From positions 1-37,925 of the forward strand of contig CAIJED010000267.1 in assembly GCA_903819595.1 (NCBI GenBank): a DNA stretch of 37,925 nucleotides, read 5' to 3'. Below, one piece after another: positions 1-37,925 of this stretch (position 1 is the first letter of the stretch; the number at the start of each line of letters is the position of its first letter). Source of the DNA: an uncultured Methanomicrobiales archaeon. GTDB lineage: Archaea; Halobacteriota; Methanomicrobia; Methanomicrobiales; Methanospirillaceae. Under the pieces are notes generated by a model. The model had not been told where the DNA came from and made no database searches. It saw nothing but the letters and a program-made list of their open reading frames with translations. The position numbers and the translations under genes were made by a program.

Positions 1-277
1 ATATACGTTTTGCACATCCAAGTGATATTCTACCTGTTAAATTGAGGTGCAACCCCCCTCAGACAATACCCTAATGTGGGATTCTAATCCGCTTTCGGCT
101 TATGATATCGCACTTCTTGTACGGGGGTTTTTCATGGAAAAATTACTGGCATAAAACTAAATTCTGGCCTCGTTACAAGGTGGATTGTCCGGAACACCAG
201 GGGCTCTCATTGACAAGTACTCATCCACCCAAAAGTGTGCAAAGTACCTCAAATAGAAGGTAGGATCATTACTGTTT
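1..277. other. Left-edge non-coding stretch
   Basis: No convincing gene was found on either strand. Open frames here only shadow the downstream lipoprotein gene. The stretch probably holds the end of an upstream transcription unit and the leader of the gene at 278, preceded by a purine-rich GAAGGTAGG at about 256-264. Confidence 0.4.
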
Positions 278-739
278 ATGCAAGGATACGTGGCACTCCT
301 CTTTTTGCTGATGACCGTACTACTGTTCTTTAGCGGGTGCGGACTGCTGATAAAAGACCCGAAAATTGATGTAAAAAATGTTGCACTGGAATCTCTCGAC
401 CTTTCCAATGTCAACCTTCTGGTAACGCTGAGTATTGATAACCCGAACCCAATCGGACTCGACCTCAACTCAATAAATTTTGATGTAAACTATCAGCAGC
501 GGGATACATGGGTCTTTATCTCCCACGGACAGCGTGGGAGTTTTACTATTAAACCAGGGGTGAACGAAGTGACAGTCCCGGTTAGCATAAAAACGTCTGC
601 AATTCCGGGCGCCATTGTTGGTGCACTTGCCCAAGGAGAGATTATTCTCCAGATAAATGGGACCGCATCCCCGAATTTCTTTGGGATATCTCCACAGATC
701 CCATTCTCAACGATCACCACCATCCCCCTGAAACTGTGA
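278..739 (+). CDS. LEA type 2 family lipoprotein
   Basis: A 153-residue protein with a hydrophobic N-terminal segment (residues 4-20) ending in a lipobox-like FFSGC with Cys21, so it is probably lipid-anchored on the outer face of the membrane. The remainder is a beta-rich LEA14-type (LEA_2/WHy) domain. Its hallmark, seen here, is an alternation of VNLLVTLSIDNPNPIGLDL followed by a segment resembling the family's inner-strand pattern and closing with a short hydrophobic strand. Such domains are found as small exported proteins in many methanogens and are linked to desiccation or envelope stress in plants, but no biochemical role is established in archaea. The gene stands alone, with a T-tract 40 bases after its stop. 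ATG at 278 follows a purine-rich GAAGGTAGG. Family assignment is fairly secure; function is unknown. Confidence 0.75.
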   Translation: MQGYVALLFLLMTVLLFFSGCGLLIKDPKIDVKNVALESLDLSNVNLLVTLSIDNPNPIGLDLNSINFDVNYQQRDTWVFISHGQRGSFTIKPGVNEVTVPVSIKTSAIPGAIVGALAQGEIILQINGTASPNFFGISPQIPFSTITTIPLKL

Positions 740-778
740 AAATATCCGGACAAAATTATTGTCAGGGGTGAAGGTTCC

Positions 779-785
779 TTTTTTT
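779..785 (+). terminator. T-tract terminator after the lipoprotein gene
   Basis: A run of seven T residues 40 bases after the stop at 739, with no strong hairpin. Archaeal RNA polymerase terminates on such oligo-T tracts. Position and composition are seen; termination is inferred. Confidence 0.4.
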
Positions 786-983
786 AGGACATTGAATGTG
801 TCACGTTTCTAAAAAAAAGTTGACATCAGAGGTTTCTAATCAGGCAGTGAAAATGTTCTCTTGTTTTACCGTGCCACCTGATACTTCCAGGATTTTTCCT
901 TAACGGACCGTTGACGTTTTTCCCGGAGAATACTACCGGATATCTCAATTAGGTTAATATTAGATCTGCCGAAATAAGTACCA

Positions 984-1163
984 ATGACATCCCACCACAC
1001 TCCAAAGAAATCAGAGAATACCTCCCACCTCGAAGAAGAATATGCAGGAAGGACCGAGGTCACCCCGTCTGGGATAAGTTCCAGGAACCAGGCAAAAATT
1101 GGAGTGGTCATCATCATCATCATGGTGACCACTACAGGAATGCTTTTCTGGGGAATTATCTGA
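984..1163 (+). CDS. Small tail-anchored membrane protein
   Basis: A 59-codon frame, ATG at 984 to TGA at 1161-1163. Residues 1-38 are polar and charged, with His4-His5, Lys8-Lys9 and an acidic LEEEY patch. Residues 39-59 form one hydrophobic segment (IGVVIIIIMVTTTGMLFWGII) reaching the stop, the layout of a C-terminally anchored, cytoplasm-facing protein like Sec61-beta or small archaeal membrane regulators, though no Sec61-beta signature is recognised. It fills most of an otherwise empty 536-bp gap between the lipoprotein and RNase HII genes. No strong ribosome-binding site is visible. The longer antisense frame at 866-1180 contains a run of five Met, as expected of a shadow of this Ile/Met-rich helix. 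Function unknown. Confidence 0.5.
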   Translation: MTSHHTPKKSENTSHLEEEYAGRTEVTPSGISSRNQAKIGVVIIIIMVTTTGMLFWGII

Positions 1164-1275
1164 TCCCCAAATAAACTCATTTTTCCAACGGAACCCGTCT
1201 GTCAGGATTTGCTGGTAAGCGGGGGTTATCCTCGTACCATTATTCAAATATCATGCTTCCGGTACCTGAGTACTC

Positions 1276-1917
1276 ATGTTCTGCGGTGTAGACGAGGCGG
1301 GTAAGGGGGCAGTTCTTGGCCCGATGGTCGTTGCTGCTGTGGGCTCAGATCACGAGGACATCCTCCCCGATATCGGTATAAAAGATTCGAAGCAATTATC
1401 CCCGCAGAAGAGGGCAGAACTCTATACGGAGATCACGGGTACGTGTTCAATCGCAACGCGGGTCGTCACTGCAGGAGAGATAGATGCAGGGAGAAAAACC
1501 ATGACCCTGAATGTCCTGCTTGCCCGCCTGCACGCCGCAGTCATCACAGACCTCGTACCTGACCTGGCGTATGTCGATGCTTGTGACGTGATCGCATCGA
1601 GGCACGGTCAGAGGGTGACGAGTTTCCTCGGTTGTGAATGTCGCGTGATTGCGGAGCACCATGCCGATGCGTCATTCCCACTGGTGTCAGCCGCGAGTAT
1701 CGTGGCAAAAGTGGTCCGGGACAGGGAAATCGAGGCACTGGGGGAAATATACGGAGATATTGGAAGCGGTTACCCTTCTGACCAGCGAACTGTCGACTTC
1801 CTTTTTGCAGCGATACAGCGTTCAGGAAAAGTGCCCGTGTTTGCCAGGGCCAGCTGGAAAACAGTGGAAAAAATGATCTCGGAACGTTCGCAGGCAAGTA
1901 TTCTGGATTTCACCTGA
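1276..1917 (+). CDS. rnhB: Ribonuclease HII
   Basis: A 213-residue archaeal-length RNase HII, which nicks the RNA strand of RNA/DNA hybrids and removes ribonucleotides and primer remnants in the cytoplasm. The N-terminal GVDEAGKGAVLGP carries catalytic Asp6-Glu7. The third acidic residue is Asp101 (AYVDACD), and Asp131 in HHADASFP followed by VSAASIVAKVVRD completes the D-E-D-D centre. The closing GSGYPSD motif of the family is also present. ATG at 1276 places the DEAGKG motif at residue 6 as in homologues. The gene precedes the M50 protease gene by 64 bases on the same strand, with no known functional link. Confidence 0.95.
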   Translation: MFCGVDEAGKGAVLGPMVVAAVGSDHEDILPDIGIKDSKQLSPQKRAELYTEITGTCSIATRVVTAGEIDAGRKTMTLNVLLARLHAAVITDLVPDLAYVDACDVIASRHGQRVTSFLGCECRVIAEHHADASFPLVSAASIVAKVVRDREIEALGEIYGDIGSGYPSDQRTVDFLFAAIQRSGKVPVFARASWKTVEKMISERSQASILDFT

Positions 1918-1981
1918 TTATCTTTGGGAAAAAAATCCCTCTTGGACAGTTGCCACATCATTATCTAGCTCGCCATTCCAT

Positions 1982-3286
1982 ATGTATAGAATGAACTGGT
2001 TGCTGGTCTTCATTTTTTTGATCGCTGTCTATGCAGCCGTGGCTCTCGTCGTGTATCGGAAAAAGTTATTCCCGGACCACGTTACTTTTTACGGCCCGAT
2101 AATGGCAGTAAAAACCAGTAAAACTGCATTTTTTGACTGGTTCACCCGTATAAGCCCAATTCTACGCATATACGGCTCGATTGGCGTTATCATTGTAGTT
2201 GTAGTATCAGTCCTCATTACACTCCTGCTCTTTTTTGCCCTGCAATACACCCTCGTGCTCCAGCCTGAACCAATTGGGATCTACAAGCCCCAGAATATCC
2301 TCCTGCTGCCAGGAATAAACGAATACGTACCCTCGACGTTTGCCGTCTGGTTTGCATTTGTACTGACTATCGCAGTCCACGAGTTTGGACACGGCATTCT
2401 TTGCCGTGTTGAAAACATCAGGGTGAAGGGAATCGGGGCCCTCTTTGCGGTTATACCAATTGGCTTTTTTGTAGAACCTGATGAAGAGGAGCTCAATAAG
2501 GCGAAAGGGATGCCCAAAATGAGGATGTTTGGTGCCGGAATCATGAATAACCTTGTCGTAGGCGTGATCTGCTTCGTCCTCCTTCTTTTTGTAATGGGGT
2601 CAGCAGTCCCGACCAGTGCACCGGTTATTCATGGTGTTTACCAGAACTATTCCGCATCCATTGCGGGAGTTCCACCGGACTCCGTGATCGTCGGGGTGAA
2701 TGGGGTTCCGGTCGCGACCCGTGAGGAGGTCAGTACAATCCTCAACGCGAGTCATCCCGGTGATACGACCGTGCTGCAAATCCAGAAAGATGACACGGTA
2801 AAAGATTATCCGCTTAACCTCACGGCCTGGCCGGCGGAGCTTGGGGCACATACCTCCGGGTTTATGGGTGTCTTCTATTATGATGGTGGACCGGTTATCG
2901 ACACGGTCAGGAACATGTTCTCCCCGATCGGGTTCCTCCGCCTCATCAGCGTACCGTTTGACATGTCAGCAAGTGGCCAGTACCTGAGGGTTCTTGCCTT
3001 TGATACGCCGGATACCGGGTATTATACGGTCCCGTACCCCGGACTTTTCTGGGGTCTCGTCCACCTGCTCTTCTGGTGCGGGTGGATCAATATTAACGTG
3101 GGTATATTCAATGCAATCCCGATGGTTCCACTCGACGGTGGGTACATCTTAAAAGAAGGTGTTGAACGATTGTTCAGCGGAAGGAAGGTGGAAAAATATG
3201 CAGCCTTTGTTGCTACTTCCATCAGCACGGTGATGCTCGTGATCCTTGTGTCACTGGTTGCGCTCCCTTACCTCCTTCATATCTGA
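1982..3286 (+). CDS. M50 site-2-type intramembrane metalloprotease with PDZ domain
   Basis: A 434-residue polytopic membrane protein of the site-2 protease family, which cleaves transmembrane segments of its substrates inside the bilayer. There are helices at about residues 5-25 and 62-92. The zinc site HEFGH is at His133-Glu134-His137 within a hydrophobic helix, and the third ligand lies in PMVPLDGG (Asp385) near the C terminus. Between them is a PDZ-like region (about 210-275) containing the GVPPDSVIVGVNGVPV pattern, a substrate-sensing domain common in this family. The last hydrophobic segment spans about 412-432. No CBS domains are present, unlike MJ0392-type proteases. An alternative in-frame ATG lies four codons downstream. 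No anti-sigma-like or other obvious substrate is encoded nearby, so the target is unknown. Confidence 0.88.
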   Translation: MYRMNWLLVFIFLIAVYAAVALVVYRKKLFPDHVTFYGPIMAVKTSKTAFFDWFTRISPILRIYGSIGVIIVVVVSVLITLLLFFALQYTLVLQPEPIGIYKPQNILLLPGINEYVPSTFAVWFAFVLTIAVHEFGHGILCRVENIRVKGIGALFAVIPIGFFVEPDEEELNKAKGMPKMRMFGAGIMNNLVVGVICFVLLLFVMGSAVPTSAPVIHGVYQNYSASIAGVPPDSVIVGVNGVPVATREEVSTILNASHPGDTTVLQIQKDDTVKDYPLNLTAWPAELGAHTSGFMGVFYYDGGPVIDTVRNMFSPIGFLRLISVPFDMSASGQYLRVLAFDTPDTGYYTVPYPGLFWGLVHLLFWCGWININVGIFNAIPMVPLDGGYILKEGVERLFSGRKVEKYAAFVATSISTVMLVILVSLVALPYLLHI

Positions 3287-3451
3287 AGGATTACCCGCGG
3301 ATACAACCAGATAAATCAACTGCACCGGATAGCAGGGCAGGAGGGTCATCATGCGTCTGCTGTTCTGATAAAAAAATCATACAATTTCGTGCCAGAATTC
3401 GTGAATAATCCCATATATTTGATTTATTCCTGAAATCAACATCCCGGTGAG

Positions 3452-3459
3452 TTTAAATA
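3452..3459 (+). promoter_or_regulatory. TATA box for a probably leaderless Yip1 transcript
   Basis: TTTAAATA is centred about 29 bases before the ATG at 3485, the usual archaeal TATA-to-start-site spacing. Transcription should begin at or within a few bases of the start codon. No Shine-Dalgarno sequence is present, which fits leaderless initiation. Confidence 0.5.
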
Positions 3460-3484
3460 ACTGACTATCGTACAGATCAACTGT

Positions 3485-4084
3485 ATGATTAACCAGATAA
3501 TTCAGAAAATCAAGGGGTTCCTGCTCAAGCCCGTCGAGACGTTCCAGAAATCACGTGGAGATGACGTTGTCCCGGTAATAGCCTATTTTGTCTTCCTGCT
3601 TATTGTCAACGGAATATTATGGGCTCTTGTCATGGCATCCCGCGTGATGATGCATCCTCTCCTTACAATTGCCAGATATGATCCCGGTACAGAACCAGTG
3701 CTCGTATTTATCATTGTCTTAATCCTCGTGATTGTGCTGCAATTATTCTTCATCCTGATATTTGGACTCTGGCTTCACCTCTTTGCCTATATCACCGGGG
3801 CCAGAAAGGGTATCGTGCAGACAGAAAAAGCAGTTATATTTGGTTCCACACCTCTCCTGCTGCTCGGCTGGATACCCGTGATCGGTACCATCATCGGTGG
3901 GATATGGTCCATAATCCTAACAATAATCGGCCTCAGGGAGTTGCATGGGATCACAACAGGGAAAGCGATCCTTGCCTTTGTCCTGTCGTTGGCCATCATC
4001 ATGATCATCCTGGTATTGATTATCGGATGGTTTAGCATCTCACTTATTTCGGGGATGGACCCCACAAAGGCCATAAATTATTGA
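3485..4084 (+). CDS. Yip1 domain membrane protein
   Basis: A 199-residue integral membrane protein with a cytoplasmic N-terminal amphipathic stretch (about 1-25, including LLKPVETFQKSRGDD, a typical Yip1 opening) followed by five hydrophobic segments at about 30-52, 72-103, 115-125, 128-150 and 158-185. The archaeal and bacterial Yip1 families resemble eukaryotic Rab-interacting membrane proteins, but their role in prokaryotes is unknown. Methanomicrobiales often carry several copies. The gene is monocistronic: it has its own TATA box with apparently leaderless start, and a T7 tract follows the stop. Confidence 0.75.
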   Translation: MINQIIQKIKGFLLKPVETFQKSRGDDVVPVIAYFVFLLIVNGILWALVMASRVMMHPLLTIARYDPGTEPVLVFIIVLILVIVLQLFFILIFGLWLHLFAYITGARKGIVQTEKAVIFGSTPLLLLGWIPVIGTIIGGIWSIILTIIGLRELHGITTGKAILAFVLSLAIIMIILVLIIGWFSISLISGMDPTKAINY

Positions 4085-4090
4085 AAAATT

Positions 4091-4098
4091 CTTTTTTT
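4091..4098 (+). terminator. T-tract between convergent genes
   Basis: CT7 lies seven bases after the Yip1 stop, with a second T-rich run at 4102-4107. This is a likely terminator in the 43-bp gap before the convergent DUF89 gene. Confidence 0.4.
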
Positions 4099-4127
4099 GG
4101 TATTTTTCTCTAAACCGAAGAACACCA

Positions 4128-4982
4128 TCATGTACAAAGTTTCGCAACAAGGGATCCTTTTGGTACACCGATATCGTCCGCGATGGGGTCACACTTGACA
4201 GACATGAGATATGCGACAGGGGGAAGGTTTTTTTCGAGGGACAGGGATTCGTAATTTGCCATCCCCTTCGAGATGATGATGGTACAATGCCCAAGGGCAT
4301 CCTTGAGCTCCGGGGGACAGAGGTCGAGCCGCACACCAAGTTCAGTCCCGCACCCGGTGGTTGTGACAGACGTTGCAATGTCCCTGAGGCCGAATTCTTC
4401 CACCTCTTTCATCGTTACGTCGTTTAGGATCGGTGCGTCTCTTACGACCAGTGTGATCTCAGACCCGTTTGCATGGAGGTATTCGAGGAGCAGGCGGTCG
4501 AATACGATTTCTCCACAATTATCAGTAAAATAGACCACTCTTTTTGTTAATGGCAGGATCCTGCCGGTATCATCGATGGTCAGACCCTTTGAGAACATGA
4601 TGGTGAAAAATTCACCGAAATTTTCTGTTACGTGGTGGGTTTTTACCCCGTAATCATAGGTATTGCCGATGATGCTGGCAAGGACGAGATCACGGAAGCT
4701 GCGCAGTGACGGTCGTACACGGTCACAGACAGATAGTGCTTCGACATTGCTCTGTTCTTTTAAACCCTTAAATGGGTCCGGATTGTCAAGCATCCGATAG
4801 GCATTCCGGTGCACCGCACTCGCAATCTGCGGGTGACTCACCGGATCATCCCGGATCTTCAATAGGAGTTCAGCACAGGACTGCACAGTCTTATTCGTTA
4901 AGTCCTCATCTGCGGCTGAAAGTTTACATTCAAGGGCGACCCGGGAGAGAAGACAGTCAAAACACCGGTCATCAAGTTTCAT
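4128..4982 (-). CDS. DUF89 / ARMT1-like metal-dependent phosphatase
   Basis: A 284-residue protein of the DUF89 family, whose studied members are metal-dependent phosphatases acting on damaged or over-phosphorylated sugar-phosphate metabolites. An N-terminal helical part (1-115) starts with CFDCLLSR, a Cys pair typical of archaeal members. The Rossmann-like catalytic part includes YFTDNCGEIVFD (metal-binding Asp-Asn), RDAPILNDVT and SKGMANYESL, all family hallmarks. The frame can be extended to a GTG at 5030, but that would run into the tRNA gene; ATG at 4982 matches homologue starts (MKLDDRCFDC). The tRNA-Pro lies just upstream on the same strand. The physiological substrate is not known. 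Confidence 0.85.
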   Translation of the reverse strand: MKLDDRCFDCLLSRVALECKLSAADEDLTNKTVQSCAELLLKIRDDPVSHPQIASAVHRNAYRMLDNPDPFKGLKEQSNVEALSVCDRVRPSLRSFRDLVLASIIGNTYDYGVKTHHVTENFGEFFTIMFSKGLTIDDTGRILPLTKRVVYFTDNCGEIVFDRLLLEYLHANGSEITLVVRDAPILNDVTMKEVEEFGLRDIATSVTTTGCGTELGVRLDLCPPELKDALGHCTIIISKGMANYESLSLEKNLPPVAYLMSVKCDPIADDIGVPKGSLVAKLCT

Positions 4983-5021
4983 TTCATAAAACCCCGGCAA
5001 CACCCACAAAAATAAGTTATA

Positions 5022-5094
5022 TGAGGCCACTGCGATTCGAACGCAGGTCAGAAGACCCCCAGTCTCCTAGGATTCCAGGCTACCCTATGGCCCC
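5022..5094 (-). tRNA. tRNA-Pro (anticodon GGG)
   Basis: Read on the minus strand, 73 bases fold as a complete cloverleaf. The acceptor stem is GGGGCCA/TGGCCTC with one G-U pair, plus discriminator A73. The D-arm has G18G19 and the T13-T22 mismatch usual in archaeal tRNA-Pro. The anticodon stem GGAGA/TCTTC closes the seven-base loop CTGGGGG, giving anticodon GGG. The T-arm is CTGCG-TTCGAAT-CGCAG. No CCA is encoded, so it must be added enzymatically, and no intron is present. Confidence 0.93.
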
Positions 5095-5211
5095 GCACTC
5101 ATACTCATTCGTCCATATCCCATATCTACCTTATTGTCCCAATGAAGACCCATATCACCTGTTTCAGATGATACGCAGCAGTGCCGTTGACACCCTCACA
5201 TAAATGCAGGA

Positions 5212-5406
5212 TCAGTCATCGATTTTTTCAACGGTTACGCGCACCCGGTCTCCAGCCCTGATCCTGTGACCCTTCAGCACGTCAATATTGAACCAGAGGC
5301 ATGCAGGGTCGGTAGAGGTAGTATCCTGGGACATCAGGCAGTCTTTATACTCATTGATATCAGCGATAAACTCAATAGTTGATTCCAGTTCAGCAACCTT
5401 AGTCAT
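5212..5406 (-). CDS. Small conserved-looking hypothetical protein
   Basis: A 64-residue acidic protein that I do not recognise. The C-terminal GHRIRAGDRVRVTVEKIDD looks like the closing strands of a small beta-barrel, and the N-terminal half is probably mixed alpha/beta. It starts 29 bases after the stop of the DUF7123 gene on the same strand and may be cotranscribed with it. A TAATAAAT element at that junction could also drive it separately with little or no leader. The tRNA-Pro follows 117 bases further on. Function unknown. Confidence 0.6.
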   Translation of the reverse strand: MTKVAELESTIEFIADINEYKDCLMSQDTTSTDPACLWFNIDVLKGHRIRAGDRVRVTVEKIDD

Positions 5407-5435
5407 GGCCTAGAAAAATAGTGTATAATGATTTA

Positions 5436-5690
5436 TTAGTATGCCGACCTTGGCTTAACCATCCAGGTCGTGCTGTTCGAATAACTCCAACGAATGATTG
5501 ATAACTCCTGACATATCACGGAGAGGATTGCCATATTTGTGCCGACCTCCTTTGACGAGAGTCCGAGCTCTTTTGCAATATATTTTGACTTAAAGTAGTG
5601 CTTGCCTTTGGTGACACCCGAGTTAAGGCATGCAATAATCCGCGCCTGGGACTCGTTGTATGTATCGGCGATGCGTCTTGTTGAAGACAT
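5436..5690 (-). CDS. DUF7123 family winged-helix protein
   Basis: An 84-residue protein matching the small archaeal family now called DUF7123. It has an N-terminal helix (SQARIIACLN), then YFKSKYIAKELGLSSKEVG, an evident helix-turn-helix, then TNMAILSVICQ and a closing wing with SYSNSTTW. The fold suggests DNA binding and a role as a small transcription regulator or chromatin-associated factor; no target is known. The start is well determined: ATG at 5690 is preceded at six-base spacing by a near-perfect GGAGGTGAG. Family assignment rests on memory of the conserved YFKSKYIAKELGLS and STTW patterns. Confidence 0.75.
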   Translation of the reverse strand: MSSTRRIADTYNESQARIIACLNSGVTKGKHYFKSKYIAKELGLSSKEVGTNMAILSVICQELSIIRWSYSNSTTWMVKPRSAY

Positions 5691-5696
5691 ATATCT

Positions 5697-5743
5697 CTCA
5701 CCTCCAGAGATGTTGAGCTATAACTTCATTTCATATATATAAA
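5697..5743 (-). promoter_or_regulatory. Promoter and ribosome-binding site of the DUF7123 gene
   Basis: On the minus strand TTTATATA (5736-5743) lies about 49 bases before the ATG. This predicts a start site near 5713 and a leader of about 22 bases, which contains the strong Shine-Dalgarno GGAGGTGAG (5697-5705). Confidence 0.55.
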
Positions 5744-6089
5744 TAACTATTTTTCTTCCCATAATTCTGAGTCATATATGAACAGCAGTTCGGCAAAGAA
5801 CGAATAATTGAGACTTTTGCACAGGATCATCAGGGAGCGTGAGTGTAACAAGAACCAGCGTGAATCCATTACGTCCTGTCAGACGAAGAAAGAAAAGCCG
5901 TTCATCTGTAACGACCCTGAAAGGCCTCTCTGACAATTGGCATGGGTAAACACATTGGATAGGATATTGTAAAAAGCCGTGAAACTCTGTTGTTAGCGTT
6001 TGTATCGACAAAAGAGATCTTCATGAGAAAAAGGTACGGGATTGAAATGAGTGAGTGCCTTCTCTCCTGTTATATACCACAGGGATCAA
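5744..6089. other. Intergenic region without a supported gene
   Basis: About 350 bases upstream of the DUF7123 promoter and downstream of the DHH gene. A minus-strand frame at 5772-6011 would need a TTG start, has no ribosome-binding site and resembles nothing known. The plus-strand frame entering from 5990 is antisense to the DHH gene. I see no RNA fold or repeat. Confidence 0.4.
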
Positions 6090-6111
6090 TGAAAAACCAA
6101 AAAAAGGAAAA
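6090..6111 (-). terminator. Terminator of the five-gene operon
   Basis: On the minus strand, directly after the DHH stop, T-runs of six, seven and five bases occur in close succession, a typical strong archaeal oligo-T terminator. Confidence 0.55.
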
Positions 6112-6124
6112 AACGCCGGGTTAC

Positions 6125-7966
6125 TTACGCACCGGTTGGAGCATTGGAGATCTTTTCCACCAGTTGCTCGAGTACCTCGTTCCGCATGCCTTCGACGAAC
6201 TTGATGCTTCCGACGACAAGGTGCCCACCTCCACTGATCCCCCCGCCTTTCAGCTCGTCTCTCAGTTCACGGACCATTTTCGGGATATTCATCATCACAC
6301 CCCTTGAACGCAGGACTGCAAAGTCGGGACCAAAACCAATCGTAACTACCGGACTCCCGACATGCTGCCTGCATAAGCGGTCATGTACTTCGCCTGAGGT
6401 CTTCCCGGGGGGTGGGAAGGTGAACTTATGGGCATGGATCTCAACATCGAGGAGAAACAGGAGGGCACCATTTTTAAGGGCCCGCTCTTTCACATGGGGC
6501 ATACTTGCATTCATCTGGTCCTCGATCATTAAATTCGCCCCTTCAACCAGCCTGGCAATAAGCTTCCCGTGTCGTTCGGGATTGTTCGTCAGATTCAGGA
6601 TATCCTTGATCAATTCACGCCCGTCATTAAATCGTAACCAGAACTGCTCATAATCAAGGGCAAGGGCAATATTTTTGCATTCGTCCTCGCTGTATGACTC
6701 CTTAACCAGGTCAAGGAACAGTGCACGTTCCGGTGCCTCGCTCCGGTCACCAACACCAGCGATCGCAGGGATATGCCGGATATTAGGTTCAACCGCGGGA
6801 TTGATCAGCCTGGCCACCTCGGTACCGAGCATCCCTGCTGTGATCCCGAAATCGCCACCGACATGATAGGGGTTCACATGGCCGATAAGGAACTGGTCAA
6901 CGATTGCGTCCGGGTGGTGGTGGTCTATTACGACAATCGGCAGCTCATATACCTGTGCCATCCGGTATGCAGGCAGGTCTTCTTCAGTTGAGCCGTTATC
7001 AGTCAGAAGGATCAGGGGCATCTTCTGCCCGAAACGGGCATGATCCTTCAGTGAGAAATCGAGGTCACGCGTGATATCCTCAATTTCATAGAACGGAGCT
7101 TTTGAAGGAGCCCGTTTGAAGAGGAAGTAATCAGAATCGTAATCTCCACCTGACTCCCGCAACAGCGCTGTTACTGCCTGTTCAATTGCTACGGCCGAGC
7201 AGATCCCATCCGCATCCGCATGGTGACGGAGAATAATTGGTTGAGAAGTGAAGACCGCCCTCCTGATGATTTTTGCAATCTTCCGCATCTCAGGCCTGAG
7301 TTTTTCCAGGACCGGGCTCGGGACAAGGAGCGGGATGTCGGGGGGCTCTGAACGCAGGTCCAGTGCCTTCTCGATCCGTTCCCTTACTTCCTGGGCATCG
7401 GGACCGGTAAGCACCGACAGGGAGTCAACCTCGATCTGCAACTGATTATTCCGCTGCATTACCTCACCGACGATACGGACCAGATCACCAAGTTCTGCCT
7501 CCGGGTAGGCACGGACTCCGGCCTCCACAAATGCCGCTGCATTTTCTGTCCCTGACTCGTCAACAATGGTGAATATCGTCGGTCCGCTTGTCTGCTTGAC
7601 CTGGGCAATCTCACCTTCTATCCGGACAGTCCGCCCGATTTTTTTGCCCAGTTCTGCAAGGAGAACCGCAGTACTCTTTTTCTCGATAGCACGAACCTGG
7701 TACACCGGGATGACCATCTCTTCAAGGTCTATATTCCCATTGCTCCGGATCGCCCTGACGTGGACCAGTACCGTTTCACGCTCCTTATGCTCGGTTTTAA
7801 CATTGCTCTTGTGTATAAGCCCTTTTACCCGCTCATTCAACTGGACAAACGTCCCAAACGTGGCGAATCCCTGCACACGTCCTGCATACGTCTTCCCTTC
7901 TTCCACGTCACCCAGGTCACAAGACGCACCAAGGCGGTATACAATTATTTCACTGTTATTTTCCAT
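6125..7966 (-). CDS. RecJ-like DHH phosphoesterase with S1 and OB-fold domains
   Basis: A 613-residue nucleic-acid phosphoesterase of the archaeal RecJ-like group, expected to degrade single-stranded DNA or RNA 5'-ends in replication, repair or RNA turnover. An S1-type RNA-binding domain is at about 18-75 (GKTYAGRVQGFATFGTFVQL), then an OB-fold at about 105-185 (VRIEGEIAQVKQTSGPTIFT), then the DHH catalytic domain from about 235 with HHADADG, LTDNGSTEED and VVIDHHHPD, whose aspartates bind the two metals. A DHHA1-like domain closes the protein, with GGGISGGGHLVVGS. Related proteins of COG1107 carry an N-terminal DnaJ-type zinc finger, which is absent here; the upstream gap leaves no room for it. 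ATG at 7966 has a GAGG eleven bases upstream. It is the last gene of the operon. Confidence 0.88.
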   Translation of the reverse strand: MENNSEIIVYRLGASCDLGDVEEGKTYAGRVQGFATFGTFVQLNERVKGLIHKSNVKTEHKERETVLVHVRAIRSNGNIDLEEMVIPVYQVRAIEKKSTAVLLAELGKKIGRTVRIEGEIAQVKQTSGPTIFTIVDESGTENAAAFVEAGVRAYPEAELGDLVRIVGEVMQRNNQLQIEVDSLSVLTGPDAQEVRERIEKALDLRSEPPDIPLLVPSPVLEKLRPEMRKIAKIIRRAVFTSQPIILRHHADADGICSAVAIEQAVTALLRESGGDYDSDYFLFKRAPSKAPFYEIEDITRDLDFSLKDHARFGQKMPLILLTDNGSTEEDLPAYRMAQVYELPIVVIDHHHPDAIVDQFLIGHVNPYHVGGDFGITAGMLGTEVARLINPAVEPNIRHIPAIAGVGDRSEAPERALFLDLVKESYSEDECKNIALALDYEQFWLRFNDGRELIKDILNLTNNPERHGKLIARLVEGANLMIEDQMNASMPHVKERALKNGALLFLLDVEIHAHKFTFPPPGKTSGEVHDRLCRQHVGSPVVTIGFGPDFAVLRSRGVMMNIPKMVRELRDELKGGGISGGGHLVVGSIKFVEGMRNEVLEQLVEKISNAPTGA

Positions 7967-8043
7967 GCGAAGTCCTCGTTATTTTCATTCCTGCAGATCG
8001 CGGTGCAGTCCCGGTCGAAATTTCGTTATCAGATAGTACAGTG

Positions 8044-8991
8044 CTATCCCCTGAATGGTATTTCAAGCATATCAAGATCGTCGGGGACGATAACCTTACC
8101 ATAAAACCTTTTCGCTGCATCCCTGATATGACTTGCTGTACCGGTGTACCGGGAGCTGAGGTGCACGAGTGCCAGCGTATCTGCCGAAAGCCTCCCTGCA
8201 ATATCACCTGCTTCCCCCGAAGTCGAATGGAAAACCTCCCGTGCCCGTTCCAGGGCGGCATCATCATATGTCGAGTCATGAATGAGAAGGTCCGCATGAT
8301 CGACCACAGCGAGGAGGTCTTTTATCACCGGACGCGTGTCACCAGTATACACAACAGTTCGCCCCGGGCGGGGGGAGCCAAGTACCTGGTCGGGGCTGAT
8401 GCTGACCTGGACACCATCCTGCACAATGCTCACAGGTTCACCCCGCTGGAGACGCCCGAACAGGGGTCCGGGGGGTACTCCAAGTGCTATGGCTCGTTCC
8501 CGGTCAAACCGGCCCGGCCTTGGATCTTCCACGAGAGCATATCCAAGGCTCTCCATCCCGTGATCAGTCGCAAAGGCCTTTACCTGGTATCCTTCGAACT
8601 GAATGGATACCCCGTGGACGAGCTCTTCAGACAAAACCGAAAATTTTACATTAAAACGGCAAAGATGACGCAGCTCCGTAACAAACTCGTGTACCCATGC
8701 CGGACCGTAGATGGTCAGCGGTTCTTTCCTACCATTGAACGAGAGTGTCTGAACGAGGCCAATAACCCCAAGAAAATGGTCGGCATGCCAGTGTGTAATG
8801 AAAATGGCGTCCACCGTAAACCCGGTCCTGGCCCTCATCATCTGTTGCTGGGCGCCTTCCCCGCAATCAAAGAGGATCGTATCGGACCCTCTCCTGACCA
8901 TGAAGCAGGGGGGGTTCCTCAACGGGGTGGGGAGAGCACCGGCTGTACCAAGGAAATATACCTGTAAAGTCTCCCCGGCTATACAAACCAC
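8044..8991 (-). CDS. rnz: Ribonuclease Z (tRNA 3' endonuclease)
   Basis: A 315-residue metallo-beta-lactamase-fold tRNase Z, which cuts the 3' trailer from tRNA precursors. This is essential where, as in the tRNA-Pro here, CCA is not encoded. It opens with VYFLGTAGALPT, then has the zinc motif THWHADHFLG (His67, His69, Asp71, His72), VYTGDTRP with a zinc-bridging Asp, and LVHLSSRY with a further His. Length is normal for the short form. The start is a GTG at 8991 overlapping the end of the preceding gene by 13 bases, with AAGAGGTG-like purines upstream; no in-frame ATG precedes the first conserved strand. Translation is probably coupled to the isomerase gene. Confidence 0.93.
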   Translation of the reverse strand: MVCIAGETLQVYFLGTAGALPTPLRNPPCFMVRRGSDTILFDCGEGAQQQMMRARTGFTVDAIFITHWHADHFLGVIGLVQTLSFNGRKEPLTIYGPAWVHEFVTELRHLCRFNVKFSVLSEELVHGVSIQFEGYQVKAFATDHGMESLGYALVEDPRPGRFDRERAIALGVPPGPLFGRLQRGEPVSIVQDGVQVSISPDQVLGSPRPGRTVVYTGDTRPVIKDLLAVVDHADLLIHDSTYDDAALERAREVFHSTSGEAGDIAGRLSADTLALVHLSSRYTGTASHIRDAAKRFYGKVIVPDDLDMLEIPFRG

Positions 8992-9752
8992 CTCTTGTAC
9001 ACAGCGAGACTCTTCCTGCCTTCTTCAATGGACTTCCCTTCGACCACGATGACCCCCGAATAATCTTTCTGTACTGCAGGGCCAACAATATCCCAGGGTA
9101 TCGTCCCTGCACCAAGAGCCAAGTGCTCATCTGATATTCCATGGTTATCATGGATATGGAGGTGCTTTGCATGGGGTAACAGGGGTAAAAATTCCTTTAC
9201 CCTTCCAACGGTATTCGCATGCCCGAAATCAATCGTGATCCCTATCCCCTCGATACCATCTGTCATTCCAAAGATCTCCTCGGGCCTCTGGCAGAGGAAC
9301 TCCCGGATCCCAATCATGTTTTCAAGACATGCTAACACACCGCAATCCACCGCGACCTTCCCAATCCTGACCAGGGCTTCTTTCTGGAGCTGCCAGGCCT
9401 TATCGGGGAGAAGTTTACCTACCGGGGACAGGTAGCCGGGGTGAATTGTCACCCGGTCAGTGAATTCTGCAGCATTCGTAATACATACGCATATCTGCCT
9501 GATCGACTCTTCCCAGATCGGGTGGTTCAGGGTGGCGAGGTTTAGGTCTCCATAGGGTGCATGGACGGTTATCATCAGGCCCGTGCTTGCAATCGCTTCG
9601 CGGATATCATTCCTGTTATCGGGGTTATCAAGACGGTACCGCCCATCCGCAACAACCTCCCACCCACTGTACCCGGCGTCAGGGATACCATATACCCATT
9701 CAATGGCATCCCAGACCTTGGCAGATGATGAGAAATACATAGGACTGTTCAT
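8979..9752 (-). CDS. TIM-barrel sugar phosphate isomerase/epimerase family protein
   Basis: A 257-residue protein of the xylose-isomerase-like / AP-endonuclease-2 TIM-barrel superfamily. Metal-site candidates appear in strand order: TVHAPYGDLN, VTIHPGYLSP, ACLENMIGI (Glu), GITIDFGHANT (Asp, His), LHIHDNHG (His, Asp, His) and VIVVEGKS (Glu). This set is compatible with a divalent metal isomerase or epimerase and also with an endonuclease IV-like enzyme. Lack of the full nine-ligand endonuclease IV pattern and the short length favour sugar isomerisation. Its ATG overlaps the UPF0200 stop as ATGA. The substrate cannot be named. Confidence 0.75.
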   Translation of the reverse strand: MNSPMYFSSSAKVWDAIEWVYGIPDAGYSGWEVVADGRYRLDNPDNRNDIREAIASTGLMITVHAPYGDLNLATLNHPIWEESIRQICVCITNAAEFTDRVTIHPGYLSPVGKLLPDKAWQLQKEALVRIGKVAVDCGVLACLENMIGIREFLCQRPEEIFGMTDGIEGIGITIDFGHANTVGRVKEFLPLLPHAKHLHIHDNHGISDEHLALGAGTIPWDIVGPAVQKDYSGVIVVEGKSIEEGRKSLAVYKRWFV

Positions 9753-10297
9753 GGTACCTCCTTTACTTTTTCGAGGTGTGCCATGACCTTCCTGATGAAG
9801 GACTCCAGGCTGCCATCATTATCAATGCGGTAATCTGCATCCAATAGGGCTTTTCCAAGGCCCCAAGCCTGCTCACGCTCGTCCCTCGCTTTCAGTACAT
9901 CCCTGTCAGGGGAGTCGTCAGATCGTCCCCGGCCGGCGATACGGCCCAGACGTATCCCGAACGGTGAATCTATCCGTATAAGGACGAACCCTGGGAAACT
10001 CTCCCGAAATACCTTCACTTCCGAATCCCCCCTGATCCCATCAATAATAACCAGCGGGTCCTCCCGGCCCCTGACTACCGGGACACAGAGCCGGGCGATT
10101 GCATCCATGCCCTGGTCAGCCCTGATCCGCCCGGCTGTCTCACCGAGGTTCTTATCAGTCAGTGGCAGACCTGCATCACGAACTGCCGTTCGAATGACAT
10201 CTCCCATAACAATCACGGGAATGCCCAATGATAACGCAATCCGTGAGAATTCTCCTTTACCGCTTGCTGGCAATCCAACGATCCCTATTACCTTCAT
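9749..10297 (-). CDS. UPF0200 family nucleotide kinase-like protein
   Basis: A 182-residue P-loop protein of the UPF0200 family, related to dephospho-CoA and adenylate kinases. It opens with MKVIGIVGLPASGKGE, whose Gly8-Gly15 is the phosphate-binding loop, followed by a LID-like arginine-rich segment (GRIAGRGRSDDSPDRD, about 120-135). Such proteins have been annotated as dephospho-CoA kinase-like, but the substrate is not established. The frame extends to 10309, but ATG at 10297 is chosen because GGGAGGTGA precedes it at good spacing. It overlaps the end of the radical SAM gene by 41 bases and the isomerase start by four, so translation is likely coupled. Confidence 0.82.
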   Translation of the reverse strand: MKVIGIVGLPASGKGEFSRIALSLGIPVIVMGDVIRTAVRDAGLPLTDKNLGETAGRIRADQGMDAIARLCVPVVRGREDPLVIIDGIRGDSEVKVFRESFPGFVLIRIDSPFGIRLGRIAGRGRSDDSPDRDVLKARDEREQAWGLGKALLDADYRIDNDGSLESFIRKVMAHLEKVKEVP

Positions 10298-10979
10298 ACG
10301 AAATCTCACCTCCCTCTCGGGTCCTGATCCTGACCGGCCGGTTGAGCGTGTCTGCGATCTTTTTTAGCTCACTACAGGACAAGGGGGGTATGTTCCCCTG
10401 CACCCCCTGCTGAATAACCAGGTCAACGTCACTGCATTCATGGGATATATATGGGACTTCATCTTCGTATCCCCGGAACAGCGTGATAACGACCTCGAAC
10501 TCAGAGATTTTCCCACTCTGCCAGGCGGCCCTGCAGATGGCAAACGAACGCTGAACCCTGTCCACACAAGGTACCTTCATCAGGTTATCATACCGCTGCC
10601 ACCGTGCCTTGATATCGAGCGCGATACGGTCAACGAGGCTGAGCCCGATGAGAGTTTCGAGGGTATCAGGGTACACCCCGTTTGTCTGCACACCAACAAG
10701 AAGACCCATATTTTTTATCGCACCTGCAAGAGCCACCAAAGCTTCTGCCTGCATGGTAGGCTCGCCGCCTGAAAATACAACCCCACTGATAAGGAGCCGT
10801 GACGACTTGACCATCCCGATGACCTCTTCAATACTTCTTATATCATTGCCGGAAAGGATTGATGAGTTATGGCAATATGTGCACCGTACCGGGCACCCAC
10901 GCAAAAATACCGTGCATACTGCTTTCCCCCTCCAGTCAACTGTACTGATAGGGACAAAACCACCGAAGTTGACATCCAT
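10257..10979 (-). CDS. Radical SAM protein, anaerobic ribonucleotide reductase activase-like
   Basis: A 240-residue radical SAM enzyme. The motif GCPVRCTYCHN gives Cys29-Cys33-Cys36 for the 4Fe-4S cluster, and VFSGGEPTMQ is the SAM-binding GGE motif. The N-terminal FVPISTVDWRGKAVCTVFLRGCP is typical of the NrdG/PflA-like activases of archaea annotated as anaerobic ribonucleoside-triphosphate reductase activating protein. Such enzymes generate a glycyl radical on a partner, but no nrdD or other glycyl-radical enzyme lies in the window, so the partner is open. The frame reaches 11129, but the first 50 codons do not resemble the family; ATG at 10979 is favoured despite a weak ribosome-binding site. 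It is the first gene of the operon. Confidence 0.8.
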   Translation of the reverse strand: MDVNFGGFVPISTVDWRGKAVCTVFLRGCPVRCTYCHNSSILSGNDIRSIEEVIGMVKSSRLLISGVVFSGGEPTMQAEALVALAGAIKNMGLLVGVQTNGVYPDTLETLIGLSLVDRIALDIKARWQRYDNLMKVPCVDRVQRSFAICRAAWQSGKISEFEVVITLFRGYEDEVPYISHECSDVDLVIQQGVQGNIPPLSCSELKKIADTLNRPVRIRTREGGEISYEGNRDRWIASKR

Positions 10980-11151
10980 CGCGCGACCAGAAACCGATCT
11001 GTGCTCAGTACTATAGCGAACAGTGGTATTCAATGTAGTGAAGTGGCCCAAGGCCAGCAGTGGCCACCGTATCATGGTATCCGGGGATGAGATTACAGGG
11101 ATGGAAAAAATTATGCCTTTTCCATGCATCCATTACCACTGGGATGCACAA

Positions 11152-11424
11152 ATGACAAAAAATCATTTTACGACGGAAGACGCTTTAAGAATTGGTAAAG
11201 TTCTCGGAATTACCTGGTCTGATTTTGATACAGAACAATTCAGGATGGGCCTCGATGTAGAACTTGAACACGGCCTTACAGATCCCGTCACCAATGTGAC
11301 CAACAGCGATCCGATGATTACCGGAAAAATTGCGCTTGCACACCTGAACGAGTTCCCTGACTATTACACGCGACTTAAAAAAATGGAAAAAGAAGCCGAA
11401 CTATTCTGGGGAAAAGCAGATTAA
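11152..11424 (+). CDS. DUF5661 family small protein
   Basis: A 90-residue protein matching the DUF5661 family. Family features seen are FTTEDALRIGKVLGITWSDF, EQFRMGLDVELEHG, then DPVTNVTNSDPMITGKIALAHL and a closing EFPDYYTRLKKMEKEAE. The conserved histidines and acidic residues (Glu-His in ELEHG and His in LAHLNE) suggest metal or cofactor contact, but no activity is known. The frame is open from 11023; the ATG at 11152 is chosen because homologues start just before this helix. Its 5' region lies close to the divergent radical SAM gene. Confidence 0.75.
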   Translation: MTKNHFTTEDALRIGKVLGITWSDFDTEQFRMGLDVELEHGLTDPVTNVTNSDPMITGKIALAHLNEFPDYYTRLKKMEKEAELFWGKAD

Positions 11425-11558
11425 TATTTCTCCAGTTTATCAATATTCAGGTTTTCTGAAGAGATAATTTTATCGCCCTTAAGTTCGTTGCGATCAAGGG
11501 TCAAACCATAAAGTAAAGCTGCGTATACTTAAAACAATTTTACTTGATCGTTTAACAA

Positions 11559-11585
11559 ACTAAATTTAGTCTGCAATTTTAAAAA
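11559..11585 (+). promoter_or_regulatory. Perfect palindrome and TATA box upstream of thiC
   Basis: ACTAAATTTAGT (11559-11570) is a perfect 12-bp palindrome, six bases upstream of TTTTAAAAA (11577-11585), a likely TATA box. That box predicts a transcription start near 11608. The position just upstream of the TATA box suits a regulator binding site. Thiamine control of archaeal thiC is known in general; the identity of this site is inferred. Confidence 0.45.
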
Positions 11586-11622
11586 CAAGCCTTTATCTGG
11601 TCTATTCATTAATGATGAAGGT

Positions 11623-12900
11623 ATGAGTATGATCAGCGATGCCAGGGCAGGCATCATTAACCAGGAGATGCAGGCCGTTGCAAAGGCAGAAGGCGTCACC
11701 GATGAATTTGTGAGAAGAGGGGTTGCAGGGGGCCATATCGTGATCCCGGTTTCACCCTACCGGAAGGTCAAGGTGTGCGGTATTGGTGAAGGACTCCGGA
11801 CAAAGGTCAATGCCTCCATCGGAACATCCTCTGACATTGTTGATGTCGATATGGAAGTCGAAAAGGCCCGGCAAGCCGAACTTGCCGGGGCTGATACACT
11901 GATGGAGCTCTCAACAGGTGGAGACTTCGCCATGATCAGGAAGCGTGTAGTTGATGCCACTACCCTCTCGGTTGGGAGCGTCCCACTCTACCAGGCATTC
12001 ATTGAGGCGGCGAGGAAAGACGGTGCGGTCGTCCACATGAAAGAGGATGACCTCTTCCGTATCACCGGCGAACAGGCCAAGCTCGGGACAAATTTCATGG
12101 CGATCCACACAGGGATCAACTTCGAGACGATTAAGAGACTGAAAAACCAGGGACGCCATGGAGGGCTGGTCTCTCGTGGTGGTGCATTCATGACCGCCTG
12201 GATGCTCCATAATGAAAAGGAGAACCCGTTGTATTCCGAGTTCGATTATCTCCTCGAGATTATGAAGGAACATGAAGTAACCCTGTCGATGGGAAATGGT
12301 ATGAGGGCGGGTGCGGTTCATGATGCAACTGACCGGGCGGCAGTCCAGGAACTACTGATCAATGCAGAACTCGCGGACAAGGCCCATGCTGAGGGCGTCC
12401 AAACGATTGTCGAAGGTCCAGGGCACATACCACTTGATGAGATCGAGGCAAACGTGGTACTCATGAAGCGTGTCACGAACAACAAGCCATTCTACATGCT
12501 CGGGCCTCTGGTCACAGATATCGCTCCGGGTTACGATGACCGGGTTGCAGCCATTGGTGCTGCGATCTCATCGAGCCTTGGTGCAGATTTTATTTGTTAC
12601 GTCACTCCCGCAGAGCACCTTGCCCTGCCAACTGTGGAAGAAGTATATGAAGGGGTGATGAGTTCCCGGATTGCAGCACACGTCGGGGACATGATCAAAC
12701 TGAAAAAGACCCGGAATGCGGACCTCGATATGGGCCATGCCCGCCGTGACCTGGACTGGACACGCCAGTTCGAGCTGGCCATGAACCCCGCACGGGCAAA
12801 GGCAATCCGAAGCGAGAGGTCTCCTGCAGATACCGATGCCTGCACGATGTGCGGGGACTATTGTGCGATTAAAATTGTTAACAAAAATTTCAAATTCTAA
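11623..12900 (+). CDS. thiC: Phosphomethylpyrimidine synthase
   Basis: A 425-residue radical SAM enzyme that rearranges aminoimidazole ribotide to hydroxymethylpyrimidine phosphate, the pyrimidine half of thiamine. The family core is plain: VDVDMEVEKARQAELAGADT, MELSTGGDF, RGGAFMTAWM, VEGPGHIPLDEI and LGPLVTDIAPGYDD. The C-terminal cluster motif reads CTMCGDYC, i.e. CX2CX3C, whereas the textbook ThiC motif is CX2CX4C. Two in-frame ATGs compete. The one at 11629 has GAAGGT at a six-base spacing, whereas the one at 11623 directly abuts GAAGGT, so 11629 may be the true start and the protein two residues shorter. The gene is monocistronic and convergent with the acyl-CoA synthetase gene. Confidence 0.95.
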   Translation: MSMISDARAGIINQEMQAVAKAEGVTDEFVRRGVAGGHIVIPVSPYRKVKVCGIGEGLRTKVNASIGTSSDIVDVDMEVEKARQAELAGADTLMELSTGGDFAMIRKRVVDATTLSVGSVPLYQAFIEAARKDGAVVHMKEDDLFRITGEQAKLGTNFMAIHTGINFETIKRLKNQGRHGGLVSRGGAFMTAWMLHNEKENPLYSEFDYLLEIMKEHEVTLSMGNGMRAGAVHDATDRAAVQELLINAELADKAHAEGVQTIVEGPGHIPLDEIEANVVLMKRVTNNKPFYMLGPLVTDIAPGYDDRVAAIGAAISSSLGADFICYVTPAEHLALPTVEEVYEGVMSSRIAAHVGDMIKLKKTRNADLDMGHARRDLDWTRQFELAMNPARAKAIRSERSPADTDACTMCGDYCAIKIVNKNFKF

Positions 12901-12964
12901 ATTATTTTCCGGGCTCACCCGAAATACCTGAAACGGGTCCCCTTCACGGGTTATCTCACAATAT

Positions 12965-15034
12965 TTAAGGCTGGCACCGTTTCCCGTGAAATTCTTCCCA
13001 ACATATATGACGGCAAATGTTTCCTACTGCTTTGAAGGCATCTTCCAGGTCAGGAAAATTTGGTATTCCTGAATCCTTCAGGATCCGCAGCGGCGTCTTC
13101 ATGGAGTCACCACCAATCATACACCCGACAATCATCCGGTGGGTATTTTTGGAGAACCTGACGAGTTCATTTGCAACACGTATCGGGTCTGATATGGCAG
13201 AAGGCACATTAATTACAAACGCGATGTCCCATGCGTCCTGATTTTTTATCATCACATCAAATGTTCGGGCGAACCTGTCAGCCGAGGCATCACCCACCAT
13301 GTCGATCGGGTTTCGCCGGTTCCAGTCAACAGGCAGGATGGTGTCAAGTTCCTGTATGATGGCGGGTGAAAACTCCACTATCTCGATACCGAACTGTTCT
13401 GCATAGTCAGAGGACAGAACGGCAAAACCTCCCGCATTGCTGATAACGATCGCACGGGTACCTTTGGGATATCCTTCAGATGACAGGAGTTCAGCCGTCT
13501 GAAACGCTTCCCTCATGGACCGCACGGGAATTATTCCGGACTGCCAGAATGCAGCCATATATACATCATAACTGCCGGATAACGAACCGGTATGTGATGC
13601 GGCGGTCAGCTGCCCGATCCTGGATGACCCGGACTTGATCGCGACAACAGGTTTTTTCTGCGTTACTTCCCGGGCAATCTTCATGAAACGCGTTCCTTCA
13701 CGGATTTGCTCAATATAAAGGATAATTGCGCGGGTATTTGGATCTTCTGCCGCGTACTGCAGAAAATCTTCAAACGTGAGATCAGCCTGGTTGCCGATGC
13801 TGACGACTGCGGAAAAACCTATCCCTTCGGGCAGGCTCCAGTCCACGATGGTTGAAATGATGGCTCCACTCTGCGAAATGAATGCAATCGAGCCGGGCTT
13901 TGGAGATATAGGGTCAAATGTTGTGTTGATCCCCTGATGGGGGAGCATAATACCAAGGCAGTTCGGACCCACAACCCTCATACCGTGTTGCCGGGCTATC
14001 GCAAGCACCTGCTCTTCCAGAACCCGGCCCGTCTCCCCCGCCTCCCGAAAACCGGATGAGATAATGATAACAAGAGGAATACCAGCATTCCCTGCATCTT
14101 CAACCACCAGTGGAACTGAATGCGATGGAACCACGATGACGGCGATATCAACAGTACCGGGGATGGACGAAAGGGTTTGATACACCGCCCGCCCAAGGAT
14201 CTCCTGATGTTTCGGATTCACAGGATACAGGGATCCAGGAAATGAAAGGAGATTTCGCAGGACTGAATACCCGACCTTGTTGGGGTCAGGGGAAGCCCCG
14301 ACGACCGCAATCGATGTGACATGAAGGAGCTCAGGTGGCATCACCTGCACCTGCACAACATCTGTGATCGCGTCCTCATCCGTTATATAGAACCGTGCAT
14401 CGACAATACAAGCCCCTTTCTCGTATAAGAATACAGGGTTCAGGTCAAACTCCACAACTTCCAAACGTTCAAGAAACAGTCGTGCGACAGAATCAATTAG
14501 CGTAATCAACGCACCCATATCACGCGCAGGTTCATTCCGGAACCCCTTGATCAGGGAATATGACTGCAATTCCTGGACCATTGCATTAATATCGGAAAAT
14601 CTGACAGGAAGCACCCGGATCGAGACGTCTTTAATCAGTTCGACCAGGGTCCCCCCCATACCGACGGTTATGACCTTTCCAAATGTTGGATCAATCCTGC
14701 CTCCGATAAGAATCTCCAGTCCCTTTTCCTTTTGCTGTTCAATAATGAGCCCTTTTATGGTTGCTGATTGATCAAATACCTGCACATTGTGGACTATCAC
14801 ATCGTACGCATTTTCCGCTTCGGCAAGTGACCGGATACCGGTGATGACGCCCCCTGCATCGCTTTTATGGACAACCTGGGGAGAGATGACCTTCATCACC
14901 ACCGGATAACCAATACATTCTGCGGCAGCGCCCGCCTCCTCCCGGGACCGGACAACCGAAAACAGGGGTACTAATATCCCATGGTTTTTCAACAGGCCGT
15001 ACCCTTCTGTTTCTGAAAGCATCCTCACCGTCAT
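12965..15034 (-). CDS. ADP-forming acetate/acyl-CoA synthetase, fused beta-alpha
   Basis: A 689-residue NDP-forming acyl-CoA synthetase. It converts acyl-CoA, ADP and phosphate to acid, CoA and ATP, or the reverse. The ATP-grasp beta domain comes first (about 1-225: PVVMKVISPQVVHKSDAGG and MGGTLVELIKDVSIR), then the CoA-binding Rossmann domain (about 238-370: SIAVVGASPDPNKVGYSV, VVGPNCLGI), then the ligase domains (about 380-685). His481 in AASHTGSLSG matches the phosphorylated histidine of this family. Many archaeal enzymes have separate alpha and beta subunits or the alpha-beta order, so the fused beta-alpha order is notable but not unique. ATG at 15034 is preceded by AAGGAG at eight bases. 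Substrate range (acetate, propionate, aryl acids) cannot be read from the sequence. Confidence 0.9.
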   Translation of the reverse strand: MTVRMLSETEGYGLLKNHGILVPLFSVVRSREEAGAAAECIGYPVVMKVISPQVVHKSDAGGVITGIRSLAEAENAYDVIVHNVQVFDQSATIKGLIIEQQKEKGLEILIGGRIDPTFGKVITVGMGGTLVELIKDVSIRVLPVRFSDINAMVQELQSYSLIKGFRNEPARDMGALITLIDSVARLFLERLEVVEFDLNPVFLYEKGACIVDARFYITDEDAITDVVQVQVMPPELLHVTSIAVVGASPDPNKVGYSVLRNLLSFPGSLYPVNPKHQEILGRAVYQTLSSIPGTVDIAVIVVPSHSVPLVVEDAGNAGIPLVIIISSGFREAGETGRVLEEQVLAIARQHGMRVVGPNCLGIMLPHQGINTTFDPISPKPGSIAFISQSGAIISTIVDWSLPEGIGFSAVVSIGNQADLTFEDFLQYAAEDPNTRAIILYIEQIREGTRFMKIAREVTQKKPVVAIKSGSSRIGQLTAASHTGSLSGSYDVYMAAFWQSGIIPVRSMREAFQTAELLSSEGYPKGTRAIVISNAGGFAVLSSDYAEQFGIEIVEFSPAIIQELDTILPVDWNRRNPIDMVGDASADRFARTFDVMIKNQDAWDIAFVINVPSAISDPIRVANELVRFSKNTHRMIVGCMIGGDSMKTPLRILKDSGIPNFPDLEDAFKAVGNICRHICWEEFHGKRCQP

Positions 15035-15176
15035 CTCAACCGCTCCTTGGTTAGGTATTCTCGGCTCCTGTTTATGATGTTATTTGATTGGACGGAACTG
15101 AATAACACGGGTGATAAAGCATAATCTGCCATGCCTCCAATTGCGACGAGTGGATGTAAATGGGAACCTGCTAACA

Positions 15177-15218
15177 GAAAAAATAAAAATTATCTGATTC
15201 ACGGAGATTTGAAAAAAA
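15177..15218 (-). terminator. T-tracts after the zinc-ribbon gene
   Basis: On the minus strand, oligo-T runs at about 15211-15217 and 15177-15192 follow the stop of the zinc-ribbon gene and precede the acyl-CoA synthetase leader. Together they form a likely terminator separating the two genes. Confidence 0.4.
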
Positions 15219-15254
15219 TTGACATGTTCACATCCTGACAGTTCCAGGCACCCG

Positions 15255-15617
15255 TTATCCGGATGAGCCCCAGGACTCGTCAATGTACTCCAGGTTGAAC
15301 CTGTAGAGGTGGGTAAATCCACATTCCCTGCATTGGACAGTGAAATTCCTACATCCTATCGTTACATCATGAGGACCGGTTACCTTACATTGTCTGCATA
15401 ATGCGTTGGCCGTCAGGTTCCAGATGTCATAACATCCTGGCTTGATATAGTCCCCTTTTTTACTGACCTCTTCAACAATCGGAATATATGACCTTGTCGC
15501 CCTGCAGTTGTCACAAACAACCTGTGCACCATTCGGGACTGCAGTAATGACCTGGTCAACGTCCTCCCTGCAGTTGAAGCAGGTGGTCCGGTGACGCGTC
15601 GTGATGAAATCGTCCAT
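15255..15617 (-). CDS. Four-CxxC zinc-ribbon protein
   Basis: A 120-residue protein with four CxxC knuckles: CFNC (Cys13, Cys16), CDNC near residue 35, CRQC near 74 and CREC near 96. They are spaced as two zinc ribbons, the first closing by about residue 38 and the second spanning about 74-99. The remainder is beta-rich, with VTGPHDVTIGCRNFTVQC and an acidic C terminus. It may bind nucleic acid or protein, as archaeal zinc ribbons often do. I do not recognise a named family. It is transcribed alone on the minus strand, with oligo-T tracts after the stop. ATG at 15617 gives the natural N terminus just ahead of the first knuckle. Confidence 0.7.
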   Translation of the reverse strand: MDDFITTRHRTTCFNCREDVDQVITAVPNGAQVVCDNCRATRSYIPIVEEVSKKGDYIKPGCYDIWNLTANALCRQCKVTGPHDVTIGCRNFTVQCRECGFTHLYRFNLEYIDESWGSSG

Positions 15618-16037
15618 GTATCATACTCACAAGCGGGAGCTGATAAAGTATTGTGATATTGAAAGAACCAACAGGCCTCTGGTAGAACTACACATGCTGA
15701 ACCCACAGCCGGATCAATCCCCCGATTCTTTGTGATCAGGAATAATTGACCCGCAGGTCATGTCAGGAAAGGAAAAAAATAGAAATTCAGCGATACGTCA
15801 GGGCAACAGATGATACACAGGAATACCGGGACCGGGTCGTTCCACCGCGATAATGAAGATGATGATGCCATATGTTTTGCCTCCTCCCAAGGGTACATTC
15901 GAATGGACCATTTCGCCATGATGTGAACTGATGAGGCCCGGAAATCAGAAACCTGCGCTACGCATGATGTAAATACTTTAAAATTTGCAGCAAGGGGGGA
16001 TTACATAATTAGTATCCAAAAATAGGTGTACTAAGTC
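15618..16037. other. Intergenic region without a supported gene
   Basis: About 420 bases with stops in all frames at short intervals. I see no tRNA fold, long repeat or convincing small reading frame. TACTTTAAAATT at about 15972-15983 resembles a TATA box but no gene starts at the expected distance. Confidence 0.4.
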
Positions 16038-16244
16038 TCAGCCACCTGGAAGGGTGATATCGTACATACCAACAATGTCACCGGTTGGAAGTATGATGTG
16101 GGTCCCTAACGGCACTGTGACCGCGATTACCATACGTTGGTTGATCCCGGCGAAAGTTGGCGCATTGGTTAGCCTCGGACGACCCGGAGGTTGACCTGAC
16201 ATTCCCCCCTTAAAAATATCGTTGAACCAGACGGTCCCACTCAT
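16038..16244 (-). CDS. Possible small hypothetical protein ending in Gly-Gly
   Basis: A 68-residue frame on the minus strand with balanced composition and a probable beta-hairpin half (RMVIAVTVPLGTHIILPTGD), ending in DITLPGG at the stop. A minus-strand TTTATGTA at 16269-16276 lies about 28 bases before the ATG, so a leaderless transcript is plausible; no Shine-Dalgarno sequence is present. It resembles no family I know. The terminal Gly-Gly recalls ubiquitin-like SAMP proteins, but the rest does not look like a beta-grasp fold and the match may be chance. It lies divergently from the REC-histidine kinase gene. It could be a chance frame. Confidence 0.4.
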   Translation of the reverse strand: MSGTVWFNDIFKGGMSGQPPGRPRLTNAPTFAGINQRMVIAVTVPLGTHIILPTGDIVGMYDITLPGG

Positions 16245-16317
16245 TCTGAGGTTAGGAGGTTGTTACGATACATAAATTGGATCACAGAGGATCTGAACCG
16301 ATTGCAAGACCATACGA

Positions 16318-16360
16318 ATTTAAACCCCTCCAGACAGAATGAAACATGATACCATGGTAT
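16318..16360 (+). promoter_or_regulatory. TATA box with a palindrome at the predicted start site
   Basis: ATTTAAAC (16318-16325) is a candidate TATA box for the kinase gene, predicting transcription from about 16347. At that point lies ATACCATGGTAT (16349-16360), a perfect 12-bp palindrome, an arrangement seen where archaeal repressors block initiation. The predicted leader is about 75 bases. The elements are seen; function is inferred. Confidence 0.35.
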
Positions 16361-16421
16361 TAATGGCAAAATGTCATAAACCGATAATCCGCACCAGAAG
16401 AGAGGGGCGTGAAGCTCTCCA

Positions 16422-17510
16422 ATGAGCAAAATACCAGTCCTTCTCATCGATGACGATGAGGATTTACTCCAGATAGGAAAGGTGTTTCTCGAAGATGACG
16501 GGCGGATCACCGTGAAGACAGTAGGTTCCGCCGAGGAGGCCCTCAATCTGATCGCCATTCACCAATTCGACGTAATCGTCTGTGATTACCGGATGCCCCC
16601 GGGCATGGACAGTAACGGTCTACTAAAAGCCATGAAAGAACAGGGACTCGATGTACCCCTCATCGTGTTCTCGGGATTTGCACGCGAAGATTGTGCGACT
16701 GAAGCCATAAAAAACGGAGCCGCATTTTATCTGCAGAAATCTATCCAGCCCGATGTTCAGTATACGGAAATGAAGAACATGATTCTGCACCTCTCTATGC
16801 TCAGGCACGTACAGCAGGCACTTTTTGAGACCAGAAAAGAATTCGAGTTATTTTCCTACTCAGTCTCCCATGATTTGAGGGCTCCCTTGCGAATCATTGA
16901 CGGCTATTGCAAGATCTTATCAGACAAATATGATGCAAACGTACCTTCAGATTCTCAACAGTATATCGGCCGGATCCGTGCCGCGACAGGAAGAATGGAT
17001 GCATATTTTGAAGACCTGCTCCAGCTCTCCAGGGCAGGGCGCCTTCCGATGAAAACCGAACAGGTGAACCTGTCATCAATGGTAACCTCCATACTGGGTG
17101 AACTATCGCACCCTGCACAGGGACCTCATTTTATGCAGGAGATTGAGAGAGATGTCATTGTCCAGGGAGATCGGGCACTTCTCGAACGCGCACTACAGCA
17201 GATCCTTGAAAATTCCTGTAAATATTCAAAGAACAGGCAACAGATAAGGATCGATTTCGGTACGATACAAATCGATGGCAGAACAGTCTATTTTGTCCGG
17301 GACAATGGTGAGGGGTTCGATACAACGAATGCAAAAGATTTATTCAAACCGTTTCATCGGTTCCATCCCGAATCGCAGTTCCCCGGAACCGGCATCGGAC
17401 TTGCAATTGTCCAAAAAATCATCAGCAGGCATGAAGGATCCCTTCGGCTCGAGAGTTCGGTCGATGGTGGTACAACCATTTTTTTCACTCTCATCAATGG
17501 AGAAAACTAG
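16422..17510 (+). CDS. Hybrid REC-histidine kinase, soluble
   Basis: A 362-residue cytoplasmic signalling protein. The receiver domain (about 4-125) has the acidic pocket Asp10-Asp12 (LLIDDDED), phosphoacceptor Asp55 (VIVCDYRMPP) and Lys106 in FYLQKS. A coiled linker leads to the HisKA dimerisation domain, with phosphorylatable His150 in SVSHDLRAPLR. The ATPase domain follows: N box QILENSCKYS, G1 box DNGEGFD, F box FKPFHRFH and G2 box GTGIGLAIVQ. No transmembrane segment or PAS sensor exists, so input probably arrives through the receiver as part of a phosphorelay. It is followed 117 bases later by the chemoreceptor gene, which has its own TATA box, so a functional link is suggested by proximity only. 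Confidence 0.9.
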   Translation: MSKIPVLLIDDDEDLLQIGKVFLEDDGRITVKTVGSAEEALNLIAIHQFDVIVCDYRMPPGMDSNGLLKAMKEQGLDVPLIVFSGFAREDCATEAIKNGAAFYLQKSIQPDVQYTEMKNMILHLSMLRHVQQALFETRKEFELFSYSVSHDLRAPLRIIDGYCKILSDKYDANVPSDSQQYIGRIRAATGRMDAYFEDLLQLSRAGRLPMKTEQVNLSSMVTSILGELSHPAQGPHFMQEIERDVIVQGDRALLERALQQILENSCKYSKNRQQIRIDFGTIQIDGRTVYFVRDNGEGFDTTNAKDLFKPFHRFHPESQFPGTGIGLAIVQKIISRHEGSLRLESSVDGGTTIFFTLINGEN

Positions 17511-17572
17511 CCGGGTCTGATGACGAAATAATGGAGTATATCCCGTTATCGACCATTTCGCCCCTGTACCGG

Positions 17573-17624
17573 TTATAAATAAACGAAAAAATAATGAACG
17601 TCGAATAAAGATGGGGAGGATAGA
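17573..17624 (+). promoter_or_regulatory. Promoter and ribosome-binding site of the chemoreceptor gene
   Basis: TTATAAATA (17573-17581) predicts a start site near 17604. GGGGAGGA (17613-17620) is a strong Shine-Dalgarno seven bases before the ATG at 17628. These mark 17628, not the later GTG at 17733, as the original start of the gene. Confidence 0.55.
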
Positions 17625-17627
17625 AAA

Positions 17628-17732
17628 ATGAAAGAAGATATCAGAGTATTATCGGTCGAGGACTCACAGGATGATGCTGTCTTCGCGATAGTCGAGCTCG
17701 AAAAAGGCGGCCTTAAAGTTCATCAGTGAAGG
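17628..17732 (+). pseudogene. N-terminal REC fragment cut off by an in-frame TGA
   Basis: From ATG 17628 the frame reads 33 codons with the start of a receiver domain (VLSVEDSQDD, the acidic pocket) and meets TGA at 17727-17729. It then continues without another stop, in the same frame, into [12 protein letters not shown] of the large downstream frame. Related receivers usually have a residue such as Trp, Tyr or Arg just before RVDTA, so a one-base change from TGG to TGA is the simplest origin. The strong ribosome-binding site belongs to this fragment. Whether the lesion is real, an error, or bypassed by restart at GTG 17733 is not decidable from sequence. Confidence 0.75.
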
Positions 17733-20084
17733 GTGGATACTGCCAGCGATATGAAAGAAGCCTTACTTAAAGAAACCTGGGATATTATCCTGTACGATTA
17801 TTCAATCCCCGGGTTCGGGGCGATTCCCGCCCTCGCACTCCTGAAAGAAATGCAGATCGAACTCCCCGTCATTATCATATCAGGGGTTATCGGCGAAGAT
17901 ACCGCGGTGGAGGCGATGCGATCAGGTGCCCGTGATTTTATTGTCAAAGGCAAGTACGCACGTCTCCTCCCTGCAGTCAGGAGGGAGGTTGAGGAGTATA
18001 TCCAGCTCAAGGCACGGGAGGCAGAAGTAAAGAAACAGAAAGCTGAAGCAGTAAAGCAGCGCCAGCTCGCCTTTACCATGATCATGCAGAATCCCCAGCC
18101 GCTGCTCATCATAGACACAAAATTCGATATAAAACTTGCAAATGAAGCATTTCTGAGTTTAAGCGGATATTCTGAAGTACAATTGCAGAAAATGAATATC
18201 AGGGAGTTCAAAATCTTAAAAAAGAGCGGGCACAACATCAAGGAAGCCTTAGCGACTAAAAAAAAAGGGGTGACCGGTGAAGTCACCGTGGAATTCCCGA
18301 AAGCCACTCACTCGCTGGAGCAGCACACGATCCCGCTGCTCGACAAGGAGGGCGGGATCGTGAGCATCATGACTGTGTACAATGATCTCACTGGGAAGTT
18401 GATCGAAGAAGCAAAGCATGAGGAACTCGCCAACTACATTACTGCTTATCTTTCATCCATGGCAGATAATTTAACCAAACTGTCCACAGCAAACCTAGAC
18501 TTCAACCTCGCAATTGCCCCGGCGAGCAAAACGACAGAGGAAGCCCGACAATGGTTCACTGGCATCAACAAAAACCTTGCAGAAGTAAAAGCTGCACTTG
18601 ACCTTCTGGTTTCTGATGCAAATACGCTTACAAAAACCGCAGTAGAAGGGAAACTCGACACCCGGGCAGACGCAACGAAACACCAGGGGGATTACCGCAA
18701 AATCATCGAGGGGGTGAATGCCACCCTCGATGCCGTTATCGGGCCCCTTAACGTTGCCGCCGAGCACGTCGACCGCATCAGCAAGGGAGAGATCCCGGTG
18801 AAGATCACGGACAAGTACAACGGAGATTTCAACGAGATTAAGAATACTCTGAATACATGTATCGATAACATCAATTCCCTTGTTGCAGACGCAAACATGC
18901 TTGCAAAGGCGGCTGTTGAAGGCAAACTCAAAGTCCGGGCAGATGCAACGAAACACCAGGGGGATTACCGAAAAATTGTTGAAGGGTTCAATTCGTCCCT
19001 GGATTATGTGATCAACCCGGTCAATGAAGCGATGCGCATCGCAAACCATTTTTCAAATTGCGATTTTTCAGCACGTGTTGATGAAAAACTTCACCTGGAA
19101 GGTGACTTCATCAAGTTCAAAGACGCACTGAACAGCATCGGCATCGAGATCTCCAAGGCAGTGAACATTATCAATCAGCAGGTTATGGAACTTGCTTCGA
19201 GCGCAGAGGAGGCAAATGCCAGTATTGAAGAAATATCATCAGGTGCGGAACAGATCGCAAAGAATGCCGCAGGAGTAAGTACAAATACCGAACATGGAAA
19301 TGAAGGGATTTCCCAGGTATTACGGGCGATGGAAGATCTCAATCAGACGGTGACAGATGTTGCCCAGAAAGCTGAAAGGGTATCACAACTGACCGAGGAT
19401 GCCAACCAGTTGAGCGTGAAGGGTACCGGGCTTGCAGAGCAGGCAGAACTGGGAATGCGAAGTATCACAACCTCTTCAAACGAGGTCGATAAGATTATTG
19501 TTGATATCAAGGCCGAGATGGACAAGATCGGAAAAATCGTAGGATTGATCAGCGACCTTACCAACCAGACCAATCTCCTTGCCCTCAACGCTGCAATCGA
19601 AGCGGCCCGTGCTGGAGAAGCAGGCAGGGGTTTTGCAGTTGTGGCCTCTGAAGTAAAACCACTAGCCCAGGAGTCCCGTGCATCTGCAGAGAAAATCGCT
19701 GATATGATAGGTACTCTCCAAAAGAAATCACTGGCTGCCGGTGAAGCAATCGCATCATCGAGCCGTGAAGTGAAAGCCGGAAGCGAGGCGCTCAGCCAGA
19801 CACTCCATTCTTTCAAGGATATCGCAAAGTCGATCGAGGATATCAGCAGGAACGTAGTGGAAGTGGCAAGTGTGAGCGAAGAACAAGCTGCAACAGTGGA
19901 GGAAGTCACCGCAAGTGTTACCGAAGTGCATGGAATGGTACAAGCAACCGCGAAAGATGCGATGGATGCGGCTGCCGCTTCAGAAGAAGCATCTGCATCC
20001 ATTGACCAGATCACGAGGGTCATTGGCAGTGTGAACGCGATCGTGGACAATGTCTCTAAAGAGATGGCAAAGTTCAAGGTATGA
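17733..20084 (+). CDS. Soluble methyl-accepting chemotaxis protein (REC-PAS-HAMP-MCP), main part
   Basis: A 783-residue open frame encoding most of a cytoplasmic chemoreceptor; the first 35 codons lie upstream of an in-frame TGA. The rest of the receiver domain (about 1-95) retains phosphoacceptor-like [11 protein letters not shown] and Lys in [12 protein letters not shown] domain follows (about 110-230: [21 protein letters not shown]). HAMP-like units occupy about 260-480, including two near-identical 91-residue repeats with [13 protein letters not shown]. The signalling domain has the conserved tip [20 protein letters not shown] and [13 protein letters not shown]. No transmembrane helix is present, so it senses internal signals and would bind CheW/CheA. 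GTG 17733 is the only nearby restart and has a poor ribosome-binding site. cheW follows in 13 bases. Confidence 0.85.
18672..18970 (+). repeat. Tandem HAMP-unit duplication in the receptor gene
   Basis: A 26-bp sequence at 18672-18697 recurs exactly at 18945-18970, a 273-bp (91-codon) period. The flanking codons diverge but encode similar residues. This marks an internal duplication of a HAMP-like signalling unit, with the identical block covering ATKHQGDYR. Confidence 0.85.
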
Positions 20085-20097
20085 TGAGGGATTTCAT

Positions 20098-20735
20098 ATG
20101 ACTGATAAGCAGATTATCCCGGTTCCTTCCGGCGGGAGTGCTGCGTTTCACTCTGCACATGTAAATCCCCAGGTGGAACCAACACCCGGAGCACACCATG
20201 CAACTGGTGGTGCTGGTGCTCAAAAATTTAGTGATAATATTCAGGTAGTTGAATTTCTTCTTGAAGATGAACATTTTGCTATTGACCTATTCGAAGTTCG
20301 GGAAGTCGTGGAATATACCCGAATCACCCACCTCCCTGACACCCCCCCTCATATCAGGGGGATCATCGATTTGAGGGGTGAGATTACCACAATCATCGAC
20401 CCAAAAAAACTGATCCATATTCATGGTGAAAAAAAACAGACGAGGTCTCTTCCCGTATCATCGTCCTCGACGATCTGATAACCAGATCGAAAATCAGGAT
20501 CATGATCGATGATGTCCTTTCTGTCTCCACGTACTCCAGGAAAGAAGTGGATACAACGGCAGCCAACATAAACCGGGAACAAAACAATATTATTGGTATT
20601 ATCCGGAAGAAAATCCGGATTAAAGACAAGGATGTCAATGAATTAATTATCTGGATGGATATTCAGCGACTGCTGACTGAGGCTGATCAGGTAATTGTGA
20701 AGGAAAATTATCGCGGGAACACGGAAAATTATTAA
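20098..20735 (+). pseudogene. cheW: cheW split by a one-base frameshift
   Basis: Two frames together make one CheW adaptor, the protein linking receptors to the kinase CheA. The first part, ATG 20098 to a stop at 20478, has a low-complexity N-terminal extension and the SH3-like first half (VVEFLLEDEHFAIDLFEVRE, RGIIDLRGEITTIID). The second half (RIIVLDDLITRSKIRIMIDD, VLSVSTYSRKEVDT) lies in the -1 frame and ends at 20735. The switch point is the A8 run at 20429-20436: adding one A gives a continuous 212-residue CheW (GEKKTDEVSSRIIVLDDL). Explanations are a recent deletion, a base-calling error, or -1 slippage on the A-run. ATG at 20098 has ATGAGGGA upstream, 13 bases after the receptor stop. 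Confidence 0.85.
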
Positions 20736-20884
20736 TTATCTCGCGATATCCTGTTTTCCCAGGTCACGTGAAGGTTAGTGACAGTTTTTTATCCAGTTGA
20801 TCCCACATACGTGCAGCCCGTGTTTTTATCGATTTCGCTTCGATACCGGTAATTCAGATAACCCTTTCTATTGAATTTTTGCAT

Positions 20885-21625
20885 CTAAATTTCCCCCATC
20901 TCCCAAGGGTGATTGAGGATTGCCAGTACATCCCGACGTTGTTTCACCATTGAATACAATTGCACACAGAGTTCACTAAATGCGGTCATGAATTCCAGAG
21001 CCTTGACCCTTTTTAATGCGGGTATATCAGGATATAACGGATTTTTCAGAAAACTGCCATTCGTCATCTCATAATACGCAGCACCACGGAATTTTACATA
21101 TTCGCGATAATCACTCTGGAACCGGGAAGATACAAGGTTTGCCATCTGCAGAACCGAATCGTTCGTCGGGTTAATCGTAACATGCCCAAACCCGGGGGGA
21201 ACCATCACGAGGTCACCTGCAAACGCATCAACAACAATAACCTGCGAGAAGTCATGGGCCTGGAGAAGGTAGTGAGCATGCCCTTTCATTACTTCATAGA
21301 CCTCCGGATACCCGTATCCTTCCGGATTTTCCGGGTGATAATGCCCCAGAGTCTTGACATATTCACCACAGAGGTCGCGGGGCGGAATAACGGTAATATC
21401 ATACCTGATTCCCTGTTCCCGAAGCCATTCGCGATCAGATCCCGGCATCGCAACATCCCGGAACATATAGTACATATCTCCATCGCACCGGCAATCCGGA
21501 TCGGCAAAGACAGGTTGTAATTCGTCTGCCACCCTGATATCAGGTTCCGGGAGCGGTCCGATCCAATGAGGCCCTAAATCAGTAATATCCTGAAACAGAT
21601 GGGCATGATTCACCATGCGGTTCAT
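20885..21625 (-). CDS. pgiA: Cupin-type glucose-6-phosphate isomerase
   Basis: A 246-residue archaeal cupin phosphoglucose isomerase, interconverting glucose-6-phosphate and fructose-6-phosphate. The metal site appears as GHYHPENPEGYGYPEVYEV, where His95, His97 and Glu108 align with the ligands of the Pyrococcus enzyme, and His148 in PGFGHVTINP is the fourth. TPTNDS-type and ADLVSS-type cupin strands are visible (NPTNDSVLQMANLVSS). The N-terminal 60 and C-terminal 40 residues extend beyond the smallest Pyrococcus form. Its ATG overlaps the phosphofructokinase stop as ATGA, so the two are translated together and form a G6P-F6P-FBP step pair. Confidence 0.92.
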   Translation of the reverse strand: MNRMVNHAHLFQDITDLGPHWIGPLPEPDIRVADELQPVFADPDCRCDGDMYYMFRDVAMPGSDREWLREQGIRYDITVIPPRDLCGEYVKTLGHYHPENPEGYGYPEVYEVMKGHAHYLLQAHDFSQVIVVDAFAGDLVMVPPGFGHVTINPTNDSVLQMANLVSSRFQSDYREYVKFRGAAYYEMTNGSFLKNPLYPDIPALKRVKALEFMTAFSELCVQLYSMVKQRRDVLAILNHPWEMGEI

Positions 21626-22662
21626 CGCCTCCCGCCGATTACGGTCTTTGCGAGTTCATAAAGCTCAAGATCCACGGTTTTTAACCGGAACACGGCCTCT
21701 TCAAGCGGTACTGATGTGATCTGGTTGCCGTGGATGGCCGCCATCTGACCGAACTTCCCGGCATCAATAAGCTGTACCGCTGCCACACCCAGGCGGGTAG
21801 CAAGAACCCGGTCAAATGCAGTTGGAGACCCCCCACGCTGAATATGGCCGAGGATGGTGACACGTGTCTCAATACCGAGCCTTTTCTCCAACTCTTTTCC
21901 AAGGAGAAGCCCTACACCCACAAATTTTTCGTTGCCACATTCGTCCCGGATATCTTCAGGTACCGGGGGTAGGCCGATATCCTCCCGCCTGGCCCCTTCC
22001 GCGATAACAACAATAGAGAATTTTTTCCCTGAATCATACCGTGCCTGGAGATTTTTACAAACCGAATCCATGGTAAAGCGCACTTCCGGGATCAGGATTT
22101 CATCGGCCCCTCCGGCAAGTCCGGCAGTCAGTGCAATCCAACCCACGTTCCGTCCCATCACTTCTACCACAATAATCCGGTGATGGGATTCGGCAGTCGT
22201 GTGAAGGCGGTCAATTGCCTCAGTTACCGTAGAAACTGCGGTATCAAACCCGAATGTCACATCGGTACCTGATATATCATTATCAATGGTCTTAGGAACA
22301 CCAACCAGCGGTATCCCCTGTTTTGAGACATCGCGTGCCGCAGACAGGGTGCCGTCACCTCCAATCACAACGAGAGCATGAATTCCGTACTTTTTCATGT
22401 TGTATTGGATCTTCTGGAAATCTGATCTTTTTTCCAGGGGGTTTGTACGGGATGTACCCAGGATCGTCCCTCCCCGTGGAAGGATCCCGGAAACAGAAAA
22501 ATCCGTGAGTGGTTCTACATCTCCATCAATCAGACCCCGCCAGCCATTGCGGATGCCAAGTGTTTCGTAACCATATTTTATACCGGACCGGACGACCGCC
22601 CGGATCACCGCATTCAGCCCTGGGCAATCCCCCCCACCCGTCAGGACACCAATAGTTTTCAT
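21622..22662 (-). CDS. pfkA: PFKA-family 6-phosphofructokinase
   Basis: A 346-residue phosphofructokinase of the bacterial PFKA type, phosphorylating fructose-6-phosphate. It shows GVLTGGGDCPGLNAVIR, the donor-site motif GGDGTLSAA (Gly104), catalytic PKTIDNDI with Lys124 and Asp127, and FGFDTA, VEVMGRNVGW and GHIQRGG. Gly104 normally marks ATP use, while Lys124 is typical of pyrophosphate enzymes. The Gly104/Lys124 pair is known from group III PFKs, so donor identity is uncertain although ATP is favoured. Most characterised methanogen PFKs are unrelated ADP-dependent enzymes, so transfer from bacteria is likely. ATG at 22662 has GGAGGGTGAGG five bases upstream. Confidence 0.93.
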   Translation of the reverse strand: MKTIGVLTGGGDCPGLNAVIRAVVRSGIKYGYETLGIRNGWRGLIDGDVEPLTDFSVSGILPRGGTILGTSRTNPLEKRSDFQKIQYNMKKYGIHALVVIGGDGTLSAARDVSKQGIPLVGVPKTIDNDISGTDVTFGFDTAVSTVTEAIDRLHTTAESHHRIIVVEVMGRNVGWIALTAGLAGGADEILIPEVRFTMDSVCKNLQARYDSGKKFSIVVIAEGARREDIGLPPVPEDIRDECGNEKFVGVGLLLGKELEKRLGIETRVTILGHIQRGGSPTAFDRVLATRLGVAAVQLIDAGKFGQMAAIHGNQITSVPLEEAVFRLKTVDLELYELAKTVIGGRR

Positions 22663-22667
22663 ACCAG

Positions 22668-22707
22668 CCTCACCCTCCGGTTCATGGTTCCCTGTTGTTG
22701 TATTTAA
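22668..22707 (-). promoter_or_regulatory. Candidate internal promoter for pfkA-pgiA
   Basis: In the 137-bp gap after the phosphoribulokinase stop, minus-strand TTAAATA (22701-22707) is followed by GGAGGGTGAGG (22668-22678). The pair pfkA-pgiA could thus be transcribed apart from the upstream genes. Confidence 0.4.
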
Positions 22708-22799
22708 TCATTGTCGCGTCTGCCAGGGTATATCTGCCTGCAGGACCGTTGAATCTGCAGGAATGTTCGATCGGGTTCCTAGTCCCTTTCCCATCAGGT

Positions 22800-23801
22800 T
22801 CACGTCATCGCCCCCGGACCCGTATTTTCAGGGTTACCTTCCCTGCAAATCTCCAGAAAAATCCTTCGATGGATAATCCTCCAGCTGATGATCAACTGGA
22901 TCAAATCGGCGGCGGTCACATATTCACGGTCCCTGAACATGGATATCGGGTGTACTTTCGTCTGGTGTTCGATACTGCGTTCAAGTTTTTCTACGACATG
23001 CCCGCTGAGTTCCCCATCAACAATCAGCTCTCCCATTCTATGCCCGTATTGAAGACCGGTCGTAAATTTAAGTGAAAAGTCTCGTTCAGATAGTGACAGG
23101 ATCGAGTATAGGTCAAGTGAGAGGTCAATATCCTTAATACGATGCTTCATCCGGTTCTGGGAAAGTGTTACCTGGTAGACATCGCGCTCATCACCGAGCG
23201 CTGTGCCATATTCGGAGTAATCGATCCCGACAACCGCATCCGCATATTCTTTCTGGGGAGCGATATACCGTTCATAATCAGTTTTACGGCTCTCAATGTG
23301 CCTTTTCACCTCAGCAACTGAATAACCCCGCTTGTTACTGTCCCGTTTAATTTTCCAGTCATACTTTATATCCGGTGCAGGGTCCACAAACAGCATAAAG
23401 TCCAGGTTGTTACGAAGTGCAGGGGTGAAAAATGTGTGCAGACCTTCAAGGATAAGAACCTTTTGCGGGGAGAATATGACCGCGGGGTCGAATTTCCCGG
23501 TATCATGATTGTATACCGGTTTCTCTATTGGCATGCCCTGCCTGAGCCGGGAAAGGTCCTTTTCAAGTTTCCCGATACAGTTTGCAGCCGGATCCAGGGC
23601 CGTGATTCCCAGGTTCATTCGTTCTTCCCGATCATACCGGTGGTAATCATCGAGCGTGATGGTTGATACAAGGTCACTGCCAAAAATACACCGTACTCCT
23701 TGTGTAAATGTAGTTTTCCCGGAACCGCTGTCCCCGGCCACACCAATGGTAAAGATGTAGGGTGATGCGGCAATCGTATCCTTAAAGTTCGGTGCATGCA
23801 C
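22800..23801 (-). CDS. prk: Phosphoribulokinase
   Basis: A 333-residue kinase of the phosphoribulokinase/uridine kinase family. The expected reaction is ribulose-5-phosphate plus ATP to ribulose-1,5-bisphosphate, the substrate of RuBisCO. The Walker A loop GDSGSGKT starts at residue 23. The catalytic STITLDDYHRYDREER, Walker B-like VLILEGLHTFF and DIKYDWKIKRDSNKRGYS follow as in archaeal PRKs such as that of Methanospirillum hungatei, shown active in a RuBisCO-linked pathway. A uridine kinase would be much shorter. The start may be GTG 23801 or TTG 23807, which directly follows the stop of the debranching-enzyme gene. Either way the two are adjacent and probably cotranscribed. Confidence 0.9.
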   Translation of the reverse strand: MHAPNFKDTIAASPYIFTIGVAGDSGSGKTTFTQGVRCIFGSDLVSTITLDDYHRYDREERMNLGITALDPAANCIGKLEKDLSRLRQGMPIEKPVYNHDTGKFDPAVIFSPQKVLILEGLHTFFTPALRNNLDFMLFVDPAPDIKYDWKIKRDSNKRGYSVAEVKRHIESRKTDYERYIAPQKEYADAVVGIDYSEYGTALGDERDVYQVTLSQNRMKHRIKDIDLSLDLYSILSLSERDFSLKFTTGLQYGHRMGELIVDGELSGHVVEKLERSIEHQTKVHPISMFRDREYVTAADLIQLIISWRIIHRRIFLEICREGNPENTGPGAMT

Positions 23802-23807
23802 GTCCAA

Positions 23808-25520
23808 TCACACCCCATCTGTTTTTTTCAGCAGAGAAACCATCCTGCATGCCCGCGAGATCTCTGCAACACTCCATGCCTGCGCAATACAACCACCCGG
23901 AGTGTAAGGGAAATCCCCATCAAATATTTCAGAAATAAAACCGGCACCAGCTTCCCGGATGTGCGTTTTGATCGGTTCAAGCAGTGGAGCAACCTTCGAG
24001 CCGGGTGTCCCGTTCCTGATAAGGGCTTCAGTATACCATCCGGTAAGCCACGGCCAGACGCAACCGTTATGGTAACTGCCATCTCCGTTGAAATGCCCCT
24101 GGTACCGTGCATCATGGGGTGAAAGAGTACGCAAACCATACGGGGTCAGGAGTGCCTTTGAGACCGTCGCAAGGGCTGCAGAGGCCTTATCCGCATCAAC
24201 CAGGCCTAATGCAAGTGCTATTACCTGGTTTGGCCGCAGGGTCGGATCGATCGGGTCAATCCGGTCATAAAGGCATCCTGATTCCTCATTCCAGAATTTT
24301 TCAAATTCTGATATTGCTGCCGCAGACCTTACCGGTGGGGTAAGCCCTAATGATTCCACCCAGGTAAGAGCGTGAATCCACAATGCATTGATCTCAACAG
24401 GTTTTCCCTCGCGAGGTGTAAAAATGGTATCCATCCACGTGCTTCTCGGGGCGACCGAGATAAGATGATGATCGATCTTTGCCACCGGAGAGTCAGGGTA
24501 CTGATCAAGGATCCTCGTGATGACCGGTACCATTGACTGAATAAACGTATCTTCTCCCCACTGGCGATGGTACCTGCTGAGTGCATGGATGAACCACAAT
24601 GATGCATCACTCGTGTGGTAGTTGTCGGGGAACCGGTTAGGGATCAGCCCGCCGGTCATGTTCTCTGCAAGGTGCCTGAGCACACACTGGGCAGCAACTT
24701 TCTTCCCCCGATCTATGAGGAGACCGGTGACGCTGATAGCAGAATCACGCCCCCATGATTCAGTGAACCAGTGATAACCTGCATAGATCTCGTTATTGTG
24801 GCAGAAGGTGTCGGCAGCCCGGTCAAGCCAGTCCTGGAATGAATGTGCTTCCGGAGTGTTTTTCTGAAGGCCCACAACATTATCCTTCCGAAAACAACGC
24901 AGGCTGACAGATTCACTGTTTACATGCCCGGAAAAAAATCCGGGGGATAGTAAGTCTTCCACATGTTCATAGCCACGTTCTTTTTCCCGTTCATACCATA
25001 CATTCCAGTAAGTCTCCTGTTCCAGAGTAAAGGGCATGTCCCCCCGAAGGACCGTCCCGGACCACTGCAGGACATTTTCGTTATACTCAAATTCTATATG
25101 GGGATCGCGGATGACCTGGTTTACGGAACGGTTCGCGATAAGAGGCCGGATAAAAAGATCAGCTTCCCCAGTCAGGTCATAGGTGATGATGGGACTGTTG
25201 TTGAAGGTGATGGTTTTTTTTACGATGACATCATCGATCCAGAATATCCATGACGGGGGGTAGAGGCTGAATGAAAAGCAATTCCCAGGGCTATCGGATT
25301 GAGCTGTCCCTTCATACTGCTGTCCCGAAATCCGTACACCGTTCACCTGTTCATCTAGTGAGGAAAAATACACGGTCCCCTCATGGACAAAGAGGCCATG
25401 GTATTTTCGGGTGTTGCCAAAGATCGATGAAGAACAGTAGGCCTGGTCACCCGCCATGAGAAACTCAAGTGCCCGACCGGCATGGGGCGTCAGCATTTCC
25501 CTGCCGTACCTGAGAGTCAT
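23808..25520 (-). CDS. Glycogen debranching enzyme (amylo-alpha-1,6-glucosidase)
   Basis: A 570-residue enzyme of the archaeal/bacterial GDE family, hydrolysing alpha-1,6 branch points of glycogen after phosphorylase action. The N-terminal beta-sandwich domain (about 1-215) begins with LEFLMAGDQAYCSSSIFGN and TRKYHGLFV, typical of GDE_N. The C-terminal (alpha/alpha)6 barrel has GYHWFTESWGRDSAISVTGL, DASLWFIHAL, LRTLSPHDARYQGHFNGDG and SYHNGCVWPWL, the family's catalytic blocks. Length is a little short of the usual 600-650. ATG at 25520 has AAGGTG upstream, and the gap to the preceding glycosyltransferase stop is nine bases. It is convincingly part of the glycogen operon. Confidence 0.92.
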   Translation of the reverse strand: MTLRYGREMLTPHAGRALEFLMAGDQAYCSSSIFGNTRKYHGLFVHEGTVYFSSLDEQVNGVRISGQQYEGTAQSDSPGNCFSFSLYPPSWIFWIDDVIVKKTITFNNSPIITYDLTGEADLFIRPLIANRSVNQVIRDPHIEFEYNENVLQWSGTVLRGDMPFTLEQETYWNVWYEREKERGYEHVEDLLSPGFFSGHVNSESVSLRCFRKDNVVGLQKNTPEAHSFQDWLDRAADTFCHNNEIYAGYHWFTESWGRDSAISVTGLLIDRGKKVAAQCVLRHLAENMTGGLIPNRFPDNYHTSDASLWFIHALSRYHRQWGEDTFIQSMVPVITRILDQYPDSPVAKIDHHLISVAPRSTWMDTIFTPREGKPVEINALWIHALTWVESLGLTPPVRSAAAISEFEKFWNEESGCLYDRIDPIDPTLRPNQVIALALGLVDADKASAALATVSKALLTPYGLRTLSPHDARYQGHFNGDGSYHNGCVWPWLTGWYTEALIRNGTPGSKVAPLLEPIKTHIREAGAGFISEIFDGDFPYTPGGCIAQAWSVAEISRACRMVSLLKKTDGV

Positions 25521-25529
25521 AGGCAGATA

Positions 25530-26786
25530 TCACGCACCTTGTGCTCTCTCGTTCACCACTTCCAGGTAGGTCCTGATCGTCGTATCCGCGATGATATCCC
25601 AGGTGAAATGCTCCAGCACCCGTTGTCTGCCATTCTTACCCATTTTTTCTGCAAGGCCGGGGTTTTTTAAAATTTGGACCAGGTACCGGGCAATATCTGA
25701 CGGGTCGTAGGGGTTGACATGGTAACCGCAAATATCCTCCCCGGTCGCGATGATCTGTTCACGGAACCCACTTGTGCCCCGGGCACCGACCACCACGGGT
25801 TTTCCCATTGACATCGCCTCAGTGCAGACGATGCCAAACGGTTCATACTTCGAGGGGAATACGCATACGTCACTTGCCGCATAGTAGAGGAGCCGTTCTT
25901 CTTCAGGTACCATCCGGAAATGCAGTAAAACGTTCCTGCCAAGATGGAGATCCCGCACCATCTGGGATAGCATCTGCTCCTGGTCACCGATCCCAAGTAG
26001 TACGAGTTTTGCTTCAGGGACTTCTTTCAAGACCTGCGGCATCGCAAGGATGAGAGGGTCCGCACCCTTGACCCATGTGAGACGCCCGATAAACAAAATC
26101 ATAGGTGAGGTACCTACCCCGATCTTTTCCCGGAACGCCTGTGTACTATCAGCCGTGAACCGTGAAGGGTCATACTTTTTTGCATCCACGCCGTTATGAA
26201 TCACACGGATCCTCGACTCAGGGTACCCAAATTTTACCAGTTCATCCCTCATGGCGTAGCTAACGGTCACAATCCGGTCAGCCGTCATCGCTGACAGTCG
26301 CTCAATCTCTTTTATGGTCGCCGAACCTGATGGATTTCTCCCCTGCTCGGTTGAATGGAAATGGAAGACAAACGGAACCTTGAGATTTCGTTTTGCGATA
26401 ATTCCCGCTAGGGCAGCAATCCAGTCGTGGGATACCAGTAGGTCAAAATGACGGTGCTCGTTCTGCACTAGATAATTCACCACCTTTGAGGCTGAAAGCA
26501 GGTTATACAGGAGCGTCTCTGCAAAAAATTCCTGCCCGTTCAGGTCCCAGCTCTTCACTTCTGTCGGGTTCACAATTGCAAGGATGTCTGAAAATTCCAT
26601 CAGCCGGGGGCGATGGACTTCTACCCCGGCCCATGTATCGAATGTCGGGTCATCACCGGTGTTTCGTGAAAAAACCGAAACACTGTGGCCTTTTGCAATA
26701 AACTGCCGGGTAATCTCTGTTGCATAGGTGCCAAGTCCCCCGCGAAAAAAAGGGGGGAATTCATCAACGAAATACACCAGTTTCAT
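25530..26786 (-). CDS. GT4 glycosyltransferase, glycogen synthase-like
   Basis: A 418-residue GT-B fold glycosyltransferase. The N-terminal FVDEFPPFFRGGLGTYATEI carries the glycine-rich acceptor-side loop. The C-terminal donor domain has FIGRLTWVKGADPL and PSKYEPFGIVCTEAMSMGKP, the EX7E retaining motif. In this setting an alpha-1,4-glucan synthase using a nucleotide-glucose donor is most likely; GT4 also includes sucrose and trehalose-type enzymes. The ATG overlaps the preceding GT4 stop as ATGA, and the debranching enzyme follows nine bases on. Two adjacent GT4 genes suggest division of labour (initiation and elongation, or two donors), which sequence does not resolve. Confidence 0.85.
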   Translation of the reverse strand: MKLVYFVDEFPPFFRGGLGTYATEITRQFIAKGHSVSVFSRNTGDDPTFDTWAGVEVHRPRLMEFSDILAIVNPTEVKSWDLNGQEFFAETLLYNLLSASKVVNYLVQNEHRHFDLLVSHDWIAALAGIIAKRNLKVPFVFHFHSTEQGRNPSGSATIKEIERLSAMTADRIVTVSYAMRDELVKFGYPESRIRVIHNGVDAKKYDPSRFTADSTQAFREKIGVGTSPMILFIGRLTWVKGADPLILAMPQVLKEVPEAKLVLLGIGDQEQMLSQMVRDLHLGRNVLLHFRMVPEEERLLYYAASDVCVFPSKYEPFGIVCTEAMSMGKPVVVGARGTSGFREQIIATGEDICGYHVNPYDPSDIARYLVQILKNPGLAEKMGKNGRQRVLEHFTWDIIADTTIRTYLEVVNERAQGA

Positions 26787-27925
26787 GCAAAACCCCGGGA
26801 ATACGTTTGTGTCAGCCTCTCAGTAATCGGTCCCCATAGAAATATACGATCCACTTTTTTCCTTCCCCTTTTCCCAAGGGCACCAGCATTCCAGTCTTCA
26901 TCGATTAACAGGTTGATACCCCATGCAAGAGATGCTGCATCTACATTTACCTTCATTCCATCGACATATGCATCAATATTCTCAGATAGTCCTCCGACAT
27001 CACATGCGACCACACCTTTTTCGGCACTCCATGCCTCGAGGAGGACCAGGCCAAATGGTTCATTCCGACTTGGGATTACCACAACATTGGCGGCGTTTAG
27101 TAGCCGGATATATTCGCGGTCCGGGATGTACCCCACAAAATTAACAGGCAGGTCCTTTGCCTGCTCCTCGAGTACCTGCCGCATATCCCCATCGCCAGCC
27201 ACCATGACCTGAGCATCCCCCCGGTGCTGGCATACCTTCCGTACTGCATCAATGAGCAGGTCAGGTCCTTTCTGGTAGACCAGCCTGCCAATAAATAGCA
27301 CAAGGGGTGCATATGGATGAATGCCATAGGATTTTTTTACCTCCCCTGGATCGATTTCTGCCCGAAAATGGTGTGGAAAAACCCCATTTGGGATCACACG
27401 GCATTTTTTTTCCGGGATGTTATACAACCAGGTCACTTCTTTTTTTAGGGTGGCGGATACAGTTATTACATTTTTTGCAATAAGGCCTCCGTACCATTCT
27501 TTCCCTGAAATTTCCTTAAACTCCCACCAATCCCCAAACTGGTTGCCACTTCTTCCATATTCTGTAGAATGATACGTGAGGAATGTATTCCTGTCCTGGA
27601 GGAGATGGAGCGCCTGGACCGGGTGCCAGTCATGAAAGTGAAGGATATCAAACCGTCCCTCCCTGTCATAGAGCTTAAACTGGTCTACCATCGTGTAACT
27701 CATATTATTACAATATTCCACAATATTTCCGCCAACAGGCTGACAATAGTGATAATGGACACCATGGATCACCTGGTCAGGAATAGTACCCCGGGTAAAG
27801 TAGTGCACCTCGTGGTGTAATTTTACCAGTGTTTCTGCGAGATTTGTTGCGGCATTGGCCAGTCCTCCAACACGTTCTGCATACATTGATTCCCAGCAGA
27901 AAAAGGCTATTTTAAATTGCTCCAT
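26783..27925 (-). CDS. GT4 glycosyltransferase, glycogen synthase-like (second copy)
   Basis: A 380-residue GT-B protein distinct in sequence from the neighbouring copy. It opens with IAFFCWESMYAERVGGLANAA, resembling archaeal glycogen synthase-like proteins, has the HFHDWHPVQAL acceptor segment and FIGRLVYQKGPDLLIDA, and the EX7E block SRNEPFGLVLLEAWSAEKG. It lies between GH57 and GT4 genes, so a role in glucan synthesis is probable. ATG at 27925 has a good GGAGGGAG upstream. It overlaps the GH57 end by 19 bases and the next GT4 start by four. Confidence 0.85.
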   Translation of the reverse strand: MEQFKIAFFCWESMYAERVGGLANAATNLAETLVKLHHEVHYFTRGTIPDQVIHGVHYHYCQPVGGNIVEYCNNMSYTMVDQFKLYDREGRFDILHFHDWHPVQALHLLQDRNTFLTYHSTEYGRSGNQFGDWWEFKEISGKEWYGGLIAKNVITVSATLKKEVTWLYNIPEKKCRVIPNGVFPHHFRAEIDPGEVKKSYGIHPYAPLVLFIGRLVYQKGPDLLIDAVRKVCQHRGDAQVMVAGDGDMRQVLEEQAKDLPVNFVGYIPDREYIRLLNAANVVVIPSRNEPFGLVLLEAWSAEKGVVACDVGGLSENIDAYVDGMKVNVDAASLAWGINLLIDEDWNAGALGKRGRKKVDRIFLWGPITERLTQTYSRGFA

Positions 27926-29361
27926 AATTGCTCCCTCCGTTGTTTTATGATTTTTACGATTTCATGACGTTCAAAAAGCCCGCTGATCCTCTCTGCAAGC
28001 CTGGGCTCTTCGAGTGCATCGGTGATCCAGTTGACGAAGTCACCCCTTCCCTGGTGATAGCGGATCGACTCCTCCGGCACGATACAGAGCAGTTCTTCAA
28101 ACTGGTCAAGGTTGTAGGCGGCATAACCAATGAAACCGGTAGGTCCGGCGAAATGAAATGCCAGTTCCGGAGAGAGGACCCGCAGCGATGTCGCTGATTT
28201 CTTGTTTTTCATCAACCTGATATTCCGCGACTCGTAATCTGAAAGCACCCTCATGAACGTTTTAAACGCATCCTCCGCCTCGTGATGGCTGAAATAAGTA
28301 TGTACTTCTCCGCTCGAGCCGTATTTTGAGGCCATGTAGTAGAAATGGTCGCTGGTCTGCAGGTACCGCCATATCTGTAAATCAGTCGCATATGGCCGGG
28401 CGGACTGAACTGCATGAAAGGCCGTCCGCTGGCGTTCATTACCCATCCATGCAGAGGTATCTTTTTCGATATCTGCCCACGAAATAGTCTCATGCACATC
28501 GATTGTCCCCACCGGTACATGGTCCGCAACCACGCGGGAAGGCAGGACGGTGGTGATGTTACGATTACGCAATTCATCCGGGAGGTGGCGTAAAAAGTTA
28601 AATATTCCAGTTTCCTCCCAGAAATGCTCCCCAAATGTCTCATAGTCCAGGAAAACATTGATGATTTCGCCTGATGAAGCGGCAACCCAGGATGCGTATG
28701 TATCTGCTGTGAGGGGGTACTGTTCCCAGGTCCGGTTGCTAAACCGGAACGCGATATCATCGGAGAGAGTGGTGTTCCGGAGCATCACTGGCAGGTCCTG
28801 GCAGGTGTAAAGAAAATCGGGGCTGCGCCAGCCAAGGATCCGGTCCACTCCCTCTGTGAATATCCCGTGAAATCCCATATCCCTGATCATGGTTGCAATA
28901 TCATTATTGAAAGTAAACTCAGTATTTTCAAAGATGGCGGGACGTTGGTTGAACAGGTCATGTATCAGGTCTCCATGCTGGCTAACCTGGTCGTGGAATT
29001 CTGTCTTATCTGAAAAACAACTGGCAATGCTGTGGTAATAGGTCTGCCCGATAAGTTCGCAGTTGCGATGATTCGCAACCTGTTCGAATAATGAGAGGGT
29101 ATCGGGGCTCCATTTCTGCAGCTGCTCGATAACAATTCCTGATAAGGAAAATGCACATGAAAATCCTTCATCAAGTTTTTCAAGGATGATCTTTGTTGCC
29201 GGGTTATAGCATTTATCCGCGACACGTAACAGAATTTCCTTGTTCAACCCATCAAAATAAAGGTCAAACAGGCCATCCTTTTTTTTCTCTGGTACCGGTG
29301 AGAATTGCCGGTTCAGCCTGTATGGCTGATGAACCTCAAACCCAATGCAAATATCTGCCAA
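27907..29361 (-). CDS. GH57 family glycoside hydrolase (alpha-amylase-like)
   Basis: A 484-residue GH57 enzyme; the family contains alpha-amylases, 4-alpha-glucanotransferases and branching enzymes. The conserved regions are present: EVHQPYRL (region 1), CELIGQTYYHS (region 2), FENTEFTFNNDIA with nucleophile candidate Glu148 (region 3), and VFLDYETFGEH with acid/base Asp239 (region 4). Length matches the short alpha-amylase-type clade rather than the roughly 550-residue branching enzymes. The only start compatible with homologues is TTG at 29361, preceded by GGGGATGA. It is first in the minus-strand glycogen operon, facing the phosphorylase across a large intergenic region. Specificity (amylase or transferase) is not decided. 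Confidence 0.9.
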   Translation of the reverse strand: MADICIGFEVHQPYRLNRQFSPVPEKKKDGLFDLYFDGLNKEILLRVADKCYNPATKIILEKLDEGFSCAFSLSGIVIEQLQKWSPDTLSLFEQVANHRNCELIGQTYYHSIASCFSDKTEFHDQVSQHGDLIHDLFNQRPAIFENTEFTFNNDIATMIRDMGFHGIFTEGVDRILGWRSPDFLYTCQDLPVMLRNTTLSDDIAFRFSNRTWEQYPLTADTYASWVAASSGEIINVFLDYETFGEHFWEETGIFNFLRHLPDELRNRNITTVLPSRVVADHVPVGTIDVHETISWADIEKDTSAWMGNERQRTAFHAVQSARPYATDLQIWRYLQTSDHFYYMASKYGSSGEVHTYFSHHEAEDAFKTFMRVLSDYESRNIRLMKNKKSATSLRVLSPELAFHFAGPTGFIGYAAYNLDQFEELLCIVPEESIRYHQGRGDFVNWITDALEEPRLAERISGLFERHEIVKIIKQRREQLWSNLK

Positions 29362-29757
29362 TTGCTCATCCCCTCTCTATGGGTACAACACGCCGCGGAC
29401 AGGTGACCTTACGATGACAATTTTTTTACAGGTGTGACTTCTGCAGACGATGGAAATCAATGCACTATTAGTACACGGTAGTTTTCCCTGGTACTAGACC
29501 TACTAGTTACCAGACTCTTAATTCTTTCCCTTCCGAGAAGTCTGGGATAGGGGTGACCTATATATTACTTGTTGTTGAAACTCCATTCTGATTAAAAAGA
29601 TTCTGATTTGATTTTAATTCCAGTGCAGTGGCATTTTACAAAATTTCCACCTGATCTAACGAACCGGGAGCCGATATCATTCTAATGTTACTTTTCATTC
29701 CGCCCATGACGAAAGAGCATTGAAATGCGGTCTATATTGTTGGAGGTATACGATGTT
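29362..29757. promoter_or_regulatory. Divergent control region between the GH57 operon and glgP
   Basis: An AT-rich, gene-free region with several repeats. GGTACTAG and CTAGTTACC form an imperfect dyad at 29490-29511. CCAGACT (29510-29516) pairs with AGTCTGG (29539-29545). ATTCTGATT is repeated at 29585-29593 and 29600-29608. ACAGGTGAC (29399-29407) and ACAGGTGTGAC (29428-29438) form a direct repeat. CTATATATT (29560-29568) could be a plus-strand TATA box. It is likely to hold promoters and regulator sites for both glycogen directions. Confidence 0.4.
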
Positions 29758-29958
29758 ATGAACCTTGATCCCCAATATGAAACAGTCTACGATGTGTTGA
29801 GCCTTTCCAATTATCCGTATACACAGACCTGTTGGGGACTCATACGACAGCCGGGCGACCACCTTACCTTGCCTACTCACACAGACAGAAATACCCAAAC
29901 CCTGGGACAATTGCTGTTCTGCACCCCTGAATATATGATATACTTACCACAATGGTGA
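29758..29958 (+). CDS. Doubtful small ORF in the glgP leader region
   Basis: A 66-residue frame with GGAGGT ten bases upstream of its ATG. The sequence is Thr/Tyr/Leu-rich with two Cys and resembles nothing known. It lies between two TATA-like elements upstream of glgP. It may be a chance frame; listed because of its ribosome-binding site and the absence of other content. Confidence 0.25.
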   Translation: MNLDPQYETVYDVLSLSNYPYTQTCWGLIRQPGDHLTLPTHTDRNTQTLGQLLFCTPEYMIYLPQW

Positions 29959-29985
29959 CTATTACGGGAGTCAGGTACCGTTATG

Positions 29986-30053
29986 TTATATAAAATGTGA
30001 GGGATGGATAAAATAGTATGAACGTGATACAAACCACAGGATAATCGCGGAGG
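29986..30053 (+). promoter_or_regulatory. glgP promoter and ribosome-binding site
   Basis: TTATATAAA (29986-29994) predicts a start site near 30017 and a leader of about 44 bases. GGAGG (30049-30053) lies seven bases before GTG 30061 and selects it over the in-frame GTG at 30055, which overlaps the AGGAG itself. Confidence 0.55.
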
Positions 30054-30060
30054 AGTGAAA

Positions 30061-32226
30061 GTGGCAGAAAGCCCAAATAGTCAGTTCTCGCATGTGCCCC
30101 AACGGATTTCAGGCCTCATTGATCTTGCATATAACCTCTGGTGGAGTTGGAACCCTGCAGTAAAACTTGTTTTTAAACAGTTAAACCACCAGGCATGGAT
30201 TGACAGCATCCATAACCCGGTTAGAATGTTATCAGAACTGCCAGAAGAGACGCTTGTTGCGGCTTCAAAAAACCCCCAGTACCTCCGTCATTATGATATT
30301 GTCATGTCCCGGTTCAGGCACGAATTACAGCAGAAAGAAAACTGGTTTTCTGAAAATTTCCCGTTTGAAAGGCATATTTCCATTGCCTACCTCTCTGCCG
30401 AATACGGGCTGCAGCACTCTCTCCCGATTTATGCAGGAGGCCTCGGGTTCTTATCTGGGGATCATTTAAAAGAGTGTAGTGATCTCGGTCTGCCGCTGGT
30501 GGCCATCGGATTCATGTATTCCGAAGGGTACCTGCATCAGGACATTGACTCGGACGGGTGGCAGGAAAATAAAACTGAAGTGCTGAACCGTGAAGCGGCC
30601 CCGGTAACGAGGGTCATGTACGACCAGGATACCCCACTGGTCGCAAAAGTACCTTTTATCGATCCGCCAATTTTTATCGGGGTCTGGAAAGTAGAAGTCG
30701 GCAATATACCCCTTTTTCTTCTTGATACAGATATTAAGGAGAATGATCCGAATAATAGAGAGATCTCCAATCGTCTCTACACCGGGGATTTGGAACAACG
30801 GCTCAAACAGGAGATTGTGCTTGGTATCGGTGGGAGTTATGTCCTTGACATCCTTGGGATTCGTCCGACGATCATGCATCTCAACGAGGGACACCCTGCA
30901 TTTGCCCTGTTCGAGAGAATACGGGAAAATGTTGCAGATGGAATGAATTTCGAGGAGGCATCACGGAGGGTGAAGGAGACCACCGTCTTTACTACACACA
31001 CACCGGTACCGGCAGGTCATGACATGTTCCCCTATTCCCTGATGGATAAGTATTTCAGCAATTATTATTCACTGCTGGGAATCGACAGAAATGCGTTCTT
31101 ACAACTTGGATTCGCCCCGCATGACGTGGGCGGATTGTTTAACATGACCGCATTTGCCCTCAGGATGAGTTCATTCAGGAACGGGGTCAGTAAAAAACAC
31201 GGGGAAGTTGCATGCGGGATGTGGCATGATCTATGGCCGGAAATTCCCGCCGATGCAATCCCGATCAGCCACATCACCAATGGCATCCATGTGCCGACAT
31301 GGCTCGACCCCAAGATGGAACTCATGTTTAACACCCATTTTTCTCCTTTGTGCCCTTCCTGGATTGAGAACCATGATAACCCCCTCATCTGGGAAATGAT
31401 CGATGAAATTCCTGATGCTGAATTGTGGACTGCACATATGCAATTGAAAAGAAAACTGGTCAACAGGATACGGGAGCAAAAGCGCCGGAAATGGGGTAGC
31501 GAGGGAACAGACCCCATTAATGTCATATCCGGCGGTGCTCTCCTTGATCCCTATACACTCACGTTAGGGTTTGCCCGGAGGTTTTCCACCTATAAACGAT
31601 CTGATCTGATATTTTGGGATATTGAGAGATTAAAGAGGATCGTAAATAACTCATGGAGGCCAGTCCAGATTATTTTTGCCGGCAAAGCCCATCCTGCCGA
31701 TGACGATGGGAAACGGATTATTCAGAAAATATACCGGTACGCACACCAACAGGACTTTCAAGGCAGGATCGCTTTTGTCGAGGATTATGGTGAACAGATG
31801 GCCCAATACCTGGTCCATGGGGTTGATGTCTGGCTCAATAATCCCATTCCACCCATGGAAGCATGCGGTACCAGTGGGATGAAAGCATCACTCAACGGAG
31901 TCCTCCACCTGAGTATCCTCGATGGCTGGTGGCCCGAGGGGTATAATGGAAAGAACGGGTGGGCATTCAGTGGATCGACAACGGACAGCTACCGTGACCA
32001 GGCTGACGCTGAAGCGATATATGATCTCCTCGAACACGAGGTAGTACCACTCTATTATACACAGTCTGATGACTCCGTACCGTCACAATGGGTGAAGATG
32101 ATGAAAGAAGCGATTAAAAGTAACGGCCCACGTTTCTCAGCCCGTAGAATGGTTAAAGAATATGTCAGACGTGGATATGTGCCGGCATTGAAAAACGCCA
32201 CCGAAAAAAAACGGGTGATCGTGTGA
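30061..32226 (+). CDS. glgP: Alpha-glucan phosphorylase (GT35)
   Basis: A 721-residue phosphorylase releasing glucose-1-phosphate from glycogen or maltodextrin ends in the cytoplasm. It begins with the N-terminal domain of the archaeal/Thermotoga-type phosphorylases (LIDLAYNLWWSWNPAV), continues with AYLSAEYGLQHSLPIYAGGLG, TTHTPVPAGHD and HITNGIHVPTWL, and has the pyridoxal-phosphate lysine in EACGTSGMKASLNGV. GTG 30061 is chosen over 30055 on ribosome-binding-site spacing. It faces away from the GH57-GT4-GDE-prk operon, so synthesis and breakdown may be controlled together. A phosphoglucomutase, needed to feed product to the isomerase, is not in the window. Confidence 0.95.
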   Translation: MAESPNSQFSHVPQRISGLIDLAYNLWWSWNPAVKLVFKQLNHQAWIDSIHNPVRMLSELPEETLVAASKNPQYLRHYDIVMSRFRHELQQKENWFSENFPFERHISIAYLSAEYGLQHSLPIYAGGLGFLSGDHLKECSDLGLPLVAIGFMYSEGYLHQDIDSDGWQENKTEVLNREAAPVTRVMYDQDTPLVAKVPFIDPPIFIGVWKVEVGNIPLFLLDTDIKENDPNNREISNRLYTGDLEQRLKQEIVLGIGGSYVLDILGIRPTIMHLNEGHPAFALFERIRENVADGMNFEEASRRVKETTVFTTHTPVPAGHDMFPYSLMDKYFSNYYSLLGIDRNAFLQLGFAPHDVGGLFNMTAFALRMSSFRNGVSKKHGEVACGMWHDLWPEIPADAIPISHITNGIHVPTWLDPKMELMFNTHFSPLCPSWIENHDNPLIWEMIDEIPDAELWTAHMQLKRKLVNRIREQKRRKWGSEGTDPINVISGGALLDPYTLTLGFARRFSTYKRSDLIFWDIERLKRIVNNSWRPVQIIFAGKAHPADDDGKRIIQKIYRYAHQQDFQGRIAFVEDYGEQMAQYLVHGVDVWLNNPIPPMEACGTSGMKASLNGVLHLSILDGWWPEGYNGKNGWAFSGSTTDSYRDQADAEAIYDLLEHEVVPLYYTQSDDSVPSQWVKMMKEAIKSNGPRFSARRMVKEYVRRGYVPALKNATEKKRVIV

Positions 32227-32329
32227 CATCCGGTATCTATAAACACCGTATACCCAGAGAAACGATGTATTATAGTCACATGAAAATCCTTGTGCGATGC
32301 TTACCACCCCTTGTACATTGGGAGGTTAT

Positions 32330-33649
32330 ATGATCTCTGTACTCTTTGTCGATGATGATCCCGCATTACTTGAAATAAGCCGGCTATTTCTGGAGCGTTA
32401 CGGACAGATGACCGTTACCCCCGCAAGGTCAGTTTCCGAGGCATTTAAACTAATTAAAAATAATTCATTCGATGTAATTATCACAGATTTTGAAATGCCG
32501 GATATAGATGGCCTTGTATTCCTCAAGACCCTGCGGGCGCAGGGCAACCGGGTGCCGCTCATCCTGTTTACCGGTAAAGGGCGGGAACGGATCGCCATGG
32601 AGGCGCTCAACAGTGGTGCAGATTTCTACCTGATCAAAGGTGAACACCCAAAATTTCAGTTTGCCGAGCTCATGGAAATGATTCACCAGGCAGTAAAGCG
32701 GAGCCAGGTGGAAGAGGCACTGCCGGTACACCCCCATCGTCTCGCGGAGGTGATCCATCATATCCCGGAGGCAACCTTTGCCATCGATACCAGGGGAACG
32801 GTGATATCCTGGAATGAAGCCATGGAAACACTGACTGGCGTGAAAGCCGCAGATATTCTGAATAAAGGACAATATGAATATGCCCTTCCTTTTTATGGCG
32901 AGCGGAGGCCGGTCCTGATTAATTTGGCGTTGCAGAACGACGATGCGTTTCTCAGCAGCCACTACAAGAACATCAGGAAAGATGGGGATTCCTATATCGC
33001 AGAGGCGAAGCAGGTCTTTATGAACGGGAGGGAGGTCTTTCTCTGGGCAAAAGCTTCCAGGATAACTGATCCAGACGGAAACCTCCTGGGCGCAATCGAA
33101 TCGATCCGGGATGTCACGGAGATCAAGAAATCTGCCAGCCAGCAGGAGGAAATAACAAAGAAAGACCAGTCTTCCGGATTAGTCAGCCGTTTCCTTGGGA
33201 CTGTCCAGGGTGCATGGTATACCAAGGGAGTCGACCTTTATGCCCGGCAGGGCCGGTACGAGGAAGCGCTGGAGTACTTTGACCGGACCATTGAGATGAA
33301 AAATGACCATGCCGGGGCATGGAAAGGAAAAGGTATTTGCTTAAAAGAACTCGGGCGTTTTGAAGAAGCACTCCCGTGTTTTGCCCGGGCGATCGAACTC
33401 GCACCAAATGATGCAGAATGCCACTATTTCCGGGGAGAAACGATGGAAAAAATCGGGAAAATCCGTGGGGATACCAGGTGTTTTGAAGGTGCGATACGAT
33501 CTTTTGAACGGGTGATCCAGATGGACCCGGATAACCTGAAAGCCTGGAACTACTGCGGACTCTGTTACAAGGCGCTTGGAAAAACTGATGAGGCCAGGCG
33601 GTGCTTTGATCACGCCGGGAAACTGGTAAACGAGAATAATGACATCTGA
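32330..33649 (+). CDS. REC-PAS-TPR protein without a kinase domain
   Basis: A 439-residue soluble protein. The receiver domain (about 2-120) has VLFVDDDPAL, phosphoacceptor Asp in VIITDFEMPD, and Lys in FYLIKGEHP. A PAS domain follows (about 135-255: EVIHHIPEATFAIDTRGTV). The C-terminal half holds three or four tetratricopeptide repeats (ARQGRYEEALEYFDRTIEM, KELGRFEEALPCFARAIEL and KALGKTDEARRCFDHAGKL). No HisKA, HATPase or DNA-binding domain exists. The phosphorylation state probably controls protein-protein contact through the TPRs. ATG 32330 is chosen because GGGAGG lies four bases upstream; the frame is open to 32297. It follows glgP by 103 bases on the same strand; a regulatory link is speculative. 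Confidence 0.85.
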   Translation: MISVLFVDDDPALLEISRLFLERYGQMTVTPARSVSEAFKLIKNNSFDVIITDFEMPDIDGLVFLKTLRAQGNRVPLILFTGKGRERIAMEALNSGADFYLIKGEHPKFQFAELMEMIHQAVKRSQVEEALPVHPHRLAEVIHHIPEATFAIDTRGTVISWNEAMETLTGVKAADILNKGQYEYALPFYGERRPVLINLALQNDDAFLSSHYKNIRKDGDSYIAEAKQVFMNGREVFLWAKASRITDPDGNLLGAIESIRDVTEIKKSASQQEEITKKDQSSGLVSRFLGTVQGAWYTKGVDLYARQGRYEEALEYFDRTIEMKNDHAGAWKGKGICLKELGRFEEALPCFARAIELAPNDAECHYFRGETMEKIGKIRGDTRCFEGAIRSFERVIQMDPDNLKAWNYCGLCYKALGKTDEARRCFDHAGKLVNENNDI

Positions 33650-33669
33650 TGTGACAGTCTTTCCTGGCC

Positions 33670-33696
33670 TTTTTTCCTCGCCTTTGCCTTTTTTTT
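33670..33696 (+). terminator. Double T-tract terminator
   Basis: T6 and T8 runs follow the REC-PAS-TPR stop and precede the cyclo-ligase promoter, an archaeal-style oligo-T terminator. Confidence 0.5.
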
Positions 33697-33763
33697 GCTG
33701 TGGAAGACACCAATCAAAAACATATCTTTTAAGGCCGTATTCGTACTATTTCTAGTTACAAGT

Positions 33764-34339
33764 ATGCCTCGTGAAGAGAGATCAATCAAGAGGGAGCTCA
33801 GGGATCGGTCACGGGCGGTACGGTCAGGGCTAACTGCAGGCGAAGTCAGGTCATTTAGTAATCTAATCTGTGACGCCGTTCAACAGGAACTTAACGGTGC
33901 GAGGACGGTGATGGTCTATGTATCAAAGTCACCAGAAGTGGACACAATGCCCCTGATCCGGTACCTCTTACGGCATCATGTCCGCGTGGTCGTACCTATC
34001 ATCGAACGTGAGACCCGGACACTCCGTCTTTCCACATTAAAAGACCCGGAAGACCTGGTGATCAGTACCTTTTCGGTCCCTGAACCAATCGGGAACGAAA
34101 TTCCTGCCAGGGGAGAAGACATGGAGGTCGTTATTGTCCCACTGCTTGCCTTCGACCGGACCGGGCACCGGCTTGGTTATGGTGCTGGATATTATGACCG
34201 GTATCTTTCGTCGTATCCTCAGGCAAAAAAGATCGGTATGGCCTTTTCCTGCCAGGAGATCGAATCTGTCCCTGCGGACGATAATGATGTCGCCATGGAT
34301 ATGATCATCACAGAACAAGAAATTATTTCCTGCCATTGA
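33764..34339 (+). CDS. 5-formyltetrahydrofolate cyclo-ligase family protein
   Basis: A 191-residue member of the 5-FCL family, whose known reaction is ATP-dependent conversion of 5-formyl- to 5,10-methenyl-tetrahydrofolate. It shows the N-terminal basic helix with KRELRDRSRAVRSGLTAGEV, MVYVSKSPEVDTMPLI, and the signature DRTGHRLGYGAGYYDRYL with the phosphate-binding glycines. Methanogens move one-carbon units on tetrahydromethanopterin, so the true substrate may be a methanopterin or residual folate form. The frame is open from 33695; ATG 33764 matches homologues and sits about 35 bases after a TTTTAA element. Confidence 0.88.
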   Translation: MPREERSIKRELRDRSRAVRSGLTAGEVRSFSNLICDAVQQELNGARTVMVYVSKSPEVDTMPLIRYLLRHHVRVVVPIIERETRTLRLSTLKDPEDLVISTFSVPEPIGNEIPARGEDMEVVIVPLLAFDRTGHRLGYGAGYYDRYLSSYPQAKKIGMAFSCQEIESVPADDNDVAMDMIITEQEIISCH

Positions 34340-34419
34340 ATTATCCTGTTATCTTCCCTGTAAAACGTTATGCCATCCGAAATGAACCTGATTCCTTCTA
34401 TATGGATGGACCTGACAAG

Positions 34420-34445
34420 GGTGGTACCACCTAAATATTTATAAT
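34420..34445 (+). promoter_or_regulatory. Palindrome and TATA box of the cdc48-hsp20 operon
   Basis: GGTGGTACCACC (34420-34431) is a perfect 12-bp palindrome, followed within a few bases by TATTTATAA (34437-34445). The TATA box predicts transcription from about 34467 and a leader of about 25 bases, which contains GGGAG as ribosome-binding site. The palindrome occupies the BRE position or lies just before it, so a bound regulator could exclude TFB. Confidence 0.45.
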
Positions 34446-34491
34446 AAAATGAGACTTACTTTTAGTTATCATTTACCGGGAGTTAGTTCTT

Positions 34492-36876
34492 ATGACAAAT
34501 AAAGATTACGCAGAAGTGGGGGTTAGGGAAGCCGCCCGTGACGACGCTGGACGTGGAATAGCGCGAGTAAGTATTGATATTATGAGGGCACTCGGGCTGG
34601 TCAGTGGCGATGTCATTGAGATACAGGGGAAGAAAAAAGCCATTGCGATCGTATGGCCCGGTTTCCAGCAGGACACTGGTAACAGGGTAATCCGGATAGA
34701 CGGAACTGTCAGGAGCAATGCCGGGGCTGGTGTCGATGATACAGTGACAATAAGGAAAATAGAGCTCGGTTACGCAAAAAAGATCGTTATTGCACCAACC
34801 CAGCCAATCCGCCTGATCGGTGGAGAACAATATCTCCACCGGGTCCTATCCGGACGATCGGTAATGGAGGGGCAGAACGTCCGGGTAGACGTCATCGGAA
34901 ACCCGATCACGTTTGTCATCTCAAAAGTCATCCCGAAAGGGATTGGTATTGTAACCGATGATACCGAGATCGAACTAAAAGAGACGGCCTATAAACCTGA
35001 AGAAGGGACGCATGAGGTTTCCGACGTGCACTACGAGGATATCGGGGGACTCGGTCGCGAGCTCCAGCTCGTTCGTGAAATGATCGAACTGCCACTCCGG
35101 CACCCTGAGATCTTCGAACGGCTTGGAATAGAGCCCCCAAAAGGAGTTCTCCTCTATGGACCGCCGGGAACGGGAAAAACGCTGATCGCAAAAGCAGTGG
35201 CAAATGAAGTGGAGGCACATTTCATCACCCTTTCAGGCCCGGAGATCATGAGTAAGTATTACGGTGAGAGCGAGGGGAAACTTCGTGAAGTCTTCGAAGA
35301 GGCACAGGAGAATGCCCCGACGATCATATTCATTGACGAGATCGACTCTATCGCACCCAAGCGGGAAGAGACAAAGGGGGAGGTGGAACGTCGGGTCGTG
35401 GCGCAACTGCTATCCCTGATGGACGGCCTGAAGGGCAGGGGTCAGGTGATTGTCATCGCAGCCACCAACCTTCCGGACTCGATTGATCCGGCACTCCGTC
35501 GGGGGGGCAGGTTTGACCGCGAGATCGAGATCGGCATTCCCGATAAGAAAGGGAGGTTTGAAATATTCCAGGTCCACAGCAGGGGTGTCCCACTGGCTGA
35601 GGATGTTGACCTGCAGGTATATGCGGATACCACACACGGGTTTGTGGGCGCGGACATTGCACTCCTTGTGAAGGAGGCGGCAATGAGGGCGCTCAGGAGA
35701 ATAATCCCCCTGATCAAACCAGATGAGGAGATCCCCGCAGAGATCCTCGATGATATCAGAGTCACCGTCGCTGACTTTGACGAGGCCAGGAAACAAGTCG
35801 AACCAAGTGCAATGCGCGAGGTGCTGGTAGAGATTCCTGATGTTACCTGGGATGCAGTTGGCGGGCTTGACGATGTAAAAAGAGAACTGCAAGAGGCAGT
35901 TGAATGGCCACTTAAGTATCCATTTGTATTCGAACACCTAAAAACAAAGCCGCCGAAAGGAATACTCCTGTTTGGGCCACCAGGGACCGGGAAGACCCTG
36001 CTCGCAAAGGCGGTGGCAAACGAGTCAGAATGCAATTTCATCTCAGTAAAAGGACCAGAGCTCCTCTCCAAATGGGTAGGGGAATCCGAAAAGGGAGTCA
36101 GGGAGATATTTCGGAAGGCCAGGCAGGCATCACCGTCTATCATCTTCTTCGATGAAGTTGATGCACTCGTACCAAAACGGGGTTCTTTTATGGGTTCGTC
36201 CCACGTGACTGAGAGCGTCGTCTCGCAGATCCTTACCGAACTCGATGGTCTTGAGGAACTGAAAAACGTTACCGTGGTTGCAGCAACAAACCGACCTGAT
36301 ATGATCGACCCGGCACTCCTGCGCCCGGGGAGGCTGGAGCGCCATATCTATGTTCCACCACCAGATGAAGAGGGGCGAAAGAAAATCTTTGATGTGTACC
36401 TTCGGGATGCCTGTGCGCTTCTTACCGATGACATCAGCATAGATCACCTTGTTCAGCAGACAAACGGCTATGTAGGCGCAGATGTCGAGGCACTTGTCCG
36501 CCAGGCAAAGCTTGGTGCAATGCGTGACTTTATCACGGTAATGGCAGATACGAGTGAGAAGGAACGGCAGGACGCTGTGGTGAATATCCGTATCACCCGG
36601 AAGCACTTTGAAGATGCAGCAAAAATAGTCAAAGGGTCTCTTGACCAGGATGCCATCGAAGCAGCTGAACGTCAGGCCTGGGAGATGCTCTACAACCAGG
36701 ATCAACGTGAAATCCTTGAAAATGCCCTTGCAACACTTACACGGGCAGGACTCAGGAAGGTTATGGACAACAGCGTATTAACCCTCCGGGAAGAGACCTT
36801 CAGGACAAAAAAGGATTTCACCGAGATTATACGGCTCACCAGCCAGCTGGATGAGCAACTTACACAAACGACATAA
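34492..36876 (+). CDS. cdc48: CDC48/VCP-type AAA+ ATPase
   Basis: A 794-residue archaeal CDC48 homologue, a hexameric unfoldase that extracts or unfolds proteins, probably for the proteasome. The N domain (about 1-180) is the double-psi barrel plus four-stranded part. The first AAA module has Walker A GPPGTGKT at 223-230, Walker B IIFIDEID and sensor [14 protein letters not shown]. The second has GPPGTGKT at 495-502, Walker B IIFFDEVD and arginine-finger-bearing [18 protein letters not shown]. Length and order are normal. The hydrophobic HbYX-type tail is not visible; the C terminus is QLTQTT. hsp20 follows in 13 bases, reproducing the cdc48-hsp20 pairing known in Archaeoglobus. Confidence 0.96.
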
Positions 36877-36889
36877 GGATTGGGACACG

Positions 36890-37336
36890 ATGACCAGCGC
36901 ACCAGATGAAAATTTTAGAAATATCGGAGAGATCATCCGGAAAATGCTAGAACAGGCGGGGATGAGCGAGCACCCGGCCCCCGTCATTTTCAACTTCCGA
37001 ATCTACGTCAACATGCCGGGATGCCAGACTACTCAGCAAAACCCAATTTCCGCCATGAATGGAACGATTAAGACGGAAGTGGAGGTCCAACGGGTGGGAA
37101 ATGAGGTGGTCCTGGTAACCGAACTGCCAGGAGTCACCCCCGAGGACGTTAAGGTAATGTTTTCCGGATCCACCGTTCATATCAAGGCCGGGGACGGGAA
37201 CCTCAAGTACCATACGACTGCCGACGTGCCCCCCGCAGAAAAGGATTCTGTATCGGTATCTTTCAGACACGGAGTACTGGAGGTCACCTACCGGGAGCAG
37301 TCCCGGGATCCCAAACCTTCAGATCAACAGGAATAA
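36890..37336 (+). CDS. hsp20: Hsp20 / alpha-crystallin family small heat-shock protein
   Basis: A 148-residue small heat-shock protein, an ATP-independent holdase forming oligomers that keep misfolding proteins soluble. The alpha-crystallin domain covers about 60-140, with VEVQRVGNEVVLVTELPGV, TPEDVKVMFSGSTVHI, and VSVSFRHGVLEVTYRE as the GVLxV-type closing strands. The N-terminal part (GEIIRKMLEQAG) is helical, as expected. The gene starts 13 bases after cdc48, with AAGGAT as ribosome-binding site, so the two form an operon. The frame is open from 36851, but ATG 36890 is the first start after the cdc48 stop. Confidence 0.93.
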   Translation: MTSAPDENFRNIGEIIRKMLEQAGMSEHPAPVIFNFRIYVNMPGCQTTQQNPISAMNGTIKTEVEVQRVGNEVVLVTELPGVTPEDVKVMFSGSTVHIKAGDGNLKYHTTADVPPAEKDSVSVSFRHGVLEVTYREQSRDPKPSDQQE

Positions 37337-37435
37337 CATCCCGGTTATGTCACCTGGTATTTCATACGCCAGATTTATTACAGCGTATAATTGACTTGGG
37401 CATCCTCCTGGTTTTCGAATGGGCAATTGCAAGCA

Positions 37436-37446
37436 TTTTAAAAATA
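37436..37446 (+). promoter_or_regulatory. TATA box for the 71-residue ORF and fbp
   Basis: TTTTAAAAATA is centred about 28 bases before the ATG at 37468. This predicts a leaderless or nearly leaderless transcript covering the small gene and fructose-1,6-bisphosphatase. No Shine-Dalgarno sequence is seen. Confidence 0.5.
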
Positions 37447-37467
37447 CCTTTTTCTCCCTGACATCGG

Positions 37468-37683
37468 ATGCGTTTGTCTGGAAAAGAGATAGCCACGCTT
37501 ATTACCTCGATACCTGAATCACGGATGGATATCACCGATGACATTCAGGATTGGGGCCTAAAAACCAGAGAGGATAATAATCCTGATAAACCCCGGAATC
37601 AAAGACTACATGTGATCATGGAGTCAACTCGGATAATCCGTAGTTTACTGATCTCTATGGCAGAGGATGGCAGTAAAATATGA
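37468..37683 (+). CDS. Small hypothetical protein coupled to fbp
   Basis: A 71-residue charged protein, unrecognised. It has an acidic/basic N-terminal half ([20 protein letters not shown]) and a probable C-terminal amphipathic helix ([20 protein letters not shown]). It ends with TGA overlapping the fbp ATG as ATGA, so translation of both is likely coupled, and its TATA box is placed for a leaderless start. The coupling suggests a partner or small regulator of the bisphosphatase, which is inference only. Confidence 0.6.
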
Positions 37684-37925
37684 TACTCAAAGAATTCCTT
37701 GACGGTGCAGGAACCGAAAAAAACCTGGCTGAATTAATGCTGTTTTTAAGCAGGGAAGCCCAGCAGGTGAAGAAGGGATTTTTCTACACGGCCAGATGCG
37801 CACCGTCAGATGAAAAGACCCATAATGTATACGGCGAAGAGCAGATGGCACTTGATAAATACGCCGATGAGATCTTTATTTCGGGGTTAAGAAAGACACG
37901 CCTTGCCCATTATATCGCCACGGAA
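37680..37925 (+). CDS. fbp: Class I fructose-1,6-bisphosphatase, 5' part
   Basis: The first 82 codons of a class I FBPase, cut by the window edge. The residues [19 protein letters not shown] and [13 protein letters not shown] correspond to the N-terminal helices and the start of the regulatory/active-site region of the family (GExQxxLD and the LxxxxATE pattern just before the catalytic Glu-Glu). The enzyme hydrolyses FBP to F6P, the gluconeogenic counterpart of phosphofructokinase encoded at 21622-22662. Most archaea use the unrelated bifunctional FBP aldolase/phosphatase, so a class I enzyme is of interest. It overlaps the preceding small gene by four bases. Confidence 0.88.

Follow-up and report, generated by a model that had tools for sequence, protein, structure and literature searches.

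In the archaeon Sulfolobus, the alpha-L-fucosidase gene fucA1 undergoes programmed −1 frameshifting at A-AAA-AAT, an A-rich heptamer that lies in phase, and reading on in the −1 frame gives the full protein; the usual spacing between a slippery site and its stimulatory stem is 5–9 nt (PMC8211752). In the AT-rich endosymbionts Buchnera and Blochmannia, genes frameshifted at an intragenic run are rescued by transcript slippage on long poly(A) (PMC5009743). The GeneTack survey attributes frame changes that occur in a single lineage, and that lack a conserved motif, to indel mutations, pseudogenes or sequencing errors (PMC3711429).

We compare these systems with a cheW gene whose frame changes at a run of eight A's. 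It lies in a window of 37,925 nt with ~49% G+C, which makes up the entire contig C267 in the draft genome (G000; 3.15 Mb in 401 contigs) of an uncultured Methanomicrobiales archaeon, a methanogen from a lake. The gene resembles fucA1 in its A-rich heptamer in phase and in the full protein restored by the −1 frame, but it has no stem at 5–9 nt and its tract is not conserved (PMC8211752). It shares with the Buchnera and Blochmannia genes a frameshift at an intragenic A run, but neither the window's base composition nor the genome's size is that of a reduced, AT-rich symbiont, and the adjacent gene is broken too (PMC5009743). Like the pseudogenes and frameshifted singletons of duplicated genes classified by GeneTack, it combines a single-lineage frame change without a conserved recoding motif, the truncation of most of a domain and intact homologues nearby; it differs from them in that several paralogues of one cassette have been broken independently within one small genus (PMC3711429). 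The best reading is an ordinary one: a receptor-CheW cassette that was redundant has recently turned into pseudogenes. A literature search found no published report on this cassette or its decay.

Two interrupted genes in one cassette

The same-genus comparison set comprised four genomes, including the window's own and two others, G002 and G003. A scan across named genomes found three loci in two Methanomicrobiales genomes (Lake Pavin; Alinen sediment), both genus mates. The features of the window cassette are collected in Table 1.

Table 1. Features of the receptor-CheW cassette and its upstream neighbour, in window coordinates
Feature	Position	Strand	Basis or detail
Response regulator-histidine kinase gene, intact	16422..17510	+	Pfam Response_reg, HisKA, HATPase_c
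Gene for a soluble receptor (response regulator-PAS-HAMP-MCP), with a stop at codon 34	17628..20084	+	Domain matches, sister-copy alignment
In-frame TGA in the MCP gene	17727..17729	+	CGA at the same codon in sister G002 C7, whose protein continues
In-frame A9 run of the MCP gene, with one additional Lys codon relative to sister copies	18258..18266	+	Sister-copy comparison
cheW 5′ part, frame 0, 126 aa, premature end	20098..20478	+	ATG 20098, TGA 20476-20478
A8 run at which the CheW reading shifts to the −1 frame	20429..20436	+	Codons GAA AAA AAA CAG; sister copies A4-G-A4
cheW 3′ part, −1 frame, ~99 codons and stop	20436..20735	+	TAA 20733-20735

The frame change in cheW is real. The −1 frame is already open upstream of the A8 run and continues to its stop codon, and the two joined halves encode 212 aa that match positions 1–136 of the 138 in the Pfam CheW model (PF01584; 82.6 bits); the frame-0 product alone matches positions 1–68 (62.6 bits). 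An independent 3-periodic Markov/HMM scan, which had learned from long ORFs on contigs of the compared genomes and was supplied with no CheW model, put the change at 20439/20440. The window cheW has no single uninterrupted frame, and the copies on G000 C182, G000 C360, G002 C7 and G003 C47 each have one. Within the window, the same scan detected no further mid-gene frame change despite 33 homopolymer runs of at least 7. Runs of A8/T8 or longer are not rare here (8 per 37,925 bases), and therefore the signal is the frame change and not the A8 run by itself.

The receptor frame starts at ATG 17628 and is closed by a TGA at codon 34, where the window has T and the sister copy C, a lesion of a non-homopolymer kind; a 783-codon frame opens again at GTG 17733. 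A first-pass annotation of the sequence had described a frame change exactly on the A8 run, halves that join to 212 residues and a chemotaxis gene pair broken among intact neighbors. The reading frames, the CheW domain match, the sister's CGA codon and the scan of the window bear out this description.

Several observations describe the setting of the cassette. The receptor's HAMP region contains a 77% identical direct repeat (window 18606-18731 and 18879-19004). A sister receptor on the minus strand of G003 C47 (3178-7877) has a 1567-aa open frame with many tandem HAMP-like units, ~273 bp apart and far more numerous than those of the window receptor. The response regulator-histidine kinase gene is also found 5′ of an MCP gene in G002 C7, a conserved synteny. 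On the other side, the GPI/phosphofructokinase flank (window 20907-22632) is kept at G002 C334 (14511-16241) without an adjoining receptor-CheW cassette, so that the cassette was either gained in the window's genome or lost in G002. Two further stretches of the window, 4987-6140 and 15041-16443, each exceed 1 kb and are scored as non-coding by the HMM.

Sister copies and the origin of the A8 run

The receptor-CheW cassette is multi-copy within the genus, with several copies in each of three same-genus genomes. CheW is intact in four of these copies (G000 C182 and C360, G002 C7 and G003 C47). It is broken or a remnant in the window, in G000 C208, in G002 C400, C119, C87 and C282 and in a second copy on G003 C47, the remnants being those of C87, C282 and the second C47 copy. 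Downstream of several other receptors (e.g. G000 C258 and G002 C141), no CheW was detectable in the downstream sequence examined. On G002 C7 (1-4182), the order is a receptor 3′ end, cheW, ~1.4 kb of apparently non-coding DNA, a histidine kinase and a receptor 5′ end, which suggests either tandem cassettes or an assembly join.

The aligned site reads GAAAAGAAAACAGA in G003 C47, G002 C119, G002 C342 and G000 C208, other copies being similar and less A-rich, and it reads GAAAAAAAACAGA in the window. No readable same-genus sister copy has a homopolymer at this position; each has A4-G-A4 or a similar sequence, with at most 4 A's in a row. Among 27 homologues from the wider family, none has a long A run at the site, the longest being 5 A's. 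Removing the single G between the two A4 blocks yields exactly A8, which would make the run the lesion's product and not its cause. The A8 run is thus probably the scar of a deletion rather than a switch. As an alternative, a synonymous G-to-A change may have made an A9 run that then slipped to A8, but this route takes two steps.

The remaining broken copies were shifted elsewhere in the gene: G000 C208 at a run that went from C7 to C8, G002 C119 by a +1 change in a C-rich stretch and G002 C400 by a −1 change near codon 160. Since these copies changed frame at different places, a conserved switch or recoding site at the A8 run is unlikely. The same comparison weighs against the first-pass proposal of phase-variable control, by which slippage between A8 and A9 would act as the switch. 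The joint between the cheW halves does fall exactly on a homopolymer, as such a switch would have it. But the tract is missing from all sister copies and from the 27 homologues, the other copies have their own break sites, the receptor was turned off by a substitution, which cannot switch, and eight A's are short for a contingency tract. We consequently give this explanation almost no credence.

The first-pass annotation had also called the run a workable −1 slippery tract. The motif is present, as a heptamer A-AAA-AAA in phase at 20430-20436, but its use finds no support in the comparison. The heptamer is absent here from all relatives compared, the intact copies require no shift and the frame change is not conserved. 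The sequence downstream of the A8 run folds no more strongly (z = −1.69) than the corresponding region in an intact copy (z = −1.64); in the predicted fold, no stimulatory structure is present 5–9 nt 3′ of the run, and the main stem begins ~20 nt away. Expression could in principle be rescued if RNA polymerase slipped on A8, or the ribosome slipped by −1 on A-AAA-AAA, to produce some full-length CheW, for which Sulfolobus fucA (PMC8211752) and the endosymbiont poly(A) genes (PMC5009743) are precedents. Given an unshared heptamer, an ordinary fold with a distant stem and a receptor that carries its own stop codon and would gain nothing from slippage, we consider such rescue very unlikely.

Constraint on the window copy and the case for error

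We estimated sequence constraint from pairwise and relative-rate counts. At CheW positions conserved in the outgroup, the window copy has changed 14 of 89 residues, including G56E, L102P and G134R, and the intact same-genus copies have changed 8–9; among the broken copies, the counts are 18/88 (C208), 12/88 (C119) and 9/88 (C400). In the signalling half of the receptor, the window copy carries 13 changes at positions where all nine siblings are identical, including A645T and S678P. The other copies carry 0–9, except for C87, whose 13 changes lie mostly in one patch. The CheW amino-acid relative rate is also raised (23 changes in the window versus 6–7, p = 0.002–0.005), although synonymous changes are somewhat up as well and the amino-acid excess is borderline at best (Fisher p = 0.03–0.3).

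For the window cheW, we obtained a branch dN/dS of ~0.10, compared to 0.44 in the broken C208 copy, 0.03–0.08 in the intact C7 and C47 copies and 0.09–0.11 in the intact C360 and C182 copies. A ratio of ~0.10 suggests that the gene was under selection through most of its history and that its loss was recent. Combined with the borderline amino-acid excess, it points to one of two situations: either the window cheW lost its function recently, or the deletion is an artefact.

The second situation is the main rival explanation, in which the cell's cheW is intact and the consensus sequence lost one base at the A run during sequencing or assembly. Homopolymers are classic sites of sequencing error, the genome is a draft in 401 contigs and the overall dN/dS of cheW is still low. 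An error at the run, however, would leave several observations unexplained: the adjacent receptor is interrupted independently, by a nonsense change and not by a homopolymer indel, conserved positions are substituted in both genes, the window's other genes are free of mid-gene frameshifts in spite of its 33 long runs and the examined block of genes on C208 is complete. We therefore regard an error as unlikely, though it deserves more weight than any other rival. The first-pass preference for decay over random error is upheld by the two independent lesions and by the conserved-position substitutions found in both genes.

Probable decay of a redundant cassette beside an intact core operon

Decay of a single cassette has to be distinguished from a lineage-wide loss of chemotaxis as a pathway, of which the two broken genes would be one part. 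As pathway loss would predict, the window's genome yielded no close match to the archaellum-linked CheA that G003 and G002 carry, but the draft contig that carries the archaellum genes (C357) ends early, just before the place that CheB/CheA occupy in G003. The core operon on contig C11 retains intact genes for CheW, CheR, a second CheW, an MCP, CheA-REC and CheB; ArlI, too, is intact, with 96% identity to its G003 counterpart; and the paralogous CheW genes on C182 and C360 are intact in the same genome. Loss of the pathway is accordingly very improbable. The first-pass suggestion of decay is supported for this cassette but not for the pathway as a whole.

We consider it likely, from comparison of the gene sequences, that the window pair is one copy of the multi-copy receptor-CheW cassette turned into a pair of pseudogenes, through birth-and-death decay of a redundant cassette. 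According to this explanation, two changes broke the pair. A C-to-T change, seen as a difference from the sister copy, put the TGA at receptor codon 34, and cheW, one base short in the sequence, was left with its second half out of frame. The lost base would be the G between the two A4 blocks, with A8 left as its scar. The loss may have been tolerated because intact paralogues remain in the genome, and other cassette copies would have decayed independently through other lesions. In a more elaborate and highly doubtful version, the cassette multiplies in the genus, the CheW half is lost repeatedly and the receptor half is often kept, and slippage may still yield small amounts of full-length CheW from the A8 copy; how many functional CheW partners there are would then be adjusted one copy at a time.

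A frame change located on a homopolymer can mimic a switch or a slippery site; here, to judge from the sister genes, the homopolymer is probably a result of the deletion itself. Annotators should score such cassette copies as broken. The birth and death of receptor-CheW cassettes should be of some use for work on archaeal chemosensory repertoires.
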